From: Sandarakinorhabdus limnophila DSM 17366 | GTDB taxonomy: Bacteria; Pseudomonadota; Alphaproteobacteria; Sphingomonadales; Sphingomonadaceae | DNA length: 64,000 nt | NCBI RefSeq assembly: GCF_000420765.1 | Contig: NZ_ATVO01000009.1 | Coordinates: 1 to 64,000 of the forward strand | Reading direction: 5' to 3' | Shown: one piece after another, positions 1 to 64,000 of the stretch | How the letters are laid out: each line of letters begins with the position of its first letter | Position numbering within the stretch: the first letter of the stretch is position 1 | Notes under the pieces: generated by a model | Seen by the model: the letters and a program-made list of their open reading frames with translations, nothing else | Database searches by the model: none | What the model was told of the DNA's origin: nothing | Translations under genes and position numbers: made by a program

Positions 1-1094
1 CCCATCTGCTTCGCCAGAAGGAATGGGCTGGTGTCGTTCGACAGCCGCATCGTGGCGTAGAAGTGCCGCAGCGAGTAGATCGTCCGTGACCCACCATTGC
101 GCTCGATCGGCACACCCGCAAACTTGAGGAGCGAGTGGAAGGCGGTCTTCATCGTCTGTATCGGCGTCCCATCCTTATGGCTGAAGATCACCTCGTCATC
201 GGGCGGCGCTTTGCCAAGCTCGTCCGTCCGCTGATCGTAAACACGCTTGATGTAGTTCTCGGCTCCGTCCTGAAAGACCACCTCTCGAATGCCAGTCTTG
301 CCACGAACCTCGGCAACGAGACGAGTGCCGTCGGCGGTCTGTACGGTCCGTAGGTCACTCCACCGTAACCCACGAAGTTCACCAACCCGCAGACCTGTGT
401 TGGCAAGGACCAGCACATACTGCTGGGTAATGAACCGCTGACGCCATGTGGCGAGCGATTCGCCTTCCTTCACCCAGTCCCGTGCCTTGGTGTAAATCTT
501 CCGCCATTCGTCCTGCGTGAAGGTCGGGCGCCGTTCCAGCGTTGCCTTCGGCGGATCGGTGTCGGGGGCAGCCGTGATGTAGCCCTTCGATACGGCGTAC
601 TTGAACACGGGGAGGATGCTGGTCCGCTCACGCCGCAGGGTCCCGTTGGATGGCTTGGTGCGATTGAAGTTCTTCTTCCGCCATTCCCAGTAGTCAGCGA
701 ACTCGACGGGTCCGATATCGGTCATCCGCATCGGACCGAAGAAGGTCAGGGCATAAACCCGAACCCGCTCGATGGTGTCCTCCCAGGAACCGCCCTTGCG
801 GGTATGACCCACCGTGGTGACGTGCTTCTCCCATTCGCCAAAGACCTGCTTGAAGGTCTTGGACTTGATGCTGCCGCCCGTTTTGACGTGGATATAGAGG
901 TCTTCGTAGCAGTTGATGGCGAAGCGTTCGGCTTCCCGCTGATCTGCCGTTTTGGTGGTGATTCGCTTGTAGCCAGTGGAATTGGGAACTCGGATACGAG
1001 CCTGCCAGACAGGATCTTTCAGACCTGCCCTCTTGTAGAGAATGACCCGACCGTCACCACGAAGGTCGATACGGTCCTCAGTATCGACAGCCAT
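1..1094 (-). CDS. tyrosine recombinase (phage-type integrase), C-terminus cut by window edge
   Basis: Site-specific recombinase that would integrate or excise the element to the left. About 364 residues are visible; the C-terminal end with the nucleophilic Tyr lies outside the window. Catalytic box I reads NTGLRVGELRGLRW, including the first catalytic Arg, and the second box reads SLRHFYATMRL, with Arg followed by His and a Tyr in place of a second His. A SAM-like core-binding region precedes box I. The ATG at 1094 is fixed by an in-frame TAG eleven codons upstream (10 codons intervene) and by a GGGAG ribosome site six bases before it. The gene reads away from the adjacent tRNA-Arg, the usual geometry for an integrase beside its attachment site. 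Family certain, element type unknown. Confidence 0.9.
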   Translation of the reverse strand, partial: MAVDTEDRIDLRGDGRVILYKRAGLKDPVWQARIRVPNSTGYKRITTKTADQREAERFAINCYEDLYIHVKTGGSIKSKTFKQVFGEWEKHVTTVGHTRKGGSWEDTIERVRVYALTFFGPMRMTDIGPVEFADYWEWRKKNFNRTKPSNGTLRRERTSILPVFKYAVSKGYITAAPDTDPPKATLERRPTFTQDEWRKIYTKARDWVKEGESLATWRQRFITQQYVLVLANTGLRVGELRGLRWSDLRTVQTADGTRLVAEVRGKTGIREVVFQDGAENYIKRVYDQRTDELGKAPPDDEVIFSHKDGTPIQTMKTAFHSLLKFAGVPIERNGGSRTIYSLRHFYATMRLSNDTSPFLLAKQM

Positions 1095-1246
1095 AACCCG
1101 CTCCCATCCGACTTCGTCAGCCTAATCAGGAACATGGGAGAATAACATCGTTTTTGTGCACGATTTGTGCATAGCAAAAATGCACATTTTTAGCCGCACT
1201 CCATATCTGTGTGCGTTTAAATATCGTTATATATCAATAATTTAGA
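1095..1246. promoter_or_regulatory. AT-rich integrase leader and candidate att/arm-site region
   Basis: The 152 bases between the tRNA 3' end and the integrase start are far richer in A+T than the surrounding DNA. TGTGCA occurs at 1155-1160 and 1166-1171, and its complement TGCACA at 1181-1186, each flanked by T or A runs, giving two direct copies and one inverted copy. This is compatible with integrase arm sites, excisionase sites or an operator of the integrase promoter. No gene is visible here. The function is inferred from position. Confidence 0.45.
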
Positions 1247-1323
<77 letters not shown>

Positions 1324-1369
1324 GGATGCTGCGCTGTTAGCAGCGGTTGCCGGAGTGCGCCAGCCTGAT

Positions 1370-1759
1370 TCAGCCCTTGGCCCCGGCCTTTGCCTTTGTC
1401 GGCTTGGGCGGCAGACGCTCGAATTTGCCGAGGCCGCAGGAAGCACCGATGATGCCGGGGTTACCCTGCACAATCACGCGGATGATATCGACATTGCACA
1501 GCTGCGGGATGCTGGTGCTGTAGCTGAAGGCCTGGTTGAAGCCGAGCGTGGGGCAGGCGCGCGGCAGCCGGTTGCGCCACACGCTGCCATCACGCAGCCG
1601 GAAATCGATGGTTTGCCCATCCACCACGGTGTTGCTGCGGATCTGCATCAGCTGCAGGCAGTTGCGGGTTTCCGGTGGGGCGGGTTCGCTCGTCTGGCTC
1701 AAGGCAGGGGCTGCAAGCAGCAGCATCGAAAGGGACAGGGGCAGGATGAGTGCGCGCAT
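1370..1759 (-). CDS. small secreted protein of unknown function (DUF6491-like)
   Basis: A 129-residue protein with a cleavable signal peptide (MRALILPLSLSMLLLAAPALS) followed by a roughly 100-residue mature domain. Visible features are paired cysteines (RNCLQLMQI, RACPTLGF, PQLCNVDII, GASCGLG) and a Lys/Pro-rich tail. The pattern Cys-Leu followed by a strand with a VVDGQTIDF segment resembles the DUF6491 group of periplasmic proteins common in sphingomonads and Caulobacter. That assignment is from memory and not certain. It lies just upstream of tRNA-Arg on the same strand, so the tRNA may be partly read from its transcript. No catalytic motif is recognised. Confidence 0.75.
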   Translation of the reverse strand: MRALILPLSLSMLLLAAPALSQTSEPAPPETRNCLQLMQIRSNTVVDGQTIDFRLRDGSVWRNRLPRACPTLGFNQAFSYSTSIPQLCNVDIIRVIVQGNPGIIGASCGLGKFERLPPKPTKAKAGAKG

Positions 1760-1815
1760 CGTTCGTCCTCCAACCTACAAAGCCTGCAGCCTTGGCGCTG
1801 AACCGGCGCTGAACT

Positions 1816-2481
1816 TCACTTTACCAGAACCTGTTTCGCCTTGAATTGGCACAGATGCGCCACCGGGCAATCGAGGCACTTCGGGCTGCGTGCCGTGCAG
1901 ACATAACGGCCGTGCAGGATCAGCCAGTGATGGGCATGGCGCCGCCACGGGGCTTTCACCCGTTTCATGATGCCGTTTTCCACCGCCAGCACCGACTTTC
2001 CCGGCGCCAACCCGGTGCGGTTGGCGAGGCGGAAGACGTGGGTATCGACCGCGCAGGTCTCCTCGCCGAACAGCACGTTCACCACCACGTTCGCCGTCTT
2101 GCGGCCCACGCCGGGCAGGGTTTCCAGCACGTCGCGGCTGTGCGGCACCTCGCCGCCGAACTCGTCCACCAGCCGGCGCGACAGGGCGATGACATTCTTG
2201 GCCTTGGCATTGAACAGGCCGATGGTGCGGATATGTTGTTTCAGGCCGTCTTCGCCCAGATCCAGCATCTGCTGCGGGGTGTGCACGGCTTCAAACAGGC
2301 GCTTCGTGGCCTTGTTCACCCCCACATCGGTGGCCTGGGCCGACAGCACGACCGCGACCAGCAGCTGATAGCCATTGCCATAGGCCAGTTCCGTCTCCGG
2401 CTCTGGCCGAGCGGCGGCCAGAATGCGGAAATACTCATCGATTTCGGCCGCCGTCATCAGGCGCTGGTAGAGCTTGGTCAT
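1816..2481 (-). CDS. nth: endonuclease III (DNA glycosylase/AP lyase)
   Basis: Base-excision repair enzyme that removes oxidised pyrimidines and nicks abasic sites. The 221-residue protein carries the helix-hairpin-helix LPGVGRKTANVV with the catalytic Lys, the catalytic Asp in AVDTHVFR, and a C-terminal [4Fe-4S] loop with spacing C-x6-C-x2-C-x5-C. The ATG at 2481 (MTKLYQRL) is preferred to an upstream start at 2592, because the extra 37 residues are not family-like and would run into the divergent gene's start. Length matches the family. Transcribed away from the DUF2244 gene. Confidence 0.95.
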   Translation of the reverse strand: MTKLYQRLMTAAEIDEYFRILAAARPEPETELAYGNGYQLLVAVVLSAQATDVGVNKATKRLFEAVHTPQQMLDLGEDGLKQHIRTIGLFNAKAKNVIALSRRLVDEFGGEVPHSRDVLETLPGVGRKTANVVVNVLFGEETCAVDTHVFRLANRTGLAPGKSVLAVENGIMKRVKAPWRRHAHHWLILHGRYVCTARSPKCLDCPVAHLCQFKAKQVLVK

Positions 2482-2541
2482 GATGTCGCCCTTCCGCCAA
2501 AGCGGCTGGCAGGGCAAGCCTGCAGCGAATAGGGAGTCCGG

Positions 2542-3021
2542 GTGCTGCTTGATCTCACCCTCACGCCGAATCGCTCCTTGCCGCGTGATCACGCGCGCCT
2601 GCTGATTCTGGCAATTGGTGGCCTGTTCCTGATCGGCTCGATCCGCTTCCTGATCCTGGGGCTGTGGCCGGTGATTCCGTTCATGATCGCCGATGTCGCC
2701 CTGCTGGCCTGGGCGTTCAGGAGCAATTACCGATCAGGCGGCGCACGTGAGCGGCTGGTGCTGGCCGACGATGCCCTCACCCTCACCCGCATCGATCCGT
2801 GGGGCAAGGCAGTGGAAGAAGTGCTGGAGCCGTTCTTCACCCGGGTCGACATCGAGGAAACCCCGCTGGGCGATGCGCTGCTGTTCCTCAGCGCGCGCGG
2901 GCGTCGTTTGCGGGTGGGGCAGTTCCTGTCAGCGCCGGAGCGCCGCGAAGTCGGCGCGCTGATCCGCGAGGCGCTGGCGCGTTACCGCAATCAGATACCG
3001 AGCACGTCGGCCATCACGTAG
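2542..3021 (+). CDS. DUF2244 integral membrane protein
   Basis: A 159-residue protein with two closely spaced hydrophobic helices near the N-terminus (residues about 22-40 and 42-60, broken by LWPVIP) and a soluble C-terminal domain. The pattern LTPNRSL, then two helices, then a FRSNYRS-type segment and an SxxERREVGxLIREAL end, is that of the alphaproteobacterial DUF2244 family, whose function is unknown. It is divergent from nth, and its last 31 bases overlap the 3' end of dapB on the other strand. The overlap is convergent and does not affect either start. Confidence 0.85.
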   Translation: MLLDLTLTPNRSLPRDHARLLILAIGGLFLIGSIRFLILGLWPVIPFMIADVALLAWAFRSNYRSGGARERLVLADDALTLTRIDPWGKAVEEVLEPFFTRVDIEETPLGDALLFLSARGRRLRVGQFLSAPERREVGALIREALARYRNQIPSTSAIT

Positions 3022-3794
3022 CGCCCGGGCTTGCGGCCGGCCAGCCACTGCGCCCCCCGCAGGGCCCCGCGCGCGAAGATGCTGCGGTTTTCGGCGCGGT
3101 GCCACAATTCGATGCGCTCGCCTTCGCTGGCAAGCAGCACCATGTGATCGCCGGCCGCGCTGCCACCGCGCAGCGATGCAAAGCCGATCTGGCCTTCCAC
3201 GCGCGCGCCGGTGATGCCATCGCGGCCCCGATCGCTGTGGCTGGCCAGATCAACGCCACGGCCGGTTGCGGCCGCCTCGCCCAGCGCCAGCGCGGTGCCC
3301 GACGGCGCATCCACCTTCAACCGGTGGTGCAGCTCGGCGATCTCGATATCCCAATCCGGCCCCAGCGCCCGCGCCGCCTGTTCGACCAGCCGCGCCAACA
3401 GGGTGACGCCCAGACTGGTGTTGGCGGCCTGCAGCACGGCGATGTCGCGCGCGGCGGCATCGATGGCGGCGTGATGTTCCGCCTCCAGCCCGGTGGTCCC
3501 GATCAGCAGCGCACATCGGCCTTCCTGCGCCGCCTCCAGGCTCACCGCCAGCGCCGCCGGCACCGAAAAATCGATGAGCAGGTCGCATTTGTGAGCGATG
3601 GCGCCAACATTGGAGCAGATGGTGAGCGTTTCGGGATGGCCCGGCCCCGCTGCCCGCCCGCAACTGGCATGGCCAGCCCGTTCCACCGCCCCGGCCAGCG
3701 TAAGGCCCGGCCAATCCGACAGCGCGCCAATGATGGCCTGCCCCATGCGGCCGCCAGCCCCAAGCACACCAATGCGGATCGGTTTCTTTGTCAT
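2991..3794 (-). CDS. dapB: 4-hydroxy-tetrahydrodipicolinate reductase
   Basis: NAD(P)H-dependent reductase of the diaminopimelate branch, supplying lysine and peptidoglycan. 267 residues, the normal length. The N-terminal dinucleotide site is GVLGAGGRMGQ, and the signature ELHHRLKVDAPSGTA holds the catalytic His and Lys. The start chosen is ATG at 3794 (MTKKPIRIG), since the upstream extension of the open frame is only the antisense of the next gene and is low-complexity. The following gene on the same strand is unrelated. Confidence 0.96.
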   Translation of the reverse strand: MTKKPIRIGVLGAGGRMGQAIIGALSDWPGLTLAGAVERAGHASCGRAAGPGHPETLTICSNVGAIAHKCDLLIDFSVPAALAVSLEAAQEGRCALLIGTTGLEAEHHAAIDAAARDIAVLQAANTSLGVTLLARLVEQAARALGPDWDIEIAELHHRLKVDAPSGTALALGEAAATGRGVDLASHSDRGRDGITGARVEGQIGFASLRGGSAAGDHMVLLASEGERIELWHRAENRSIFARGALRGAQWLAGRKPGRYVMADVLGI

Positions 3795-3834
3795 GCGTCG
3801 GTTGTGACGGCTTGCGCGCGCCAGTGCAACCGCC

Positions 3835-4545
3835 TCACTCGTCGTCCCCCTCGCCCTCGCGTTCGCCTTCGGCGCTGCGGTGGCAGCGGGCGCAGTTGTC
3901 GATGTTGCCGCGCACGCCTTCCTCGCGATGTTCGGCCAGCGTGGCGGCGGGCTTGTGCTCGTGGCAGCCATAGCAGGTATAGCGCCGCGTGTTGCCGCCC
4001 ACGTTGCAGGTGGTGCAGGCCACATAGTGATCGCGGTCCAGCCGGAACAGCCGATCATGGGCAAAATGCGCCGGCTTCCAGCCGCTGGTGGTGTGGCAGG
4101 TGGCGCAACTGGTGGTGGCAAACTGGCGGTGCAGCGTGGTGGCCGGCGCCACGTGGCAGGTGGCGCACTGGCCGCGCACCGCGGGTTTCAGCAGATCGTG
4201 ATGGAAGCGCACCGGGCTGTGGCCGGTGAGCGCCGGGCCGGCATGATCGGTGTGGCAGGCCAGGCAATCCGGGGTGGTGAGTTGCTGGTGAAACGCCGCC
4301 TTGCCGCCCGCCAGCCGCTTGCCCCTGGTGGTGAACAGGCCGATGCGCGCCGGCGCGTGGCAGGTGATGCAGCGTTCTGCCGCCGCCCCCTTGAACGGCG
4401 CGTGGCAGGCAAAGCAATTATCGGCGATGGCGGCATGGGCGGGCTTTACCGGGCCGGGCGCCAGCATCGGTTCCGGCCGAAAGATCGCCAGCAGGATGAT
4501 GCCGAACAGCACGACCAGGATGAACAGGGTTCCCGGCTTCGGCAT
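3835..4545 (-). CDS. membrane-anchored multihaem cytochrome c (seven CxxCH plus one CxxCN)
   Basis: A 236-residue electron-transfer protein with one N-terminal transmembrane helix (about residues 6-22) and a periplasmic domain. Seven canonical haem sites are visible: CFACH, CITCH, CLACH, CATCH (twice), CYGCH and CARCH. An eighth site, CTTCN, lies where a haem motif is expected, just before CYGCH, but has Asn in place of the axial His. The C-terminus is acidic. The start at 4545 overlaps the stop of the upstream cytochrome b gene (TGATG), so the pair is translationally coupled and probably forms a membrane quinol or electron conduit. Substrate and partner enzyme are unknown. Confidence 0.85.
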   Translation of the reverse strand: MPKPGTLFILVVLFGIILLAIFRPEPMLAPGPVKPAHAAIADNCFACHAPFKGAAAERCITCHAPARIGLFTTRGKRLAGGKAAFHQQLTTPDCLACHTDHAGPALTGHSPVRFHHDLLKPAVRGQCATCHVAPATTLHRQFATTSCATCHTTSGWKPAHFAHDRLFRLDRDHYVACTTCNVGGNTRRYTCYGCHEHKPAATLAEHREEGVRGNIDNCARCHRSAEGEREGEGDDE

Positions 4546-5129
4546 CACTGCCAATCCCAGAACAGCGCAGTCGCCACCAGATGCGCCGTCGCCAACACGG
4601 CAAAGGCCAGCGTGATCGGCACATGCACGACCCGCCATTTGCGCACCAGATCCATGGTCAGGCTGTCGCGGTGCAGCCGTTCATCGATGGCGGCGGCGTC
4701 CAGGCCCTGCGACGCCAGCCGCGCCCGCGCGTCGATCAGGCGGGTGCGGGCGTGGGCCAGCAGATATTTGCCGGTCAGCCCGCTGGCGACATTCACCAGC
4801 ATCGCCAGCAGCGCCAGCCAGGCCAGCACCGCGTTGAAATGGATGCCGGCATGCACCAGCACCAGCAGCGATCCCGCCCAGGCCATATACTCATGCCGGC
4901 GCAGCAGGGTCACCGGGTTGCCGCGGGTGACGATCTTGCGCTTGCGCAGCGAATAATGGAGCGACGCCAGGATCAGCGCTACGCCGAGAATGCCCAGCCA
5001 GCGGCCCACCCACACCTGATCAAAATAGTGCAGCACCGCATCAACCAGCAGCGCCGCCAGCGCCAGCGCCAGCAACGACGCGGCAAACGGCAGAACTTCA
5101 CGACTGATCAAGCTGGCGGCGCGCGGCAT
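4545..5129 (-). CDS. b-type cytochrome-like membrane subunit
   Basis: A protein of about 194 residues with four predicted transmembrane helices and His residues placed within or next to them (LHYFDQV, SLHYSLR, RRHEYMAW, VHAGIHFNA, WRVVHVPI, ATAHLVAT), as expected for haem b binding. It immediately precedes and overlaps the multihaem cytochrome c gene, which suggests a two-subunit quinone-linked electron-transfer complex. The start at 5129 (MPRAASLIS) is preferred to 5177 because GGGAAGGGAA precedes it. It resembles cytochrome b561/DUF4405-type subunits, but I cannot name a defined family. Confidence 0.7.
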   Translation of the reverse strand: MPRAASLISREVLPFAASLLALALAALLVDAVLHYFDQVWVGRWLGILGVALILASLHYSLRKRKIVTRGNPVTLLRRHEYMAWAGSLLVLVHAGIHFNAVLAWLALLAMLVNVASGLTGKYLLAHARTRLIDARARLASQGLDAAAIDERLHRDSLTMDLVRKWRVVHVPITLAFAVLATAHLVATALFWDWQ

Positions 5130-5257
5130 GCCCGTTCCCTTCCCAGCAGCATTGGGCTCCGGATGCGGCACCGGCATTGATGTGAGTCAACGCACGCGCA
5201 TCAATATGGTTGCGCCATGCTTGCCGCGCCGCGCTGGCCGGCCTTATCGTGGCGGGC

Positions 5258-6091
5258 ATGAGCCGCAACATCGTCATCCTCACCGGCGCCGGCATTTCGG
5301 CCGAATCCGGCGTGCCCACCTTCCGCGCCGCCGATGGCCTGTGGGAAGGCCACCGCGTGGAGGATGTCGCCACCCCGCAAGCCTTCCGCCGCAACCCCAC
5401 ATTGGTGCAGCAGTTCTACGATCAACGCCGCGCCTTCCTCGGCCAGGTCGTCCCCAACGCCGCCCACATGGCGCTGGCGCGGCTGGAGGCGGAATGGCCG
5501 GGTGATTTCCTGCTCGTCACCCAGAATGTCGATGATCTGCACGATCGCGCCGGCCACAATCGCCTGCTGCACATGCACGGCGAGCTGAACTCCGCCCTCT
5601 GCACCCGCTGCGGCGCCGCCCGGCCCTGGCGCGGGCCGCTGCTCGGCAATCCCAAGTGCCCAGCCTGCGCGCAGGTGGGGTCCTTACGCCCCGATATCGT
5701 CTGGTTCGGCGAAATGCCCTACCACATGGACAAGATCAGCGCGGCCATCGCCGCCTGCGACCTGTTCGTCTCCATCGGCACCTCCGGCGCGGTCTACCCC
5801 GCCGCCGGCTTCGTGCAATGGGCCCGCGACGCCGGCGCGCGTACGCTGGAACTCAACCTCGAACCGTCCGCTGGCACACCCCTTTTCGACGAAGCCCGCC
5901 AAGGCCCGGCCAGCGCGCTGGTGCCGGCGTGGGTGGAGGAAATGCTGGCGGAGCGGTGTAGGGAAGGAAGAGGGCCTCCGGCGGGCAGGGTCGCAGACCC
6001 TTCACCCGATTGTTTTCGGGCGGCGCCTCATGGCAGCTTTGGGGTTGAAAGGGGACAATGGCAACTTCTTAAACTACCGGCGGTATGCTAA
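5258..6091 (+). CDS. cobB: Sir2-family NAD-dependent protein deacylase
   Basis: NAD+-consuming lysine deacylase. Family motifs are in order: GAGISAESGVPTFR, TQNVDDLHDRAG, the catalytic His in LHMHGEL, two zinc CxxC pairs (CTRC and CPAC), VWFGE and a GTSGAVYPAA nucleotide loop. The start is at ATG 5258 (MSRNIVIL); the 16 codons before it are not conserved-looking. The catalytic domain ends near EEMLAERC (about 5960). The last 40 or so residues are encoded by a dispersed hairpin repeat and the DNA after it, so the C-terminal tail is probably an accidental extension. Monocistronic. Confidence 0.92.
   Translation: MSRNIVILTGAGISAESGVPTFRAADGLWEGHRVEDVATPQAFRRNPTLVQQFYDQRRAFLGQVVPNAAHMALARLEAEWPGDFLLVTQNVDDLHDRAGHNRLLHMHGELNSALCTRCGAARPWRGPLLGNPKCPACAQVGSLRPDIVWFGEMPYHMDKISAAIAACDLFVSIGTSGAVYPAAGFVQWARDAGARTLELNLEPSAGTPLFDEARQGPASALVPAWVEEMLAERCREGRGPPAGRVADPSPDCFRAAPHGSFGVERGQWQLLKLPAVC
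5973..6015 (+). repeat. dispersed hairpin repeat, copy 1
   Basis: Begins GCCTCCGGCGGGCAGGG and continues through a short stem-loop (GGGTC-GCA-GACCC) to CACCCG and a T-rich end. The same unit occurs inverted at 6611-6654 and again at 36573-36617, with compensated changes in the stem. This copy lies inside the 3' end of the Sir2 open frame. Probably a terminator-like or REP-like intergenic element. Confidence 0.8.
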
Positions 6092-6100
6092 CCTAACCAA

Positions 6101-6556
6101 ATGAATTTGAGCCGATTCATCACGCAGTGGACTCACCCTAGCTTCGCGCCTGACCCCGTGGCAGAAAGCGAATTGGAAAGCACTGAAGGCCGTCTTGAGA
6201 CACGCCTGCCAGCCGAATACCGAGAGGCCGTGCTTCAGTTCGGTCTGCCTCGTCCAACCAGCGCGCTACTTGAAGCGATCGTCGATCAGGAACTCCGTTT
6301 ACGAGATGTGAGCGACTTTCTCAGCCCGTCGGAGATTGTGTCTGTAACCGAGGACTGGCGTGAATTGGTTCTACCCGAGCAGTTCGTCGCCTTCGCTACC
6401 GACTGCATGGGCAACCTGTTTTGCTTTCCCAAGAACTCAGAGGCTAGCGACGAACTGCCAGTATATTACTTCAATCATGACAGCGGAGCTGTCGATAAGA
6501 TCGCTTCGACGTCTTCCCAGTGGATCGACGAGTTTTGCAGCGTAACACCCAATTAG
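6101..6556 (+). CDS. SMI1/KNR4 (SUKH) family protein
   Basis: A 151-residue cytosolic protein with the SUKH fold pattern: an N-terminal helix with LESTEGRLETRLPAEYREAV, then a strand pair ending FATDCMGNLFCF, and a C-terminal acidic aromatic segment (WIDEF). SUKH proteins are best known as immunity proteins to polymorphic toxins, but many are solitary. No toxin gene lies beside it. Base composition is visibly less G+C-rich than its neighbours, and it sits between two inverted copies of the hairpin repeat, both suggesting acquisition. The ATG at 6101 has only a weak ribosome site. Confidence 0.8.
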   Translation: MNLSRFITQWTHPSFAPDPVAESELESTEGRLETRLPAEYREAVLQFGLPRPTSALLEAIVDQELRLRDVSDFLSPSEIVSVTEDWRELVLPEQFVAFATDCMGNLFCFPKNSEASDELPVYYFNHDSGAVDKIASTSSQWIDEFCSVTPN

Positions 6557-6610
6557 GCGCTTATTCGGTAATTGAGTCGCGAGCGGACGCACCTGCAACC
6601 CGCACACTTC

Positions 6611-6654
6611 AAATCAAACGGGTGCAGGGACTGCGTCCCTGCCCGCCGGAGGCC
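6611..6654 (-). repeat. dispersed hairpin repeat, copy 2 (inverted relative to copy 1)
   Basis: On the minus strand the unit reads GCCTCCGGCGGGCAGGG, then the stem GGGAC-GCA-GTCCC, then TGCACCCG and a TTTGATTT end. It lies immediately downstream of the MFS transporter gene and could terminate it. The stem differs from copies 1 and 3 by paired substitutions that keep the base pairing. Confidence 0.85.
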
Positions 6655-6661
6655 CCTTGCT

Positions 6662-7888
6662 TCAGCCTTCGTCCAGCGCGCGGATATCCGGCTGCATCAG
6701 CTGGATGAACAGCAGCGCCGTCAGATAGGCGCCGGCGGCGATGGCAAACATGGGCCAGTAGCCCACCCCGTTGGTGAGGCACCAGCCGGTGAGTTCGATG
6801 ATGCCGGTGCCGGTGAGGTTGCCGGCGACGCCGCCCAGCGCCATCACCCCGGCGACGCGGGAGGTGGGCACGGTATCGGCGGCGAGGCCGAAGATGTTGG
6901 TGGAAAAGCCCTGGTGGGCGAACAGCGCCAGGCCGATGATGAGGGCGGCCGCGATAGGGCCGGGGGCTTGCAGGGCCAATGGGATCGGCAGGATCAGGAT
7001 GGCGTAGAGGAACATGCTGGTCTTGCGCGCCTTGTTCACGCTCATGCCGCGTTTCAGCATTGTCGGGAACAGGAAGCCGCAGCTGAAGGCGCCCAGCGCC
7101 GCCATGGTGAAGATGATGGCGTTGGGCACGCCGACCTCGCCCTGGCCCAGGCCGAAGGTTTTCACCAGAAAATCGGTCGACCAGAAGAGCACGAACCACC
7201 AGACGCAATCGGTGAGGGCTTTGGCGCCCACGATCGTCCAGGTGCGGTGATCTTTCAGCAGCTCGCCCCAATTGCCTTCGAGCGCGGCGTTCTTGGCGAC
7301 GTTCACCGGCAGCAGCCGGCGGGTGCCGAAGATCCAGAAGCCGAGCCAGATAAAGCCGAGTGCGCCGGTGACGACGAACGCCGATTGCCAGCCAAAGGCC
7401 AGCGCCAGCGGCGGGATCAGCAGCGGGGTGAGGATGGCGCCGATGTTGGGCGCGGTGTTGACGAGGCCAAGGCCCAGGCTGCGCTGGGTGAGTGGCAGAT
7501 AGGTGGCGGCGGCTTTCACCGCGGCGGGCGTGTTGACGCTTTCGGCCACCGCCAGAACGGAACGGGCGACAACGAACTGGCTCACGGTGGCGGCGGCGGC
7601 GTGGGCCATGCCGGCGGCGCTCCAGATCGCCACCGCCACGCCATAGGCCCAGCGCACGCCAAATTTGTCGACAAACCAGCCCACAGCCAGCAGCGCGAAC
7701 GCGGCGGAGAGCTGGAACACGCTGCCGAGATGAGCGAATTCCTGATCGGTCCAGCCGAATTCGGCTTCCAGCGTGGGTTTCAGCAGCGCCAGCACCTGCC
7801 GATCGACATAGTTCAGCGCCGTGCCGGCAAACAGCAAGGTGATCAGCAGCCAGCGCGCGCGGGCTTCAGCCTGTTCAGTGGTTGCCAA
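6662..7888 (-). CDS. MFS transporter, anion:cation symporter (hexuronate/ExuT-like) type
   Basis: A 408-residue inner-membrane protein with about twelve hydrophobic segments. The first helix has the NYVDRQVLALLKP motif of the ACS subfamily (ExuT, DgoT and similar acid-sugar transporters). The conserved loop after helix 2 reads GWFVDKFGVRW. The likely substrate is an organic or sugar acid, but nothing in the neighbourhood identifies it. It is transcribed after the GST gene, with 27 bases between them, so the two may be co-transcribed. It ends at a copy of the hairpin repeat. Confidence 0.88.
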   Translation of the reverse strand: MATTEQAEARARWLLITLLFAGTALNYVDRQVLALLKPTLEAEFGWTDQEFAHLGSVFQLSAAFALLAVGWFVDKFGVRWAYGVAVAIWSAAGMAHAAAATVSQFVVARSVLAVAESVNTPAAVKAAATYLPLTQRSLGLGLVNTAPNIGAILTPLLIPPLALAFGWQSAFVVTGALGFIWLGFWIFGTRRLLPVNVAKNAALEGNWGELLKDHRTWTIVGAKALTDCVWWFVLFWSTDFLVKTFGLGQGEVGVPNAIIFTMAALGAFSCGFLFPTMLKRGMSVNKARKTSMFLYAILILPIPLALQAPGPIAAALIIGLALFAHQGFSTNIFGLAADTVPTSRVAGVMALGGVAGNLTGTGIIELTGWCLTNGVGYWPMFAIAAGAYLTALLFIQLMQPDIRALDEG

Positions 7889-7915
7889 CGCGCCTCTCCC
7901 CCACAGGCAGCCGGA

Positions 7916-8581
7916 TCAGAAGTCCAGCTTGTCATAATGCTGCGGCGGCGGCAGCCCTTCCAGCCGTTCGGCCAGCAAGGGCCGGAACGTTGGCCGTGAC
8001 TTGATCGCCGAATACCAGGTCTTGGCGGGTTCATGCCCGTCCCATTCCAGCCCGGCCAGATAATCCGCCACCGAAAGATGCGCCGCCGCCGCAATATCGG
8101 CCAGCCCGAACTGGCCACCGCCCAACCAGGCCCGGCGTTCGAGCAGGAAATCAATGTAATCCAGATGCATGTCCGCCATGCGGCTGGCGGCGCGGATGAT
8201 GCCGCCATCGGGCGTGCCGCGCACCACGGCGCGCTTGTACATGCGCTCCCCCAGCAGCGGGGCGTTCACTTCGGCATAGAATTTCTGATCGAACCAGGCC
8301 GCCAGGCGCCGGGTTTCAGCACGGTCTTCCGGGGTGGAGCCGATCAGCGGCGTGCGTTCCAGCGTTTCCTCGATATGTTCAAGAATGGCGGTCGAATCCG
8401 ACAGCACCAGCGCATCGCGCCGCAGCACCGGCGTCTGCCCGGCGGGATTGAGCGCGGTGAAGCCCGGCCGTTTTTCCCACGGCCGTTCCTGCACCAGTTC
8501 GTGCGTGACACCCTTCACCGCCAGCGCGAAACGCACCTTGCGGCTGAACGGACACAGCGTGAAATGATAGAGACGCCACAT
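7916..8581 (-). CDS. glutathione S-transferase family protein
   Basis: A 221-residue protein with an N-terminal thioredoxin-fold domain (LYHFTLCPFSRKVRFAL, with Cys and Ser near the glutathione sulfur position; cis-Pro in AGQTPVL; glutathione contacts in LSDSTAILEHIEE) and a C-terminal helical domain with the folding motif SVADYLAGLEWDG. The CPFSRK start is that of beta/omega-like bacterial GSTs. The start at 8581 (MWRLYHF) is preferred because AAAAGG precedes it at good spacing; further ATGs lie upstream. It probably detoxifies electrophiles. Substrate unknown. Confidence 0.88.
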   Translation of the reverse strand: MWRLYHFTLCPFSRKVRFALAVKGVTHELVQERPWEKRPGFTALNPAGQTPVLRRDALVLSDSTAILEHIEETLERTPLIGSTPEDRAETRRLAAWFDQKFYAEVNAPLLGERMYKRAVVRGTPDGGIIRAASRMADMHLDYIDFLLERRAWLGGGQFGLADIAAAAHLSVADYLAGLEWDGHEPAKTWYSAIKSRPTFRPLLAERLEGLPPPQHYDKLDF

Positions 8582-8679
8582 TGCCTGCCTTTTCATAATC
8601 ATCTTTGCCGTCTTGGGAAGGCCGCAGCCGCCCAACAGGCTTGTTGCAAATCATTCGCAACAACGCTAGCACGGCAAGC

Positions 8680-9261
8680 ATGAACCGGCGTCTTGCCCTG
8701 TTGGCCCTGTGGGCGGTGCTGATGGCGCCGCTGGCCGGGCTGTGGTGGCAGGCGGCCAGCCAAGATGCCGATCTGGATACACTGGTGGCCGATACCGGCA
8801 ATTGGGCCATGGCCTGGCTGGCGATTGCCGTGGTGATGACGCCGCTGGCAAAGCTGTGGCGACCGCTGGCGCGCCTGTTGTGGCTGCGCCGCGCGGTCGG
8901 GTTGGCGGCGTTTGCGGCCAGCCTTTTGCATCTGTGGCTCTACGTGCTGGCGATGCGCAGCTTTGCAGAACCGAGCGGCGAGTGGGCGCTGATCTGGGAC
9001 GAGGCCTTCACGCCCGGCATCCTCACCGGCTGGATTGCGCTCGCCCTGATGCTGCCGCCGGCGCTGGCCAGCAAGGATGCCGCGATGCGCCTGTTGCGCC
9101 GGTCGTGGAAGCCGGTGCAGCGCCTGGCCTGGCCAGCGGCCGGTGTGGCGCTGGCACACATGGCCGTGGTGCATGATGCGTTCGGCCTGGCCATGGCAGT
9201 TGCCGGCATCGTTGCCGGCCTGCAACTGGTTCGATTTTTCCCTGCAACCCGAAAGGTATGA
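8680..9261 (+). CDS. MsrQ/YedZ-like ferric-reductase-type haem membrane protein
   Basis: A 193-residue protein with five to six transmembrane helices and His residues typical of the ferric reductase-like domain (SLLHLWLYVL, ALAHMAVVHDAFG), which ligate haem b in MsrQ. MsrQ passes electrons from quinones to the periplasmic methionine sulfoxide reductase MsrP, but no msrP gene is near, so the partner is unclear. The next gene, a small exported PepSY-like protein, overlaps it by four bases (ATGA), making a two-gene unit. The start at 8680 (MNRRLALL) begins directly at the first helix. Confidence 0.75.
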   Translation: MNRRLALLALWAVLMAPLAGLWWQAASQDADLDTLVADTGNWAMAWLAIAVVMTPLAKLWRPLARLLWLRRAVGLAAFAASLLHLWLYVLAMRSFAEPSGEWALIWDEAFTPGILTGWIALALMLPPALASKDAAMRLLRRSWKPVQRLAWPAAGVALAHMAVVHDAFGLAMAVAGIVAGLQLVRFFPATRKV

Positions 9262-9557
9262 CGATGCGCGTAATGATGATGGCGGCTCTGGCCGCAACGA
9301 TGATGGCCGGCCCGGCGCTGGCCACCGGCAAGATCAAGTGCAACGTGGCGGCAGCCGACATGAAGCCGATCGAGGCGCTGAAGGCCGAACTCACCAAGCA
9401 GGGCTGGACCGTGGCCAAGGCCAAGGTCGATGGCGGCTGCTATGAAGTCTATGGCGTGATGCCGGAAACCGGCCGCGTCGAAGCCTATTTCGATCCGGCG
9501 ACGTTCGAGAAGCTGTACGTCGAGCAGCGCGGCAAGGTGCTGTTCAAGAAGGGCTAA
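9258..9557 (+). CDS. small exported PepSY-domain protein
   Basis: A 99-residue protein with a signal peptide ending near GPALA and a mature domain with the PepSY pattern: a helix (PIEALKAELTKQGWTVAKAKVDGGCYEVYG) then strands ending YFDPATFEKL. PepSY proteins often bind metals or act as modulators beside ferric-reductase-type membrane proteins. Its ATG overlaps the stop of the MsrQ-like gene, implying coupled translation and a shared role. A second ATG, two codons downstream, is also possible. Convergent with the next gene by four bases. Confidence 0.75.
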   Translation: MTMRVMMMAALAATMMAGPALATGKIKCNVAAADMKPIEALKAELTKQGWTVAKAKVDGGCYEVYGVMPETGRVEAYFDPATFEKLYVEQRGKVLFKKG

Positions 9558-9919
9558 GCCTTGGCGGGCCGGGGCTTTGCCTTGCTTTGGGGCTTCGCCT
9601 TGGCCGGCTTGGCCGCCTTTGCCTTCAGCGCAGCCACTTCGGCCTCCAGCTCGTTGATGCGCAGCGCCTGGCGGACGACAATGTCCTGCAAGGCGCTGGT
9701 GTCCGGGCTCACCGGCGGCGGCGCGGCCGCTTCCGGGGCCTTGGGCGACTCCGGCGGAGTCGGTGCCTTGGCCGGTTCCGGCGTCACGATCTCGGCGTCC
9801 ACCACCGTTTCACGTTCACGGAAAATGCCGCTCTCGCGCGCCTTGCGGATCAGCGGGGCTGCCGCCACCGCCATCTGCATCAGGCTTTCGATCAGCGGAT
9901 CATTGCTCTTGGCCATCAT
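9554..9919 (-). CDS. hypothetical protein with Pro/Ala-rich linker and C-terminal coiled coil
   Basis: A 121-residue protein. The N-terminal 40 residues are helical (DPLIESLMQMAVAAAPLIRKARESGIF), followed by a Pro/Ala-rich linker, a short coiled coil (QALRINELEAEVAALKAKA) and a Lys/Ala-rich basic tail. No known domain is recognised. The start at 9919 follows a GAAGGA ribosome site. The tail could bind nucleic acid or membranes, but this is a guess from composition. Confidence 0.6.
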   Translation of the reverse strand: MMAKSNDPLIESLMQMAVAAAPLIRKARESGIFRERETVVDAEIVTPEPAKAPTPPESPKAPEAAAPPPVSPDTSALQDIVVRQALRINELEAEVAALKAKAAKPAKAKPQSKAKPRPAKA

Positions 9920-9980
9920 CGGGTCCTTCAACTGTTATAGTGAAATATAGCAGCGAAGGACCCGGTTTCAAGATGGCGCC

Positions 9981-12900
9981 CTATTCCGCCGCGATGCTGG
10001 CCGGGCTGTCGTTCAGCGGATGCGTCAGCCGGCTGACCATTTCCTTCGGGCACACCTGCCAGATCGCCTCCCGCGTGCGGTCCCACTCCGCCAGCAGGCC
10101 GGCCGCCCATTTGGAACCGGTCTCGGCAGCGTGTTCCTCGATCAGCGCCAGCACGACGCTTTCCCAGTGCGCCGATTCCAGCCGCTGCACGATCACGCTT
10201 TCGCGGTTCACCCGCCGCTCGAACTGGCCGTCGCGATCCAGCACAAAGGCCATCCCGCCCGACATGCCGGCAGCGAAATTGTCACCCGTTGGCCCCAGGA
10301 TCACGGCGGTGCCGCCAGTCATATACTCGCAGCCGTTGGCGCCGCAGCCTTCCACCACCACGGTGGCACCGCTGTTACGCACGGCAAAACGCTCGCCCGC
10401 ACGGCCGGCGGCGAACAATTTGCCCGCCGTCGCGCCATAAAGCACCGTATTGCCGATGATGGCGTTGTCCTGGCTGGCCAGCGGGCTGGACGGAAAGGGC
10501 CGCACCACGATGGTGGCGCCGGAAAGCCCCTTGCCCACATAGTCATTGGCCTCGCCGAACACTTCCAGCTTCACGCCCTGCACGGCAAACGCGCCCAGCG
10601 ATTGCCCGGCCGAACCGCGCAGCCGGACGTGGACATGCCCGGGGCTGAGCGCCGTCATGCCGAAGCGGCGGGTGATCTCGCCCGAAAGCCGCGTGCCCAC
10701 GGCGCGGTGCGTGTTGCGCACCGTGTAAGCCAGCTGCATCTTCTCACCACCTTCGAACAGATGGCCGGCATCGCGGATCATTTCGGCATCCAGGCTGTCC
10801 GGCACCGGGTTGCGGCCGTTGCCCAAGCCCCAACGCCGCATGTGATCGGGCGCATCGACCTTGGCCAGAACCGGGTTCAGGTCGAGATCATCCAGATGCT
10901 CGGCACCGCGGCTGACCTGACGCAGCAATTCGGTGCGGCCGATGACGTCATCAAGACTGCGGAAGCCCAGCCGCGCGAGAATCTCGCGCACTTCTTCGGC
11001 GATGAAGCTCATCAGGTTGATCACCTTTTCCGGGCTGCCGTCAAACTTGCCGCGCAGGGCTTCGTCCTGCGTGCAAACGCCCACCGGGCAGGTATTCGAA
11101 TGGCACTGGCGCACCATGATGCAGCCCATGGCGACCAGGCTCATCGTGCCAATGCCATATTCTTCCGCACCCAGAATGGCGGCGATCACCACGTCACGGC
11201 CGGTCTTCAGGCCGCCATCGGCGCGCAGCTTCACCCGGTGGCGCAAGCCATTCAGCGTGAGCACCTGGTTGACCTCTGACAGGCCCATTTCCCACGGCGT
11301 GCCAGCATATTTGATGCTGGTCTGCGGGGACGCGCCGGTGCCGCCGACATTGCCGGAAATCAATATGGCATCGGCGTGCGCCTTGGCCACGCCGGCCGCC
11401 ACTGTGCCGATGCCCGCGCTCGACACCAGCTTCACGCAGACGCGGGCGCGCGTGTTGATCTGCTTCAGATCGTAAATCAGCTGCGCCAGATCTTCGATCG
11501 AGTAAATATCGTGGTGCGGCGGCGGCGAGATGAGCGTCACGCCCGGCGTCGAGTGGCGCAGCTTGGCGATGAGTTCCGTCACCTTGAAGCCGGGCAGCTG
11601 CCCGCCCTCGCCGGGCTTGGCGCCTTGGCTGACCTTGATCTCGATTTCCTCGCAGGCGTTCAGATATTCCGCCGTCACGCCGAACCGGCCAGACGCCACC
11701 TGCTTGATCACGCTGTTGCCGTTGTCGCCGTTGGCATAGGGCTTGAACCGGATCGGGTCTTCGCCGCCTTCGCCCGAAACCGCCTTGGCACCAATCCGGT
11801 TCATCGCGATCGCCAGCGTCTCGTGCGCTTCCGGAGACAGCGCGCCCAGGCTCATGCCCGGCGTCACGAAGCGCTTGCGGATTTCGGTGACGGATTCCAC
11901 CGATTCAATCGGCACGGCTTTCGTTCCGGGCACGAAATCCATCAGGTCGCGCAGCGAAATCGGCGGCAGCGCCTGCACGCCGCGGCTGAACTTTTGATAG
12001 TCGCTGTAGCTGTCGCGGCTCACCCCCGTTTGCAGCAGGTGGATCAGCTGGGCATTCCAGGCATGGGCCTCGCCATTGGCGCGCCAGCGATACAGGCCGC
12101 CGACCGGCAACGCGATCACATCCTCGTCCCAGGCCTTTTCGTGGCGCATCTGGGCGTTGACGAACAACGATTCAAAGCCCTCGCCGCTGATCTTGGCCGG
12201 CATGCCGGGGAAGAAATCATTCACCAGCGCCCGGCTCAGCCCAACCGCTTCGAAGTTGTAGCCGCCGCGATAGGAGGAGATCACCGCGATCCCCATCTTG
12301 GCCATGATCTTGAGCAGACCGTCGTCCACCGCCTTCTTGTAACGGGCAATGCACTCGTCCAGCGTCTGGCTGCCGAACAGGCCGCGCGCATGGCGATCGG
12401 CGATGGCTTCCTGCGCCAGATAGGCATTGACGGTGGTCGCCCCCACGCCAACCAGCACCGCGAAATAATGTGTGTCGAGCGCTTCGGCGGCCCGCACGTT
12501 GATGCTGGCGTAAGCGCGCAAGCCCTTGCGCACCAGGTGCGTGTGCACGCCGGCCGTGGCCAGGATCATGGCGATTCCGGCCCGCGTGGCCGATTGATGC
12601 TCATCGGTGAGGAACAATTGCGTCTTGCCCTGGCGCACCGCGGTTTCGGCTTCGGCGCGCACGCGGGCGATGGCGGCCCTCAGGCCAGCCGGGCCGCCGG
12701 CGATCTCGAACGTGCAGTCGATCTCGGCCACCTGACGGCCGAAATGGCCCTTCAGCAGATGCCAGTCGCGGTTGGACAGCACGGGGCTGTCCATCACCAT
12801 CACGCCGGCCTGGGTGGCTTCATCGTCCAGAATGTTGGTCAGGTTCGAAAAACGCGTCTTCAGGCTCATCACGCCGGTTTCGCGCAAGCTGTCGATCGGC

Positions 12901-14534
12901 GGGTTGGTGACCTGACTGAAATTCTGCCGGAAGAAGTGCGACAGATTGCGGGCGTTTTCGGAAATCACCGCCAGCGGCGCATCATCGCCCATCGAGCCGA
13001 CGGCTTCCTTGGCATCCTCCACCATCGGCGCGAGGATCAGCTCCATGTCTTCCAGTGTCTGGCCAGCGGCGACCTGGCGGCGGCGCAGATTGTCCCGATC
13101 ATAGGCCGCGGCCGGCTCCGGCTTGGCGCGTCCCGGCAGATCCTCGAAATTGGTGAAGCCGGCGACCAGCGACGCATAATCCTGTGCGCCGGCCACCTTG
13201 GCCTTGATTTCGGCATCGGCGTAGAAGCGAGACGGCGCGGCATCGAGGTCTACGGCGATCATCTCGCCGGGGCCAAGCGCGCCTTTCTTCACCACGTCAC
13301 CTTCCGGCACCACCACCATACCGGCTTCGCTGCCGGTGATCAGCAGGCCATCACGCGTGAGGCAGTACCGCATCGGCCGCAGCGCGTTGCGATCAAGGCC
13401 CGCCACCACCCAGCGGCCATCGGTCATGGCCAGCGCCGCCGGCCCGTCCCACGGCTCCATCAGCGACGCGAAAAAGGCATACATGGCGCGCGTGGCCGGA
13501 TCGAGGCTGGCATCACGCTGCCAGGCCTGCGGGATCAGCATCAACTTGGCAGTCGGCGCATCGCGACCCGACCGCACAAAGGCTTCGAACACCGCATCAA
13601 GCGCCGCCGTATCCGACGCGCCGGCCGGGATCAGCGGCTTGATGTCTTCCGAATGTTCGCCAAACGCGGCGGCCGCCATCTTGATCTCGTGGCTCTTCAT
13701 CCAGTTGCTGTTGCCGCGGATCGTGTTGATTTCGCCATTGTGCGCCAAGGTGCGGAACGGCTGCGCCAGCCACCATTGCGGGAAGGTGTTGGTGGAATAG
13801 CGCTGGTGATAAATGGCAAAGCGCGAAACGAAGCGCTCGTCGTTGAGGTCGGGATAGAAAACGCTGAGCGATTCCGCCAGGAACAGCCCCTTGTAGATCA
13901 GCGTGCGGCACGACAGCGAGCAGAAGTAGAAGCCCTGGATCTGGGCTTCGATCACCTTCTTCTCGATGCGGCGGCGGATGAGATAGAGGTCCTTCTCGAA
14001 CCGCTCCTTGGCATCCTCACCATCGTCCTTCGGCCCGGCGATCATGATCTGCTCGATCTCGGGACGGCTCAGCATCGCCTTGTCGCCGATGCAGCTGATA
14101 TCCACCGGCACCTGGCGCCAGCCATAGACCTTGTAGCCGAAACCGATGATTTCAGATTCAACGATCGTCCGGCAGGCTTCCTGCGCGGCCAGATCGGTAC
14201 GCGGCAGGAACACCTGGCCCACAGCCAGCAGACCGGCGACTGGCTTCTGGCCGTGCCTTTCGACATGTTCGTGGAAGAAATCCACCGGGATCTCGACCAA
14301 TATGCCCGCACCATCGCCCGTCATGCCATCGGCATCGACCGCGCCGCGGTGCCACACCGCCTTCAGCGCATCGATGGCCGCGGTCACCACCCGGCGCTGC
14401 GGTTTGCCATCCGTGGCCGCCACCAGCCCCACGCCGCAGGCATCGCCTTCGAAATCGGGGCGATACATGCCGACATCGGCAATGCGGGCGCGTTCCTCAG
14501 GCGAAACGACGAAGGGTGCGGGCATCTGGGTCAT
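9981..14534 (-). CDS. gltB: glutamate synthase (NADPH) large subunit
   Basis: Makes two glutamates from glutamine and 2-oxoglutarate. At 1517 residues it is full length. The N-terminal amidotransferase nucleophile is Cys33 in GDACGVG, after a short propeptide. The central and FMN-binding barrel follow, with the [3Fe-4S] cysteines in CHSNTCPVGVC and the preceding Cys of MGCIMVRQC. The C-terminal GXGXG beta-helix domain ends the protein. The ATG overlaps the stop of the DUF2059 gene by four bases, so it is coupled to gltD through that gene. Nitrogen assimilation in the cytoplasm. Confidence 0.98.
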   Translation of the reverse strand: MTQMPAPFVVSPEERARIADVGMYRPDFEGDACGVGLVAATDGKPQRRVVTAAIDALKAVWHRGAVDADGMTGDGAGILVEIPVDFFHEHVERHGQKPVAGLLAVGQVFLPRTDLAAQEACRTIVESEIIGFGYKVYGWRQVPVDISCIGDKAMLSRPEIEQIMIAGPKDDGEDAKERFEKDLYLIRRRIEKKVIEAQIQGFYFCSLSCRTLIYKGLFLAESLSVFYPDLNDERFVSRFAIYHQRYSTNTFPQWWLAQPFRTLAHNGEINTIRGNSNWMKSHEIKMAAAAFGEHSEDIKPLIPAGASDTAALDAVFEAFVRSGRDAPTAKLMLIPQAWQRDASLDPATRAMYAFFASLMEPWDGPAALAMTDGRWVVAGLDRNALRPMRYCLTRDGLLITGSEAGMVVVPEGDVVKKGALGPGEMIAVDLDAAPSRFYADAEIKAKVAGAQDYASLVAGFTNFEDLPGRAKPEPAAAYDRDNLRRRQVAAGQTLEDMELILAPMVEDAKEAVGSMGDDAPLAVISENARNLSHFFRQNFSQVTNPPIDSLRETGVMSLKTRFSNLTNILDDEATQAGVMVMDSPVLSNRDWHLLKGHFGRQVAEIDCTFEIAGGPAGLRAAIARVRAEAETAVRQGKTQLFLTDEHQSATRAGIAMILATAGVHTHLVRKGLRAYASINVRAAEALDTHYFAVLVGVGATTVNAYLAQEAIADRHARGLFGSQTLDECIARYKKAVDDGLLKIMAKMGIAVISSYRGGYNFEAVGLSRALVNDFFPGMPAKISGEGFESLFVNAQMRHEKAWDEDVIALPVGGLYRWRANGEAHAWNAQLIHLLQTGVSRDSYSDYQKFSRGVQALPPISLRDLMDFVPGTKAVPIESVESVTEIRKRFVTPGMSLGALSPEAHETLAIAMNRIGAKAVSGEGGEDPIRFKPYANGDNGNSVIKQVASGRFGVTAEYLNACEEIEIKVSQGAKPGEGGQLPGFKVTELIAKLRHSTPGVTLISPPPHHDIYSIEDLAQLIYDLKQINTRARVCVKLVSSAGIGTVAAGVAKAHADAILISGNVGGTGASPQTSIKYAGTPWEMGLSEVNQVLTLNGLRHRVKLRADGGLKTGRDVVIAAILGAEEYGIGTMSLVAMGCIMVRQCHSNTCPVGVCTQDEALRGKFDGSPEKVINLMSFIAEEVREILARLGFRSLDDVIGRTELLRQVSRGAEHLDDLDLNPVLAKVDAPDHMRRWGLGNGRNPVPDSLDAEMIRDAGHLFEGGEKMQLAYTVRNTHRAVGTRLSGEITRRFGMTALSPGHVHVRLRGSAGQSLGAFAVQGVKLEVFGEANDYVGKGLSGATIVVRPFPSSPLASQDNAIIGNTVLYGATAGKLFAAGRAGERFAVRNSGATVVVEGCGANGCEYMTGGTAVILGPTGDNFAAGMSGGMAFVLDRDGQFERRVNRESVIVQRLESAHWESVVLALIEEHAAETGSKWAAGLLAEWDRTREAIWQVCPKEMVSRLTHPLNDSPASIAAE

Positions 14535-15124
14535 GGCTTCTTTGCCTGTTGTGCGTTGCTGCTCAGCGGGGCCAGCGCTGCGCCCAGCCGCTTGGCATTG
14601 GCCTGCATGGCCGCATCGATCTTCGCCCCGATCAACTGGCCGGTGGCCTGACCGATGGCAGCGGCCACCGCCGGTTCCTTGCGCATCAGCGCCTGACCGG
14701 CGGGCGTGCGATAAAAGGCCAGGATGGCGTCAAGTTCTGCGTTGGTGAACTGGCGGGCATAGGCCTGGGTGGCGGCGGTCACCACGCTGTTCAGATTCTG
14801 GTTTACCACGCCCTGCGCGACTTCAGCCTGAATGGCGCCGGCCTTGGCCAGCACCGGATCAAATTTCGCCTTGTTGGCCTGATAGGCGGGGATGAAACCC
14901 GGCTGCTGGGCCAGCATGGCACGGATCACCGCGCCCGATTTCATCTGGGCGATGCTGCCCGCCATCTGCGTCTGCAACTTGGCCTTGATGTTCAGCTGCG
15001 CCACGATCGCCGCCGCCGATTGCAGGGTGGCCGGATCCATCGGACGCGCCGCGGCCGGCTTGGTCTGGGCCTGCGCTGCGCCAGCAACGGCAAGAGCGGC
15101 AAAAGCGACGATCAGTGTCTTCAT
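14531..15124 (-). CDS. DUF2059 exported protein between gltD and gltB
   Basis: A 197-residue protein with a signal peptide (MKTLIVAFAALAVAGAAQAQ) and a helical periplasmic domain carrying the DUF2059 hallmark LDAILAFYRTPAGQALMRKEPAV. The function of the family is unknown. It is the middle gene of a gltD-DUF2059-gltB run: its ATG is 22 bases after gltD, and its stop overlaps the gltB start. That placement forces co-expression with glutamate synthase although the product is periplasmic. Confidence 0.88.
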   Translation of the reverse strand: MKTLIVAFAALAVAGAAQAQTKPAAARPMDPATLQSAAAIVAQLNIKAKLQTQMAGSIAQMKSGAVIRAMLAQQPGFIPAYQANKAKFDPVLAKAGAIQAEVAQGVVNQNLNSVVTAATQAYARQFTNAELDAILAFYRTPAGQALMRKEPAVAAAIGQATGQLIGAKIDAAMQANAKRLGAALAPLSSNAQQAKKP

Positions 15125-15146
15125 TTGGGCAATTCCTTGGAGTTGG

Positions 15147-16571
15147 TCAGGCTGCGGCTGCGGCTGCAGTCACGCGGGCGCGCAGATATTGGTGCATCTG
15201 CGCCGCCACGTCACGCCCGTCGCGCACCGCCCACACCACCAGGCTGGCGCCGCGCACAATGTCGCCGGCGGCGAACACGCCGTCCACGCCGGTCATCATG
15301 GTCTTGTGATCGATGCGCACCGTGCCCCAGCGCGTCACCGGCAATTGCGGCGCGCCAAACAGGGTCGGCAGGTCTTCAGCATCAAAGCCCAGCGCCTTGA
15401 TCACCAGATCAGCCTGAAGCGTGAAGCGATTATCGGCATCTGGTTCCGGGCTGCGGCGGCCATCGGGGCCTGGCTGGCCCAGCCGCATGCCTTGCGCCAC
15501 CACGCCGGCGGGCGTGATCTGTGCCGGGGCCGCCAGCCAGACAAACTCCACGCCCTCTTCCTCGGCATTGGCGACCTCGCGCGCCGAACCCGGCATGTTG
15601 GCGCGATCGCGGCGATAAAGGCACTTCACGCTGGCGGCGCCCTGGCGGATGGCGGTGCGCACGCAATCCATCGCCGTATCGCCGCCGCCGATCACCACGA
15701 CATGCTTTCCCGTTGCATCAAAGGTGGCGGCATCCGGAAGCGCATCGCCAAAGCCGGCCTTGTTGGCGGCGATCAGATAATCCAGCGCCTCCATCGTCGT
15801 CGGGCCATCGGCGCCCGGCACTTCGACCTGACGCGCCTTGTACACGCCAGTTGCGATCAGCACGGCATCGTGCTTCGCCCGCAGATCGGCCAGGCTGGCA
15901 TCACGGCCCACGGCGAAATCCTGATGGAAATGCACGCCGCCCTCGCGCAGCCGCTCGACCCGGCGCATCACCACCGGCTTTTCCAGCTTGAAGCCGGGAA
16001 TCCCGTAGGTGAGCAGGCCGCCCGCGCGATCGTGCCGGTCATAGACATGCACGTCATAGCCCTTCACGCGCAGCGCCTCGGCGGCCGTCAGCCCGGCCGG
16101 ACCGGCGCCGATGATGGCCACGCTCTGGCCACTGCGATCAGCGACGGGCTGCAGCGGCTTCACCCAGCCCTGCTCCCAGGCATTATCGGTCAGGAACTTC
16201 TCCACCGAACCGATGGTGACGCTGCCGAACCCTTGCTCGATCACGCAATTGCCTTCGCACAACCGGTCCTGCGGGCAGATGCGGCCGCAGATTTCCGGCA
16301 TGGCGTTGGTTGCCGCCGATACTTCATAGGCTTCCTGCAGGCGGCCTTCCGCCGTCAGCTTCAGCCAATCGGGGATGTTGTTCTGCAACGGGCAATGCAC
16401 CTGGCAGAAGGGCACACCGCACTGGCTGCAGCGCCCGGCCTGCTCTTCGGCCTTGGCGAGGATATAGGGGCGGCTGATTTCGAGGAAATCATGGGCACGC
16501 TCATCGGCTGACCGCTTGGCCGGGTAAGCCTGGGTCCGCTCGACGAACTTCAGCAATTTTGTTGCGGCCAT
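15147..16571 (-). CDS. gltD: glutamate synthase small subunit
   Basis: NADPH-oxidising, FAD-containing beta subunit that feeds electrons to GltB. 474 residues. The N-terminal part has two cysteine clusters for [4Fe-4S] centres (CSQCGVPFCQVHCP and CGRICPQDRLCEGNC). The FAD site is IIGAGPAGLTAAE, the NADPH site VIGGGDTAMD, and a second FAD contact lies in GVFAAGDIVRG. First gene of the gltD-DUF2059-gltB unit. About 150 bases without a gene separate it from uppP and should hold the promoter. Confidence 0.98.
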   Translation of the reverse strand: MAATKLLKFVERTQAYPAKRSADERAHDFLEISRPYILAKAEEQAGRCSQCGVPFCQVHCPLQNNIPDWLKLTAEGRLQEAYEVSAATNAMPEICGRICPQDRLCEGNCVIEQGFGSVTIGSVEKFLTDNAWEQGWVKPLQPVADRSGQSVAIIGAGPAGLTAAEALRVKGYDVHVYDRHDRAGGLLTYGIPGFKLEKPVVMRRVERLREGGVHFHQDFAVGRDASLADLRAKHDAVLIATGVYKARQVEVPGADGPTTMEALDYLIAANKAGFGDALPDAATFDATGKHVVVIGGGDTAMDCVRTAIRQGAASVKCLYRRDRANMPGSAREVANAEEEGVEFVWLAAPAQITPAGVVAQGMRLGQPGPDGRRSPEPDADNRFTLQADLVIKALGFDAEDLPTLFGAPQLPVTRWGTVRIDHKTMMTGVDGVFAAGDIVRGASLVVWAVRDGRDVAAQMHQYLRARVTAAAAAA

Positions 16572-16721
16572 GGTCGCTTATCCTTTCGTTCGGATGCGCG
16601 AAACCACAAGCGCCGGCGCTTGTCACGTGAAAAGCGGGAAATAGGGCAATATTTCTGCCCTAAATCTGATCAACTCGCCAGATTCGGGCGGTTTGACCGG
16701 CATTTTATGACCGGTTCGGCC

Positions 16722-17528
16722 CTATCTCATCGCCAACCACACCAACGCGGCGCTGCCGGCGATGATTCGGTACCAGGCGAACGGGGCGAATCCAAAGCGA
16801 CTGACCAGCGCGACAAAGCCCTTCACCACGGCCAGCGCCACCACGAAGCTGACGGCAAAGCCGATGCCGATGGCCGACAGGTTGGACGCATCAAGGCTGT
16901 CGCGGTTCTTCCACAGCATCAGCACGGTGGCGCCCGAAATCGTCGGCACGGCGAGGAAAAAGCTGAACTCGGCGGCCGTCTTGCGGTCCACCCCCAGCAT
17001 CAGCGCCGCCATGATGGTGGCGCCCGAGCGCGACACGCCGGGGATCATGGCAACACACTGGCCCAGCCCGATCAGCAGCGAATTGCGCGGGGTCAGTGCC
17101 TCCACCCCGAACACCTTGGCCTCGCCCATGCGCTTTTCGATCCACAGAATCGCAAAGCCCCCAACGATCAGCGAGACGGCCACGGTGGTGGGGCTTTCCA
17201 GCATGGCTTCCACGGCCTTGATGAACAGCACGCCCATGATCGCGGCCGGCAGGAAGCCCAGGAACACGTTGCGGATGAAGGCAAAGGCCGTCGGTTCCCG
17301 CACCAGCAGGCCACGCGCCACCCCTATGAACCGCCCCCAATAGGCGACCAACACAGCCAGAATCGCGCCGGACTGGATGGCGATATCGAAGGTCGCCCCG
17401 GCCTCGCCCGAAAAGCCGAGCAGCTCGCCCGCCAGGATCAGATGCCCGGTGGAGGACACCGGCAGATATTCCGTCAGCCCCTCGACAATGCCGAGCAGGA
17501 TGATGGTGAGCAGATCGGGCTGGTTCAC
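16722..17528 (-). CDS. uppP: undecaprenyl-diphosphate phosphatase
   Basis: Recycles the lipid carrier of peptidoglycan synthesis by dephosphorylating undecaprenyl pyrophosphate at the membrane, and gives bacitracin tolerance. A 268-residue polytopic protein with both family signatures: EGLTEYLPVSSTGHL near the N-terminus and PGVSRSGATI in the middle. It overlaps the upstream dehydrogenase gene by four bases (17525-17528). Confidence 0.97.
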   Translation of the reverse strand: MNQPDLLTIILLGIVEGLTEYLPVSSTGHLILAGELLGFSGEAGATFDIAIQSGAILAVLVAYWGRFIGVARGLLVREPTAFAFIRNVFLGFLPAAIMGVLFIKAVEAMLESPTTVAVSLIVGGFAILWIEKRMGEAKVFGVEALTPRNSLLIGLGQCVAMIPGVSRSGATIMAALMLGVDRKTAAEFSFFLAVPTISGATVLMLWKNRDSLDASNLSAIGIGFAVSFVVALAVVKGFVALVSRFGFAPFAWYRIIAGSAALVWLAMR

Positions 17529-18508
17529 GCATCCACTTTCGCAAAGCGCCCGCCACGGCGGAAGCGCGCCATCATTTCCGGGATGAATCCGGCCAGCGGC
17601 GTCGGCGTGACGCCCAGATCCTTCAGCCCTGGCAAGGTGGTCGCGCAGATATTGCCCTTTTTCAGCATCGCCAGCTGATCGCTGTTCATCGGCATGAACG
17701 GCAAGATATCGCCCATCTTAGCGAGCAGGCCGGACGTGAAGTCCGACAATGGCACCACCGGCCGGTCGAGACCGGTCAGATCGGAAATCATCTGCAGGAT
17801 GGCGGTGAAGCTCAGCACATCCGGCCCGCCCAGTTCAAAGGTGCGCCCGCGCGCATCGCCCGATTGCAGCGCCGCCAGCACCGCATCGGCGACATCACGC
17901 ACATAGACCGGCTGGAACAGGCTGTCCCCGCAGATTGCCGGCAAGATGGGGGACAATCGCGCCATGCCGGCAAAGCGATTGAAGAACTGATCTTCCGGCC
18001 CGGCGACCAGGCTGGGCCGCAGAAGGCAAGCAAACGGCAACGCGCTGAGCACCTGTTGCTCGCCCTCGCCCTTGCTGCGGGCATAGGCGATTGCGCTGAT
18101 GGCATCGGCACCGATCGCGGACATTTGCACATAGGCCTTTACGCCCGCCGCCGCCGCGGCCCGCGCCGCCCGCCCGGCGCCTTCGGCCTGCAGACCGGCA
18201 AAGCGCTGGTCCCCGCTTTCGGCAAGGATGCCAACAAGGTTCACGCCCGCCGATGCGCCGACAAAGGCGGCAGCCATATCGGCATCGGAACGGATATTGC
18301 CGGTCACCACCTGGATCTGGCCAAGATCACCGAGCGGCTTCAGGTACAGCGCGCTGTCGGCATGGCGGGAGACAACACGCACCCGGTATCCGGCCCGGGC
18401 CAGCGCCTCCACCACGTACCGGCCGATGAAGCCCGCACCGCCAATGACGGTGACCAGCGCGCCAACAGGCAACGGGGAAGCAGTGCTTGTGCTGTGAAGA
18501 TCAGTCAT
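17525..18508 (-). CDS. NDUFA9-like NAD(P)-binding protein (atypical short-chain dehydrogenase)
   Basis: A 327-residue extended SDR with the nucleotide motif VIGGAGFIGRYVV, followed by a variable substrate domain (RPSLVAGPEDQFFNRFA, FQPVYVRDVADAV). The YxxxK motif is replaced by YARSKGEGE, as in the NDUFA9/NAD(P)H-binding group related to a complex I accessory subunit. Bacterial members may act in quinone or lipid metabolism. It is translated just before uppP with an ATGA overlap. Exact reaction unknown. Confidence 0.85.
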   Translation of the reverse strand: MTDLHSTSTASPLPVGALVTVIGGAGFIGRYVVEALARAGYRVRVVSRHADSALYLKPLGDLGQIQVVTGNIRSDADMAAAFVGASAGVNLVGILAESGDQRFAGLQAEGAGRAARAAAAAGVKAYVQMSAIGADAISAIAYARSKGEGEQQVLSALPFACLLRPSLVAGPEDQFFNRFAGMARLSPILPAICGDSLFQPVYVRDVADAVLAALQSGDARGRTFELGGPDVLSFTAILQMISDLTGLDRPVVPLSDFTSGLLAKMGDILPFMPMNSDQLAMLKKGNICATTLPGLKDLGVTPTPLAGFIPEMMARFRRGGRFAKVDA

Positions 18509-18605
18509 GCCGGCGATTTAGCCGCTGGCGCCGGCCTTGTCTTGGCTCATCTTGCCCCGCGACGCTGCTGCTGGCGGAAAAATCGCGATTGCCCGGCACA
18601 GACGA

Positions 18606-18634
18606 TTGACATCCCCCGATTCCACCCATATCAG
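18606..18634 (+). promoter_or_regulatory. sigma70-type promoter of tRNA-Leu
   Basis: A consensus TTGACA at 18606-18611, a 17-base spacer, and TATCAG at 18629-18634. The tRNA begins 17 bases downstream, so transcription should start near 18641. The match is unusually close for this G+C-rich genome. Confidence 0.75.
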
Positions 18635-18650
18635 CCGCCGCCTACCCCGT

Positions 18651-18737
18651 GCCCAGATGGCGGAATTGGTAGACGCACCAGCTTCAGGTGCTGGCGCTCG
18701 CAAGGGCGTGGAGGTTCGAGTCCTCTTCTGGGCACCA
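18651..18737 (+). tRNA. tRNA-Leu (anticodon CAG)
   Basis: An 87-base type II tRNA with a long variable arm and encoded CCA. The acceptor stem is GCCCAGA paired with TCTGGGC, the anticodon arm CCAGC-TTCAGGT-GCTGG with CAG at 34-36, and the T-arm GGTTCGAGTCC. It decodes CTG, the commonest leucine codon here. An integrase-like fragment lies downstream, so this tRNA has probably served as an integration site. Confidence 0.97.
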
Positions 18738-18740
18738 TCA

Positions 18741-18765
18741 CTCCGGCCGCCAGCGGCCGCCGGAG
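18741..18765 (+). terminator. hairpin after tRNA-Leu
   Basis: CTCCGG at 18741-18746 pairs with CCGGAG at 18760-18765, with further inner pairing in a GC-rich loop, four bases after the tRNA CCA. There is no good T-run, so it could be a processing hairpin rather than a true terminator. Confidence 0.5.
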
Positions 18766-18916
18766 ATTGAAAAACCTTCAAAATCAGCTGGGCCAGCTCT
18801 CGCGGTGACCGCCTGTGTTCGCCGACATCCGTCGGCAAGCGCAGTTTTCTGGGGCCTTCAGTACCATCGCCAAAACCCTTTGGCTGCTGTCGAAGCTTTC
18901 GCCGTCCCTGGGCAAA

Positions 18917-19036
18917 CGGCCAATGACCGCGGCGCCCATTTGGCAGGCGCGCGTGGACATGGCGCAATGGTGGGCGGACCATCTCGATGTCCTCCGCAAG
19001 GGGGCGGAGGTGGTGCCAATGAGGGCAGTCAGTTAC
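18917..19036 (+). pseudogene. probable C-terminal remnant of a P4-type integrase
   Basis: In one + frame this stretch reads ARVDMAQWWADHLDVLRKG followed by AEVVPMRA. I recognise this as the characteristic tail of P4-type (DUF4102) integrases, which end with a QxWADYLDxLR segment and a VVP motif. No start, catalytic box or stop in register is present, so it is a fragment. It lies about 180 bases 3' of tRNA-Leu and reads away from it, the expected position of an island integrase. The rest of 18767-19141 shows no gene. The identification rests on one short motif. Confidence 0.45.
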
Positions 19037-19141
19037 CGTCGGGTGGGCATCCCTCCCTTGCTGCTACTTCCGCATTGCGACCTCATTTCGGCCAATATGG
19101 TCAATCGCATCCTAACCCAAAGCCGACACTGGTTCTTGGTG

Positions 19142-20008
19142 TTAGCCGGCAAATGACAGCGGTAGCCGCAGAAAGCGCCGCCCCTGCGCATCGGGCGGCG
19201 GCAGCTCGCCAGCTGCGATATTCACCTGCAGGCTTGGCAGGATCAGCGTTGGCGGAGCCAGCGTTGCGTCTCGGGCCTGACGCATCGCGACAAAGCTCCG
19301 TGCATCAACGCCATCATGCACATGGATATTGCCCGCCTTTTGCGCGGCGACGCTGGTTTCGCAGGCATAGTCTGCGCGGCCGGTTGGTAGATAATCATGG
19401 CCAACAAAAATCCGGGTTTCGGGCGGGAGCGCCAGGATCTTCAGGATCGAGGCATGCAGCGTTGCCGCATCGCCGCCGGGAAAATCACAGCGCGCGGTGC
19501 CATAGTCGGGCATGAACAGCGTGTCGCCAACGAAGGCGGCGTCACCGATGAGATAGGTCAGACAGGCAGGCGTGTGGCCGGGCGTGTGCATCACGCGGAT
19601 GGTCAAATTGCCCAGCGGCAGGGTGGCGCCATCTTCCACCAGAACGTCGAACTGGCGGCCATCGGTGGGCAGATCGTCCATGCCAAAGCGCGGTGCGAAC
19701 ACCTTCTGCACCTCGGCAATGCGGGCGCCGATCACCAGCGGTGCGCCACTTTTGTCCCGCAGCCAGTGGCCGCCGGCCAGATGGTCGGCGTGGGCGTGGG
19801 TTTCGAGGATCCAGCGCAGCTTGAGCTGGCGCCGCTCAACGACGCTGTACAACGCCTCAAGGCCGTTGTGTGAGACGCGGGCGCCCTTGGGTTCATAATC
19901 CAGCACCGCATCGATGATCACGGCCTCGCCCGTGTCGGGATCTGAGACGAGATAGGTCCACGTGTTGGTCGCATGGTCAAAGAACGGAGTGACGTCAGGG
20001 CGGTTCAT
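19142..20008 (-). CDS. MBL-fold hydrolase, persulfide dioxygenase/Blh-like
   Basis: A 288-residue metallo-beta-lactamase-fold enzyme with the metal motif THAHADHLAGG, then HTPGHTPACLTY, VGDTLF and VGHDYLP, matching the ETHE1/Blh group that oxidises glutathione persulfide or acts in hydrogen sulfide detoxification. The start at 20008 (MNRPDVTPFF) has GGAG six bases before it, better than the ATG at 20020. It is divergent from a BigR-like ArsR regulator across 65 bases containing a perfect palindrome, and a TauE exporter gene follows the regulator. This context strongly supports a sulfur-stress role. Confidence 0.87.
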   Translation of the reverse strand: MNRPDVTPFFDHATNTWTYLVSDPDTGEAVIIDAVLDYEPKGARVSHNGLEALYSVVERRQLKLRWILETHAHADHLAGGHWLRDKSGAPLVIGARIAEVQKVFAPRFGMDDLPTDGRQFDVLVEDGATLPLGNLTIRVMHTPGHTPACLTYLIGDAAFVGDTLFMPDYGTARCDFPGGDAATLHASILKILALPPETRIFVGHDYLPTGRADYACETSVAAQKAGNIHVHDGVDARSFVAMRQARDATLAPPTLILPSLQVNIAAGELPPPDAQGRRFLRLPLSFAG

Positions 20009-20030
20009 ATCGATCTCCAATGCCGCGACA

Positions 20031-20044
20031 TTAGCATTTGCTAA
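20031..20044. promoter_or_regulatory. palindromic operator between MBL hydrolase and ArsR/BigR-like genes
   Basis: TTAGCATTTGCTAA is a perfect inverted repeat (TTAGCA-TT-TGCTAA) in an AT-rich divergent intergenic region. ArsR-type persulfide sensors such as BigR bind AT-rich palindromes in this position and repress both directions. Functional assignment is inferred. Confidence 0.7.
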
Positions 20045-20073
20045 ATTAGTTTCAAGTAGGTATATCCACCGCC

Positions 20074-20394
20074 ATGAACATTTCCGCGAATCTTGAGGCC
20101 TTTGAGGCCAGCGCCGCAGAGGCGGCCAAGCTGATGAAGGCGCTCGCCAATGAGCGCCGGCTGCTGATCCTGTGCCAGATTGCCGATGGGGAACGCTCGG
20201 TGGGTTCGCTCAACGTCGGCCTGTCGCAATCGGCCCTGTCGCAGCATCTGGCGCTGCTGCGCGAAGAGGGCGTCGTGAAAACCCGGCGCGAGGCGCAGAC
20301 CATCTATTATTCGATCGCCAATCCGGCTGTGCACAAGGTGATTCAGACCCTGGCGGAAATCTACTGCCCGGAACTTGCCGGCCTGCCGGCCTGA
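20074..20394 (+). CDS. bigR: ArsR-family regulator, BigR/SqrR-like persulfide sensor
   Basis: A 106-residue winged-helix repressor. The recognition helix region reads LSQSALSQHLALLREEGVV, followed by the wing (TRREAQTIYYSI). Two cysteines, Cys34 (LILCQIADGE) and Cys98 (EIYCPEL), correspond to the pair that forms a sulfide-bridged link in BigR/SqrR when persulfides are present, releasing DNA. It faces the MBL hydrolase across a palindrome and precedes a TauE exporter by 21 bases. The gene symbol is by analogy. Confidence 0.85.
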   Translation: MNISANLEAFEASAAEAAKLMKALANERRLLILCQIADGERSVGSLNVGLSQSALSQHLALLREEGVVKTRREAQTIYYSIANPAVHKVIQTLAEIYCPELAGLPA

Positions 20395-20415
20395 CCCGCC
20401 AACAAGGATATTGCC

Positions 20416-21195
20416 ATGGAAGCCGGACTGGCACTCGGACTTCCAGCGGCCGTTGCCGGCGGGGCCATCATCGCCCTGCTGCTCGGCCTGTTTGGCGGCG
20501 GCGGCTCCGTGCTGGCGACGCCGCTGCTGCTCTATATCGTCGGCATATCTGATCCGCACGTGGCCATCGGCACGGGGGCGGCGGCCGTTGCCATGAACGC
20601 GGCGGCCAATCTGGCGGTGCAGGCGCGGGCCGGCACCGTGAAATGGCCGTGTGCGCTTTCCTTCGCGGGGGCTGGCCTCGCCGGTTCGCTGGCCGGCGCG
20701 GTTCTGGCGCAGCGCGTGGACGGGCAGGCGCTGCTCAGCGCCTTTGCGCTGGCCATGCTGGCGGTGGGGCTGGCCATGCTGCGCCCGGCGAAAGCCGAAG
20801 GCGACCCAGCGGTGCGGCTTGATCTGCCGATGACGCTGAAGCTGGTGCCGGCCGGGCTTGTTGTTGGCCTTGCGGCGGGCTTCTTCGGGATCGGTGGCGG
20901 TTTCCTGATCGTGCCCGGCCTGATGGCGGCCACCGGCATGACGCTGGCCAACGCCGCGGCCTCCTCATTGGTTTCGGTGATGGTGTTCGGCGTCGCGACG
21001 GCCGGCACTTATGCAGTGGCCGGCCGAGTGGATGGCCCGGCACTGCTGGCGATGGTGGCCGGCGGGCTCATCGGCGTGCTGGCCGCCAAACCACTGGCGC
21101 CGCGTCTTGCCACCCGCGCCGCCTTGGCCCGCCGGCTGTTCGCGATCATGGTGATCCTGACGGCGCTGTACGTCGGCTGGCGCTCACTGGGATGA
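20416..21195 (+). CDS. TauE/SafE-family sulfite/organosulfur anion exporter
   Basis: A 259-residue inner-membrane protein with about eight helices and two family repeats, marked by LLGLFGGGGSVLATPLLL and GLAAGFFGIGGGFLIVPGL. TauE/SafE proteins export sulfite, sulfoacetate or related anions. It is 21 bases downstream of the BigR-like gene, so it is probably co-regulated and removes the sulfite or thiosulfate produced by the MBL persulfide enzyme. Confidence 0.9.
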   Translation: MEAGLALGLPAAVAGGAIIALLLGLFGGGGSVLATPLLLYIVGISDPHVAIGTGAAAVAMNAAANLAVQARAGTVKWPCALSFAGAGLAGSLAGAVLAQRVDGQALLSAFALAMLAVGLAMLRPAKAEGDPAVRLDLPMTLKLVPAGLVVGLAAGFFGIGGGFLIVPGLMAATGMTLANAAASSLVSVMVFGVATAGTYAVAGRVDGPALLAMVAGGLIGVLAAKPLAPRLATRAALARRLFAIMVILTALYVGWRSLG

Positions 21196-21303
21196 GGCGG
21201 GCAGCGCCAGGCCATCGTCGCACAGCACCACATAGATGGCCGGGATCACCAGCAGGGTGAGCAGGATTGAACTGGCCAGCCCGAACAGATGCCAGTTGTC
21301 AAA
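21184..21303 (-). pseudogene. C-terminal remnant of an RND efflux permease
   Basis: On the minus strand this reads FDNWHLFGLASSILLTLLVI followed by PAIYVVLCDDG and a stop. LLTLLVIPAIY is the typical last helix of AcrB/CzcA-type RND permeases. No upstream part of the gene exists; the preceding DNA is the start of the divergent GST-like gene's leader. The remnant overlaps the last bases of the TauE gene. Evidence of a past deletion at this point. Confidence 0.65.
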
Positions 21304-21357
21304 CCTTCCTCGCGGGCGCAGATCAGCCGCACCAGATCGAGAAAGGGCACCATCACC

Positions 21358-22353
21358 ATGTACATAATCAATGGCGCGCTCGGTTCACCCTATTCGATGA
21401 AGATGCGCGCGCTGATGCGCTATCGCCGTATTCCGCACCTCTGGGTCCACGGTGCGGACTCGCGCGAGGCGCTGGCCAGGGTCAAAGCACCGGTCATCCC
21501 GGTGATGGAATATCCCGATGGGACGTTCCACAATGATTCCACCCCGCTGATTTATGATCTGGAGGCGCGTCACGCCGAACGTTCCGTGGTTCCGCCAGAC
21601 CCGGCAAGTGCCTTCATCGCGCACCTGATCGAGGATTTTGCCGATGAATGGGTGACCAAGGCGATGTTCGGCTACCGCTGGCTGGAGGATGTGGACCAGA
21701 TCCAGATGAGCCGCTGGCTCGCCTTTGACGCGATGAAGGGCGGCGGGCTGGCGACGAGCCAGGGCTTTGCCGAACAGTTCCGCGCCCGCCAGGTCGGGCG
21801 GATGGCGATTGTCGGCTGCACGCGCGAAAATTTCCCGCTGATCGAAGCCTCGACCCACGCGCTGATGGCGGCGCTGGAGGCGCATGTGGTCGATCGCCAT
21901 TGCCTGTTCGGCACGCGCCCCAGCCTCGCGGAATTCGGCATATATGGCCAGTTATCGCAGCTTGGCGTTGACCCGACCGCGCAAACAATGATGCGCAAGG
22001 ACTATCCCTACAGCTTCCGCTGGCTGCTCCATATTGACGATATGTCGGGCATCGAGGGCCAATGGGATGCAGCAGATGCGCCCTTTGCGCCGATCATCGC
22101 CGCATGGCTGAAGCAGGTGGGCGACATCTACATGCCCTTCCTCCTCGCCAATGCCGCCGCGATCGAAGCCGGCGAAACGACCTTCAGCATGACCGCCATG
22201 GGCCTGCCCTACACCCAGGGTGTGTTCAAATATCAGGCCAAATGCCTGGCTGATCTGCGCGCGCGCCATGCCGCGCTGGATGCGACCGCGCGGGGACGCA
22301 TCGATCCGCTGCTGGCGGAGGCGGGGTGTCTCGACGCCTTGCTGAGCCGATGA
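21358..22353 (+). CDS. glutathione S-transferase-like protein (long form)
   Basis: A 331-residue protein whose first 80 residues form a thioredoxin-like GST domain (YIINGALGSPYSMKMRALMR; cis-Pro in APVIPVMEYPDG; NDSTPLIYDLEARH), followed by a long helical domain with FGTRPSLAEFGIYGQLSQLG. It is about 100 residues longer than standard GSTs. Ser and Tyr, rather than Cys, occupy the usual glutathione position. Its stop overlaps the start of the sulfatase gene (ATGA), so it is part of the sulfatase operon and may process a desulfated or halogenated product. The start is at 21358; GAGAAAGGG lies a little far upstream. Confidence 0.8.
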   Translation: MYIINGALGSPYSMKMRALMRYRRIPHLWVHGADSREALARVKAPVIPVMEYPDGTFHNDSTPLIYDLEARHAERSVVPPDPASAFIAHLIEDFADEWVTKAMFGYRWLEDVDQIQMSRWLAFDAMKGGGLATSQGFAEQFRARQVGRMAIVGCTRENFPLIEASTHALMAALEAHVVDRHCLFGTRPSLAEFGIYGQLSQLGVDPTAQTMMRKDYPYSFRWLLHIDDMSGIEGQWDAADAPFAPIIAAWLKQVGDIYMPFLLANAAAIEAGETTFSMTAMGLPYTQGVFKYQAKCLADLRARHAALDATARGRIDPLLAEAGCLDALLSR

Positions 22354-24140
22354 GCCCGAAGCGACCGGCAGCCGTTCTGGCCGCTCTGACCGTGCTGCAT
22401 CTGCTTGCGCCCGGCACCCACGCGGCCCCTGCGAAGCGCCCCAACATCGTAATCCTGCTTGCCGATGATTGGGGGTTCAGTGATGTCGGCGCCTTCGGCG
22501 GCGAAATTGCGACGCCCAATATCGACGCGCTCGCGGCCAAGGGTGTGCGTTTTTCGAATTTCCACGTCGCCGGTTCATGCTCGCCCACGCGGGCGATGCT
22601 GCAGACGGGCGTGATCAACCACCGTGCCGGCTTGGGCAACATGCCGGAGACAATCCCACCGGAACATCAGGGCAAGCCCGGCTATGACGCGCACCTCAAC
22701 AACCGCGTGGTGACCATTGCCGATCAGCTGCGCGCTGGCGGCTACCGCACCTATCTGACCGGGAAATGGCATCTGGGCCACACGCCCGACAGCCTGCCCA
22801 CGGCGCGCGGCTATGATCATGCGCTTGCGCTGGCCCAATCGGGCGCCGACAATTTTGAAGATAAGCCCAATCTGCTCATTTATGACCAGACCGAATGGAG
22901 CGAGGACGGCAAGCCGGCGAAACTGCCGGCGCGTTTCTATTCCTCGACCCTGATTGTCGACAGGATGATCCGCTATATTGACAGCGGCAACGCCAGCGGA
23001 AAACCGTTTCTGGCTTCGGTGAACTTCATCGCCAACCACACGCCATTGCAGGCGCCCGATGCCGACATCGCGGCCTATGCCGGGCGCTACACCGCGGGCT
23101 GGACAGCGCTGCGCAACCAGCGCCGGGCCGCAGTGATTGCCAAGGGCATGATGCCCGCAGGCGTTGCCATGGTAACCATGAATACCAGTGGCGACTGGTC
23201 GCAATTGTCGCCTCAGGAACGGCAGCAGCGCGCCGGTGCGATGGCGGCCTATGCCGGCATGGCCACAGCCATGGACCGTGAAATCGGCCGGCTGGTCGCG
23301 CATCTGAAGGCCATCGGCGAATATGAGAACAGCATATTCGTTTTTCTGTCTGACAATGGCGCCGAAGCCACCGACCCGATGGCGATGGGGGCATTTGCGC
23401 GCTGGAACGCCAATCATCTCTATGATCAAAGCATCGCCAGGCAGGGTCGCCCGGGCTCGCTGACTGCACAAGGCGCTGGCTTTGCCAGCGCATCGGTCTC
23501 GCCGCTGCGGGGATACAAGTTCAGCGCGAGCGAAGGGGGCTTGCGTGTGCCGATGATCATGGCCTGGCCGGGCAATCCGGCGATCAGGGGTGGCAGCGTT
23601 GCGACCGGCTTTGCCCATGTCACCGATATGCCGCCCACGTTGTTGGCGCTGGCCGGGGTGACGCCGCAGCAAGGCGTTTTTGCCGGGCGCCGTGTCGAGC
23701 CCATGATCGGGTTGAACCTGTCGCCGATGCTCACCGGGAGTACGCCATCCGTCCATCCGGCAGACAAGCCGCTGGGCTATGAACTGTCGGGCAACGCGGT
23801 GCTGTTCAAAGGCGATTACAAGCTGGTCAAGAACCTGCCACCTTATGGCGATGCCCGCTGGCGGCTCTACAATATCAGCGCCGATCCCGGCGAGACTGAT
23901 GATCTGTCGCGCGCCGATCCGGAACGATTTGCCGTCATGCAAAGCGATTATGCCGCCTTTGCCAGGGCCAACCAGGTGCTGCCGATGCCCGAAGGCTACA
24001 CGGCGCCCGACCAGATTTTCGCCAATGCATTGCGTACGTTGCTCATACCGCGGCTGCTCGAACTGTGGCCAGCTGGTGCCATATTGGTGGTAGCATTAGC
24101 GACCTTGATCCGGTGGCGCCGCCGCCGCGCTAAACGGTGA
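22350..24140 (+). CDS. type I sulfatase (arylsulfatase), C-terminally membrane-tethered
   Basis: Hydrolyses a sulfate ester in the periplasm. 596 residues: signal peptide (to about residue 25), metal and nucleotide-like start NIVILLADDWGFSDVG, active-site motif CSPTRAMLQTG whose Cys must be converted to formylglycine, TGKWHLGH, and FLSDNGAEA. After the catalytic domain comes a transmembrane helix (AGAILVVALATLIRW) with an Arg-rich cytoplasmic end, so the enzyme is anchored by its C-terminus. Coupled by four-base overlaps to the GST-like gene before it and the propeller gene after it. A lipoprotein FGE gene lies 2.3 kb downstream on the other strand. Substrate unknown. Confidence 0.93.
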   Translation: MSPKRPAAVLAALTVLHLLAPGTHAAPAKRPNIVILLADDWGFSDVGAFGGEIATPNIDALAAKGVRFSNFHVAGSCSPTRAMLQTGVINHRAGLGNMPETIPPEHQGKPGYDAHLNNRVVTIADQLRAGGYRTYLTGKWHLGHTPDSLPTARGYDHALALAQSGADNFEDKPNLLIYDQTEWSEDGKPAKLPARFYSSTLIVDRMIRYIDSGNASGKPFLASVNFIANHTPLQAPDADIAAYAGRYTAGWTALRNQRRAAVIAKGMMPAGVAMVTMNTSGDWSQLSPQERQQRAGAMAAYAGMATAMDREIGRLVAHLKAIGEYENSIFVFLSDNGAEATDPMAMGAFARWNANHLYDQSIARQGRPGSLTAQGAGFASASVSPLRGYKFSASEGGLRVPMIMAWPGNPAIRGGSVATGFAHVTDMPPTLLALAGVTPQQGVFAGRRVEPMIGLNLSPMLTGSTPSVHPADKPLGYELSGNAVLFKGDYKLVKNLPPYGDARWRLYNISADPGETDDLSRADPERFAVMQSDYAAFARANQVLPMPEGYTAPDQIFANALRTLLIPRLLELWPAGAILVVALATLIRWRRRRAKR

Positions 24141-25378
24141 AGGGCTATTGGCCAGGCCGCTGGCCCTGCGAGGACGGCGGCCCACGCCGGTTGCAGTCGG
24201 TTCCCGATCCCAAGGCCCTGGCAGAACCTGCCAGTCTGCGGCTCGCGGCGACCTCGCGGCGCCGGTTGATGACGACGATGACCGTACTCGGCGATCCGGG
24301 CGAGCTTTTTCTGCTGACCCATCAGGCGCTGCGATCGCGGATCGGGTTGCCTACCACCGCGCAGGTCGAGCGTATCGATCCGTTGACGCTGCGCCCTCTC
24401 GCCCGCAGCCCGCGCCTCGACGGCGGCCCGATCTGGCCGGGCGGGATGGCCGTCCACCGCAATGGCGATCTTTACATCGTCTATGGGCGCTACATCCATC
24501 GCCTAGACCGCGCAGATCTCGCTGTCCGCGCGGCAGCGCGATTGCCGGTCGATCAGCCCTATAACAGTTTCGTGATCCTCGATTCTGGGCTGATTGTGAC
24601 GAAGAATCTGTCAGTTCGCTCCACAGCACAACTTTGTGTGATCGATCCGGACGATTTGACCATGGCCTGCCCGCCGCTCGATTGCGGCGAGCCATCGGTC
24701 GCGCGGCTCAGCGCCGTTGGAAATACCGTCTATGTGGTGGGTGTGCGTACGATAACCCGCTATCATTGGGATGGCACTGCCTTGCGCCGCGACGATAGCT
24801 GGGCCTGCCCCTATATCGGCAACAGCCAGCGCAGCCATGGCTGGGATGCGGTGATCGGGGACCGGCACCTTTGGCTGATGGACAACGGCCAGCATCGCTA
24901 TCGAACAAGCATGGTCGGGCGCGGCGTTGCGCAGGCACCCAACCGGCTCATCCGCGTTGCACTTGCAGACGCTGAGGACTGGCAGGGCATCGACGTCAGC
25001 GGCTTACCGGGTGGCAGCATCACCAACCCGCCGCTCTGGGACGAAGCAAGGCAGATCGTCATCGCATATGACAGCGCCAATCGCGTCATCTGCGGCTTCC
25101 GGTTCGAGGAAGAGAAGCGCGCGCTCGTGCCACTGTGGAGGCAAGACGGTTTTGGCTGCGCCAGCCACATGTTGCATTTCCCCGAAAGTGGCCTGATTTG
25201 CACCAATGATTATCAGCGCCGCGAAGCGATCGTCCTGCTCGATATCGCTAGCGGAGCGACAGTTGCGCGGGTCGAAACAGGCGGGTTCATGCAAGGCGTG
25301 GTGTTTCCCTCGCCCGGCTGGAATGAAGATTTCTATTGGTGCTCGATGGACCAGGTGACGCGGATCGCGTTGACGTGA
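24137..25378 (+). CDS. propeller-like protein of unknown function in sulfatase operon
   Basis: A 413-residue protein built of repeated strand units with motifs such as WPGGMAVHRNGDLYIVYGRY, NSFVILDSGLIVT and ITNPPLWDEARQIVIAYDS, a pattern like SMP-30/gluconolactonase-type six-bladed propellers. No signal peptide is evident, so it is likely cytosolic. The GTG at 24137 overlaps the sulfatase stop (GTGA). The first 40 or so residues look unlike the rest, and an ATG at 24269 (MTTMTVLG) is an alternative start. It could be a lactonase or hydrolase acting on the desulfated product, but no catalytic residue set is recognised. Confidence 0.7.
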   Translation: MKGYWPGRWPCEDGGPRRLQSVPDPKALAEPASLRLAATSRRRLMTTMTVLGDPGELFLLTHQALRSRIGLPTTAQVERIDPLTLRPLARSPRLDGGPIWPGGMAVHRNGDLYIVYGRYIHRLDRADLAVRAAARLPVDQPYNSFVILDSGLIVTKNLSVRSTAQLCVIDPDDLTMACPPLDCGEPSVARLSAVGNTVYVVGVRTITRYHWDGTALRRDDSWACPYIGNSQRSHGWDAVIGDRHLWLMDNGQHRYRTSMVGRGVAQAPNRLIRVALADAEDWQGIDVSGLPGGSITNPPLWDEARQIVIAYDSANRVICGFRFEEEKRALVPLWRQDGFGCASHMLHFPESGLICTNDYQRREAIVLLDIASGATVARVETGGFMQGVVFPSPGWNEDFYWCSMDQVTRIALT

Positions 25379-25439
25379 TCCGCGCCGCCGAAAAATAGCC
25401 CGGCGTGTTCGGGGCTGGGGTGAAGCTGTTTGGTGATGT

Positions 25440-26336
25440 TCATAATTTCGCTACCTCCAATATCGCCTGCACAAAACCCTGCGGGTCGTTTTCCTGGATG
25501 AAATGGCCGCCCTTCAGCGTGCGGTGCGGTTGGCCTGCGGTACCGGGAACGCGGCCGATGAAACGCGTTTCACCGCCGCGGGTCACCGGATCGCCGTCGC
25601 TGAAGCAGCACAGGAAGGGCTTGTGCCACTGGTCGAACACCTGCCACGCGCGCTTCTGGTCCGGGATGGCGACGTTGTTTTCGAACGGCACGAAACTGGG
25701 GAAGATGCGCGCACCGGCCTTGTAGCTGCTATCCGGAAATGGCGCGTCGTAAGCGGCAATCTCGGCCGCGCTGAGCGCGCGTTTGGCCCCGGCGTTGATG
25801 ATCCGGCCGATCGGGAAGACCGGACTCCATTTGGAAAAGGCCCGCCACAGGGCAAAGGCGCGCGGGGGCGGGCCACCTTCAGGCAGGCCGCCATTGGACA
25901 ACACCACGCTGGCAAAACGATCCGGCATTTCTGCGACCAGGCGCAGGCCGATCAATGAGCCCCAATCCTGACAGACCAGCGTCATCCGCGTCAGGTCCAG
26001 CGCCTCGACCCATTGGCGCATCCAGCCGACATGGCGGGCATAGCTGTAGTCGGTCTTCCGGGTCGGCTTGTCTGATTTGCCGAAGCCGATCAGATCGGGG
26101 GCGATCACGCGAAAACCGGCTGCCACCACCGGGCCGATCATGTGCCGATACAGATAACACCAGCTTGGCTCACCATGCATCATCAGCACCACGGGCGCGT
26201 CGCGCGGCCCTTCATCGACATAATGGATGCGCAGGGGCGTGCCATCGCCAGGATCAGCGATCTCCACATAATGCGACGCGAAGGGAAAATCGCTGATCGC
26301 CGCAAAGGCGCTATCGGGCGTGCGTAAGACCTTCAC
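25440..26336 (-). CDS. haloalkane dehalogenase (alpha/beta hydrolase)
   Basis: Hydrolyses carbon-halogen bonds to alcohols and halide. 298 residues, HLD-I (DhlA/DhmA-like) type. The oxyanion/halide motif is HGEPSWCYLYR, the nucleophile elbow QDWGS carries Asp, and the catalytic His is in KGGHFIQENDP. A Trp next to the nucleophile (DWG) and the Trp of EPSW supply halide-binding groups. Sits between the sulfatase-GST-propeller operon and the FGE gene on the opposite strand. Its upstream region holds an inverted repeat shared in part with the TetR promoter region. Confidence 0.9.
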   Translation of the reverse strand: MKVLRTPDSAFAAISDFPFASHYVEIADPGDGTPLRIHYVDEGPRDAPVVLMMHGEPSWCYLYRHMIGPVVAAGFRVIAPDLIGFGKSDKPTRKTDYSYARHVGWMRQWVEALDLTRMTLVCQDWGSLIGLRLVAEMPDRFASVVLSNGGLPEGGPPPRAFALWRAFSKWSPVFPIGRIINAGAKRALSAAEIAAYDAPFPDSSYKAGARIFPSFVPFENNVAIPDQKRAWQVFDQWHKPFLCCFSDGDPVTRGGETRFIGRVPGTAGQPHRTLKGGHFIQENDPQGFVQAILEVAKL

Positions 26337-26363
26337 GATATATCCCCTGCTTTCGTTAATATT

Positions 26364-26378
26364 GGCACTATTGGTGCC
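26364..26378. promoter_or_regulatory. imperfect palindrome upstream of haloalkane dehalogenase
   Basis: GGCACTATTGGTGCC has GGCAC/GTGCC arms. Its reverse complement contains CAATAGTG, and the + strand contains TTGGCACT. Both short words recur between the TetR gene and the following operon (27966-27999). Candidate binding site for that TetR protein; inferred from motif sharing. Confidence 0.4.
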
Positions 26379-26395
26379 GTATTACCGCCGCAAGG

Positions 26396-27310
26396 TCAAG
26401 CCGAAGGCCCGGGTTTCGCCGTATCCACCAGCCGGAACCCGATATGATCGGTGCCCAGCCCGCGCTCCTGGAACTGGCGCGCGGCCGGGCGATAGCGGGC
26501 GCAATAGTTGGCGGCGCACAGATAGGATCCGCCCTTGATGATGTTGACCGGTTCGCCAGCATCGGCGCGCGATCCGCTGGAACTGGTCCATTCCCAGACA
26601 TTGCCGATCATGTCGTACAAGCCAAAGCCATTGGGTTTGAAGCAGCCCACGGGCGCACGCCCGGCAAAGCCATCGGTGCCCAGATTCCTCACCGGGAAAA
26701 TGCCTTGATAATAGTTGGCTTGCGGCTGGCCTTTCGCGTCAACCGGTTCCGGCAGTGCTGCTGCCCCGATGCGAGCGGCATATTCCCATTGCGCCTCGGT
26801 CGGCAGTTGCTTGCCGGCCCAGCGCGCATAGGCCTGCGCATCCTGCCAAGCGATCTGGACCACGGGTTCGCGGTCATGCCCGGTGATGCTTTCTTGCAAT
26901 CCGGATGGGTGCCGCCACTGGGCGCCCGTGACCCACCGCCACCAGTGCGGATCCGCTTGCGATGGAATGTTGAACACGGCTGACCCCGGCACCAGCATCT
27001 CGGGCGGGGTGCCGGGAATTTGGGGTGGTTCGCGCTCGGCCATTGTCCGGTAACCGGTGGCCTGCACAAAGGCGGCGAACTGGGCGTTGGTCACTTCATG
27101 GGCGTCGATCCAGAACCCCTTGACCGTGACCGTGCGCGGCGGGCCTTCTTCCGGATACTGCGGATGATCGCCCATCACGAAGCGGCCGCCGGGCACCCAG
27201 ACCATCCTGTCATCGGGCAGGCCGGCGCAGGCTTTGCCGGGCGGCGCCGGCGCCTCCGTGCAAGCTGACAGCAGCAGCACAAGACTGGCCGTGAACGCCA
27301 GACGTTGCAT
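26396..27310 (-). CDS. formylglycine-generating enzyme family lipoprotein (sulfatase maturase)
   Basis: Oxidises the active-site Cys of type I sulfatases to formylglycine. 304 residues with a lipoprotein signal (LVLLLSACTEA), so the mature enzyme is predicted to be membrane-bound outside the cytoplasm. The FGE-sulfatase domain is complete: WVPGGRFVMG, HEVTNAQFAAF, LPTEAQWEYAAR, GNVWEWT, and GGSYLCAANYCARYR with both copper-binding catalytic Cys that many paralogues lack. It follows the tetR gene with a one-base TGATG overlap. Two Cys-type sulfatases in this cluster are the obvious clients. Confidence 0.92.
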   Translation of the reverse strand: MQRLAFTASLVLLLSACTEAPAPPGKACAGLPDDRMVWVPGGRFVMGDHPQYPEEGPPRTVTVKGFWIDAHEVTNAQFAAFVQATGYRTMAEREPPQIPGTPPEMLVPGSAVFNIPSQADPHWWRWVTGAQWRHPSGLQESITGHDREPVVQIAWQDAQAYARWAGKQLPTEAQWEYAARIGAAALPEPVDAKGQPQANYYQGIFPVRNLGTDGFAGRAPVGCFKPNGFGLYDMIGNVWEWTSSSGSRADAGEPVNIIKGGSYLCAANYCARYRPAARQFQERGLGTDHIGFRLVDTAKPGPSA

Positions 27311-27930
27311 CAGTTGTCCGGCATCGCGGCCAAGGCATTGCCCAGTAAACGCCGAACCACCGCCTTGGCCTCTTCAACGGGCAGTTCCTGATCATGGCGC
27401 AACAGGCGCCAGGTCTGGAAACTCAGGATGACATGCAGACCGCGGGTGCCGGCCAGATCGACCTTTACCGTCGCCGGCAAATGGGCCTCCAGAGTTTCGA
27501 ATTCCAACCGCAGCATGCGGCGATAATCCTGCATCAGATAGGGCGACTGGAAGCGTTTGAGACTGGCCGAAATCCGGTAGGGCAGGATGGTTTCAAACAC
27601 CTTCGATCGCTTGTCGGCGATATCGAAAAGCCTTTCCTTCCAGTCTGCGCCGGCGGGGGCTTGCAGGATGATCGGCATCACCTGTGCCTCGATCACTTCG
27701 CCCATCTCGCGGTACAGCTCATCCATGTCGTCAAAGTGGCGGAAGACCGAACGCAGGCCGACGCCCGCCACCTCCGCAACCCGCGCCGCGCTGGGCGAAA
27801 CATCGCCCTTGCTGACCAGATCGAGCATCGCGGCGACAATCTTGCCCCGGCTGGATCGACTCCGTTCGCGTCGGCCATCGGCCAGCGGCGCTTGCGAACG
27901 TGATGCCATCTTGTGCGATACATTGGCCAT
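27310..27930 (-). CDS. TetR-family transcriptional regulator
   Basis: A 206-residue repressor: helix-turn-helix in VSPSAARVAEVAGVGLRSVF and RHFDDMDELYREMGEV, and an all-helical ligand domain behind it. The start at 27930 (MANVSHKM) is chosen because the 41 codons upstream fall in AT-rich promoter-like DNA. It is translated with the FGE gene and divergent from the 28080-30795 operon; it probably controls both and perhaps the dehalogenase. Ligand unknown, likely the sulfated or desulfated substrate. Confidence 0.88.
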   Translation of the reverse strand: MANVSHKMASRSQAPLADGRRERSRSSRGKIVAAMLDLVSKGDVSPSAARVAEVAGVGLRSVFRHFDDMDELYREMGEVIEAQVMPIILQAPAGADWKERLFDIADKRSKVFETILPYRISASLKRFQSPYLMQDYRRMLRLEFETLEAHLPATVKVDLAGTRGLHVILSFQTWRLLRHDQELPVEEAKAVVRRLLGNALAAMPDN

Positions 27931-27965
27931 GAACCCTGTTTTGCGGCAAACCAGCAATGGTGCAA

Positions 27966-27999
27966 GCAACAATAGTGATTGCAAAAATTTCTTGGCACT
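27966..27999. promoter_or_regulatory. candidate operator region between tetR and the sulfatase-2 operon
   Basis: An AT-rich stretch containing GCAACAATAGTGATTGC (27966-27982, arms GCAA/TTGC) and TTGGCACT (27992-27999). CAATAGTG and TTGGCACT both recur in the palindrome upstream of the dehalogenase gene. Consistent with a shared regulator site; not proven. Confidence 0.4.
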
Positions 28000-28079
28000 T
28001 TTAATGTCAATATCAGGGTTCGATCTGGCGGCAGCCGTGCGACGCGACGCCATGGACGGCCCGGAATGGAGCGGTTGGC

Positions 28080-28715
28080 GTGATGGCTGAGGGGATCATC
28101 TGGGGCACGGCGCTGCTGGCTTATGGCGCTTTCCGGCTCTGGTATGACAATTGGTCTGGCCCGCTGAAACCCGCGGAGATCGATACCTTTCTGGCCCAAA
28201 TGGCCGGCCGTTTCGAAGCAACCGGGAACAGCCCGGATGTCCTGCGCGCTTTCCTTGCGGCCGATGATGGCCGTGAGTTCGTGATGCTCAATCTGGTCAA
28301 GGCGCAATTGGACCCGGTGGAAGATCCGCAGACCGGGCAGATGGTGCAGGGCTTTGAACTGCTGAAACGCTATTCCAAACGCTTCATGCCGGTGCTGTTC
28401 CGCAATGGCGGCCATCCCGGCATCGTCGGGCGCAAAGTGGGCGGCTATGTCGATGCCTGGAACACCGAACCCGATCCCGGCTGGACGGTTTTCGGCCTGA
28501 TGCGATACCGCAGCCGCCGCGACATGATCAAACTGGTGATGGACCCGGCCTTCATGGCAGGCCACCCGGACAAGTTGCTCGGCACGCTGGCGACCTTTTC
28601 CTTCCCGACGCAGCGGGTGCTGTCCTTCTATGTGGGCCCACGGGTCACCGTGGCGCTGGCGCTGGCGCTGATTGCCGCCCTGTCGCACCTGATGATGCTG
28701 ACCATCGCATCATGA
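28080..28715 (+). CDS. unknown protein with terminal membrane helices, DUF1330-like core
   Basis: A 211-residue protein: an N-terminal hydrophobic segment (GIIWGTALLAYGAFRLWY), a soluble middle with REFVMLNLVKAQ resembling the first strand of the DUF1330/dimeric alpha-beta barrel fold, and a C-terminal helix (VTVALALALIAALSHLMML). GTG at 28080 has GGAG eight bases before it; an ATG follows directly. First gene of a three-gene operon ending in a sulfatase, with four-base overlaps throughout. Function unknown. Confidence 0.7.
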   Translation: MMAEGIIWGTALLAYGAFRLWYDNWSGPLKPAEIDTFLAQMAGRFEATGNSPDVLRAFLAADDGREFVMLNLVKAQLDPVEDPQTGQMVQGFELLKRYSKRFMPVLFRNGGHPGIVGRKVGGYVDAWNTEPDPGWTVFGLMRYRSRRDMIKLVMDPAFMAGHPDKLLGTLATFSFPTQRVLSFYVGPRVTVALALALIAALSHLMMLTIAS

Positions 28716-29167
28716 CCGCGCTGCTGCCGCCCAGCACCAACCACCATTATCGCGGCGCGCGCGCTGCGGCCTGGTTCCTGGCGCTGTACGGCGTTGGCTG
28801 GATCGTGCCGGGGATGATCCACAGCTTCCTGCCCGATGGTGGTGCAGGCACGATTGCAGGGCTTGATCTGGGCCACAATACGGCGCTGATCATTGGCCTG
28901 TTCGCTTGGGCCGGCGCCACGCAGATCGCGCACGGAATGGTGACCTTGGCGGTCGCCCTCCATTATCGCACGTTGGTGCCCTTGTTTTTGTTGGTCAGCC
29001 TGCTGGAGCGCAGTTTGCTCAGTTGGTCGGCCTGGGTTGGCCGCGCGCAGCCGGGCGTGCATCATCCACCCGAACATTATGCCAGCCTGATCCTGGTCCC
29101 CGTTATCCTTCTATTCCTGCTGCTCGCCCTGCGCCCTGCCGCGATTCAACCCGGAGGTCCACGATGA
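28712..29167 (+). CDS. small four-helix membrane protein of unknown function
   Basis: A 151-residue integral membrane protein with about four helices (AAAWFLALYGVGWIVPGMIH, ALIIGLFAWAGATQIAHG, LVPLFLLVSLLERSLLSW, LILVPVILLFLLLAL). The conserved-looking polar residues include His in MIHSFLP and AHGMV. It overlaps both neighbours by four bases, so it is co-translated with the sulfatase and may anchor or feed it. No family recognised. Confidence 0.7.
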   Translation: MTALLPPSTNHHYRGARAAAWFLALYGVGWIVPGMIHSFLPDGGAGTIAGLDLGHNTALIIGLFAWAGATQIAHGMVTLAVALHYRTLVPLFLLVSLLERSLLSWSAWVGRAQPGVHHPPEHYASLILVPVILLFLLLALRPAAIQPGGPR

Positions 29168-30795
29168 CACGCACGATGAAGTGGCTGGGCGCCTTGGCCC
29201 TGCTGGTTGGCGCGGGCTATTTGGGTTTTCAGCGGTATAAGATCTACCTTCCCGGCATCATCGGCGAATGGCGGGAACCAATTGCAGAGAATCGCCCGAT
29301 CAGTTGGGCGCAGGGTCCTGCGGTGGCCCCTTCTGGCGAGCGTCCGCCCAATGTCATCCTGATTGTCGCCGACGATCTTGGGATGAATGACATCTCGCTC
29401 TACGGCGGCGGCGTTGCTGGTGGCGCTGTGCCGACCCCCAACATCGATGTGATTGCCAAGCAAGGGGTTAGCTTTGCCAACGGCTATGCCGCCAATGCGA
29501 CCTGTTCGCCATCGCGCGCAGCCTTGATGACGGGGCGTTATCCGACGCGTTTCGGTTTTGAATTTACCGCCGTTCCAGCCGCCCTTGCTTCAAACCTGGC
29601 TCACAGCGGTGGCAAATCACCCTACCCAGCGATCTATCATGAAGAGCTGAACCACGATCTGCCTGCCTATGCCGACATGGGTGTGCCGCATGACCAGATC
29701 ATGTTGCCAGAAATCCTGAAAGCCAGAGGTTATCACACGATCCACATCGGCAAGTGGCATCTGGGCGAGGCCGAACCATTGCGGCCGACGTCGCAGGGAT
29801 TTGACGAAAGCCTTGGCATGCGTTCGGGCGCAGATCTTTTCATGGCCGAACACGATCCTCAGGTCGTCAACGCGAAGCTGCCATGGGATCCAATCGACCG
29901 CTTTTTATGGGCGAACCTGCCCCATGCCGTTTACTGGGGAAACAGTCAGCGCTTTCGCCCAAAGGGCCATCTGACGGACTATTTCACCGACAATGCGCTG
30001 GCCGCGATCGAGGCCAACAAGAACCGACCCTTCTTCCTGTATCTCGCCTACAATGCGCCGCACACTCCGCTGCAGGCGCTCAAGAGTGACTATGATGCGC
30101 TACCGCAGATCAAGGACCATACCCAGCGCGTTTATGGCGCGATGATGCGCCAGCTCGACCGGCGGATCGGCGATGTGATGCAAAAGCTGAAGGACACGGG
30201 GCTCGACGAGAATACTCTTGTGATCTTCACAAGCGACAATGGCGGCGCCTGGTATACCGGCATCAAGGATCACAACACGCCCTATCGCGGTTACAAAGGA
30301 ACTTTCTTCGAAGGCGGCATTCATGTGCCGATGATGATGCGCTGGCCGGGCAGGATCGCGCCGGGCACGGTCCGAAGCGATGTTGCCCAGCACCTTGATA
30401 TGTTTGCCACGATTGCCGCGGCAACCGGTGCGAACGTGCCAGGAGATCGCAAGATGGACAGCTTCAACCTGCTCGCTGCCGGACCGAAGCGCGAAATCAC
30501 CTTCTGGCGCTCTGGCGACTACCGCGTGGTGCGTGCGGGCGACTGGAAATTGCAAGTTTCGAAGCGCCCTGACCAAGCCTGGTTGTTCAACTTGGCGAGT
30601 GATCCTGCCGAGCGCGTCAACCTGGCCGCGCGCGAACCGCAGCGTGTTGCCCAGTTGCGCAAGATGATCGAAGATCAGAATGCGCAAATGCCCAAGCCGC
30701 TCTGGCCCGGCCTGCTCGAAGGCGCGATCCGCATCGACGTCCCACTCAATGCGGCGTGGAGGAAGGATCAGGAATACATCTATTGGACCAATTGA
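29164..30795 (+). CDS. type I sulfatase, N-terminally membrane-tethered
   Basis: A 543-residue sulfatase. An N-terminal helix (WLGALALLVGAGYLGFQ) without an obvious cleavage site anchors it to the membrane, leaving the catalytic domain in the periplasm. Motifs: NVILIVADDLGMNDIS for the metal site, ATCSPSRAALMTGRYPTR with the Cys destined to become formylglycine, IHIGKWHLGE, and FTSDNGGAW. It differs from the first sulfatase, which is anchored at its C-terminus, and the two are not close duplicates. Last gene of the 28080-30795 operon. Substrate unknown. Confidence 0.93.
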   Translation: MTRTMKWLGALALLVGAGYLGFQRYKIYLPGIIGEWREPIAENRPISWAQGPAVAPSGERPPNVILIVADDLGMNDISLYGGGVAGGAVPTPNIDVIAKQGVSFANGYAANATCSPSRAALMTGRYPTRFGFEFTAVPAALASNLAHSGGKSPYPAIYHEELNHDLPAYADMGVPHDQIMLPEILKARGYHTIHIGKWHLGEAEPLRPTSQGFDESLGMRSGADLFMAEHDPQVVNAKLPWDPIDRFLWANLPHAVYWGNSQRFRPKGHLTDYFTDNALAAIEANKNRPFFLYLAYNAPHTPLQALKSDYDALPQIKDHTQRVYGAMMRQLDRRIGDVMQKLKDTGLDENTLVIFTSDNGGAWYTGIKDHNTPYRGYKGTFFEGGIHVPMMMRWPGRIAPGTVRSDVAQHLDMFATIAAATGANVPGDRKMDSFNLLAAGPKREITFWRSGDYRVVRAGDWKLQVSKRPDQAWLFNLASDPAERVNLAAREPQRVAQLRKMIEDQNAQMPKPLWPGLLEGAIRIDVPLNAAWRKDQEYIYWTN

Positions 30796-31492
30796 CCGCG
30801 CAGCGATGTTTCGGTCATGTCCGTCGCTTGTACAGCGGCCTTCTCTTCTTTCCGTTGAACAGCGCGTATGGTCTGCACAATGGCTCCGGCTGTCAAGGCT
30901 GATCCAAAATTCACAGAACCTGACCCGTCATGCCTTTTGATTGTTGAAGTCGTTTCAATGCCTTGATGCCGGCAACAACAGTGGCGCATTTCTGAAATAT
31001 TTCGATTCACCTGTCCGAATATCTGCTGGCCATAATCATCTTCTAAAATCGAACTTTTGGCACCGTCCGAAATTCTAGCTATTCAAGCTTCAGCCAACTG
31101 ATGTCCGCTTTTGAGTGGCCGAAGAAAGGTCTCCGATGTCCGAGATGAAGGCGCGAAGCTGCCGTTTACTTGCTGATCGGGAAACGGCTTGCAGCGCCGG
31201 GTTGACCATGAACAGCCGTGAGGGCCTGCCACCCGGCGGCTTACCGGGATGAGCGGCGGCGCTACTGTTCGAACCGGCGCTGCGCCCGCTGTTCGACGAT
31301 CCCCACAGGGCCAGATTGCTGCGGTGCGCTGGGCTTCCAATTTGGCCAATCGTGCGTGCAGATTCATCAGTTCACAATCTCTGGCAGAGAGCCTTATTCA
31401 ATAGATAGTTAATCACTCAGCAGCAGTTTTCCCGTTGCGCGGCCCCTAATCCTGCCGGCATCCCTGCCTCCACAAAAGGGAGCCTACCGCCA
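30796..31492. other. 697-base stretch without a convincing gene
   Basis: Base composition is lower in G+C than the flanks in its first 300 bases. A 94-codon minus-strand frame at 31083-31367 begins MNLHARLAKLEAQ, which looks like the start of a small phage-type protein, but the rest is Arg/Pro-rich and not protein-like. TGTCCG occurs at about 31013, 31101, 31123 and 31135-31143 without forming a clear structure. The last 65 bases hold the leader of the next gene. Probably decayed DNA. Confidence 0.5.
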
Positions 31493-32979
31493 ATGAAACC
31501 CATCTTCGCGCATTCCGCGACCCTTTTGGCTTGCCTGCTGCTTGCCGGATGCGGCGGCAGCGGTACCGCATCACCCGACACGGCCACCGCTTCGCCGCCC
31601 GCCACAATAGTGGCGCCGCCGGTTTTGCCCTTTGTTGAACTCAGCTTTGCCTACGAGGCGCACAGGATTGGCACCAAAGACATTGTGCCGCCTTACACCT
31701 ATGCCGGCGTCAACTATCCCGGCGGCGTGGCCGACATCTTCCCGCAGGGCGGCATCGCGGTCGACTTCGAGCGTGACCGCTTCCCCGAAGTCGTGGTCCC
31801 GCTCAACAAGGCTTATGCCACGCCGGCCTATGCGGCATTGCCCTATGTGGTGTTGTCCAACACCAGTGGTCGGCTCCGCCACGATGGCGCGCTCAACGCG
31901 CAATTGCCGTCAGTGTTCGGCGCGCGGCGCGCGGCAACGCTCACTGTGGCCGGCAATCCGGCGGCGTTCTTCGTCGCCCACAATGTGTCGGGCATCTACA
32001 ACGACCCCCGAGCGCACGGCACCGCGGTGCTGTTGGCGCAACGTTCGGGCTCGGTCGGCCAGGTAATGGGCGCGTTCCCCCGTCTGAACACCCGCGATGG
32101 CGTGCCGGAGGACGCGGTCGATGCCCATTCGATGGCGGTAGGCGACGTCAACGGAGACGGGCTTGAGGATATCCTGATCGGCAACTGGAACGCCTTTGGC
32201 GGCGGATACCCGCCGCTGTTCCTGCTGCAACAGGCCGATGGCCGTTTCAGCGCCCGCGTCGATCCGTTCCTGGCCCGCCTGCTGTCGGTGCCGGTGACCA
32301 ACCCGCAATCGGCCGGCAACGAAGGCTTCAACCTGCTGCTTGATCTCCACCTGGCCGACCTGAACGGGGACAAGTTCGCCGATCTGATCGCCGGCTTTGG
32401 GCATGGTTCGACGCCCAGCCTGCTGTTCATCAACAAGAACGGCCAGTTCAATTTCGATGAGCGCCAGGCGCTGCCGGCATCAACCTATGGCATCGATACC
32501 AACCTGCACCTCGAAACCCGAGCGCCGATTTCGACAACGACGGTGATCTCGATCTCTTGATCCAGCACACGCGCTATGTGCCTTATTACGGCGGTAATTA
32601 TCTGCAGCTGCTGCGCAACGACAATGGCAGCTTCACCGACATCACGGCAACGGCGCTTTCTCAGGTCGAAAGCGAGATCAAGGGCGAACGTCTGTCATGG
32701 TCGCCGAATGTGTTCGTGCGCGATCTCGATGGCGATCGGCTCGTCGATATCGTCTATGGCATCAACAATGGCCGGCTGCTGGTGTTTTTCAACCAGGGCG
32801 GAGGCCGCTTCACCCGCCTGACCACCACACTGCCGCGCGGCGAGAATGGCGTGCTGCTCACGGTCGCCGATTTCGACGCCGACGGAAAACAGGATCTGCT
32901 CTATTACCAGTACGGCGGCTCCGAGACGGAGAAGCTGTATTTCATCAACGTCTACCGGCTGGATTTCAAAAAGCCGTAA
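31493..32979 (+). pseudogene. VCBS/FG-GAP repeat lipoprotein, interrupted by a frameshift
   Basis: A surface lipoprotein: signal with lipobox LLAGCGGSG, then repeated calcium-binding FG-GAP blades with DVNGDGLED, DLNGDKFAD, DFDNDGDLD, DLDGDRLVD and DFDADGKQD. The first frame (355 residues) ends at 32560, while the rest of the domain continues in another frame to 32979. The switch falls in 32512-32527, where a single missing base would join NLHLET to ADFDNDGDLD. Either a true inactivation, a recoding site or a sequence error. The ribosome site AGGGAG and leader resemble those of the next gene. Confidence 0.8.
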
Positions 32980-33049
32980 TTCCAACATTCCCATTGCGCC
33001 TGCCCCGTCGGCGATGGCATCCCCGTCACACCAACAGGGAGCCACCGCC

Positions 33050-34105
33050 ATGAAGCCCGCCGTTGCCGCGATCGCGGCCCTTATCGCCACCGCTGCCACT
33101 GCCGCGCCGGCGGTTACCGAAGCCGATTTTGTCGCGAAGGATTTCCGCTTTTCCGACGGCAAGACCCTGCCCGCGCTGAAGCAGCATTACCGCACCATCG
33201 GCACGCCGGTTCGCAACGCCAAGGGCGAGATCATCAATGCCGTGATGGTGGGCCACGGCACCGGCGGCACTGGCGCGCAATTCCTTGTGCCGCAGTTCGC
33301 CCGCCTGCTCGAACCGGGCGGCACGCTGGATGCGGCCAAATATTTCATTATCCTGCCTGATGCCATCGGCCACGGTGGATCGTCCAAGCCGAGCGACGGC
33401 CTGAAAATGGCGTTCCCCGCCTATGATTATGGCGACATGGTGCGCGCGCAGGGACAGTTGCTCGATCATCTGGGCGTGAAGCAATTGCGGCTGCTGATGG
33501 GCACATCGATGGGCTGCATGATGGGTTTCCAGTTCGGCACCGATCTGCCTGGCCGCGCCGCCGCCATCATGCCGCTGGCCTGCAACGTGATCGAACTGGC
33601 GGGGCGCAACCGTATGTGGCGGGCGATGGCGATCCAGGCGATCAAGGCCGATCCCGATTGGCAGGGCGGCAATTTCACCAGGCCGCCCTTGAATGGCATG
33701 CGCGTGGGCGTGGCGTTGCAGGCGATGGCCAGTTCCGCCCCGGTGCGGATGCAGGCCGATACGCCCGATCACGCCAGTTCCGATGCACTGGCCGAACGCG
33801 CGATGGCTGCGGGACTTGCCAGCAGTGCCGACGCCAATGATCGCATTTATCAGCTGGAAGCCAGCCGCAACTACAACCCCGCGCCGCACCTCGCGCGCAT
33901 CACCGTGCCCGTCACCTGGGTGAACAGCGCCGATGATTTCATCAATCCACCCGGCGTGGGTGAGCCTGAACGCCATGTGCGGGCGATGCCGCAGGCGCGT
34001 TACGTGCTGATCCCCGAAAGCACGGAAACCCGCGGCCACAGCACCCACACGTGGAGCATCTTCTGGGAAGGCGAGTTGAAGGGGCTGCTGGCGCGCAGCC
34101 AGTGA
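33050..34105 (+). CDS. exported alpha/beta hydrolase of the homoserine acetyltransferase (MetX-like) family
   Basis: A 351-residue protein with a signal peptide (MKPAVAAIAALIATAATAAP). The nucleophile elbow is LLMGTSMGCMMGFQFG, the oxyanion region is VMVGHGTGGTGAQF, and the Asp and His of the triad are in NSADDFINPPG and ETRGHSTHTW. Cytosolic MetX enzymes are not exported, so this is a hydrolase/esterase relative rather than a methionine enzyme. It has the same short leader as the upstream VCBS lipoprotein gene. Convergent with the amidohydrolase gene, four bases apart. Confidence 0.85.
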   Translation: MKPAVAAIAALIATAATAAPAVTEADFVAKDFRFSDGKTLPALKQHYRTIGTPVRNAKGEIINAVMVGHGTGGTGAQFLVPQFARLLEPGGTLDAAKYFIILPDAIGHGGSSKPSDGLKMAFPAYDYGDMVRAQGQLLDHLGVKQLRLLMGTSMGCMMGFQFGTDLPGRAAAIMPLACNVIELAGRNRMWRAMAIQAIKADPDWQGGNFTRPPLNGMRVGVALQAMASSAPVRMQADTPDHASSDALAERAMAAGLASSADANDRIYQLEASRNYNPAPHLARITVPVTWVNSADDFINPPGVGEPERHVRAMPQARYVLIPESTETRGHSTHTWSIFWEGELKGLLARSQ

Positions 34106-34109
34106 GGCG

Positions 34110-35789
34110 TCAGGCGGGGCACCGGCCGGCGCCAGGCCCCTTCACGAACCGCCCCGCCGCCGCCCCGGTCGGCTCGCCATCCTTCAGCACCTGTACGCCG
34201 TTGACGAACACGGTGGACACGCCGGTGGCATATTGCGCCGGCTTCGCAAACGTCGCGTGAGCGGTGATGGTGGCCGGATCGAACACCACAACATCAGCGA
34301 AATAGCCCGGCTTCAGCAGCCCGCGTTCCTTGATCCCCATATTGGTCACCGGCAGGTGGCTCAGCCGGCGCACGGCATCGGCCAGCGTCGTCGTCTTTTC
34401 CTCGCGCACATATTTGCCCAGCAGCCGGGCGACATTGCCATAGGCGCGGGGGTGATCCTGGCTGAGCAGGAACACGCCCTCGGCACTGGGCGCACCCGCA
34501 TCCGATCCAAAACTCATCCACGGCAGCGCAGTCTGCCGCTTCACATTGGCCTCATCCATCAGGAAATAGGCCGTGCCCACCCGGCTGCCATCCTCGATCA
34601 CCAGATCGATGGCGGTGTCTTCCGGGCTGGTGCCGCGCATGCGGGATACCTCGCCCAGCGTCTTGCCGGTGAGCGGCTTCAACGCGGGGTTCTTGAAGCC
34701 TAACAGCAGCACATTTTCCGGATTGCCGGCGCGCTTGGCGAGATTCTCCCAATCGGCATTCTCGTCCATCATCTCGGCCTTCACCCGGGCGCGCAGGGCC
34801 GGATCCTTCAACCGCTCGATCCATTGTTCCAGCCCGCCCGATTGCACCCACAACGGCATCGCCGCATCCAGCCCGGTGGCGCCGGCGGTATAATTGTACA
34901 TGTTGGCGGTGATGCGGATGCCGCTGGCCCGCGCTGCCTCGATCTTGCCGAGGATGGTGTCGAACTTGCCCCAGTTCTTCCGGCCCGACATCTTCATGTG
35001 CCAGATTTCCGCCGGGCCGCCGGATTCGCGCGCGATGGTGATCAGTTCATCCACCGCAGCCTCGATGCGGTCGCCTTCGGAACGCATGTGGCTGATATAC
35101 ATGCCGCCACAGGCCGCACTTGCCTTGGCCAGCGCCACAAGCTCCGGTGTTTCGGCATAGGCGGCCGGCGCATAGATCATCGACGTGCCCAGCCCCAGCG
35201 CGCCCTCGTTCATCGCCGCGCGCACCAGCCCCTGCATGCGCGCCAGTTGCTCCGGCGTCGGATCAACATCGCTTTCGCCCACTTCATGCACGCGCACCGT
35301 GGTATGGCCCACGAAACTGGCAACATTGGGCGCGATGCCCTTCTTCTCCAGCGTGGCCAGATACTCGCCCAGCGTCGTCCAGCTGATCTTGTATTTGATA
35401 TCGTCCTGCCGGAGCGCGCTCAGCCGCTTCATCTCCGGGTTGAGCGGGCCCATCGACGTGCCTTCGCCCATGATTTCCAGCGTGACGCCCTGGCGGATGT
35501 CACTTTGCGCGCGGCCGTCGATCAGCAGGCTCTCGGTCGCCCAGCTCAGCATGTTGACGAAGCCCGGCGAAATCGCCTGGCCCTTCACGTCGGTGACGCT
35601 GGCGCCGCCCGTCACACTGGCGGGCGCGGCGCCCTTGCCAATGCCGGTGATCCGGTCCCCATCCATCGCCAGCCAGCCGACATAGGGCGCTTCGCCCGAA
35701 CCATCGACGATCAGGCCACCGGTAAGGACGACCGGTTTCGCCAATGCGGATGACGCCATCAAAACAGCGGCAAAAGCCAATACACGCAT
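34110..35789 (-). CDS. exported amidohydrolase, N-acyl-D-amino-acid deacylase-like
   Basis: A 559-residue protein with a signal peptide (MRVLAFAAVLMASSALA) and the D-aminoacylase/dihydroorotase barrel: GLIVDGSGEAP at the N-terminal sandwich, ISHMRSEGDRIEAAVDE, IWHMKMSGRKNWGK and FGSDAG. The usual metal motif PGFIDxHxH is replaced by SPGFVNMLSWATESLL, and the Cys ligand region (GVTLEIMGEGTSMGP) has no Cys. A monometal subfamily is therefore likely. Divergent from the padR gene. Substrate unknown, perhaps N-acyl-D-amino acids or a dipeptide. Confidence 0.85.
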   Translation of the reverse strand: MRVLAFAAVLMASSALAKPVVLTGGLIVDGSGEAPYVGWLAMDGDRITGIGKGAAPASVTGGASVTDVKGQAISPGFVNMLSWATESLLIDGRAQSDIRQGVTLEIMGEGTSMGPLNPEMKRLSALRQDDIKYKISWTTLGEYLATLEKKGIAPNVASFVGHTTVRVHEVGESDVDPTPEQLARMQGLVRAAMNEGALGLGTSMIYAPAAYAETPELVALAKASAACGGMYISHMRSEGDRIEAAVDELITIARESGGPAEIWHMKMSGRKNWGKFDTILGKIEAARASGIRITANMYNYTAGATGLDAAMPLWVQSGGLEQWIERLKDPALRARVKAEMMDENADWENLAKRAGNPENVLLLGFKNPALKPLTGKTLGEVSRMRGTSPEDTAIDLVIEDGSRVGTAYFLMDEANVKRQTALPWMSFGSDAGAPSAEGVFLLSQDHPRAYGNVARLLGKYVREEKTTTLADAVRRLSHLPVTNMGIKERGLLKPGYFADVVVFDPATITAHATFAKPAQYATGVSTVFVNGVQVLKDGEPTGAAAGRFVKGPGAGRCPA

Positions 35790-35890
35790 GATCTTTCCCC
35801 CTTGGGTGTTGATGGCAGCTTATGGCGCGCCACCGCTGCCAGCAAGGGTCCAGCGATCTTGGCTGTATTGGTCTTGCAATACACTCGTTC

Positions 35891-35902
35891 AAGATATATC
35901 TT
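35891..35902. promoter_or_regulatory. PadR operator candidate
   Basis: AAGATATATCTT is a perfect 12-base palindrome, 34 bases before the padR ATG. PadR repressors commonly bind ATAT-centred palindromes and regulate themselves. It also lies in the divergent region in front of the amidohydrolase gene, so both may be controlled. Confidence 0.65.
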
Positions 35903-35935
35903 AAGGGCTCCACACCCCCAACCGGAGTCGCCCCC

Positions 35936-36538
35936 ATGCACTTCCGTTTCCACTTCGATCGCGATGGCTTCCACAAGGAATTCGGTGGCCGCTGGTCTGG
36001 CCGCAGCAGCCGCTGGGCCGCCTTTGCGCAGCGCTTTGCCGATGAATTCGGTGATGGCGGCGATAGCCCGCGTCCGCGCCGCCGGCGTTTCGGCGCCGAG
36101 GCCTTGAAGATCCTCATCCTCCACCTGCTCAAGGAAGAACCGCGCCACGGCTACGACCTGATCAAGGCCATCGAGAATCTGTCCGCCGGCCTTTATTCGC
36201 CGTCGCCGGGCATGATCTACCCGATGCTCAACATGCTCGCCGATGAAGGCCTGATCACCGAAGTCGCCGGCGAGGAAGGCCGCCGCCGCTATGCCATCAC
36301 CGATGCCGGCCGTGCCGCACTGGATGAAGCGGAAGCGCAGTTAAAAGACGCACTGCAACGCCTGGCCGACATGGCGCGCTGCAATGCAGACGATGGCCGC
36401 GAACCGCTGCGCGAGGCGATGCACGATCTGCGCGCCGCTGCGCGCGACGCGGTGCGTGACGCCGAATCCCGCGCCGAACGCGCCGAAGCCATCGCTGCCA
36501 TCCTGCGTGAAGCGGCAGAGAAGATCGGCAAGCTCTGA
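35936..36538 (+). CDS. PadR-family transcriptional regulator
   Basis: A 200-residue repressor with a His/Arg-rich N-terminal extension (HFRFHFDRDGFHKEFGGRW), the PadR winged helix (LKILILHLLKEEPRHGYDLIKAIE, SPGMIYPMLNMLADEGLI, YAITDAGRAAL) and a long C-terminal helical dimerisation arm. The extension is typical of a sphingomonad/caulobacter subgroup and might bind metal. The palindrome AAGATATATCTT upstream suggests autoregulation. Ends beside copy 3 of the hairpin repeat. Confidence 0.92.
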   Translation: MHFRFHFDRDGFHKEFGGRWSGRSSRWAAFAQRFADEFGDGGDSPRPRRRRFGAEALKILILHLLKEEPRHGYDLIKAIENLSAGLYSPSPGMIYPMLNMLADEGLITEVAGEEGRRRYAITDAGRAALDEAEAQLKDALQRLADMARCNADDGREPLREAMHDLRAAARDAVRDAESRAERAEAIAAILREAAEKIGKL

Positions 36539-36572
36539 CGGTCGAGACGCCCTGCCCCAACGGAGACCAAGG

Positions 36573-36617
36573 TGCCTCCGGCGGGCAGGGCCTGAGGCCC
36601 TGCACCCGCTTTCGTTT
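36573..36617 (+). repeat. dispersed hairpin repeat, copy 3
   Basis: GCCTCCGGCGGGCAGGG, stem GGGCC-TGA-GGCCC, then TGCACCCG and a TTTCGTTT end. It lies between the convergent padR and tsaC genes, a place where a bidirectional terminator is expected. The stem sequence differs from copies 1 and 2 but remains paired. Confidence 0.85.
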
Positions 36618-36626
36618 GGCAGATGC

Positions 36627-37565
36627 CTAGCCCCGCGGTGCGGCGGCGCGGGCGAGACGGTCGTTGATGGCGAGGCCGAGGCTGTGCCGCGGCACCGGCG
36701 CGACAGCAATGCCAGCGCGGCCGGACGCCTGCGCGATGTGGAGCAGATCGAACAGACAGGCGGCGGCCTCGGTCAGGTCGCCACTGGCCGACAGCGTGGC
36801 ATCGCCCTTCACAGGGCCGAAGCCGATGTGAAATTCGTCTAGCTGCGCCGTGTCCGCCTCCAGCCGCACCGGCTGCTCTGGGGCATAGTGCGATTCCATC
36901 ATGCCGGGGGCCTGCACAGACGGCGTGGCCTCTGACGCCAGCGGCTCGCCCGCCACCTCAACAATCGCCTCCACCGCCACCGCGCCGGGCCGCAGCAAAC
37001 GCCACCCGCCCGCTTCCACTGCAACAATCGTCGATTCCACCCCCGCCGCACACGGCCCGGCATCGATCACCGGCACATCGGCTAGGCTGGCCAGCACATG
37101 CCCCGCCCGCGTCGGTGAAATCCGTCCCGAGGCATTGGCCGACGGCGCCGCCAGCGGACCCACGATGCGCACCAGTGCCTGCATGACAGCGTGCGCCGGG
37201 CAGCGCAGCGCGATCGTGTCGAGCCCCGCCGTCACCAGCGATGCCACCGGTGCGTCCGCCCGGCGCGGCAGCACCAGGGTCAGCGGCCCCGGCCAGAAGG
37301 ACTGCGCCAGCGCGTGCGCCAGCGGCGAGAATACCGCCAGCGTCTCGGCCTGCGCCACATCGGCCACATGCACGATCAACGGGTTGAAGCTCGGCCGACC
37401 CTTGGCGGCATAAATGCCCGCCACCGCCGCGCCATCATCCGCGCGCGCCGCCAAGCCGTACACCGTCTCCGTCGGCACCGCGACCAGTCCGCGCGCGCGC
37501 AGCACATCCGCCGCTGCGGCAATGCCGGCGGCGTCGGGCAGAAGGATGCGGCTTTTGCTGGCCAT
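36627..37565 (-). CDS. tsaC: L-threonylcarbamoyladenylate synthase (Sua5 type)
   Basis: Makes threonylcarbamoyl-AMP for t6A37 modification of ANN-decoding tRNAs. 312 residues, so the long Sua5 form: a YrdC domain (PTETVYGLAARADD, KGRPSFNPLIVHV, PLAAPSANASGRISPTRA) and a C-terminal Sua5 domain joined by PGMMESHYAPEQPVRL. The start at 37565 is divergent from an acyl-CoA dehydrogenase gene, with 45 bases between. Confidence 0.95.
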   Translation of the reverse strand: MASKSRILLPDAAGIAAAADVLRARGLVAVPTETVYGLAARADDGAAVAGIYAAKGRPSFNPLIVHVADVAQAETLAVFSPLAHALAQSFWPGPLTLVLPRRADAPVASLVTAGLDTIALRCPAHAVMQALVRIVGPLAAPSANASGRISPTRAGHVLASLADVPVIDAGPCAAGVESTIVAVEAGGWRLLRPGAVAVEAIVEVAGEPLASEATPSVQAPGMMESHYAPEQPVRLEADTAQLDEFHIGFGPVKGDATLSASGDLTEAAACLFDLLHIAQASGRAGIAVAPVPRHSLGLAINDRLARAAAPRG

Positions 37566-37610
37566 GGCGCGCGTCTATACCGGGGTGATAGCGAAAACGG
37601 AAACCAGCTC

Positions 37611-39353
37611 ATGCCCTACACCGCTCCCACCACCGAACAGCGTTTCGTGCTCGACGTGATCGCCGATCTGCCGGGCCTCGCCGCATTGCCCGCCTATGCC
37701 AACGCCACGCCGGATATGGTGGACGCGATCCTGGCTGAATCCGGCAAGCTGGCCTCGGGCGTCTTTGCGCCGCTCAACAAGTCCGGCGACAAAGCTCACG
37801 CGAAACTGGGCGACGGCGTGGTGACGCTGCCCGCCGGCTTCGTGGAGGCTTACAGCCAATATGTGCAGGCCGGCTGGGCCGGGCTGGGCGTGCCAGAAGC
37901 GCATGGCGGCCAGGGCCTGCCCTTCGCCGTCGCGGTCGCCGTGCAGGAACAGCTCACCTCCGCCAACATGGCTTTCGCGCTGTGCATGATGCTGTCCCAG
38001 GGCGCGATCGAGGCGCTCGCCGCCCACGCCAGCCCGGAATTGCAGGAGCGCTACCTCTCCAAGCTCGTCACCGGTGAATGGACCGGCACGATGAACCTCA
38101 CCGAGCCAACCGCCGGCAGCGACGTCGGCGCGCTGAAATCCCGCGCGGAACCCAACCCGGACGGCAGCTGGCGCATCAAGGGCACCAAGATCTTCATCAC
38201 CTGGGGCGAGCATGACGCGGCGGACAACATCGTCCACCTCGTGCTGGCCCGCACGCCGGACAGCCCGGCCGGCACCAAGGGCATCAGCCTGTTCCTGGTG
38301 CCGAAGGTTCTGCCCGACGGCACCCGCAACGATCTGAAATGCGTCGGCCTTGAACACAAGCTCGGCATCCACGCTTCGCCGACCTGCACGATGAGTTTCG
38401 GTGATCACGACCAGTGCATCGGCTGGATGGTGGGCAAGGAAGGCGGCGGCATGCGCGCCATGTTCACCATGATGAACAACGCCCGCGTGCAGGTGGGCCT
38501 GCAGGGCGTCGCCATTGCCGAAGGGGCGATGCAGCATGCGCTGGATTATGCCCGCACCCGTGTGCAGTCCGCCAAGTTCGGCGCCGGGCCCGCTGCGGTG
38601 CGTATCATCGAACATGCCGACGTGCGCCGCACCATCATGACGATGCGCGCGCTCACCGAAGCCAGCCGCGCGCTTGTCTATCTCAACGCCGCCGCCGTCG
38701 ATCGCGCCCATGCCGGCGATGCCGCCGGGCAGGGCCTGGCCGATCTGCTCACCCCCATCTCCAAAAGCTGGGCGACCGATATCGGCGTCGAGGTCGCCAG
38801 CCTTGGTGTGCAGGTGTTCGGCGGCATGGGTTATGTGGAAGAAACCGGAGCCGCCCAATATCTGCGCGATGCCCGCATCGCTCCGATCTATGAAGGCACC
38901 AACGGCATCCAGGCCATGGACCTTGTCGGCCGCAAGCTCGGCATGGACGGCGGCCAGCACTGGAAGGACCTGCTCGGTGACGTCCGCGCAACGCTATCCG
39001 ATCTGGATGAGGATGACGAGCTGAAGCTCATCACCCCGTGGCTGCAGGACGCGCTCGATTCCGCGCAGACCAGCAGCATCTGGCTCGCCGGCGCCAACAA
39101 CCCCGATGATGTCGCCGCCGGCGCCACGCCCTATCTGCGCCTGATGGGCCTCACTTTGGGTGGCTGGCTGCTGGCGAAGCAAGCGCTGGCCAGCCGCGCC
39201 CACCCCGATCCGAACTTCGCCGCCGCCAAGCGCGCCACCGCGCGATTCTTTGCTGAACAATTGCTGCCGCAAGTGCAGGCGCTCAGCGCGTCCGCCATGC
39301 GCGGCGCTGCGCTGCTCTATGCGATTCCGGAAGACGGATTGGCCGCAGCCTAA
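37611..39353 (+). CDS. acyl-CoA dehydrogenase, long form with C-terminal extension (DmdC/FadE5-like)
   Basis: FAD enzyme oxidising an acyl-CoA thioester to the enoyl-CoA. 580 residues, longer than standard (about 380), with the extra N-terminal helical region and C-terminal domain of the 3-methylmercaptopropionyl-CoA dehydrogenase/FadE5 group. Motifs: LTEPTAGSDVGALKSRA, KIFITWGEHD, GVQVFGGMGYVEETGAAQY and APIYEGTNGIQAMDLVGRK, the last carrying the catalytic Glu. The start at 37611 sets a 45-base divergent spacer with tsaC. Single gene; substrate chain length cannot be read from the sequence. Confidence 0.92.
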   Translation: MPYTAPTTEQRFVLDVIADLPGLAALPAYANATPDMVDAILAESGKLASGVFAPLNKSGDKAHAKLGDGVVTLPAGFVEAYSQYVQAGWAGLGVPEAHGGQGLPFAVAVAVQEQLTSANMAFALCMMLSQGAIEALAAHASPELQERYLSKLVTGEWTGTMNLTEPTAGSDVGALKSRAEPNPDGSWRIKGTKIFITWGEHDAADNIVHLVLARTPDSPAGTKGISLFLVPKVLPDGTRNDLKCVGLEHKLGIHASPTCTMSFGDHDQCIGWMVGKEGGGMRAMFTMMNNARVQVGLQGVAIAEGAMQHALDYARTRVQSAKFGAGPAAVRIIEHADVRRTIMTMRALTEASRALVYLNAAAVDRAHAGDAAGQGLADLLTPISKSWATDIGVEVASLGVQVFGGMGYVEETGAAQYLRDARIAPIYEGTNGIQAMDLVGRKLGMDGGQHWKDLLGDVRATLSDLDEDDELKLITPWLQDALDSAQTSSIWLAGANNPDDVAAGATPYLRLMGLTLGGWLLAKQALASRAHPDPNFAAAKRATARFFAEQLLPQVQALSASAMRGAALLYAIPEDGLAAA

Positions 39354-39401
39354 ACCCGCGCCTGCACACGCCCGTTACCCCCTCCAGATGGAGGTGGCAG
39401 A

Positions 39402-40331
39402 ATGGGGGTGGAAGAACGCTGGCAGGATCGCGTGCCGCGCCGCGTGCCAGCCTGGCGGGGGCGGGATGACCGCAACAGCCGGGTGCAGCAACGCTCGCGC
39501 TGGATGTTGATTGCCGGCAGTGCGCTGCTGCTGGTGGCGATGATGCTGGCGCGCTGGCTGCCGCACGGGCCGGGCCGCGGTGCCGCAAAATCCGCGATTC
39601 CCATGGCGCCCGCCGTGGTGGCCGCGGCACCCATCGGCTTTGGTGAAAAACTGACGCCGAACAAGCTCAAGCTGGTTGATGTGCCGGCCCAGCAGCGTCC
39701 CAAGGGGCATTTCGCGCGCATCGATGCGTTGATCCTGGGCCAGGGCCGCACCGCGCTGCGCCCCATTCCGGCCAATGAGCTCGTGATCGAGGCCGCGCTG
39801 GTGGCCCGCGCCACCCGGCTTTCCACCGCGCCGCTGCTTGGCCCCACCATGCGCGCACTGGCGGTGCCGGTGAACGAGGTGGCCGGCGTATCGGGGCTGG
39901 TGTTCCCCGGCGATCGGGTGGACCTGTTCCTGATCCGCCAGCCCGATGAAGCGATGCCCTATGCCGATCTGCTGGCACAGAATATCCGCGTGCTGGCGGT
40001 GGGCAGCGACATGAACATCGCCCGCGACAAGCCCGGCGTGGTGAAGACCGTCACAATTGAAGTGAACCCGTTGCAGGCGCAGAAGCTCCCGCTCGCCATG
40101 GCCACCGGCGAAATCCGGCTGGCCCTGCGCCCGTTCGGCAACGAAGCGCGGGTGCGGCTGCAAAGCCTGCAGGTGAGCGACCTGAACGATGGCACCACCA
40201 CAAGGCTGGTGCGCAAGCCCGGCAACGCACCAGCCGCCGCCCCCCGACCGGCGGCCCCGCACCAACGCCCCGCCCAAAGCGTGATCGTGATGCGCGCAGG
40301 GGCAGCCAGCGCGGCAGACGTGCTCCCCTGA
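39402..40331 (+). CDS. cpaB: CpaB/RcpC-like pilus assembly protein (orphan)
   Basis: A 309-residue protein with one N-terminal transmembrane helix (WMLIAGSALLLVAMML), a SAF domain (APIGFGEKLTPNKLKLVDVP, followed by ALRPIPANELVIEAAL) and the RcpC/CpaB core (RALAVPVNEVAGVSGLVFPGDRVDLFLI, VTIEVNPLQAQKLPLA). In tad/cpa loci it helps build the Flp pilus secretin channel, but no other cpa gene lies nearby. The C-terminus is a Pro/Ala-rich tail. The start position is uncertain within the first 30 residues. Confidence 0.85.
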   Translation: MGVEERWQDRVPRRVPAWRGRDDRNSRVQQRSRWMLIAGSALLLVAMMLARWLPHGPGRGAAKSAIPMAPAVVAAAPIGFGEKLTPNKLKLVDVPAQQRPKGHFARIDALILGQGRTALRPIPANELVIEAALVARATRLSTAPLLGPTMRALAVPVNEVAGVSGLVFPGDRVDLFLIRQPDEAMPYADLLAQNIRVLAVGSDMNIARDKPGVVKTVTIEVNPLQAQKLPLAMATGEIRLALRPFGNEARVRLQSLQVSDLNDGTTTRLVRKPGNAPAAAPRPAAPHQRPAQSVIVMRAGAASAADVLP

Positions 40332-40505
40332 TTGGCAGTGAAAAGCCCCGGCAATCCGCCAATCAGCACGGGCACCAAACCATGATGATCCGGGCTTTCC
40401 TTGACTTTCCCCTAAATCACGCCCACATGAGGATTGCTAATCGTCGCCTGCGACGGAAATCGACTCGTTAAAATCGGCTCCTCTTCCTTTCTCGCGCTAC
40501 CAGCT

Positions 40506-40540
40506 CCAGCCGTGCATTTGCGGCTGGGTTTCTTGTTTTC
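40506..40540 (+). promoter_or_regulatory. 5'-leader hairpin with T-rich tract upstream of the cold-shock gene
   Basis: CCAGCCG (40506-40512) pairs with CGGCTGG (40521-40527) around an eight-base loop, followed by GTTTCTTGTTTT. This looks like an attenuator or a temperature-sensitive leader element, about 20 bases ahead of the AAAGGAAAA ribosome site. Cold-shock genes usually carry long structured leaders. The full intergenic leader is 227 bases and shows no other gene. Confidence 0.6.
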
Positions 40541-40558
40541 GCGAAAGGAAAACATCTC

Positions 40559-40765
40559 ATGATCACCGGAACCGTCAAATTCTTCAATGCCGACAAGGGC
40601 TATGGTTTCATCTCGCCGGAAAATGGTGGCGATGACAACTTCGTCCACATCAGCGCCGTCGAGCGCGCCGGCATGAGCACCCTGAACAAGGACCAGCGCG
40701 TCAAGTACGAACTGGAAACTGATCGCCGCGGCAAGACCTCGGCTGTCAACCTCGAAGCTGCGTAA
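40559..40765 (+). CDS. cold-shock protein (CspA family)
   Basis: A 68-residue single cold-shock domain that binds single-stranded RNA/DNA and melts secondary structure. RNP1 is KGYGFISPE and RNP2 NFVHISAVE. Length and start MITGTVKFFN are normal for the family. The leader contains a hairpin with a T-rich tract that may control expression. A weak terminator hairpin follows. Confidence 0.97.
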   Translation: MITGTVKFFNADKGYGFISPENGGDDNFVHISAVERAGMSTLNKDQRVKYELETDRRGKTSAVNLEAA

Positions 40766-40777
40766 GCGGCAGGGGCC

Positions 40778-40802
40778 GGGCAGCGCCGCAAGGCTGCTGC
40801 CC
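40778..40802 (+). terminator. hairpin downstream of the cold-shock gene
   Basis: GGGCAGC-GCC pairs with GGC-GCTGCCC through a GCAA tetraloop and one bulged T. No T-run follows, so termination strength is uncertain. Confidence 0.45.
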
Positions 40803-40936
40803 GCCCTTCGAGGCGCCCCTGCGCGGCGGTCGTTCTAGCCTTCGGGCCGGAAAACACCCGCGCAGGGTTGCTGCCTTCCTGTTCACACCACCCAATCACG
40901 ACAGCATAGTGGGCGCTCAACTGGGCCAGGACTTTG

Positions 40937-41083
40937 ATGACCATACCCACGATTGAAAACACAAGCCGGGCGCAAACTGTGCGCCGCACGCTTACCCCGC
41001 ATTACGGCAACCGCGAATATCGCCGTTCACCAGTCCTCTCCCGCAGCGAACTGCGCCAGCTGGTGCTCGATCAGCTAGGTTGA
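40937..41083 (+). CDS. possible small protein (48 residues)
   Basis: An open frame starting ATG ACC ATA, with CAGGA seven bases before it, encodes a basic, Arg-rich peptide (RRTLTPHYGNREYRRSPVLS) ending ELRQLVLDQLG. Amphipathic C-terminus and a good ribosome site make it plausible, and a second small gene follows 54 bases later. No family is recognised. Confidence 0.4.
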   Translation: MTIPTIENTSRAQTVRRTLTPHYGNREYRRSPVLSRSELRQLVLDQLG

Positions 41084-41136
41084 CCAGCCACCCGGCCCGC
41101 CACCCCGCTCTGGCCGGTCCCGCAAAGGATCACAGC

Positions 41137-41313
41137 ATGCGCGCCACCAGCCTGTTCTACTCCACCCAAATCGAACAATGCGCCCGCAACGCCGCCGATG
41201 CCGTGCTGGACAATCAACGCACCATGTTCCTGCGTGCCCAGGCTGCCTGGCAAACGCTGGCCGACAAGGAAATCGCCGCCCAGGCTGAGCGCGACAAGCG
41301 CCTGCCGGCCTGA
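41137..41313 (+). CDS. small helical protein of unknown function (58 residues)
   Basis: Starts MRATSLFYSTQIEQCARNAA and continues as a helix-rich, Ala-rich peptide (DAVLDNQRTMFLRAQAAWQ, ADKEIAAQAERDKRL). AAAGGA lies about nine bases before the ATG at 41137; an upstream ATG at 41080 has no ribosome site. Resembles short uncharacterised sphingomonad proteins. Function unknown. Confidence 0.6.
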   Translation: MRATSLFYSTQIEQCARNAADAVLDNQRTMFLRAQAAWQTLADKEIAAQAERDKRLPA

Positions 41314-41324
41314 ACCAGATCGGT

Positions 41325-41975
41325 TCAGGGCGCCGGATGCATCGCCCGATCAACCCAGTGCGCGCACAGCGCCCCCGCCAGTTGCGCGGCCACGAACGCC
41401 GGCTCGCTGGCCGGTGCGATGCCATCGAATGTATCGGTCAGGCTGCGCGCAAAGGTGAGCGTTGGATTGGCGAAACTGGTTGACGACGTGAACCAGCAGG
41501 CCGCCGTGATATAAAGCGCCACGCAGGCCGGCACCGCTTCCGGGCGATGCCGCCCGGTGAGCAGCACGGTGAGCAGCAGGCCGAAGGTGGCGATATACTC
41601 GCCCAGCCACTGCCCGGCGCCGTCGCGAACATGGCCGGAAAACTGCAGGATCGGCAGATCGAACATGGCGTGCGCGCACCACACGCCGGCAATGCCGGCC
41701 ACCAGCTGCACCGCCATCATCGCCGCGCCGCTGGCCCACGTGCCTTCGCAGCGCAACCGTGTGACGATGGTGACAGCCGGGTTGAAATGCGCGCCCGATA
41801 TCGGTCCCAGCATGGCGATCAGCACATAAAGCATCGCGGCGATCGCCCCGACATTGCCGATCAGCGCCACCGCGACATTGCCGCCGGCCAGCCGCTCCGC
41901 CATCACGCCCGATCCCACCACGCAGGCAAACAGCAGGAAACTGCCCAGCGCCTCGCCCACCAATATCGCCCGCAT
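41325..41975 (-). CDS. MIP/aquaporin-family channel
   Basis: A 216-residue, six-helix channel for water or small neutral solutes. The first pore loop has SGAHFNPAV. The second has SFANPTLTFARSLTDTF, where NPT replaces NPA and the selectivity-filter Arg is kept. The pattern FANPxxTxARxxTDTFxGIAP is that of the AqpS-like/arsenic-associated MIP subgroup in alphaproteobacteria. No arsenic genes are adjacent. The start at 41975 (MRAILVGEALG) is preferred over 42008. Confidence 0.85.
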   Translation of the reverse strand: MRAILVGEALGSFLLFACVVGSGVMAERLAGGNVAVALIGNVGAIAAMLYVLIAMLGPISGAHFNPAVTIVTRLRCEGTWASGAAMMAVQLVAGIAGVWCAHAMFDLPILQFSGHVRDGAGQWLGEYIATFGLLLTVLLTGRHRPEAVPACVALYITAACWFTSSTSFANPTLTFARSLTDTFDGIAPASEPAFVAAQLAGALCAHWVDRAMHPAP

Positions 41976-42035
41976 GCTGCCCCCAGCCCTTGTTGTTGGC
42001 GCCATCATCGGGGCGCTGGCGCGGCTGTCAACCGC

Positions 42036-42593
42036 TCAGCGCATCGGGAAGGGCAGCCCGCGCTCCCCCACCGGCGGCAGCACGTCATCCAAATCGATCA
42101 CCCGCGCTTCATTGCTGCTGCCGGGCAGGGCGGCCAGCGTGGCGGCGGCGCGATCCAGCACCACATCCCACGCCGCCGCCATGGCCGGCGTGAAGCCATC
42201 GCCGCAGCCATCACGGATCACGGCGGCGACCACGGGCAGGAAATCGGCAAACACGGCGCGCGGGATGCCATAGGCATCGTGGGTGATGGCTTCAGTGCCC
42301 AGGAACGCCCCGCCCCAGCCGCCGTCCGGCGCGTAGGGAGCGGCCAGATCCAGCACCATCTCGAAACTGCGGTTGAGCATCTCGCCACGGATGCGGCCCG
42401 AGGTGTCGCGCCAGAATTCGGTTTCCATGGCCGGGTGCAGCGCAAACAGTCGCGCATAGATCGCCGGCTGCGGATCGCCGATTCGAGCAACGGCCAGTTC
42501 CAGGCTGGATTCGACGGCGGCGCGGTGGTGCATGAACCCATGCTGCGCTGTGACCCGGCTGGCCACAAGTGCCGGTTTTGCAGAGGGCAGCAA
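42036..42593 (-). CDS. globin-like protein
   Basis: A 185-residue soluble protein. VARIGDPQPAIYARLFALHP and METEFWRDTSGRIRGEMLNR, then EAITHDAYGIPRAVFADFLPVV, follow the helix pattern of small sphingomonad globins, with HP and THDAYG near where distal and proximal haem residues lie. Whether it binds haem is not certain from the sequence. It is followed on the same strand by the MIP gene 60 bases on. The start at 42593 is tentative. Confidence 0.65.
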   Translation of the reverse strand: MLPSAKPALVASRVTAQHGFMHHRAAVESSLELAVARIGDPQPAIYARLFALHPAMETEFWRDTSGRIRGEMLNRSFEMVLDLAAPYAPDGGWGGAFLGTEAITHDAYGIPRAVFADFLPVVAAVIRDGCGDGFTPAMAAAWDVVLDRAAATLAALPGSSNEARVIDLDDVLPPVGERGLPFPMR

Positions 42594-42678
42594 CGCCGGA
42601 CCGGCGTTAACCCTTTATTATTGGGTTTGCCATTGATAAATTTGTGACAAACTTTAACAAAGAGTTTCTAATATTGTT

Positions 42679-42707
42679 GCGTTGGTGTGTTTGCGTAAGG
42701 CCAACGC
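42679..42707 (+). promoter_or_regulatory. inverted repeat in the leader of the J-domain gene
   Basis: GCGTTGG at 42679-42685 and CCAACGC at 42701-42707 are perfect complements 15 bases apart, 20 bases before the ATG, within an otherwise AT-rich promoter region (42600-42680). It could form a hairpin in the mRNA or be an operator. Confidence 0.45.
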
Positions 42708-42727
42708 CGAAGTGGGGGGATGTTCCG

Positions 42728-43327
42728 ATGTCCGAGGCGCGGCCGTTCGTTGATTATTATGCGATCCTGCGGGTTCATCCCGAGTGCGATCACCGCACGC
42801 TGGAAATCGCCTATCGCAACCTTGCGAAAATCTATCACCCCGATCATCCGGAAACCGCCGACATCGACATGTTCAATGCGGTGATCGAGGCCTATCGCGC
42901 GCTCAAGGATCACGGCAAGCGCCTGGCCTATGACACGCTCTACAGCAGCAACACCGGCTTCGCGTTTTCCGCCGACGATGACATCCTGGCTGAAGAGCGC
43001 ACCGCGCTGTCCGATGCCGATGTTCATGCCGAAGTGCTGCTGTACCTGTACAAGCGCCGCCGCGAACGCGCCCAGGAACCGGGCGTGGGCCAGTATGAAC
43101 TGCAGCGCATGCTGGGCTGCACCACCGAAGCCTTTGATTTCCACGCCTGGTATCTGAAGGCCAAGGGCCTGATCGAAACCACCGACGCCGGATCGTTGGC
43201 CATCACCATCGCTGGGGTGGATCATGTGATCAGCACGTCGCGCACTGTGGCGCAGGAAAAGCTGCGCATCACCCAGTTCGCCGGCAATGCGGGCCCACGC
43301 GCCTGGCCACACGCCGCCGCCGCCTGA
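42728..43327 (+). CDS. J-domain (DnaJ-like) protein with a C-terminal helical domain
   Basis: A 199-residue cytosolic co-chaperone-like protein. Residues 8-72 form a J domain (DYYAILRVHPECDHRTLEIAYR, the HPD in KIYHPDHP, DMFNAVIEAYRAL), expected to stimulate an Hsp70 ATPase. The remainder lacks the Gly-rich and zinc regions of DnaJ and instead reads like a winged-helix or helical domain (EVLLYLYKRRRERAQEPG, LQRMLGCTTEAFDFHAWYLK, GLIETTDAG). The start at 42728 (MSEARPFVDYY) is preferred, with GGGGGGA eight bases before it. The upstream frame is promoter DNA. Confidence 0.85.
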   Translation: MSEARPFVDYYAILRVHPECDHRTLEIAYRNLAKIYHPDHPETADIDMFNAVIEAYRALKDHGKRLAYDTLYSSNTGFAFSADDDILAEERTALSDADVHAEVLLYLYKRRRERAQEPGVGQYELQRMLGCTTEAFDFHAWYLKAKGLIETTDAGSLAITIAGVDHVISTSRTVAQEKLRITQFAGNAGPRAWPHAAAA

Positions 43328-43420
43328 ACCGGGCCAGCTTGCACCCCAAGCTGATAGACGCACGCGCTGCTTGGCGTTAGGGAACGGGCAATCCCGTTTC
43401 TTCATGCAAAGCAGACCCTC

Positions 43421-45142
43421 GTGAACCTGTTTACCGACTATGCCGCCGTTCTGAAGGCGGCGCTGGCTGAGCTGACCGACGCTGGCACCCTGCCCACCGG
43501 CCTGTCCCATGCCAACGTCACCGTGGAACCGCCGCGCGATGCCAGCCACGGCGATCTGGCCACCAATGCCGCGATGGTACTGGCCAAGCCTGCGGGTATG
43601 AACCCGCGCGCATTGGCCGAAGCGCTGGTCACCGCCCTGCGCACAAAGCCGGGCATCGCCGCCGCCGAAGTGGCCGGGCCGGGCTTCATCAACCTGAAGC
43701 TGGCCGACAGCGTGTGGCACGCACAGATCAACGCCATGCTCGGCGCCGGCAGCGATTATGGCCGCTCCAACGTGGGCCAGGCCAAGCGCATCAACGTCGA
43801 ATATGTCTCCGCCAATCCCACCGGGCCAATGCACATGGGCCATTGCCGCGGTGCGGTGGTGGGCGATGCCCTGGCGGGTCTGCTGGAATATGCCGGCTGG
43901 GACGTGACCAAGGAATATTACATCAACGATGCCGGCGGCCAGGTCGATACGCTCGCCCGTTCCGCCCACCTGCGCTATCGCGAGGCGCTGGGTGAGACGA
44001 TCGAGATCCCGGAAGGCTTCTACCCCGGCGATTATCTGGTGCCGGTGGGCGCGGCGCTGGCCGCCGAGTTCGGCGACACGCATGTGAACGCGCCCGAAGC
44101 CGATTGGTTGGCCCTGTTCCGCACCCGCACCGTCGCCCTGATGATGGAGCGTATCCGTGCCGATCTGGCCCTGCTCGGCATCGAACAGTCAGTGTTCTTC
44201 TCCGAAGCCTCGCTCGGCACCAAGGTGCAGGACGCGCTCGACACGCTGAAGTCCAAGGGCCTGATCTATGAAGGCGTGCTTGAAAAGCCGAAAGGCGATG
44301 CTGCCGACGATTGGGAAGCCCGCCCGCAGACCCTGTTTCGCTCGACCGATTTCGGTGACGATCAAGACCGGGCGATGCAGAAATCGAACGGCAACTGGAC
44401 CTATTTCGCCGGCGACGTCGCCTATCACTGGGACAAGCTGACCCGGGGCTATGACGCGCTGGTCAACATCTTCGGCGCCGATCACGCCGGCTATATGAAG
44501 CGGATGACAGCGGCGGTGAAGGCGCTTTCCGATGGCCGCGTGCCGCTCGATATCAAGATCGTGAACCTGGTGAAGCTGCTGCGCGCCGGCGAACCGGTGA
44601 AGATGTCCAAGCGCGCCGGCACGTTCGTGACGCTGGGCGAAGTGGTTGAGGAAGTGGGCAAGGATGTGGTCCGCTTCGTCATGCTCACCAAGCGGCCGGA
44701 ATCGATGATGGATTTCGATTTCGCCAAGGTGGTGGAACAGAGCCGCGACAACCCGGTATTCTATGTCCAGTACGCCCATGCCCGCATCGCCTCGCTGGGC
44801 CGCAAGGTGCTTGAGGCGGGCGTGGCCCTGCCGGAACCGGACCTGACGCTGCTCGACGCCGATGAGCTGAACGTCGTGAAAATGGCCGCCAACTTTCCGC
44901 GCATCGTCGAACAGGCCGCCGATGCCCGTGAGCCGCACCGCATCGCCTTTTACCTGGGCGATCTCGCCGCCGCCTTCCACAGCCAGTGGAACGCCGGCAA
45001 TGATGACGCGACCCGTCGCTTCGTGCTGGCCGATCGGCCTGATCTGACCGCAGCGCGGCTGGCCATGGCGCGCGCGGTGGGGCAGGTGATCAGGAACGGC
45101 CTCGCGGTGATCGGGGTGGCCGCTGCCGAGGAGCTGCACTGA
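43421..45142 (+). CDS. argS: arginine-tRNA ligase
   Basis: Charges tRNA-Arg. 573 residues, full length. The class I HIGH motif appears as PMHMGHCRGAVVGD, the KMSK loop as VKMSKRAGTF, with the N-terminal Add1 domain and the DALR anticodon-binding domain (RIVEQAADAREPHRIAFYLG). The start is GTG at 43421. It begins a tightly packed operon, with stop and start codons overlapping through scpB. Confidence 0.97.
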   Translation: MNLFTDYAAVLKAALAELTDAGTLPTGLSHANVTVEPPRDASHGDLATNAAMVLAKPAGMNPRALAEALVTALRTKPGIAAAEVAGPGFINLKLADSVWHAQINAMLGAGSDYGRSNVGQAKRINVEYVSANPTGPMHMGHCRGAVVGDALAGLLEYAGWDVTKEYYINDAGGQVDTLARSAHLRYREALGETIEIPEGFYPGDYLVPVGAALAAEFGDTHVNAPEADWLALFRTRTVALMMERIRADLALLGIEQSVFFSEASLGTKVQDALDTLKSKGLIYEGVLEKPKGDAADDWEARPQTLFRSTDFGDDQDRAMQKSNGNWTYFAGDVAYHWDKLTRGYDALVNIFGADHAGYMKRMTAAVKALSDGRVPLDIKIVNLVKLLRAGEPVKMSKRAGTFVTLGEVVEEVGKDVVRFVMLTKRPESMMDFDFAKVVEQSRDNPVFYVQYAHARIASLGRKVLEAGVALPEPDLTLLDADELNVVKMAANFPRIVEQAADAREPHRIAFYLGDLAAAFHSQWNAGNDDATRRFVLADRPDLTAARLAMARAVGQVIRNGLAVIGVAAAEELH

Positions 45143-45996
45143 TGGCGCAAAGGGACGAAGACGCCCCCTGGCTGGCTGAGGCGGCGGCGCTGCGGGCCGC
45201 GCCAAAGAAGCGCCCGCTGCTCAACATCATCATCGCCGTGCTGGCGCTGGGCGCGGTGGCGGCGGTGGCGCTGCTGATGCTGCTCGGCCGGCGCGATGGC
45301 GGCTCGTCCCAGGGTTATATGGAAGCCGATCAGGCACCGCTGATCGAAGCCGATGCCGGCCCCTACAAGGTGCCGCCCGCTGATCGTCAGGGCATGGATG
45401 TGCAGGGCGACGGCGAAGTGATCCATGAAGCCGTGCGCGGCGAGAATCCGGGCGCGGTGATCGACATGGGCGCCCTGCCCGAAGAACCGCTGGGCCGGCC
45501 GCGTGATCTGCTGCCGCCAGGCAGCGCAGCGCCGCCGCCCGCCGCGCCAGCTGGCCAGCCGGTGCAGGTGCAGGTGATGCCGGCCGGGCCGGCACCCGCC
45601 CGCCCGCTGGCCAAACCCGCGGTGCCGCAGCCGGCGCCCGTGGCCGTGAAGCCAGTGCCAGCCAGGCCCGTTGCGGTACCGCCGGCGCCCGCCAGCAAAC
45701 CGCCAGCCGCCGCCAGCGCAACGCCCAAAACCGTCACCAAACCGCCAGCGCCCGTCACCCCGCCGGCAGCAACCGGCAGCAAGACGGTGCAGATCGGTGC
45801 CTTTTCGAGCGAGGCCAAGGCCGAAGAGGAATGGGCCCGGGTATCCGGCAAGGCCAAGCTTACGGCCAAGCAGATCCAGAAACTGACCTCGTCCAGCGGC
45901 AAGACAATGTGGCGGGTGCGCGGCACGGCCGCTGATCCCGATGCCTCCTGCAAGGCCATCCTGGCAGTCAAGGGCGCCTGCGAGGTGAAGAAGTGA
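45142..45996 (+). CDS. SPOR-domain membrane protein
   Basis: A 284-residue single-pass inner-membrane protein: a cytoplasmic N-terminus, one helix (LLNIIIAVLALGAVAAVALL, residues about 25-46), a long Pro/Ala-rich periplasmic linker (about 125-210), and a C-terminal SPOR domain (KTVQIGAFSSEAKAEEEWAR to the end) that binds denuded septal peptidoglycan. It overlaps argS and nagZ by one base each (TGATG). Probably helps septation or cell-wall remodelling together with NagZ. Confidence 0.9.
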   Translation: MAQRDEDAPWLAEAAALRAAPKKRPLLNIIIAVLALGAVAAVALLMLLGRRDGGSSQGYMEADQAPLIEADAGPYKVPPADRQGMDVQGDGEVIHEAVRGENPGAVIDMGALPEEPLGRPRDLLPPGSAAPPPAAPAGQPVQVQVMPAGPAPARPLAKPAVPQPAPVAVKPVPARPVAVPPAPASKPPAAASATPKTVTKPPAPVTPPAATGSKTVQIGAFSSEAKAEEEWARVSGKAKLTAKQIQKLTSSSGKTMWRVRGTAADPDASCKAILAVKGACEVKK

Positions 45997-47048
45997 TGCA
46001 GCCGCTTTTCCTCGGGCTCGCCGGCCTTGCCCTGAATGACAACGAGCGCGCGCTGTTCAGCGCCGCCAATCCGGCCGGTTATATCCTGTTCAAAAGAAAC
46101 GTCGATTCGCCGGATCAGGTGCGCGCGCTGACCCAGAGTTTGCTCGATCTGGCCGGCCGCGATGTGCCGATCCTGATCGATCAGGAAGGCGGCCGCGTCG
46201 CCCGCCTGCGCCCGCCGCATTGGCCGGAGTTCCCGACCGGCGAGCGCTTTGGCCTGCTCTATGACAAGGCGCCGATTACCGCGATCGAGGCCTGCCGGTT
46301 GAATGCGCTGGCGCTGGCAGCCTTGCTGAAGGACCTCGGCATCAACGTCGATTGCCTGCCGCTGCTCGACGTGCGTGACACGCAAGGCCATGATATCATT
46401 GGTGATCGCAGCTTCGGTACGGAACCCATGGTGGTCTCCGCGCTCGGCAAAGCGGTGCTTGATGGCTTCCGCGCCGGCGGCATCTGCGGCGTCGTCAAGC
46501 ATATCCCCGGCCACGGCCGCGCCCGGGCGGACAGCCATTTGGAACTGCCTGTGGTCACCGCCAGTCGCGAAGAGCTGGAGCGCGATTTCGAGCCGTTCCG
46601 CCGCCTCGCCGACGCCCCGATGGCGATGACCGCCCACATCACCTACACCGCGCTGGACGCCGCGCGCTGCGCCACGCTTTCGCCGGATGTGATTGATTTC
46701 ATTCGCCAGGATATTGGCTTCGGCGGCCTGTTGATGTCCGATGATCTGGGCATGCACGCCCTCGGCAACCCGCAATCGGGCGGCCACCCGCCGGGCAGCA
46801 ACGCCTTGCAGGATTTCGGCGCCCGCGCGCTCGCCAGCCTCGATGCCGGCTGCGACATCGCCCTGCATTGTTCGGGTGATTTCAATGAGATGCGTTCCAT
46901 CGTCGAAGCCGCTCCGGTGATGAGCAACGCCGCCGCGACGCGCCTCGCTGCCGCCATGGCGTGGATGGGGAGCGGTGAAGCACGGGGCGATTCCACCCCT
47001 GTCGCCGAATGGGCCGCCGCCCGCGACGCTCTGCTGGCGCTGGCGTGA
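45996..47048 (+). CDS. nagZ: beta-N-acetylhexosaminidase (peptidoglycan recycling)
   Basis: Removes N-acetylglucosamine from anhydro-muropeptides in the cytoplasm. 350 residues, GH3 family. Motifs: IDQEGGRVARLRPP, KHIPGHGRARADSHLELP with the His/Asp pair acting as general acid-base, and LLMSDDLGMHAL with the nucleophilic Asp. The ATG at 45996 shares a base with the SPOR stop. The stop overlaps the GTG of scpA (GTGA). Confidence 0.95.
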   Translation: MQPLFLGLAGLALNDNERALFSAANPAGYILFKRNVDSPDQVRALTQSLLDLAGRDVPILIDQEGGRVARLRPPHWPEFPTGERFGLLYDKAPITAIEACRLNALALAALLKDLGINVDCLPLLDVRDTQGHDIIGDRSFGTEPMVVSALGKAVLDGFRAGGICGVVKHIPGHGRARADSHLELPVVTASREELERDFEPFRRLADAPMAMTAHITYTALDAARCATLSPDVIDFIRQDIGFGGLLMSDDLGMHALGNPQSGGHPPGSNALQDFGARALASLDAGCDIALHCSGDFNEMRSIVEAAPVMSNAAATRLAAAMAWMGSGEARGDSTPVAEWAAARDALLALA

Positions 47049-47821
47049 TCGAAGCGGACGAGCAGTTCGATCTGCCGGTGCGGGCCGCACCGGAAACGGC
47101 CACGCTGATCCTGCAACTGGGCAGCTGGGAAGGCCCGCTCGATCTGCTGCTCACCTTGGCGCGGGCGCAAAAGGTTGATCTGGCGCAGATTTCCATCTTG
47201 GCGCTGGTCGATCAATATCTGGGTTTCATCCGCGACGCCAAGGCGCTCAGCCTGGAACTGGCCGCCGATTACCTCGTCATGGCTGCTTGGCTGGCCTATT
47301 TGAAATCCCTGCTGCTGCTGCCCAAGGACCCGGAGGCCGAACCCGATCCGGCTGAGCTGGCGCTGAAACTGCAATTCCAGCTGCAACGGCTGGAAGCCAT
47401 GCGCGAATCCGGCCAAAAACTGCTCGCCCGCCCGCAGCTGGGCCGGGACATGTTCCGCCGCCCCAATCCGGAAGGTCTGGCCGAAGAGAAGCGCGCCACC
47501 TTTGAATGCAGCTATTATGATCTGCTTTCCGCCTATGGCGCAATTACCGCGCGGCGCTCACGCTCCGTCCATGTCGTCCGCCGCCGGCCGGTAATGGCGC
47601 TGGATGAAGCCATTGAACGGCTTGAACATTTGTTGGGCCGCAGCATCGACTGGACGGAGCTTGTGCGCTTCCTGCCGGCCGATTTGGCGGACGAATCTTA
47701 TGCCCGCTCGGTGCTGGCCTCCAGCTTTGTCGCCGCGCTGGAACTCACCCGTCAGGGCAAGGCGACGCTCAGCCAGGGCGTCGCCTTTGCCCCCATCTTG
47801 CTGAGGGCCCGTCATGACTGA
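47045..47821 (+). CDS. scpA: segregation and condensation protein A
   Basis: Kleisin subunit that links SMC heads in chromosome condensation. 258 residues starting at GTG 47045. The N-terminal part has FEGPLDLLL-type WEGPLDLLLTLARAQKVDL, ILALVDQYLGFI and LAADYLVMAAWLAYLKSLLLLP. The C-terminal winged helix ends LELTRQGKATLSQGVAFAPI. Overlaps nagZ (GTGA) and scpB (8 bases). Confidence 0.95.
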   Translation: MIEADEQFDLPVRAAPETATLILQLGSWEGPLDLLLTLARAQKVDLAQISILALVDQYLGFIRDAKALSLELAADYLVMAAWLAYLKSLLLLPKDPEAEPDPAELALKLQFQLQRLEAMRESGQKLLARPQLGRDMFRRPNPEGLAEEKRATFECSYYDLLSAYGAITARRSRSVHVVRRRPVMALDEAIERLEHLLGRSIDWTELVRFLPADLADESYARSVLASSFVAALELTRQGKATLSQGVAFAPILLRARHD

Positions 47822-48395
47822 CGAGACTGTGGATTTCGCCCTGACCCGCGCCTTGGAAGCGATCCTGTTCGCGGCCGACGCGCCCTTGAGCCTGACCGAG
47901 ATCACCCGCCATGTCGGCGAACGCGGCGACCTTTTGCCCACGCTGCGGGCGCTCGCCACCAGTTACGAACCGCGCGGCATCAACCTCGTCGAACGCGGCG
48001 GCAAATGGCAGTTCCAGACCGCGCCCGATCTCGGCCATTTCCTGCGCACCAGCCGCGAAACGGTGAAGAAACTCAGCCGCGCCGGCGTCGAAACACTGGC
48101 GGTGATCGCCTATCACGAGCCGGTGACGCGACCGGAAATCGAGGAAATCCGCGGGGTTGCGGTTTCCGGCGGCACGATCGACGTGTTGATGGAAGCTGGC
48201 TGGGTCCGTCCCGCCGGTCGCCGCGAAACCCCCGGCCGGCCGCTGCAATATGCAACGACGCCGGAATTCCTTGCCCATTTCAATCTCACCAGCCGGCGCG
48301 ACCTGCCCGGTATGGCGGATCTGAAGGCCGCTGGCCTGCTCGACCGCGAGCCGCCGCGCGAACTGCCGCTGCCGCTGGGCGGGCGCGAGGAATGA
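47814..48395 (+). CDS. scpB: segregation and condensation protein B
   Basis: Second non-SMC subunit of the condensin-like complex, two tandem winged-helix domains. 193 residues. Motifs: RALEAILFAADAPLSL, KLSRAGVETLAVIAYHEPVT and GRPLQYATTPEFLAHF. Last gene of the argS operon, followed by a strong terminator. The tatABC genes that often follow scpB in alphaproteobacteria are absent here. Confidence 0.95.
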   Translation: MTDETVDFALTRALEAILFAADAPLSLTEITRHVGERGDLLPTLRALATSYEPRGINLVERGGKWQFQTAPDLGHFLRTSRETVKKLSRAGVETLAVIAYHEPVTRPEIEEIRGVAVSGGTIDVLMEAGWVRPAGRRETPGRPLQYATTPEFLAHFNLTSRRDLPGMADLKAAGLLDREPPRELPLPLGGREE

Positions 48396-48399
48396 AGAA

Positions 48400-48431
48400 C
48401 CCGCTCACGCCATGGGCATGAGCGGGCTTTG
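48400..48431 (+). terminator. intrinsic terminator after scpB
   Basis: CCCGCTCA (48400-48407) pairs with TGAGCGGG (48419-48426), followed by CTTTG and a T-rich stretch. Since the next gene is convergent, it may serve both strands. Confidence 0.75.
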
Positions 48432-48453
48432 AATTTTCAGCGCAAGCGCAGGA

Positions 48454-49140
48454 TCAGCGGCGGAACAGCGCCTCGCCCTGCTCCAGCGCGGTGCCGGGCG
48501 TGTTCGAAACCGGCGTTTCCGGCGCATTGGCGGCGGCATAACGTTCGGCCTGCAGCTGATTGATCAGCGCGGCGCGATCGGCTTCCACCTTCTCCGGATC
48601 GACGGTCGTGTCGATACCGGCCTTCTTGGCGGCAGCGGCGACCAGCGCATCCATTTCGCGCTGGCTGGTCAGGCCCAGCGTCACCGGGTCACGCGGCTGG
48701 AGGTTGGCGTAGTTCCAATGGCTCTTGTCGCGGATGGCAGCAATCGTCGTCTTGGTGGTGCCGATCAGCTTGGAAATCTGGCCGTCGGTGATTTCCGGGT
48801 GGTTCTTGATGATCCACAAGATGCCATCCGGCTTGTCCTGGCGCTTGGACACCGGCGTGTAACGCGGGCCCGACGTGCGGCGTGCCTGTTCCGGCATGCG
48901 CGAAATCTTGATATCGTAATCCGGGTTGGCTTCGCCCTTGTCCAGCTCTTCGCGGGTCAATTCACCAGCGCGGATCGGATCGCGGCCCTTCAGCTTGGTG
49001 GCGGCGGTATCATCGGCGATCGCCTGGATTTCCAGGATGTGCAGGCCGCAGAAATCGGCGATCTGCGAAAAGGTGAGCGCGCTGTTGTCCACCAGCCAGG
49101 CGGCGGTGGCATGCTGCATCAGGGGCAGGGTGGTGGCCAT
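48454..49140 (-). CDS. trcR: DUF1013 / TrcR cell-cycle transcriptional regulator
   Basis: A 228-residue alphaproteobacterial regulator. The N-terminus (LPLMQHATAAWLVDNSALTF, QIADFCGLHILEIQAIAD) matches the DUF1013/TrcR family, with a helix-turn-helix-like middle (ITDGQISKLIGTTKTTIAAI). TrcR is linked to cell-cycle transcription and polymerase binding in alphaproteobacteria. The start at 49140 follows AAAGGAG. It converges on scpB and is divergent from kynU. Confidence 0.92.
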   Translation of the reverse strand: MATTLPLMQHATAAWLVDNSALTFSQIADFCGLHILEIQAIADDTAATKLKGRDPIRAGELTREELDKGEANPDYDIKISRMPEQARRTSGPRYTPVSKRQDKPDGILWIIKNHPEITDGQISKLIGTTKTTIAAIRDKSHWNYANLQPRDPVTLGLTSQREMDALVAAAAKKAGIDTTVDPEKVEADRAALINQLQAERYAAANAPETPVSNTPGTALEQGEALFRR

Positions 49141-49240
49141 GGTCTTGGCTCCTTTGCGGAATAAAAACAGCCGCCCCTTGCGGGACGGCTTGACACAGAC
49201 AGCTTGTAATGGAGGGCGCACTGTGGCGCAAGGGCGCTCT

Positions 49241-50461
49241 ATGTTGCCCTCCCCCGCCCAACTGGCCGCGCTTGATGCTGCCGATCCACTCTACTTCGCC
49301 CGCGCCCGCTTCCGCTTGCCACCGGGGATCGTCTATCTCGACGGCAACTCATTGGGGCCATTGCCCGCCGCCCTGCCCGAGCGCCTGGCACAGACAGTGG
49401 CAAGCGAATGGGGCGATGGCCTGATCCGCAGCTGGAATGATGCCGGCTGGATCGATCTGCCGGTCTCGTTGGGCGCCGCCATCGCGCCAATCGTCGGCGC
49501 CGAGCCCGCATCTGTGGTGGCCTGCGATTCGGTCAGCCTCAACCTGTTCAAGCTTGCCAGCGCGGCGCTGGCGCTGCGGCCTGGCCGCCGCACGATCCTA
49601 ATGGAGGCCAGCGACTTCCCCACCGATGCCTATGTGATGCAGGGGTTGGCGCAGCTGGCCGGTGTCACGCTGAAGCGCGTCGAACGTGCCGATCTCACCG
49701 CCGCGCTGGATGGCGATGTGGCGCTACTGCTGCTGACGCATGCGCATTACGTGGCATCCCAGGTCCATGACATGGCCGCGATGAGCGCTGCTGCGCACAA
49801 GGCCGGCGCGCTCAGCCTGTGGGATCTGTCGCACTCGGCGGGCGCACTGGTGGTCAATCTCGATGCCGATGGGGCCGATTTCGCGGTCGGCTGTGGCTAC
49901 AAATTTCTCAATGGCGGACCCGGCGCGCCGGCCTTCGCCTATATGGCCCGCCGCCACTGGGACACGGCAGAACCGGCGCTCACCGGCTGGATGGGCCACG
50001 CCGCCCCCTTCGATTTCACCGCCGATTACGCCCCTGCCGCCGGCGCGCGCCGCCTGCTCACCGGCACGCCGCCGATCCTAGCCATGCGCGCGCTGGAGGC
50101 CGGGGTGGCGACCTTCGACGGCATCGATCTTGCCGCCGCCGAGTCAAAGTCGCGCCAGCTCGTCCACCTCTTTGCCGCCGGCGCGGCAACGCTGCCCGGC
50201 GTCACAGTGGACGCGCCACCCGCTGTTCGCCACGGTGCCCACGTCATCATTCGCCACCCTGAAGCCCGTCGCCTGATGACCGCGTTGATCGCCCGCGGTG
50301 TCATCGGCGACATGCGCCCGCCCGATGCCATGCGTTTCGGTTTCCCGGCGCTGACCACCCGTTTTGCCGATATCGGCTTGGCGCTCGAGGCGTTGCAGGC
50401 GGTGCTGACCAGCGACGAATGGCGGGAAGAGCGTTTCGCGCCAAGGGGTATCGTCAGCTGA
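49241..50461 (+). CDS. kynU: kynureninase
   Basis: PLP enzyme splitting kynurenine into anthranilate and alanine in tryptophan breakdown. 406 residues. Motifs: IVYLDGNSLGPLP, NLFKLASAAL, DLSHSAGALVVNLDADGADF and GCGYKFLNGGPGAPAF with the PLP Lys. The other kyn genes are not in the window. The start is ambiguous: ATG 49241 with AAGGG six bases upstream, or GTG 49223 with an even better GGAGG. The end overlaps the convergent quinone reductase by eight bases. Confidence 0.93.
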   Translation: MLPSPAQLAALDAADPLYFARARFRLPPGIVYLDGNSLGPLPAALPERLAQTVASEWGDGLIRSWNDAGWIDLPVSLGAAIAPIVGAEPASVVACDSVSLNLFKLASAALALRPGRRTILMEASDFPTDAYVMQGLAQLAGVTLKRVERADLTAALDGDVALLLLTHAHYVASQVHDMAAMSAAAHKAGALSLWDLSHSAGALVVNLDADGADFAVGCGYKFLNGGPGAPAFAYMARRHWDTAEPALTGWMGHAAPFDFTADYAPAAGARRLLTGTPPILAMRALEAGVATFDGIDLAAAESKSRQLVHLFAAGAATLPGVTVDAPPAVRHGAHVIIRHPEARRLMTALIARGVIGDMRPPDAMRFGFPALTTRFADIGLALEALQAVLTSDEWREERFAPRGIVS

Positions 50462-51452
50462 CCTGCAACACGATTTTCCCCACGTGTGTGCCAGCCTCCA
50501 TCCGCGCATGGGCGGCAGCAGCTTCGGCGAGCGGGAACACCATGTCGGTCACCGGCGTCAGCCGCCCGGCCTCGAACGCCGGCCAGATCACGCCTTCCAG
50601 CGTTTCGGCGATCGCCGTCTTGAAGGCGATGGGGCGCGGGCGCAGCATGGAACCGGTCAGCACCAGCCGCTTGCGCATCACAAGCCCCAGGTTCACTTCC
50701 GCCGTTGGCCCGCGCTGGAAGGCGATGCTCACGTGGCGGGCATCGTCGGCCATGCAGGCGATATTCTTCGGCACATAATCGCCGCCCACCATGTCGAGCA
50801 CGATGTCGACGCCCTTGCCGCCGGTCAGCGCCAGCACTTCGGCCGAAAAGTCCTGCGTCTTGTAATTGATCGCATGCGCCGCACCGTGTGCCACGGCCGC
50901 CGCGCATTTTTCATCGCTGCCGCAGGTGGCAATCGCGGTCAGCCCGACTTCCTTCGCCAGTTGCAGCGCGGTGATGCCGATACCGCTGGTGCCGCCGTGG
51001 ATCAGGATCGTCTCCCCCGGTCGTGCCCGGCCACGGTCCATCACGTTGGACCAGACGGTGAACCAGGTCTCCGGCAGGCCGGCGGCATCCGTCATGCTCA
51101 TGCCGGCGGGCACGGGCAGGCACTGGCCGGCCGGCGCCGTGCAATATTCGGCATAACCGCCGCCCGCCACCAGCGCGCACACCGCATCACCCGGCCGCCA
51201 GCGCGTTACCTCGCTGCCCACCGCCACCACGGTACCGGCGATTTCCAGGCCCATGATTGTCGGCGTGCCAGGCGGCATCGGATAGAGTCCCAGCCGCTGC
51301 AGCACATCGGGCCGGTTCACGCCGGCCGCCGCCACCTTCACCAACACTTCGCCGGGCCCGGGCTGCGGGACGGGGCGGGAGACGGGTTGCAACACCTCCG
51401 GCCCTCCCGGTGCAGCGGGGTCGATGGCGGTCATGGTTGTGGGAATGGTCAT
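50454..51452 (-). CDS. NAD(P)H quinone oxidoreductase (zinc-free alcohol dehydrogenase family)
   Basis: A 332-residue medium-chain reductase of the zeta-crystallin/PIG3 type. GVNRPDVLQRLGLYPMPPG and the nucleotide site ILIHGGTSGIGITALQLAK are typical, and the zinc ligands of true alcohol dehydrogenases are absent. It reduces quinones or activated double bonds with NADPH. The start is ATG 51452; the ORF runs 140 codons upstream only as antisense of the next gene. Confidence 0.93.
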   Translation of the reverse strand: MTIPTTMTAIDPAAPGGPEVLQPVSRPVPQPGPGEVLVKVAAAGVNRPDVLQRLGLYPMPPGTPTIMGLEIAGTVVAVGSEVTRWRPGDAVCALVAGGGYAEYCTAPAGQCLPVPAGMSMTDAAGLPETWFTVWSNVMDRGRARPGETILIHGGTSGIGITALQLAKEVGLTAIATCGSDEKCAAAVAHGAAHAINYKTQDFSAEVLALTGGKGVDIVLDMVGGDYVPKNIACMADDARHVSIAFQRGPTAEVNLGLVMRKRLVLTGSMLRPRPIAFKTAIAETLEGVIWPAFEAGRLTPVTDMVFPLAEAAAAHARMEAGTHVGKIVLQVS

Positions 51453-51497
51453 GCGCCGGATATTGACAGGGCAGCCCGCGCGGTCAACCGTTGGACC

Positions 51498-51695
51498 ATG
51501 TTCGACGAAGCCGACCTGCCCAAGAAGAAGAGTGACCTGCTGGCCGATCTGGCCCGAGAAGACCTCGATCGCCTCTCCATCGCCGATCTCGACGAGCGCA
51601 TCGCCGGGCTGGAAGCGGAGCTGGTGCGCACGAAAGCCAAGCGCGAAGGCGCAGCGCAATTCCGCGCTGCCGCCGACAGCCTGTTCAAGAAGTAA
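51498..51695 (+). CDS. DUF1192 small protein
   Basis: A 65-residue protein with the DUF1192 pattern (FDEADLPKKKSD, LSIADLDERIAGLEAELVR and a basic coiled-coil end). The family is nearly confined to alphaproteobacteria and its function is unknown. It is six bases ahead of the class IV aminotransferase gene and divergent from the quinone reductase, so it probably starts the 51498-53356 operon. Confidence 0.9.
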   Translation: MFDEADLPKKKSDLLADLAREDLDRLSIADLDERIAGLEAELVRTKAKREGAAQFRAAADSLFKK

Positions 51696-51701
51696 CCAAC
51701 C

Positions 51702-52643
51702 ATGACCACATCCCTGGGTACCCATGATTTCGTTGCGGACACGCGCAACGAGACGATCCTGATCAACGTCAATGGCCAGCTGCTCCGCCGCGCCGAGGCG
51801 ATGGTGAGCGTGTTCGATTCCGGCTTCATGCTGGGCGACGGCGTGTGGGAAGGCCTGCGCGTCCACGCCGGCCGCATCGCGTTTCTGGATCAACATCTCG
51901 ATCGGCTGTGGGAAGGCGCCAAGGCCATCTACATGGATATCGGCATCAGCCGCGAGGAGCTGGAGCGGCGCATTTACGACACCATCGACGCCAACGCGAT
52001 GAGCGCCTGCCATATCCGGCTTATGGTGACGCGCGGGCTGCGTTCCACCCCCTATCAGGATCCGCGCGTGGTGGTCTCACCCGCCACCATCGTCATCATC
52101 GCCGAGTACAAGGACCCGCTGCCCGCCACCATCGAGAAGGGCATCCGTCTCGCTACCGTGCACGTGCGGCGCGGTTACCCGGACGTGCAGGACCCGAAGC
52201 TCAACAGTCATTCGAAGCTGAACTGCATCACCGCCTGCATCCAGGCGACGCAAGCGGGCGCGGACGAGGCGTTGATGCTGGATCCGCACGGGTTTGTGGC
52301 GACGTGCAACAGCACGCATTTCTTCATCGTGAAGAAGAACCGCCGCGGGGTGGAGGAAGTGTGGACATCGTCGGGCGATTATTGCCTCGCCGGCATCACG
52401 CGCGGCAACGTGATCGCGGTGTGTGAGGACAATGGCATCCCGGTTTTCCAGAAGAATTTCTCGCTGACCGACGTCTATTCCGCGAGCGAAGCCTTTGTGA
52501 CCGGCACCTTTGCCGGCGTGGTGCCCGTGACCAGCATCGATGGCCGCAAACTGACCGATGCGCGCGGCCCGATGGTGGCGCGGTTGCAGGGCCTGTATCG
52601 CGCGTTGATCGAAGCCGACGTCACGGCGCGGGGCCGGCTGTGA
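51702..52643 (+). CDS. class IV aminotransferase (D-amino acid/branched-chain type)
   Basis: A 313-residue PLP transaminase. Motifs: DSGFMLGDGVWEGLRVHAGR, RLMVTRGLRSTPYQDPR, LNSHSKLNCITACIQA with the PLP Lys, and CLAGITRGNVIAVCEDNG. The fold covers branched-chain aminotransferases, D-alanine transaminases and aminodeoxychorismate lyases, and the specificity cannot be read from motifs alone. The stop overlaps the next gene (GTGA), a sulfotransferase-like protein. Confidence 0.88.
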   Translation: MTTSLGTHDFVADTRNETILINVNGQLLRRAEAMVSVFDSGFMLGDGVWEGLRVHAGRIAFLDQHLDRLWEGAKAIYMDIGISREELERRIYDTIDANAMSACHIRLMVTRGLRSTPYQDPRVVVSPATIVIIAEYKDPLPATIEKGIRLATVHVRRGYPDVQDPKLNSHSKLNCITACIQATQAGADEALMLDPHGFVATCNSTHFFIVKKNRRGVEEVWTSSGDYCLAGITRGNVIAVCEDNGIPVFQKNFSLTDVYSASEAFVTGTFAGVVPVTSIDGRKLTDARGPMVARLQGLYRALIEADVTARGRL

Positions 52644-53356
52644 CCACCCGGATTGCAATGTGGTCAGGGCCGCGCAACCTGTCGACGGCGATGATGCGCA
52701 GCTTTGGGGCGCGCGGCGATTGCCATGTGAGTGACGAGCCGTTTTACGGCGCCTACCTTCACCACACCGGCGACGATCACCCGATGGCCGGCGACGTGAT
52801 CGCCGACATGGACTGCGATTGGCTCAGCGTCACCGCCGCGCTTTCCGGGCCGTGCGCGAAGCCAATATGGTACCAGAAGCACATGGTGCACCACATGGTC
52901 GGGGAGGTAGCACTGGGTGATCTGAAGGGCTTCCAACACGCCTTCCTGATCCGCGCGCCGGAACGGGTGATCGCCTCCTACGCCGAAAAGCGGGAGGTGG
53001 TGACGGCGGAAGGCCTGGGGTTCGCCCAGCAGCGCGCCTGGTTCGAAGCGGAAGCCGACCGGCTGGGCCACGCTCCGCCGGTGGTCGATTCGGCCGATGT
53101 GCTGGCCGACCCGGCAGGGACGCTCTCCCGCCTGTGCGCGGCGCTGGGCATCGCGTGGACCGACTCCATGCTGCACTGGCCCGCCGGCCCCCGCGACACC
53201 GATGGCGTGTGGGCGCCGCACTGGTATGGCCGGGTGCTGGCTTCCACCGGCTTTGATGGCCGCGAAGGGCCGCTGCCGGCGTTGACGGGCGAAGCGGCAA
53301 ACGTGCGTGACGAATGCCGGCCGCATTATGAGTTCCTCAGCGCGCACAAGCTCTGA
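52640..53356 (+). CDS. sulfotransferase-like P-loop protein
   Basis: A 238-residue protein with the sulfotransferase-type nucleotide loop (MWSGPRNLSTAMMRSFGARG), a central QKHMVHH, and FLIRAPERVIASYAEKREV resembling the 3'-phosphate contact region. The GTG start overlaps the aminotransferase stop. Plant aminotransferase-like proteins fuse the same two domains (from memory), so the pair probably functions together. Whether it really transfers sulfate is unknown. Confidence 0.75.
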   Translation: MTTRIAMWSGPRNLSTAMMRSFGARGDCHVSDEPFYGAYLHHTGDDHPMAGDVIADMDCDWLSVTAALSGPCAKPIWYQKHMVHHMVGEVALGDLKGFQHAFLIRAPERVIASYAEKREVVTAEGLGFAQQRAWFEAEADRLGHAPPVVDSADVLADPAGTLSRLCAALGIAWTDSMLHWPAGPRDTDGVWAPHWYGRVLASTGFDGREGPLPALTGEAANVRDECRPHYEFLSAHKL

Positions 53357-53450
53357 CTCCCCCCTGTCCATCACCGCGTCAAAAGCGACAGGTTGCCCAA
53401 GGCTGACGTGCGCGTAATCTGCCACCCAATCAGCTTTGGGGAGTAGACCC

Positions 53451-54548
53451 GTGAATTTCGATTTTTCCGACGAAGCCAAGGAACTCGGCGAACAGGCGCG
53501 CAAGTTGCTCGCCGAAAAGGCCGGCACGGGCCCGGCGCGCAGGGCGATGGCCGCTGACGCACCGGCGATGGACGCCGCCCTGTGGAAAGAGATTGCCGAA
53601 CTGGGCTGGACCGCTGCACGCGTGCCGGAAGCCCATGGCGGCCTTGGCCTCACGGTCGAGGAAGTGGCCCAGTTGGCAGAAGCCGCCGGTGGCAGCCTCG
53701 CCCATGTGCCGCTCGTCTCCACCCTGCTCGCCACCGAAGCGCTGGTGCTGGCCGGCACGGAAGCCCAGCAGGCCAAGTGGTTGCCCGGCATCGCCAGCGG
53801 TGAGATCATCGCGTGCGTCGCCTGGAGCGAACCCGGTGCCGTGAGCCCGGCCACGGTGAAGACCGTGTCCAGCGGCAGCGCCCTGACCGGCGTGAAGCAG
53901 CCGGTGGCCGATCTTGCCGTTGCCCATGTCGCCATCGTGGCGGCCGCTGGCGCTGATGGCCCGCGGCTTTACATCGTCGATCTGAAGGGCGCGCAGACGG
54001 CGGCGGTGGAAACCGTCGATCTCGTCCGCCGCCACGGCAAGCTGACATTGAGCGCCACCCCGGCCGAAGCGCTGGGCACGGCCAGCGACTATCAGGATTG
54101 GCTCGACCGCGCCGCGGTGATCCTTGCCTATGAAGCCATTGGCACCGCTGGCGCCGCGATGGCGATGACGGTGGATTATGCCAAGACCCGCGTCGCCTTC
54201 GGCCAGAAGATCGGCCGTTATCAGGCGGTCAAGCACAAGTGTGCGGACATGTATATCAAGCTGGAACTGGCCCGCGCCCACGCGCTGCATGGCCTGGCCA
54301 TGATTGGCACCAATGGTGCCGAACTGCGTCAGGTGGCAGCTGCCGCCCGCGTCGCCAGCCTGGATGCGCTGGCCTATTGTGCCGAGGAAAATGTCCAGCT
54401 GCACGGCGGTATCGGCTTCACCTGGGAAAGCGATTGCCAATTCTATTACCGCCGCAACCGGGCGCTGGTCGCCGCGCTTGGTCCGCGCGGCTGGTGGGCC
54501 GATCGGCTGGTGCGCGCGCTGGAACAGCGCAACAGCGCTGCCGCGTGA
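53451..54548 (+). CDS. acyl-CoA dehydrogenase, non-catalytic-type partner subunit
   Basis: A 365-residue acyl-CoA dehydrogenase-fold protein. KTRVAFGQKIGRYQAVKHKC and VQLHGGIGFTWESDC are present, but the usual GTNEI segment with the catalytic-loop FAD contacts is replaced by YYRRNRALVAALG at the C-terminus. This is the pattern of the smaller subunit in two-gene alpha2beta2 dehydrogenases such as the steroid FadE pairs. The start is GTG 53451 with GGGGAG before it. The catalytic partner follows 59 bases later. Confidence 0.88.
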   Translation: MNFDFSDEAKELGEQARKLLAEKAGTGPARRAMAADAPAMDAALWKEIAELGWTAARVPEAHGGLGLTVEEVAQLAEAAGGSLAHVPLVSTLLATEALVLAGTEAQQAKWLPGIASGEIIACVAWSEPGAVSPATVKTVSSGSALTGVKQPVADLAVAHVAIVAAAGADGPRLYIVDLKGAQTAAVETVDLVRRHGKLTLSATPAEALGTASDYQDWLDRAAVILAYEAIGTAGAAMAMTVDYAKTRVAFGQKIGRYQAVKHKCADMYIKLELARAHALHGLAMIGTNGAELRQVAAAARVASLDALAYCAEENVQLHGGIGFTWESDCQFYYRRNRALVAALGPRGWWADRLVRALEQRNSAAA

Positions 54549-54607
54549 CGAAATGCGCCTCGACAGATTGAGCGGTCGAGGGTGAAAACAGCTTCGGGAG
54601 AGACATC

Positions 54608-55834
54608 ATGGATTTTAACGACGCCCCGCAGGAAGCCGAATTTCGCGCCGTTGTGCGCGCCTGGCTGAACGAGAATGCCACCGAATATCGCGATCCGCCC
54701 CCGGAAGGCATGAAGCTGCCGGAATTCATCGCGCGATCCAAGGCATGGCAGGCCAAGAAGCACGCCGCCGGCTATACTGGCATCACTTGGCCCAAGATGT
54801 TCGGCGGCCAGGGCCTGACGCCCATGCACAGCATCATCTATGGCCAGGAAGAAAGCCGCTGGCACGTGCCGCAGGGCCTCTATTCCATTGGCCTTGGCAT
54901 GTGCATCCCCACCGTCTTCACCCACGGCAACCCCGAAGTGGTGCAGCGTTATGTGCCCAAAGCGCTGCTGGGCGAGGAAGTCTGGTGCCAGCTCTTCTCC
55001 GAACCGGCGGCGGGCTCCGATCTCGCCGGCATCCGCACCAAGGCGGTGCGTGAGGGCGATGAATGGGTGATCGACGGCCAAAAAGTGTGGACCAGCTTCG
55101 CCCACGCCTCCGATTTCGGCATCGTCGTCTGCCGCACCGATCCGAACATGCCCAAGCACAAGGGCCTCACCATGTTCATCGTGAACATGAAGGCACCGGG
55201 CGTGACCGTGAAGGGCATCAAGCAGATGTCGGGCGGCAGCGATTTCAACGAAGTCTTCTTCGATGGCGTGCGCGTGAATGATTCGCACCGGCTGGGCGCC
55301 GTTGGCGACGGCTGGAAGGCGGCGCTGACCACGCTGATGCACGAGCGTTTGGCGGTCGGCGGCAAGCCGCGTTACGCGCCCGGCTATGAAACGCTGATGA
55401 AGCTGGCCAAGGACGTGGAAGCGCCGGACGGCAGCCCCGCCATCGGTGCCAGCGACGTGCGCCAGAAGATCGCCCAGACCTACATCAACGATCAGGGCAT
55501 CAAGCTCACCCAGATGCGGGCGCTTTCGGCCCTGTCAAAGGGCCAGGTGCCCGGCCCGGAACAGTCCATCTCCAAGGTGGTGGTGGCCAAGACCATGCAG
55601 GATCTGGCCAGCTTCGCGCTTGATCTGTCGGGCGGTGACGGCTTTGTGGCCGGCGCCGACGCCGATCCGGAACTGGCCAAGCTGCAAGGGTCGTACATCG
55701 GTTCGGCCGGCCTCCGCATCGCCGGCGGGACGGACGAAATCCTGCGCAACATCATCGCCGAGCGCGTGCTGGGCCTGCCCGGCGACATGCGTCCGGACAA
55801 GGACACGCCGTTCAATCAGAGCGTGCCAGCGTAA
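54608..55834 (+). CDS. acyl-CoA dehydrogenase, catalytic partner subunit
   Basis: A 408-residue acyl-CoA dehydrogenase with LFSEPAAGSDLAGIRTKA, KVWTSFAHASDFGIVVCRT, and IAGGTDEILRNIIAERVLGLP at the C-terminus. Together with the previous gene it should form an alpha2beta2 enzyme, as in FadE26/27-like steroid side-chain or branched-acyl oxidation. ATG 54608 with GGAG spacing. No steroid genes are adjacent, so the substrate is open. Confidence 0.9.
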   Translation: MDFNDAPQEAEFRAVVRAWLNENATEYRDPPPEGMKLPEFIARSKAWQAKKHAAGYTGITWPKMFGGQGLTPMHSIIYGQEESRWHVPQGLYSIGLGMCIPTVFTHGNPEVVQRYVPKALLGEEVWCQLFSEPAAGSDLAGIRTKAVREGDEWVIDGQKVWTSFAHASDFGIVVCRTDPNMPKHKGLTMFIVNMKAPGVTVKGIKQMSGGSDFNEVFFDGVRVNDSHRLGAVGDGWKAALTTLMHERLAVGGKPRYAPGYETLMKLAKDVEAPDGSPAIGASDVRQKIAQTYINDQGIKLTQMRALSALSKGQVPGPEQSISKVVVAKTMQDLASFALDLSGGDGFVAGADADPELAKLQGSYIGSAGLRIAGGTDEILRNIIAERVLGLPGDMRPDKDTPFNQSVPA

Positions 55835-55888
55835 ACGACGGATAGTGACAAGGGGGCGGTGGCCAATCGGCCGGCGCCCCTTTTCGCG

Positions 55889-56644
55889 TCAATCGGCCGG
55901 GCAGCCTTCCGGCACCGGCGCCAGGCTCAGTTCCGACTTGGCCTTCAACAGATCCGCCTTGTAATCCGCTGCGTCCGCGATCTGCTGATAGAGCGCCGTG
56001 GCCATCAGGCGGCCGCCGGTCACATCCGACGCCCAGTGCACCCGGCAGGCGATGCGCAGATCGCCCGTGGCCTTGCCGAACTTCAGCAGCGCGGCGCTGC
56101 GTTCCGGCCGCGCGTCCGACAGGATCAGGCCCCACAGCCAGCCGACCGCAGCATGGCCGGACGGATAGGCAAAGCCCAGCGCCTTCCCGCCGTCCTTCGC
56201 GGCATCCGGGTCGCAGGCCTTGCCCCTATCCGTGCTGAACGGCCGCGGGCGCTTGTAATAATCCTTGGCCAGGAACACGGCGCGGCCCAGATCGGTGCCG
56301 GCGCGCCGAAGCAACATCAGGGTGGCCGGCGTGGTTTGCGGGGTGAGCGTGGCGCCGAGCGCACAACTCACGGTCTTGACGAAGCTGGGGCTGGTCACGC
56401 TCAACTGGCCGATGGCGCTCTGCCACAGTGGCCCGCCGATGCCGCGCTTGCTCTGGCGATAGAGGAATTTGTCGGCCTGCTCATCGGTGCTGCCGGCTTC
56501 GGGCGGCGGCGGCAACAGTCGCATCAGGGCCAGCGGCGGCCTGTCCGCCACATAACCTGAGGCCGCCGGTGCGGCGGCGGTCATCATGGGCTGGGCCGCC
56601 AGCGGCGCGGCAGTGAGCATCAGGGCTATCAGCATCAGGCGCAT
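55889..56644 (-). CDS. PAP2-family acid phosphatase (class A non-specific type)
   Basis: A 251-residue periplasmic phosphatase with a signal peptide (MRLMLIALMLTAAPLAAQ). The three PAP2 motifs are present: KDYYKRPRP, AYPSGHAAVGW and CRVHWASDVTGGR, with the two catalytic His. Removes phosphate from organic phosphates outside the cytoplasm. It faces away from clpA; the divergent gap is 214 bases and shows no other gene. Confidence 0.92.
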   Translation of the reverse strand: MRLMLIALMLTAAPLAAQPMMTAAAPAASGYVADRPPLALMRLLPPPPEAGSTDEQADKFLYRQSKRGIGGPLWQSAIGQLSVTSPSFVKTVSCALGATLTPQTTPATLMLLRRAGTDLGRAVFLAKDYYKRPRPFSTDRGKACDPDAAKDGGKALGFAYPSGHAAVGWLWGLILSDARPERSAALLKFGKATGDLRIACRVHWASDVTGGRLMATALYQQIADAADYKADLLKAKSELSLAPVPEGCPAD

Positions 56645-56858
56645 TTCAATCTCCCATGCAGGAAATCCATCATGGCGCGCCGCTACCGGGCTGACCAGTG
56701 CTTCCTGTTCGCCACTGCGACATTACAAACGTGTTGCAGTGGGCCGTTTGCCCCTTGATATCTGGCCCAGCCGGGCAGACATTGGCTGTAGGCCCTCCAT
56801 ACGGCCGGGCCGGCCAACGGCGCTCCTTTCCCCCGAAGGGCGCGCCACGGAGATGTTG

Positions 56859-59201
56859 ATGCCCTCGTTCACCCGCGAACTCGAAAAGACCCTGCACAAC
56901 GCGCTGGCCGAAGCCGCGCGCCGCACCCACGAATATGCCACGCTGGAGCATCTGCTGCTGGCGCTGACCACCGATACCCACGCCGCCCAGGTGATGAAGG
57001 CCTGCAATGTCGATCTGGAAGAAATGCAGGGCCAGTTGATTCGCTATCTCGATACCGAACTGCAGGCGCTGAAGGCCGATGCCAGCGTCGATCCGTCGCC
57101 CACCGCCGGTTTCCAGCGCGTGGTGCAGCGCGCCATCCTGCATGTGCAAAGCTCTGGCCGCGAAGAAGTGACCGGAGCCAACGTGCTGGTCGCGCTGTTT
57201 TCCGAACGCGAAAGCCACGCCGTGTTCTTCCTGCAGCAGCAGGACATGACGCGGCTGGATGCGGTTTCGTTCATCAGCCACGGCATCGCCAAGTCTGGCC
57301 AGTCCGAAGCCAAGCCGCCCAAGGGCTCGGCTGATCGGGAAGAGCCGGAAGAAAAGCCGGCCAAGGCGGAGAAGAGCGACAAGAAGGGCGGCGAAAGCGC
57401 CCTCAAGCAGTTCACGGTGAACCTCAACGAGAAGGCCAAGATCGGCAAGGTTGATCCGCTGATCGGACGGCATGCCGAGGTGGACCGCACTATCCAGATC
57501 CTGTGCCGCCGGTCCAAGAACAACCCGCTCTATGTGGGTGATCCGGGCGTGGGCAAGACGGCGATCGCCGAAGGCCTGGCCCGCAAGATCGTCGAAGGCC
57601 AGGTGCCCGATGTGTTGCTGCCCGCCGTCATCTACAGCCTCGACATGGGCGCGCTGCTTGCCGGCACGCGCTATCGCGGTGATTTTGAGGAACGGCTGAA
57701 GAATGTCGTGAACGAGCTGGAAAAGCTGCCGCACGCCGTGCTGTTCATCGATGAAATCCACACCGTGATCGGCGCGGGCGCCACCAGCGGCGGGGCGATG
57801 GACGCATCGAACCTGCTCAAGCCCGCGCTGTCTTCGGGCGCGATCCGCTGCATCGGTTCGACCACCTACAAGGAGTTCCGCAACCACTTCGAGAAGGACC
57901 GCGCGCTGCTGCGCCGCTTCCAGAAGATCGACGTGAACGAGCCGAGCATCGAGGATTCGATCAAGATCCTGATGGGCCTGCGGCCTTCGTATGAGGAGCA
58001 TCACAAGCTGAAATACACCGCCGATGCCATCAAGGCGGCGGTGGAGCTTTCAGCGCGTTACATCAACGATCGCAAGCTGCCCGACAAGGCCATCGACGTG
58101 ATCGATGAAACCGGCGCCTCGCAGATGCTGCTGCCCGAGAACAAGCGCAAGAAGAGCATCGGCGTGAAGGAAGTGGAAGCGGTGATCGCCACCATGGCGC
58201 GCATTCCGCCCAAGAGCGTTTCCACCGACGACAAGACTCAGTTGCAGACGCTGGAAGGCGATCTGAAGCGCGTGGTGTTCGGCCAGGATGCCGCCATCGA
58301 AAAACTGTCCAGCGCCATCAAGCTGGCGCGTGCGGGCTTGCGTGAACCCAACAAGCCGATCGGCTCCTACCTGTTTTCAGGCCCCACAGGGGTTGGCAAG
58401 ACGGAAGTGGCCAAGCAGCTGGCCAGCATTCTGGGCATCCCGCTCACCCGCTTCGACATGTCGGAGTATATGGAACGCCACTCGGTCAGCCGGCTGATCG
58501 GTGCGCCTCCCGGCTATGTCGGCTTTGATCAGGGCGGTCTGCTCACCGATGCCGTCGATCAGCAGCCGCATTCGGTGCTGCTGCTCGACGAAATCGAAAA
58601 GGCCCACCCCGATCTGTTCAACATCCTGTTGCAGGTGATGGACAACGGCAAATTGACCGATCACCACGGCAAGACGGTGGATTTCCGCAACATCATCCTG
58701 ATCATGACCACGAACGCCGGCGCGGCCGACATGGCGCGTGAAGGCATTGGGTTCGGCGCCACCACCCGCATCGGTGAGGACGAGGAAGCCATCAAGAAGA
58801 TGTTCTCACCCGAATTCCGCAACCGGCTGGATGCCACCGTGCCGTTCGGTTACCTGCCGCCATCGGTGGTCGCCATGGTGATCGACAAGTTCGTGCTGCA
58901 GCTGGAAATGCAGCTGGCCGATCGCGATGTGCACATCAGCTTGACCGAAGAAGCCAAGGCCTGGCTGATCGCGCGCGGTTATGATCGCCTGTATGGCGCC
59001 CGCCCGATGGGCCGGCTCATCCAGGAGAAGATCAAGCAGCCGCTGGCCGAGGAACTGCTGTTCGGCAAGCTGGTCAACGGCGGCGAAGTGCGCGTGCACG
59101 TGAAGGACGAGGATCTGTCGTTTGAGATCGTGCCGGCGATCAAGAAGCTGAAGGCTAAGAAGGCCCCCAAGGCGCTGCCAGCGCCGGCCACGGAGGCCTG
59201 A
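56859..59201 (+). CDS. clpA: ATP-dependent Clp protease ATP-binding subunit ClpA
   Basis: Unfoldase of the ClpAP protease. 780 residues: an N-terminal repeat domain that would receive the adaptor ClpS (residues 1-145), a charged linker (PEEKPAKAEKSDKKGGE), AAA1 with GDPGVGKTA near 226, and AAA2 with GPTGVGKTE near 507. No M-domain of the ClpB type. The start at 56859 has GGAG seven bases before it; an ATG two codons upstream abuts that site. No clpS is adjacent. Ends at a strong terminator. Confidence 0.95.
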   Translation: MPSFTRELEKTLHNALAEAARRTHEYATLEHLLLALTTDTHAAQVMKACNVDLEEMQGQLIRYLDTELQALKADASVDPSPTAGFQRVVQRAILHVQSSGREEVTGANVLVALFSERESHAVFFLQQQDMTRLDAVSFISHGIAKSGQSEAKPPKGSADREEPEEKPAKAEKSDKKGGESALKQFTVNLNEKAKIGKVDPLIGRHAEVDRTIQILCRRSKNNPLYVGDPGVGKTAIAEGLARKIVEGQVPDVLLPAVIYSLDMGALLAGTRYRGDFEERLKNVVNELEKLPHAVLFIDEIHTVIGAGATSGGAMDASNLLKPALSSGAIRCIGSTTYKEFRNHFEKDRALLRRFQKIDVNEPSIEDSIKILMGLRPSYEEHHKLKYTADAIKAAVELSARYINDRKLPDKAIDVIDETGASQMLLPENKRKKSIGVKEVEAVIATMARIPPKSVSTDDKTQLQTLEGDLKRVVFGQDAAIEKLSSAIKLARAGLREPNKPIGSYLFSGPTGVGKTEVAKQLASILGIPLTRFDMSEYMERHSVSRLIGAPPGYVGFDQGGLLTDAVDQQPHSVLLLDEIEKAHPDLFNILLQVMDNGKLTDHHGKTVDFRNIILIMTTNAGAADMAREGIGFGATTRIGEDEEAIKKMFSPEFRNRLDATVPFGYLPPSVVAMVIDKFVLQLEMQLADRDVHISLTEEAKAWLIARGYDRLYGARPMGRLIQEKIKQPLAEELLFGKLVNGGEVRVHVKDEDLSFEIVPAIKKLKAKKAPKALPAPATEA

Positions 59202-59210
59202 AGATCATCA

Positions 59211-59240
59211 CCCCCCGCCGGTCGCCCGGCGGGGGGTTTT
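59211..59240 (+). terminator. strong intrinsic terminator after clpA
   Basis: CCCCCCGCCGG pairs with CCGGCGGGGGG around a short TCG/C loop, followed directly by TTTT. Ten bases after the clpA stop. Confidence 0.9.
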
Positions 59241-59326
59241 GCTGGCCACGGTCGTAATCGTTCAGCCTGCGGTCAGCCGGAAGTCGGCAGTTTATCCCTT
59301 GGAAGACTTGCAAGGGGAATCGGGCG

Positions 59327-59530
59327 ATGATCGGGCAACTGGCATCACGCATCGGGCTCATGGCCCTGATGGTGGCGGCGTTGATCGCTGCCGAACCACG
59401 CCTCACCCTCGCCTTCGAACAGGTCGGCGATCCGCGGCCAAAGCGCTTTGCCCTCACCGGCGAGGTGATGGGCAAGGCGCTGGGATTGGTGATCAGCTGG
59501 TCGGGCGGCAGCCGTCAGCTTTTGCGCTGA
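59327..59530 (+). CDS. small exported or membrane protein of unknown function
   Basis: A 67-residue frame with a hydrophobic N-terminal segment (LASRIGLMALMVAALIAAE) and a short polar tail (RPKRFALTGEVMGKALGLV). The ATG at 59327 has GGGGAATCGGG upstream. It ends one base before the recX stop on the opposite strand. No family recognised; it may be a real small protein. Confidence 0.45.
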   Translation: MIGQLASRIGLMALMVAALIAAEPRLTLAFEQVGDPRPKRFALTGEVMGKALGLVISWSGGSRQLLR

Positions 59531-60100
59531 TCAATCCGCCGCAATCAACGCTTCCGCTTCCGCCACGCTGCGCGCCGCCAATATCTGCCGCGCCACCCCC
59601 ATCGCGTGCCCGGCGCGCAGCATGGCCGCGAGCGCCTTTTGCCGGCTGGCCGGATCGTCACTGCTCTCGCGCGCGAACGGCCCCAGCCGCTTCCTCCGGG
59701 CAAAGGCCAGCGCCGTGGCCAGCGCCGCTTGCTCATCGGGCGCCTCACCGCGATCAGCTTCGCCGACTCCAGCCGCGTGCAACTGCTCCGTCACCCGGCG
59801 ATGGCCCAGTCCGCGCGCCGCCATCGCCCGGCTTTTCATGGCCGCAAAAGCGGCATCATTGACATAACCCAGCTCTACCATCCGGTCCGCCAGCGCTTCC
59901 AGTGGGGCCGGCTGATCCCCGGCCCAGCCGCGCTCCTTCAACTTGCGGGCCAGATAGCGCAGCAATTTCAAACGCGTGGTGGCAAAGCGCGCGGCATAAT
60001 GCAGGGCCAAATCCCGCAAGCCAGCCTCGTCCAGCGGCGGCGGGACCCGGCGCTCGCCACCGCGCTTTGGGCGGCCATTTCCTTGCTTTTCATCATCCAT
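59531..60100 (-). CDS. recX: RecX-family regulatory protein
   Basis: Binds RecA filaments and limits recombinase activity. 189 residues, mostly three-helix repeats (RDLALHYAARFATTRLKLLR, ALADRMVELGYVNDAAFAAM, SRAMAARGLGHRRVTEQL). The ATG at 60100 (MDDEKQGN) follows GGAAAG; a longer upstream start lacks a ribosome site. recA is not in the window. Convergent with the small protein above. Confidence 0.9.
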   Translation of the reverse strand: MDDEKQGNGRPKRGGERRVPPPLDEAGLRDLALHYAARFATTRLKLLRYLARKLKERGWAGDQPAPLEALADRMVELGYVNDAAFAAMKSRAMAARGLGHRRVTEQLHAAGVGEADRGEAPDEQAALATALAFARRKRLGPFARESSDDPASRQKALAAMLRAGHAMGVARQILAARSVAEAEALIAAD

Positions 60101-60223
60101 GCCACTTTCCTGCCACTTTCGGGCCGGAATTTGAACGCCCCCGCGTGCAACAGTCATGGTGTAGAAAAATGACATGCAACGCGGGCCGGGTCGGGCTCTG
60201 GCGTTGCGGCAAGGGAGATACCG

Positions 60224-61984
60224 ATGGCCGACACCCCCCAGGCCGCTTCAGCCTCGACGCTGAAACCCACTGCCACCAGCGATGCGCTGCCGCAGCGCCG
60301 CTCCAATTTCGCCACGCTCGGTGATGCTCTGGATTACGCCGCGCAGGGGCAGAAGGGCTTCAACTTCCACGATGCCCGCGCCGATCTGGTGCGCGCTTAC
60401 CCCTTTTCGGAACTCGCCGCCGATGCCCGCCGCCACGCCGCGCACTTCATTGCCGAAGGCGTGCAACCCGGTGACCGCATCGCCCTGATCGCCGAAACCG
60501 GTGCCGGTTTTGCTGCCGCCTTCTTTGGCGCCATCTATGCCGGCGCGCTGCCGGTGCCGCTGCCGCTGCCGACCAGCTTTGGCGGCCGCGAAGCCTATGT
60601 CGATCAGATCCGGGTGCAGCTCACCAGCTGCGATCCGCTGATGCTGCTCTCCCCGCCCGGCCTTCACGATATCGTGAAGGATGCCGCCACCGGCCTGTGT
60701 GCCGCCCATGATTGGGACGAGTGGTTCAGCGGCGAAGCGCCCGACGTCACCCTGCCCAAGGCCAAGCCGACCGACATCGCCTATCTGCAATATTCGTCGG
60801 GCTCCACCCGCTTTCCGCACGGCGTTGCGGTCACCCACGAAGCGCTGCTGGCCAATCTGTCGGCCCACGCCACTTGCACCCATGCCGCTGAAGGCGACCG
60901 GGTGGTGAGCTGGCTGCCCTGGTATCACGACATGGGCCTAGTCGGCTGCATGCTCGCGCCAATGTCCAACCAGGTGTCGGTCGATTATCTCGCCACCGAA
61001 GATTTCGCCCGCCGCCCGCTGTCGTGGCTCACGCTGATCAGCCGCAACCCGGATGCCTCGCTCAGCTATTCGCCCACCTTCGGCTACGACATCTGCGCCC
61101 GCCGCATCTCGCCGTCGATCCCGGTTGCCGAACGCTATGACCTGTCGCGCTGGCGCGTTGCCGGCAACGGGGCGGACATGATCCGCCCGGAAGTGATGCA
61201 GGCCTTTGTCGATACGTTCGCGCCGGCCGGTTTCAAGGCATCTGCTTTCCTACCCAGCTATGGTCTGGCCGAGGCGACGCTGGCTGTCACCATCATGCCG
61301 GTGGGCGAAGGCATCCAGTGCGACCTGATCGATGAGCGCACGCTGTCGGGCGCCACCGAGCCGCGGACTGATCACCGCCTGCCCACCCGCTATCGCGCCA
61401 TCGTCAACTGTGGCAAGGCCGTGCCCGGACTGACCATCGAAGTGCGTGACGAAAACGGCAAGCTGCTGCCCGACCGCAAGATCGGCCGCGTGTTCGTGAA
61501 GGGCCTCGGCATCATGGCCGGCTATTTCCGCGATCCCGATGCCACCGCCGCCTGCATGAAGGACGGCTGGCTCGACACCGGCGACATGGCCTACATGAAG
61601 GACGGTTCGCTCTATATCGTCGGCCGCGCCAAGGACATGATCATCATTAACGGCAAGAACCACTGGCCGCAGGACATCGAATGGGCGATCGAGCAGCTGC
61701 CCGGCTTCAAGGCCGGCGACATCGCCGCCTTCTCGGTCACCACCCCGTCGGGTGAGGAAGCGCCTGCCGTGCTGGTGCAGTGCCGCACCAGCTGCAACGA
61801 TGAACGCATCAAGCTGCGAGACGCCATCAAGACCAAGGTGAAGGCCATCACCGGCATGAGCTGCGTGGTTGAACTGGTGCCGCCGCGCACCCTGCCGCGC
61901 ACCTCGTCGGGCAAGCTGAGCCGGTCGAAGGCGCGGTTGCAGTATTTGTCGGGTGAAATTCAGCCGTTTGAAATCGCAGCTTAA
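60224..61984 (+). CDS. fatty acyl-AMP/acyl-ACP ligase of the sphingolipid locus (AasR-like)
   Basis: Activates a fatty acid with ATP and loads it onto an acyl carrier protein. 586 residues, FAAL-type adenylating enzyme: LQYSSGSTRFPHGVAVTH is the nucleotide loop, SWLPWYHDMGLVG and SYGLAEATLAVT follow, then GWLDTGDMAYMKDGSLYIVG and RAKDMIIINGKNHWPQDIE. It is the first gene of a locus with a CerR-like reductase, an acyl carrier protein and serine palmitoyltransferase. In Caulobacter the homologous ligase (AasR) loads the carrier AcpR for sphingolipid synthesis. Confidence 0.88.
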   Translation: MADTPQAASASTLKPTATSDALPQRRSNFATLGDALDYAAQGQKGFNFHDARADLVRAYPFSELAADARRHAAHFIAEGVQPGDRIALIAETGAGFAAAFFGAIYAGALPVPLPLPTSFGGREAYVDQIRVQLTSCDPLMLLSPPGLHDIVKDAATGLCAAHDWDEWFSGEAPDVTLPKAKPTDIAYLQYSSGSTRFPHGVAVTHEALLANLSAHATCTHAAEGDRVVSWLPWYHDMGLVGCMLAPMSNQVSVDYLATEDFARRPLSWLTLISRNPDASLSYSPTFGYDICARRISPSIPVAERYDLSRWRVAGNGADMIRPEVMQAFVDTFAPAGFKASAFLPSYGLAEATLAVTIMPVGEGIQCDLIDERTLSGATEPRTDHRLPTRYRAIVNCGKAVPGLTIEVRDENGKLLPDRKIGRVFVKGLGIMAGYFRDPDATAACMKDGWLDTGDMAYMKDGSLYIVGRAKDMIIINGKNHWPQDIEWAIEQLPGFKAGDIAAFSVTTPSGEEAPAVLVQCRTSCNDERIKLRDAIKTKVKAITGMSCVVELVPPRTLPRTSSGKLSRSKARLQYLSGEIQPFEIAA

Positions 61985-62014
61985 CGCGCCGCGCTGTCAG
62001 CGTCGCGCCAGCCG

Positions 62015-62947
62015 ATGACCGAAATCACCGCGCCCGGCGCGCTCCCCCCGATCGCCCTTACCGGCGCCACCGGCTTCGTCGGCCGCCGCGTCGTGGCGCT
62101 CGCCAATCGCCCCGTGCGCGCCCTCACCCGCCGGCCGCAGCCGCCGCAGCCCGGCGTTGAATGGGTGCTGGGCGATCTTGATGACACAAACGCGCTGGCC
62201 CGCCTGTGCGAGGGCGCGGCGGCCGTGCTGCACATCGCCGGGGTGGTCAACACGGCCGATGAAGCCGGCTTCGTCGCCGGCAATGTCACCGGCACCGCGA
62301 ATGTGCTGGCCGCCGCAGCTGGCGTACCGCGCTTCGTCCATGTCTCCAGCCTCGCTGCACGCGAACCGCGGCTTTCATTGTATGGCGCATCCAAGGCGCA
62401 AGGCGACACCCTCGTGATGGCCAGCACCCTTGATTGGGTGATCGTGCGCCCGCCCGGCGTCTATGGCCCCGGCGATGCCGAGATGCGCGACCTGTTCAGC
62501 CTGGCGCGCTTCGGCCTGGGCCTTGCTCCCGGCCGGCCTGGCGCCCGCATCAGCCTGATCCATGTCGACGATCTGGCCCGCGCCCTGCTTGCGCTGGCGA
62601 ACGCCGGCCCATCCCGCGAGATCCTGGAAATCGATGATGGGTCCGGCGGCTATACCCACGGCCAGCATGCCAGCGCGATGGCCCGCGCGATGGGACGCAG
62701 CCGTGCGCGCATGATCCCGATCAGCAACCGGCTGCTCGGCCTTGCGGCCAGCGTGGCCACGCTGGTTGCCGGCTGGAAAGGCGAACTGCCCAAGCTCAGC
62801 CGCGACCGCGCCTTCTATCTTGCTCATCCCGATTGGGTGGCGCGCGGCGGCAATGAACGGCTCGGCGCCATCTGGCAGCAGCAGATCGGGCTGGATGATG
62901 GCATGGCCGATACGGTGCGCGATTACCGCCAAAGAGGTTGGCTGTAA
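62015..62947 (+). CDS. cerR: NAD(P)-dependent reductase, CerR-like (bacterial sphingolipid synthesis)
   Basis: A 310-residue extended short-chain dehydrogenase: GATGFVGRRVV cofactor site, VHVSSLAAREPR and the YGASK catalytic motif. In Caulobacter the equivalent enzyme CerR reduces the keto group of the acylated sphinganine intermediate. It is 30 bases after the acyl-AMP ligase, and its stop is 10 bases before the convergent PycTM-like gene. The symbol is by context. Confidence 0.85.
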   Translation: MTEITAPGALPPIALTGATGFVGRRVVALANRPVRALTRRPQPPQPGVEWVLGDLDDTNALARLCEGAAAVLHIAGVVNTADEAGFVAGNVTGTANVLAAAAGVPRFVHVSSLAAREPRLSLYGASKAQGDTLVMASTLDWVIVRPPGVYGPGDAEMRDLFSLARFGLGLAPGRPGARISLIHVDDLARALLALANAGPSREILEIDDGSGGYTHGQHASAMARAMGRSRARMIPISNRLLGLAASVATLVAGWKGELPKLSRDRAFYLAHPDWVARGGNERLGAIWQQQIGLDDGMADTVRDYRQRGWL

Positions 62948-62956
62948 CGCGGCTGG

Positions 62957-63535
62957 CTATAGCCCCAGCGCCGTCTGGAGCAGGAACACGACAAAGGTGG
63001 CGATCAGCCCGCCGATGATCACGCGATAACCCCAGCCGAGATATTTATACTTCTTCTGCGCCAGCACCTGGCCCAGTTGATAGACATCGCGGGCCATCGC
63101 CACCTGGATGGCGTGATCATCGGCGTTGGTGCGGTCCAGCCAGCCGATCCAGTCCGCTTCGCTCATCTGGGTGAAACCGCGGAAGAACAACAGGTTGGGA
63201 GGTGCTGCCGGCCCCTTCCCGCCGCCCAGTTTGGGCAGAACCGCCAGCATGCACAGCACCGCGGCCAGCCCGGACGACGCCGCCAGCACCAAAAGCGCCG
63301 GGTTGGTCGCGGCTTCCTTCACCACCAGCGCAAACACCACCGAATTGACCCCGATGATGATGCTGGCCTTCTGATCGGCCATCGCCGACAGCGTGACATG
63401 GTGCTGCTGCATGGTGCGCAGCAGATGGATGGCGTTGGCGTGGCTGACACCCGGAAAGGGCGGCGGCGCGCCCTCGGTTGTCGCGTCGATAATGATGTCT
63501 GTTGTGTCCCCCCATGCGCGGCATGATGGCACCAA
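62957..63535 (-). CDS. DUF5706/PycTM-like membrane protein (Pycsar effector family)
   Basis: About 192 residues. After an N-terminal soluble stretch comes the family pattern: a helix ending HHVTLSAMADQKAS, two transmembrane helices (IIIGVNSVVFALVVK and NPALLVLAASSGLAAVLCML), the conserved NLLFFRGFTQMSEADWIGW, an amphipathic segment YQLGQVLAQKKYKYLGWGYR, and a final helix (VIIGGLIATFVVFLLQ). This is the PycTM effector family, which in Pycsar defence is switched on by cyclic CMP or UMP made by a neighbouring cyclase. No cyclase is present here. It is divergent from the acyl carrier protein. The start is uncertain: TTG 63535 or GTG 63532, both with GGAG upstream. Confidence 0.8.
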   Translation of the reverse strand: MVPSCRAWGDTTDIIIDATTEGAPPPFPGVSHANAIHLLRTMQQHHVTLSAMADQKASIIIGVNSVVFALVVKEAATNPALLVLAASSGLAAVLCMLAVLPKLGGGKGPAAPPNLLFFRGFTQMSEADWIGWLDRTNADDHAIQVAMARDVYQLGQVLAQKKYKYLGWGYRVIIGGLIATFVVFLLQTALGL

Positions 63536-63604
63536 CGCCCGCGCTCCGCAATTTGGCCATGATGTGAGGGCAAGGGGCCAAGAAAGCCTATCATTGGAGC
63601 CTTC

Positions 63605-63856
63605 ATGACCGACCGCGCAACCGTTTACGCCCGCATCATCGAACTGATCGAGCCGCTGAACACCAAGAAAGTGGCACTCACCGAAGCCACCAGCTTTGCC
63701 GGCGACATGGAAATGGACAGCCTGACCGTGATGGACCTTGTCGCCAGCATGGAAGACGAGTGGGACATCATGATCCCTCTGAACCTGCTGCCCGATCTGG
63801 AAACCATCGGCCAGGTGGCCGATGCCGTGGCCGGGCTGCTCGCCAAGAAGGGTTGA
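63605..63856 (+). CDS. acyl carrier protein of the sphingolipid locus (AcpR-like)
   Basis: An 83-residue acidic carrier protein. The phosphopantetheine Ser lies in MEMDSLTVMDLVASMED, and helix 3 is normal. It receives the acyl chain from the AMP ligase and delivers it to serine palmitoyltransferase, the next gene, four bases later. Distinct from the housekeeping AcpP, which would not be expected here. Confidence 0.92.
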   Translation: MTDRATVYARIIELIEPLNTKKVALTEATSFAGDMEMDSLTVMDLVASMEDEWDIMIPLNLLPDLETIGQVADAVAGLLAKKG

Positions 63857-63860
63857 GGCA

Positions 63861-64000
63861 ATGACAAATCCTCCTGTCCTCGATCTTCTCGCCAAATATG
63901 ATCCGCTGATCGCCGAACACGCCGGGCTGCTCTCCACCGGCATCCGCGATCCGTTCGGCATCGTGATGGAAAAGGTGCTTTCCCCAACCGAAGCCATCAT
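63861..64000 (+). CDS. spt: serine palmitoyltransferase, first 46 residues (cut by window edge)
   Basis: Condenses serine with the acyl chain on the carrier to give 3-ketosphinganine. Only the N-terminus is visible: MTNPPVLDLLAKYDPLIAEH, then a STGIRDPFGIVMEKVLSPTEA segment that matches the start of the bacterial enzyme, in which a Gly-Ile-Asp-Pro-Phe-like stretch precedes the PLP fold. The ATG at 63861 follows the acyl carrier stop with GAGG. The PLP Lys lies beyond the edge. Confidence 0.85.
   Translation, partial: MTNPPVLDLLAKYDPLIAEHAGLLSTGIRDPFGIVMEKVLSPTEAI

Follow-up and report, generated by a model that had tools for sequence, protein, structure and literature searches.

The nine genes at positions 21,358 to 30,795 of the window, the 64,000-nucleotide stretch of Sandarakinorhabdus limnophila DSM 17366 DNA that was analysed here, are best interpreted, with a probability of about 65%, as a compact TetR-controlled regulon for the processing of a lipophilic natural product that carries sulfate and may also carry halogen. 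Many related bacteria have the same set under one common operator, which makes a single pathway for the breakdown of one compound the probable function. The idea of the original prediction that the genes work together, in the manner of a pathway, on a sulfated substrate is well supported by 14 loci that hold the core genes, by an operator that tracks the TetR gene and by intact catalytic residues.

By combining a listing of open reading frames with family searches, we found all nine genes where they had been placed before, in a host genome of 2.61 Mb (99.99% complete, 11 contigs). On the forward strand, the gene for a GST-like protein of 331 amino acids (21,358–22,353; PF13417, 40 bits) is followed by those for the exported sulfatase SULF1 (22,350–24,140; PF00884, 189 bits; CSPTR) and the beta-propeller protein PROP (24,137–25,378), the latter recognised from an AlphaFold2 model. 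The reverse strand then carries the HLD-I haloalkane dehalogenase DHA (25,440–26,336; NF002043, 432.6 bits at a cut-off of 265), the formylglycine-generating enzyme FGE (26,396–27,310; PF03781, 248 bits; lipobox LLSAC) and the TetR-family regulator (27,310–27,930; PF00440, weak). These are followed, again on the forward strand, by the membrane-anchored DUF1330-like protein M211 (28,080–28,715), the small membrane protein M151 (28,712–29,167) and SULF2, a sulfatase with an N-terminal membrane anchor (29,164–30,795; PF00884, 196 bits; CSPSR). The TetR frame reaches 28,053, and its true start is probably near 27,930 rather than at that position, judging by homologues that align only from residue ~27–59 onward. 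Repeated four-base overlaps, as had been described, are present at four junctions (GST/SULF1, SULF1/PROP, M211/M151 and M151/SULF2), TetR and FGE overlap by one base, and the 59-base gap from FGE to DHA holds the DHA gene's own promoter region.

To survey conservation of the whole set, we used the GST as bait and searched 200 genomes of the family, followed by one genome per species for 84,980 species. The genes do co-occur in other genomes: the seven core genes (GST, SULF1, SULF2, FGE, DHA, TetR and M211) were found together in 14 loci of named genomes and the complete nine-gene set in five loci. The hosts of the core set are mostly freshwater Sphingorhabdus-type sphingomonads, including Sphingorhabdus rigui, with many MAGs from lakes, reservoirs and ponds, and more distant versions of the cluster occur in Sphingopyxis terrae, Sphingorhabdus EL138 and Erythrobacter. 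Some versions are without the dehalogenase, the GST or the propeller, and the linkage of GST, FGE and sulfatase holds down to ~40% GST identity. Because the genes are co-located in many genera and share a common operator, their grouping is not due to chance. The closest match among named records is a pond MAG (L082) with a GST that is 99% identical. On well-supported branches of the GST tree, the window's GST joins the Sphingorhabdus clade, apart from its Sandarakinorhabdus genus-mates, which suggests horizontal transfer.

A persulfide-dioxygenase-like MBL gene (reverse strand), an ArsR-type regulator and a TauE-like exporter (both forward strand) lie directly upstream of the GST gene (19,142–21,195); because just 4 of the 80 bait loci have such genes close to the GST, we rejected a link to sulfide oxidation and took these neighbours as incidental. 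To the right of the cluster (31,493–34,105), an FG-GAP repeat lipoprotein-like gene is followed by an alpha/beta hydrolase gene, both unlinked to the cluster in relatives.

A comparison of promoters across loci showed that the palindrome TGRCAYT-N3-ARTGYCA precedes the GST operon, the dehalogenase gene and the TetR/M211 pair. Because the motif was derived from the same data in which it was counted and because related loci are non-independent, it is the effect size and not a p-value that carries the argument: 33 cluster loci (633 kb) contain 77 sites that deviate from the motif at one position or none, 76 of them in the 350 bases that precede a cluster gene, compared with a mean of 1.4 sites for control palindromes built from shuffled half-sites. 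At the same threshold, nine of ten sites in four whole genomes are located inside the cluster. When loci longer than 12 kb were considered, the operator was present in 28 of 29 that have the TetR gene versus 4 of 34 that do not, two of these four being truncated by contig ends. The shared regulation that a common pathway had been expected to show is thus visible as a common palindromic operator, so that neither of the two outcomes named beforehand as counting against the original prediction, a lack of co-occurrence and a lack of shared regulation, was observed. We infer from the position of the TetR gene and its co-occurrence with the operator that the TetR protein binds TGRCAYT-N3-ARTGYCA. 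One more operator-like sequence, at C2:49340 in Sphingorhabdus rigui, has unrelated housekeeping genes around it and was for this reason rejected as part of the regulon.

In the window, the candidate operator in the divergent TetR/M211 promoter (27,992–28,010; TTGGCACTTTTAATGTCAA) is a perfect match and the host genome's sole site at no more than one mismatch. The candidate operator in the DHA promoter (26,362–26,380; TTGGCACTATTGGTGCCGT) is a diverged copy, whereas orthologous DHA promoters carry the consensus. As in a regulon, the operator therefore stands in several promoters including that of the regulator itself, of which the window retains two of three. The third, in front of GST-SULF1-PROP, has lost the operator through a rearrangement in the host genome, whereas a sister genome retains it. 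Homology to the sister genome starts near 21,311, and upstream of this point the reverse frame reads ...HLFGLASSILLTLLVIPAIYVVL; positions 21,196–21,311 (reverse strand) are apparently the C-terminal tail of an RND transporter gene, which would have replaced the GST promoter and operator. The same rearrangement scar is found in the pond MAG. Speculatively, expression of half of the cluster may be constitutive in this genome or may come from read-through of the upstream TauE gene. A further operator-like near-palindrome, TTGGCACCAATGGTGCCGA, within an acyl-CoA-dehydrogenase-like frame (54,304–54,322), is probably a chance occurrence.

Both sulfatases carry the features of Cys-type S1 enzymes, that is, the C-x-P-x-R motif together with the metal- and sulfate-binding residues D, D, K, H, H, D, N and K, and these catalytic positions are kept in nearly all relatives. 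SULF1, which reads as having an N-terminal signal and a C-terminal membrane anchor, is nearest in the PDB to the arylsulfatase of P. aeruginosa (1hdh, 3.6e-112), which it matches over 507 residues with the same catalytic residues; it differs from this enzyme by its signal sequence, its C-terminal anchor and the co-regulated second sulfatase. FGE belongs to the FGE fold family, contains the C-x4-C active-site cysteines (GGSYLCAANYC) and is encoded next to the two sulfatases. Its active-site Cys pair is present in 36 of 36 relatives; 32 relatives align at the lipobox, and 31 of these have its Cys, so the lipobox is conserved across genera. Because of this lipobox, FGE is predicted to act in the periplasm, which is also the predicted destination of the sulfatases as judged from their signal and anchor sequences. 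The genome's two strong sulfatase genes and its only FGE of this type are all inside the cluster.

The nearest PDB entry to SULF2 is 6prm (4.9e-78), and carrageenan-type sulfatases are its closest solved relatives, as would be expected if the sulfatases acted on algal glycans such as carrageenan-like polymers in a sulfated-polysaccharide locus. The nearest precedent that we found is among loci with a sulfatase and a maturase for sulfated glycans, such as the carrageenan loci of Zobellia, which also combine S1 sulfatases with a regulator and in which a TetR gene and a gene for a haloalkane-dehalogenase-domain protein adjoin the carrageenase gene CgkA, the pair responding to carrageenan (PMC5613140). 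In contrast to these loci, no glycoside hydrolase, polysaccharide lyase or sugar transporter was found among the annotated genes of the cluster and of related loci, and the partners are instead GSTs, DUF1330 proteins, acyl-CoA ligases and a long-chain acyl-CoA synthetase. Because the glycan enzymes are absent, and such a locus is recognised by glycan enzymes plus uptake genes, we rejected this assignment and consider a polysaccharide substrate very improbable.

DHA passes the NF002043 subfamily cut-off and has the HLD-I set of nucleophile Asp, two halide-binding Trp, acid Asp and His, and this D-W-W-D-H set is complete in 41 of 47 cluster homologues as well. DHA matches HLD-I enzymes (DccA, 5esr) over the whole length, with 5esr as the best PDB match (1e-112) and D-W-W-D-H in common; unlike them, it sits in a sulfatase regulon and is often tandem-duplicated. 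Sphingorhabdus loci (e.g. L064, 5,852–7,641) encode tandem haloalkane dehalogenases that are ~91% and ~54% identical to the window's DHA, both with all catalytic residues.

The structure of danicalipin allows the functional groups of chlorosulfolipids to be matched to the gene set, and they fit. If the substrate were a chlorosulfolipid from chrysophyte algae, or a halogenated sulfolipid like it, it would offer two sulfates to the sulfatases and C-Cl bonds to the dehalogenases and the GST; many hosts come from a lake, reservoir or pond, the tandem dehalogenases of Sphingorhabdus are catalytically complete as far as sequence can tell, and relatives encode a long-chain acyl-CoA synthetase. Although this makes it an attractive candidate, we regard the substrate as improbable, since the reading is deduction throughout and some of the hosts come from the sea or from still other habitats. 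None of the papers searched was found to link bacteria to chlorosulfolipid breakdown. It is equally doubtful that the cluster is a dedicated pathway for halogenated sulfolipids, such as the chlorosulfolipids that chrysophytes make in fresh water. In such a pathway the sulfatases would act in the periplasm after maturation by a lipoprotein FGE, and together with HLD-I dehalogenases and the long GST they would remove sulfate and C-Cl; if this were true, the pathway would be without precedent, and HLD-I enzymes would gain a natural substrate.

The GST-like protein was assigned to the GST superfamily by PF13417 above its cut-off and by an AlphaFold2 model (pLDDT 90) that Foldseek matched to the GST fold, with TM values of about 0.5–0.6 to GSTs including StyI and LigF. 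The SPYS and NDS positions are kept almost invariably among 98 GST relatives. Its likeness to GSTs of epoxide and ether catabolism consists of a weak sequence match to IsoI and the fold matches to StyI and LigF; compared with these three, the 331-residue cluster GST has extra C-terminal helices, is distant in sequence from all of them and has other partners. The propeller protein PROP had no match in Pfam or NCBIfam. Its model (pTM 0.81) is a beta-propeller with BamB/PQQ-type matches, a predicted fold that says little on function, and PROP lies behind SULF1 in 10 of the 80 bait loci. Two membrane proteins had been listed as unknown, which holds for M151, a protein without any family above cut-off in family searches that is kept beside SULF2 in 13 of the 80 bait loci, and not for M211, which hhalign matched, with a value of 98.6%, to the DUF1330 proteins of related clusters, themselves identified as such by Pfam.

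We also considered the GST as a cluster-specific marker. Because many Novosphingobium and Caulobacterales loci pair this GST with other oxygenase-type or MBL/DUF1330 neighbours and have no sulfatase, it was rejected for this purpose. In Novosphingobium-type genomes without sulfatases (L116, L124–L126, L134 and L139), the GST lies beside what appear from sequence to be P450-like, flavin-monooxygenase-like and enoyl-CoA-hydratase genes. In Caulobacterales/Rhizomicrobium-type genomes (L147, L151, L154 and L158), it is accompanied by MBL, DsbA-like, TetR and DUF1330 genes, and these loci are possibly an ancestral, sulfatase-free form of the regulon.

Larger versions of the regulon occur in Sphingorhabdus EL138, an Erythrobacter and another sphingomonad, in which the operator also precedes a TonB-dependent receptor (TBDT) gene, acyl-CoA ligase genes, an ADH/MBL pair and a GST2/fatty-acid-desaturase pair. 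One ligase is above the NCBIfam cut-off for long-chain acyl-CoA synthetase, and the ADH, an enone-reductase-like enzyme, is related to curcumin reductase and scores below the cut-off of that family. The extended blocks further hold DUF2855, a DsbA-like protein, an enoyl-CoA hydratase and further GSTs. Because the operator precedes a TBDT and acyl-CoA ligases in these versions, the gene content favours a substrate that is lipophilic and chain-bearing and not a sugar.

For the TBDT and a FadD6-type ligase, the host genome has only distant paralogues, and none of them is linked to the operator. The window's version, with its desulfating, dehalogenating and GST genes, would therefore also be consistent with sulfur scavenging or detoxification, in which assorted sulfate esters are cleaved and reactive compounds neutralised by DHA and GST as general partners, with no dedicated carbon pathway, at least here; the GST relatives that occur elsewhere with P450, flavin monooxygenase or MBL genes point the same way. 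We consider this reading possible but unlikely, given that in the larger versions this operator also stands before genes for a TBDT, for acyl-CoA ligases and for an enone-reductase-like enzyme, and that a TetR switch that goes with the gene set looks substrate-specific and not sulfur-responsive.

For the preferred reading, a TetR-controlled regulon for a sulfated lipophilic compound, the identities of the genes, their conserved linkage, the intact catalytic residues and the common operator that goes with TetR are observed, and we infer the localisation, the order of reactions, the direction of regulation and the substrate class of the following scheme, together with the identity of the substrate, its halogenation and its actual catabolism. 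The compound would cross the outer membrane, via the TBDT where one is encoded, and two membrane-anchored periplasmic sulfatases with differing preferences would strip its sulfate groups. Their formylglycine would be formed by the lipoprotein FGE, probably in the periplasm. The desulfated product would then enter the cell, where the GST-like enzyme would process it with glutathione and the HLD-I dehalogenase by hydrolysis, and in the larger regulons the enone-reductase-like enzyme and the acyl-CoA ligases would feed beta-oxidation-type steps. TetR, bound to TGRCAYT-N3-ARTGYCA, would hold the promoters shut until the substrate or a product binds to it.

None of the papers searched was found to describe this gene set, and the original prediction likewise knew of no described pathway that contains it; each enzyme family is known, and their combination in one regulon appears to be undescribed. 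What had been a loose list of enzymes becomes a defined regulon that cultured strains also carry (Sphingorhabdus rigui DSM 29050 and Sphingopyxis terrae), with an operator that can be tested. The predicted lipoprotein FGE suggests that sulfatase maturation may take place in the bacterial periplasm, outside the cytoplasm. To our knowledge, the natural substrates of haloalkane dehalogenases, including HLD-I enzymes, are largely unknown. Because a conserved and often duplicated HLD-I enzyme shares one switch with sulfatases in this regulon, the question of its natural substrate becomes directly testable.
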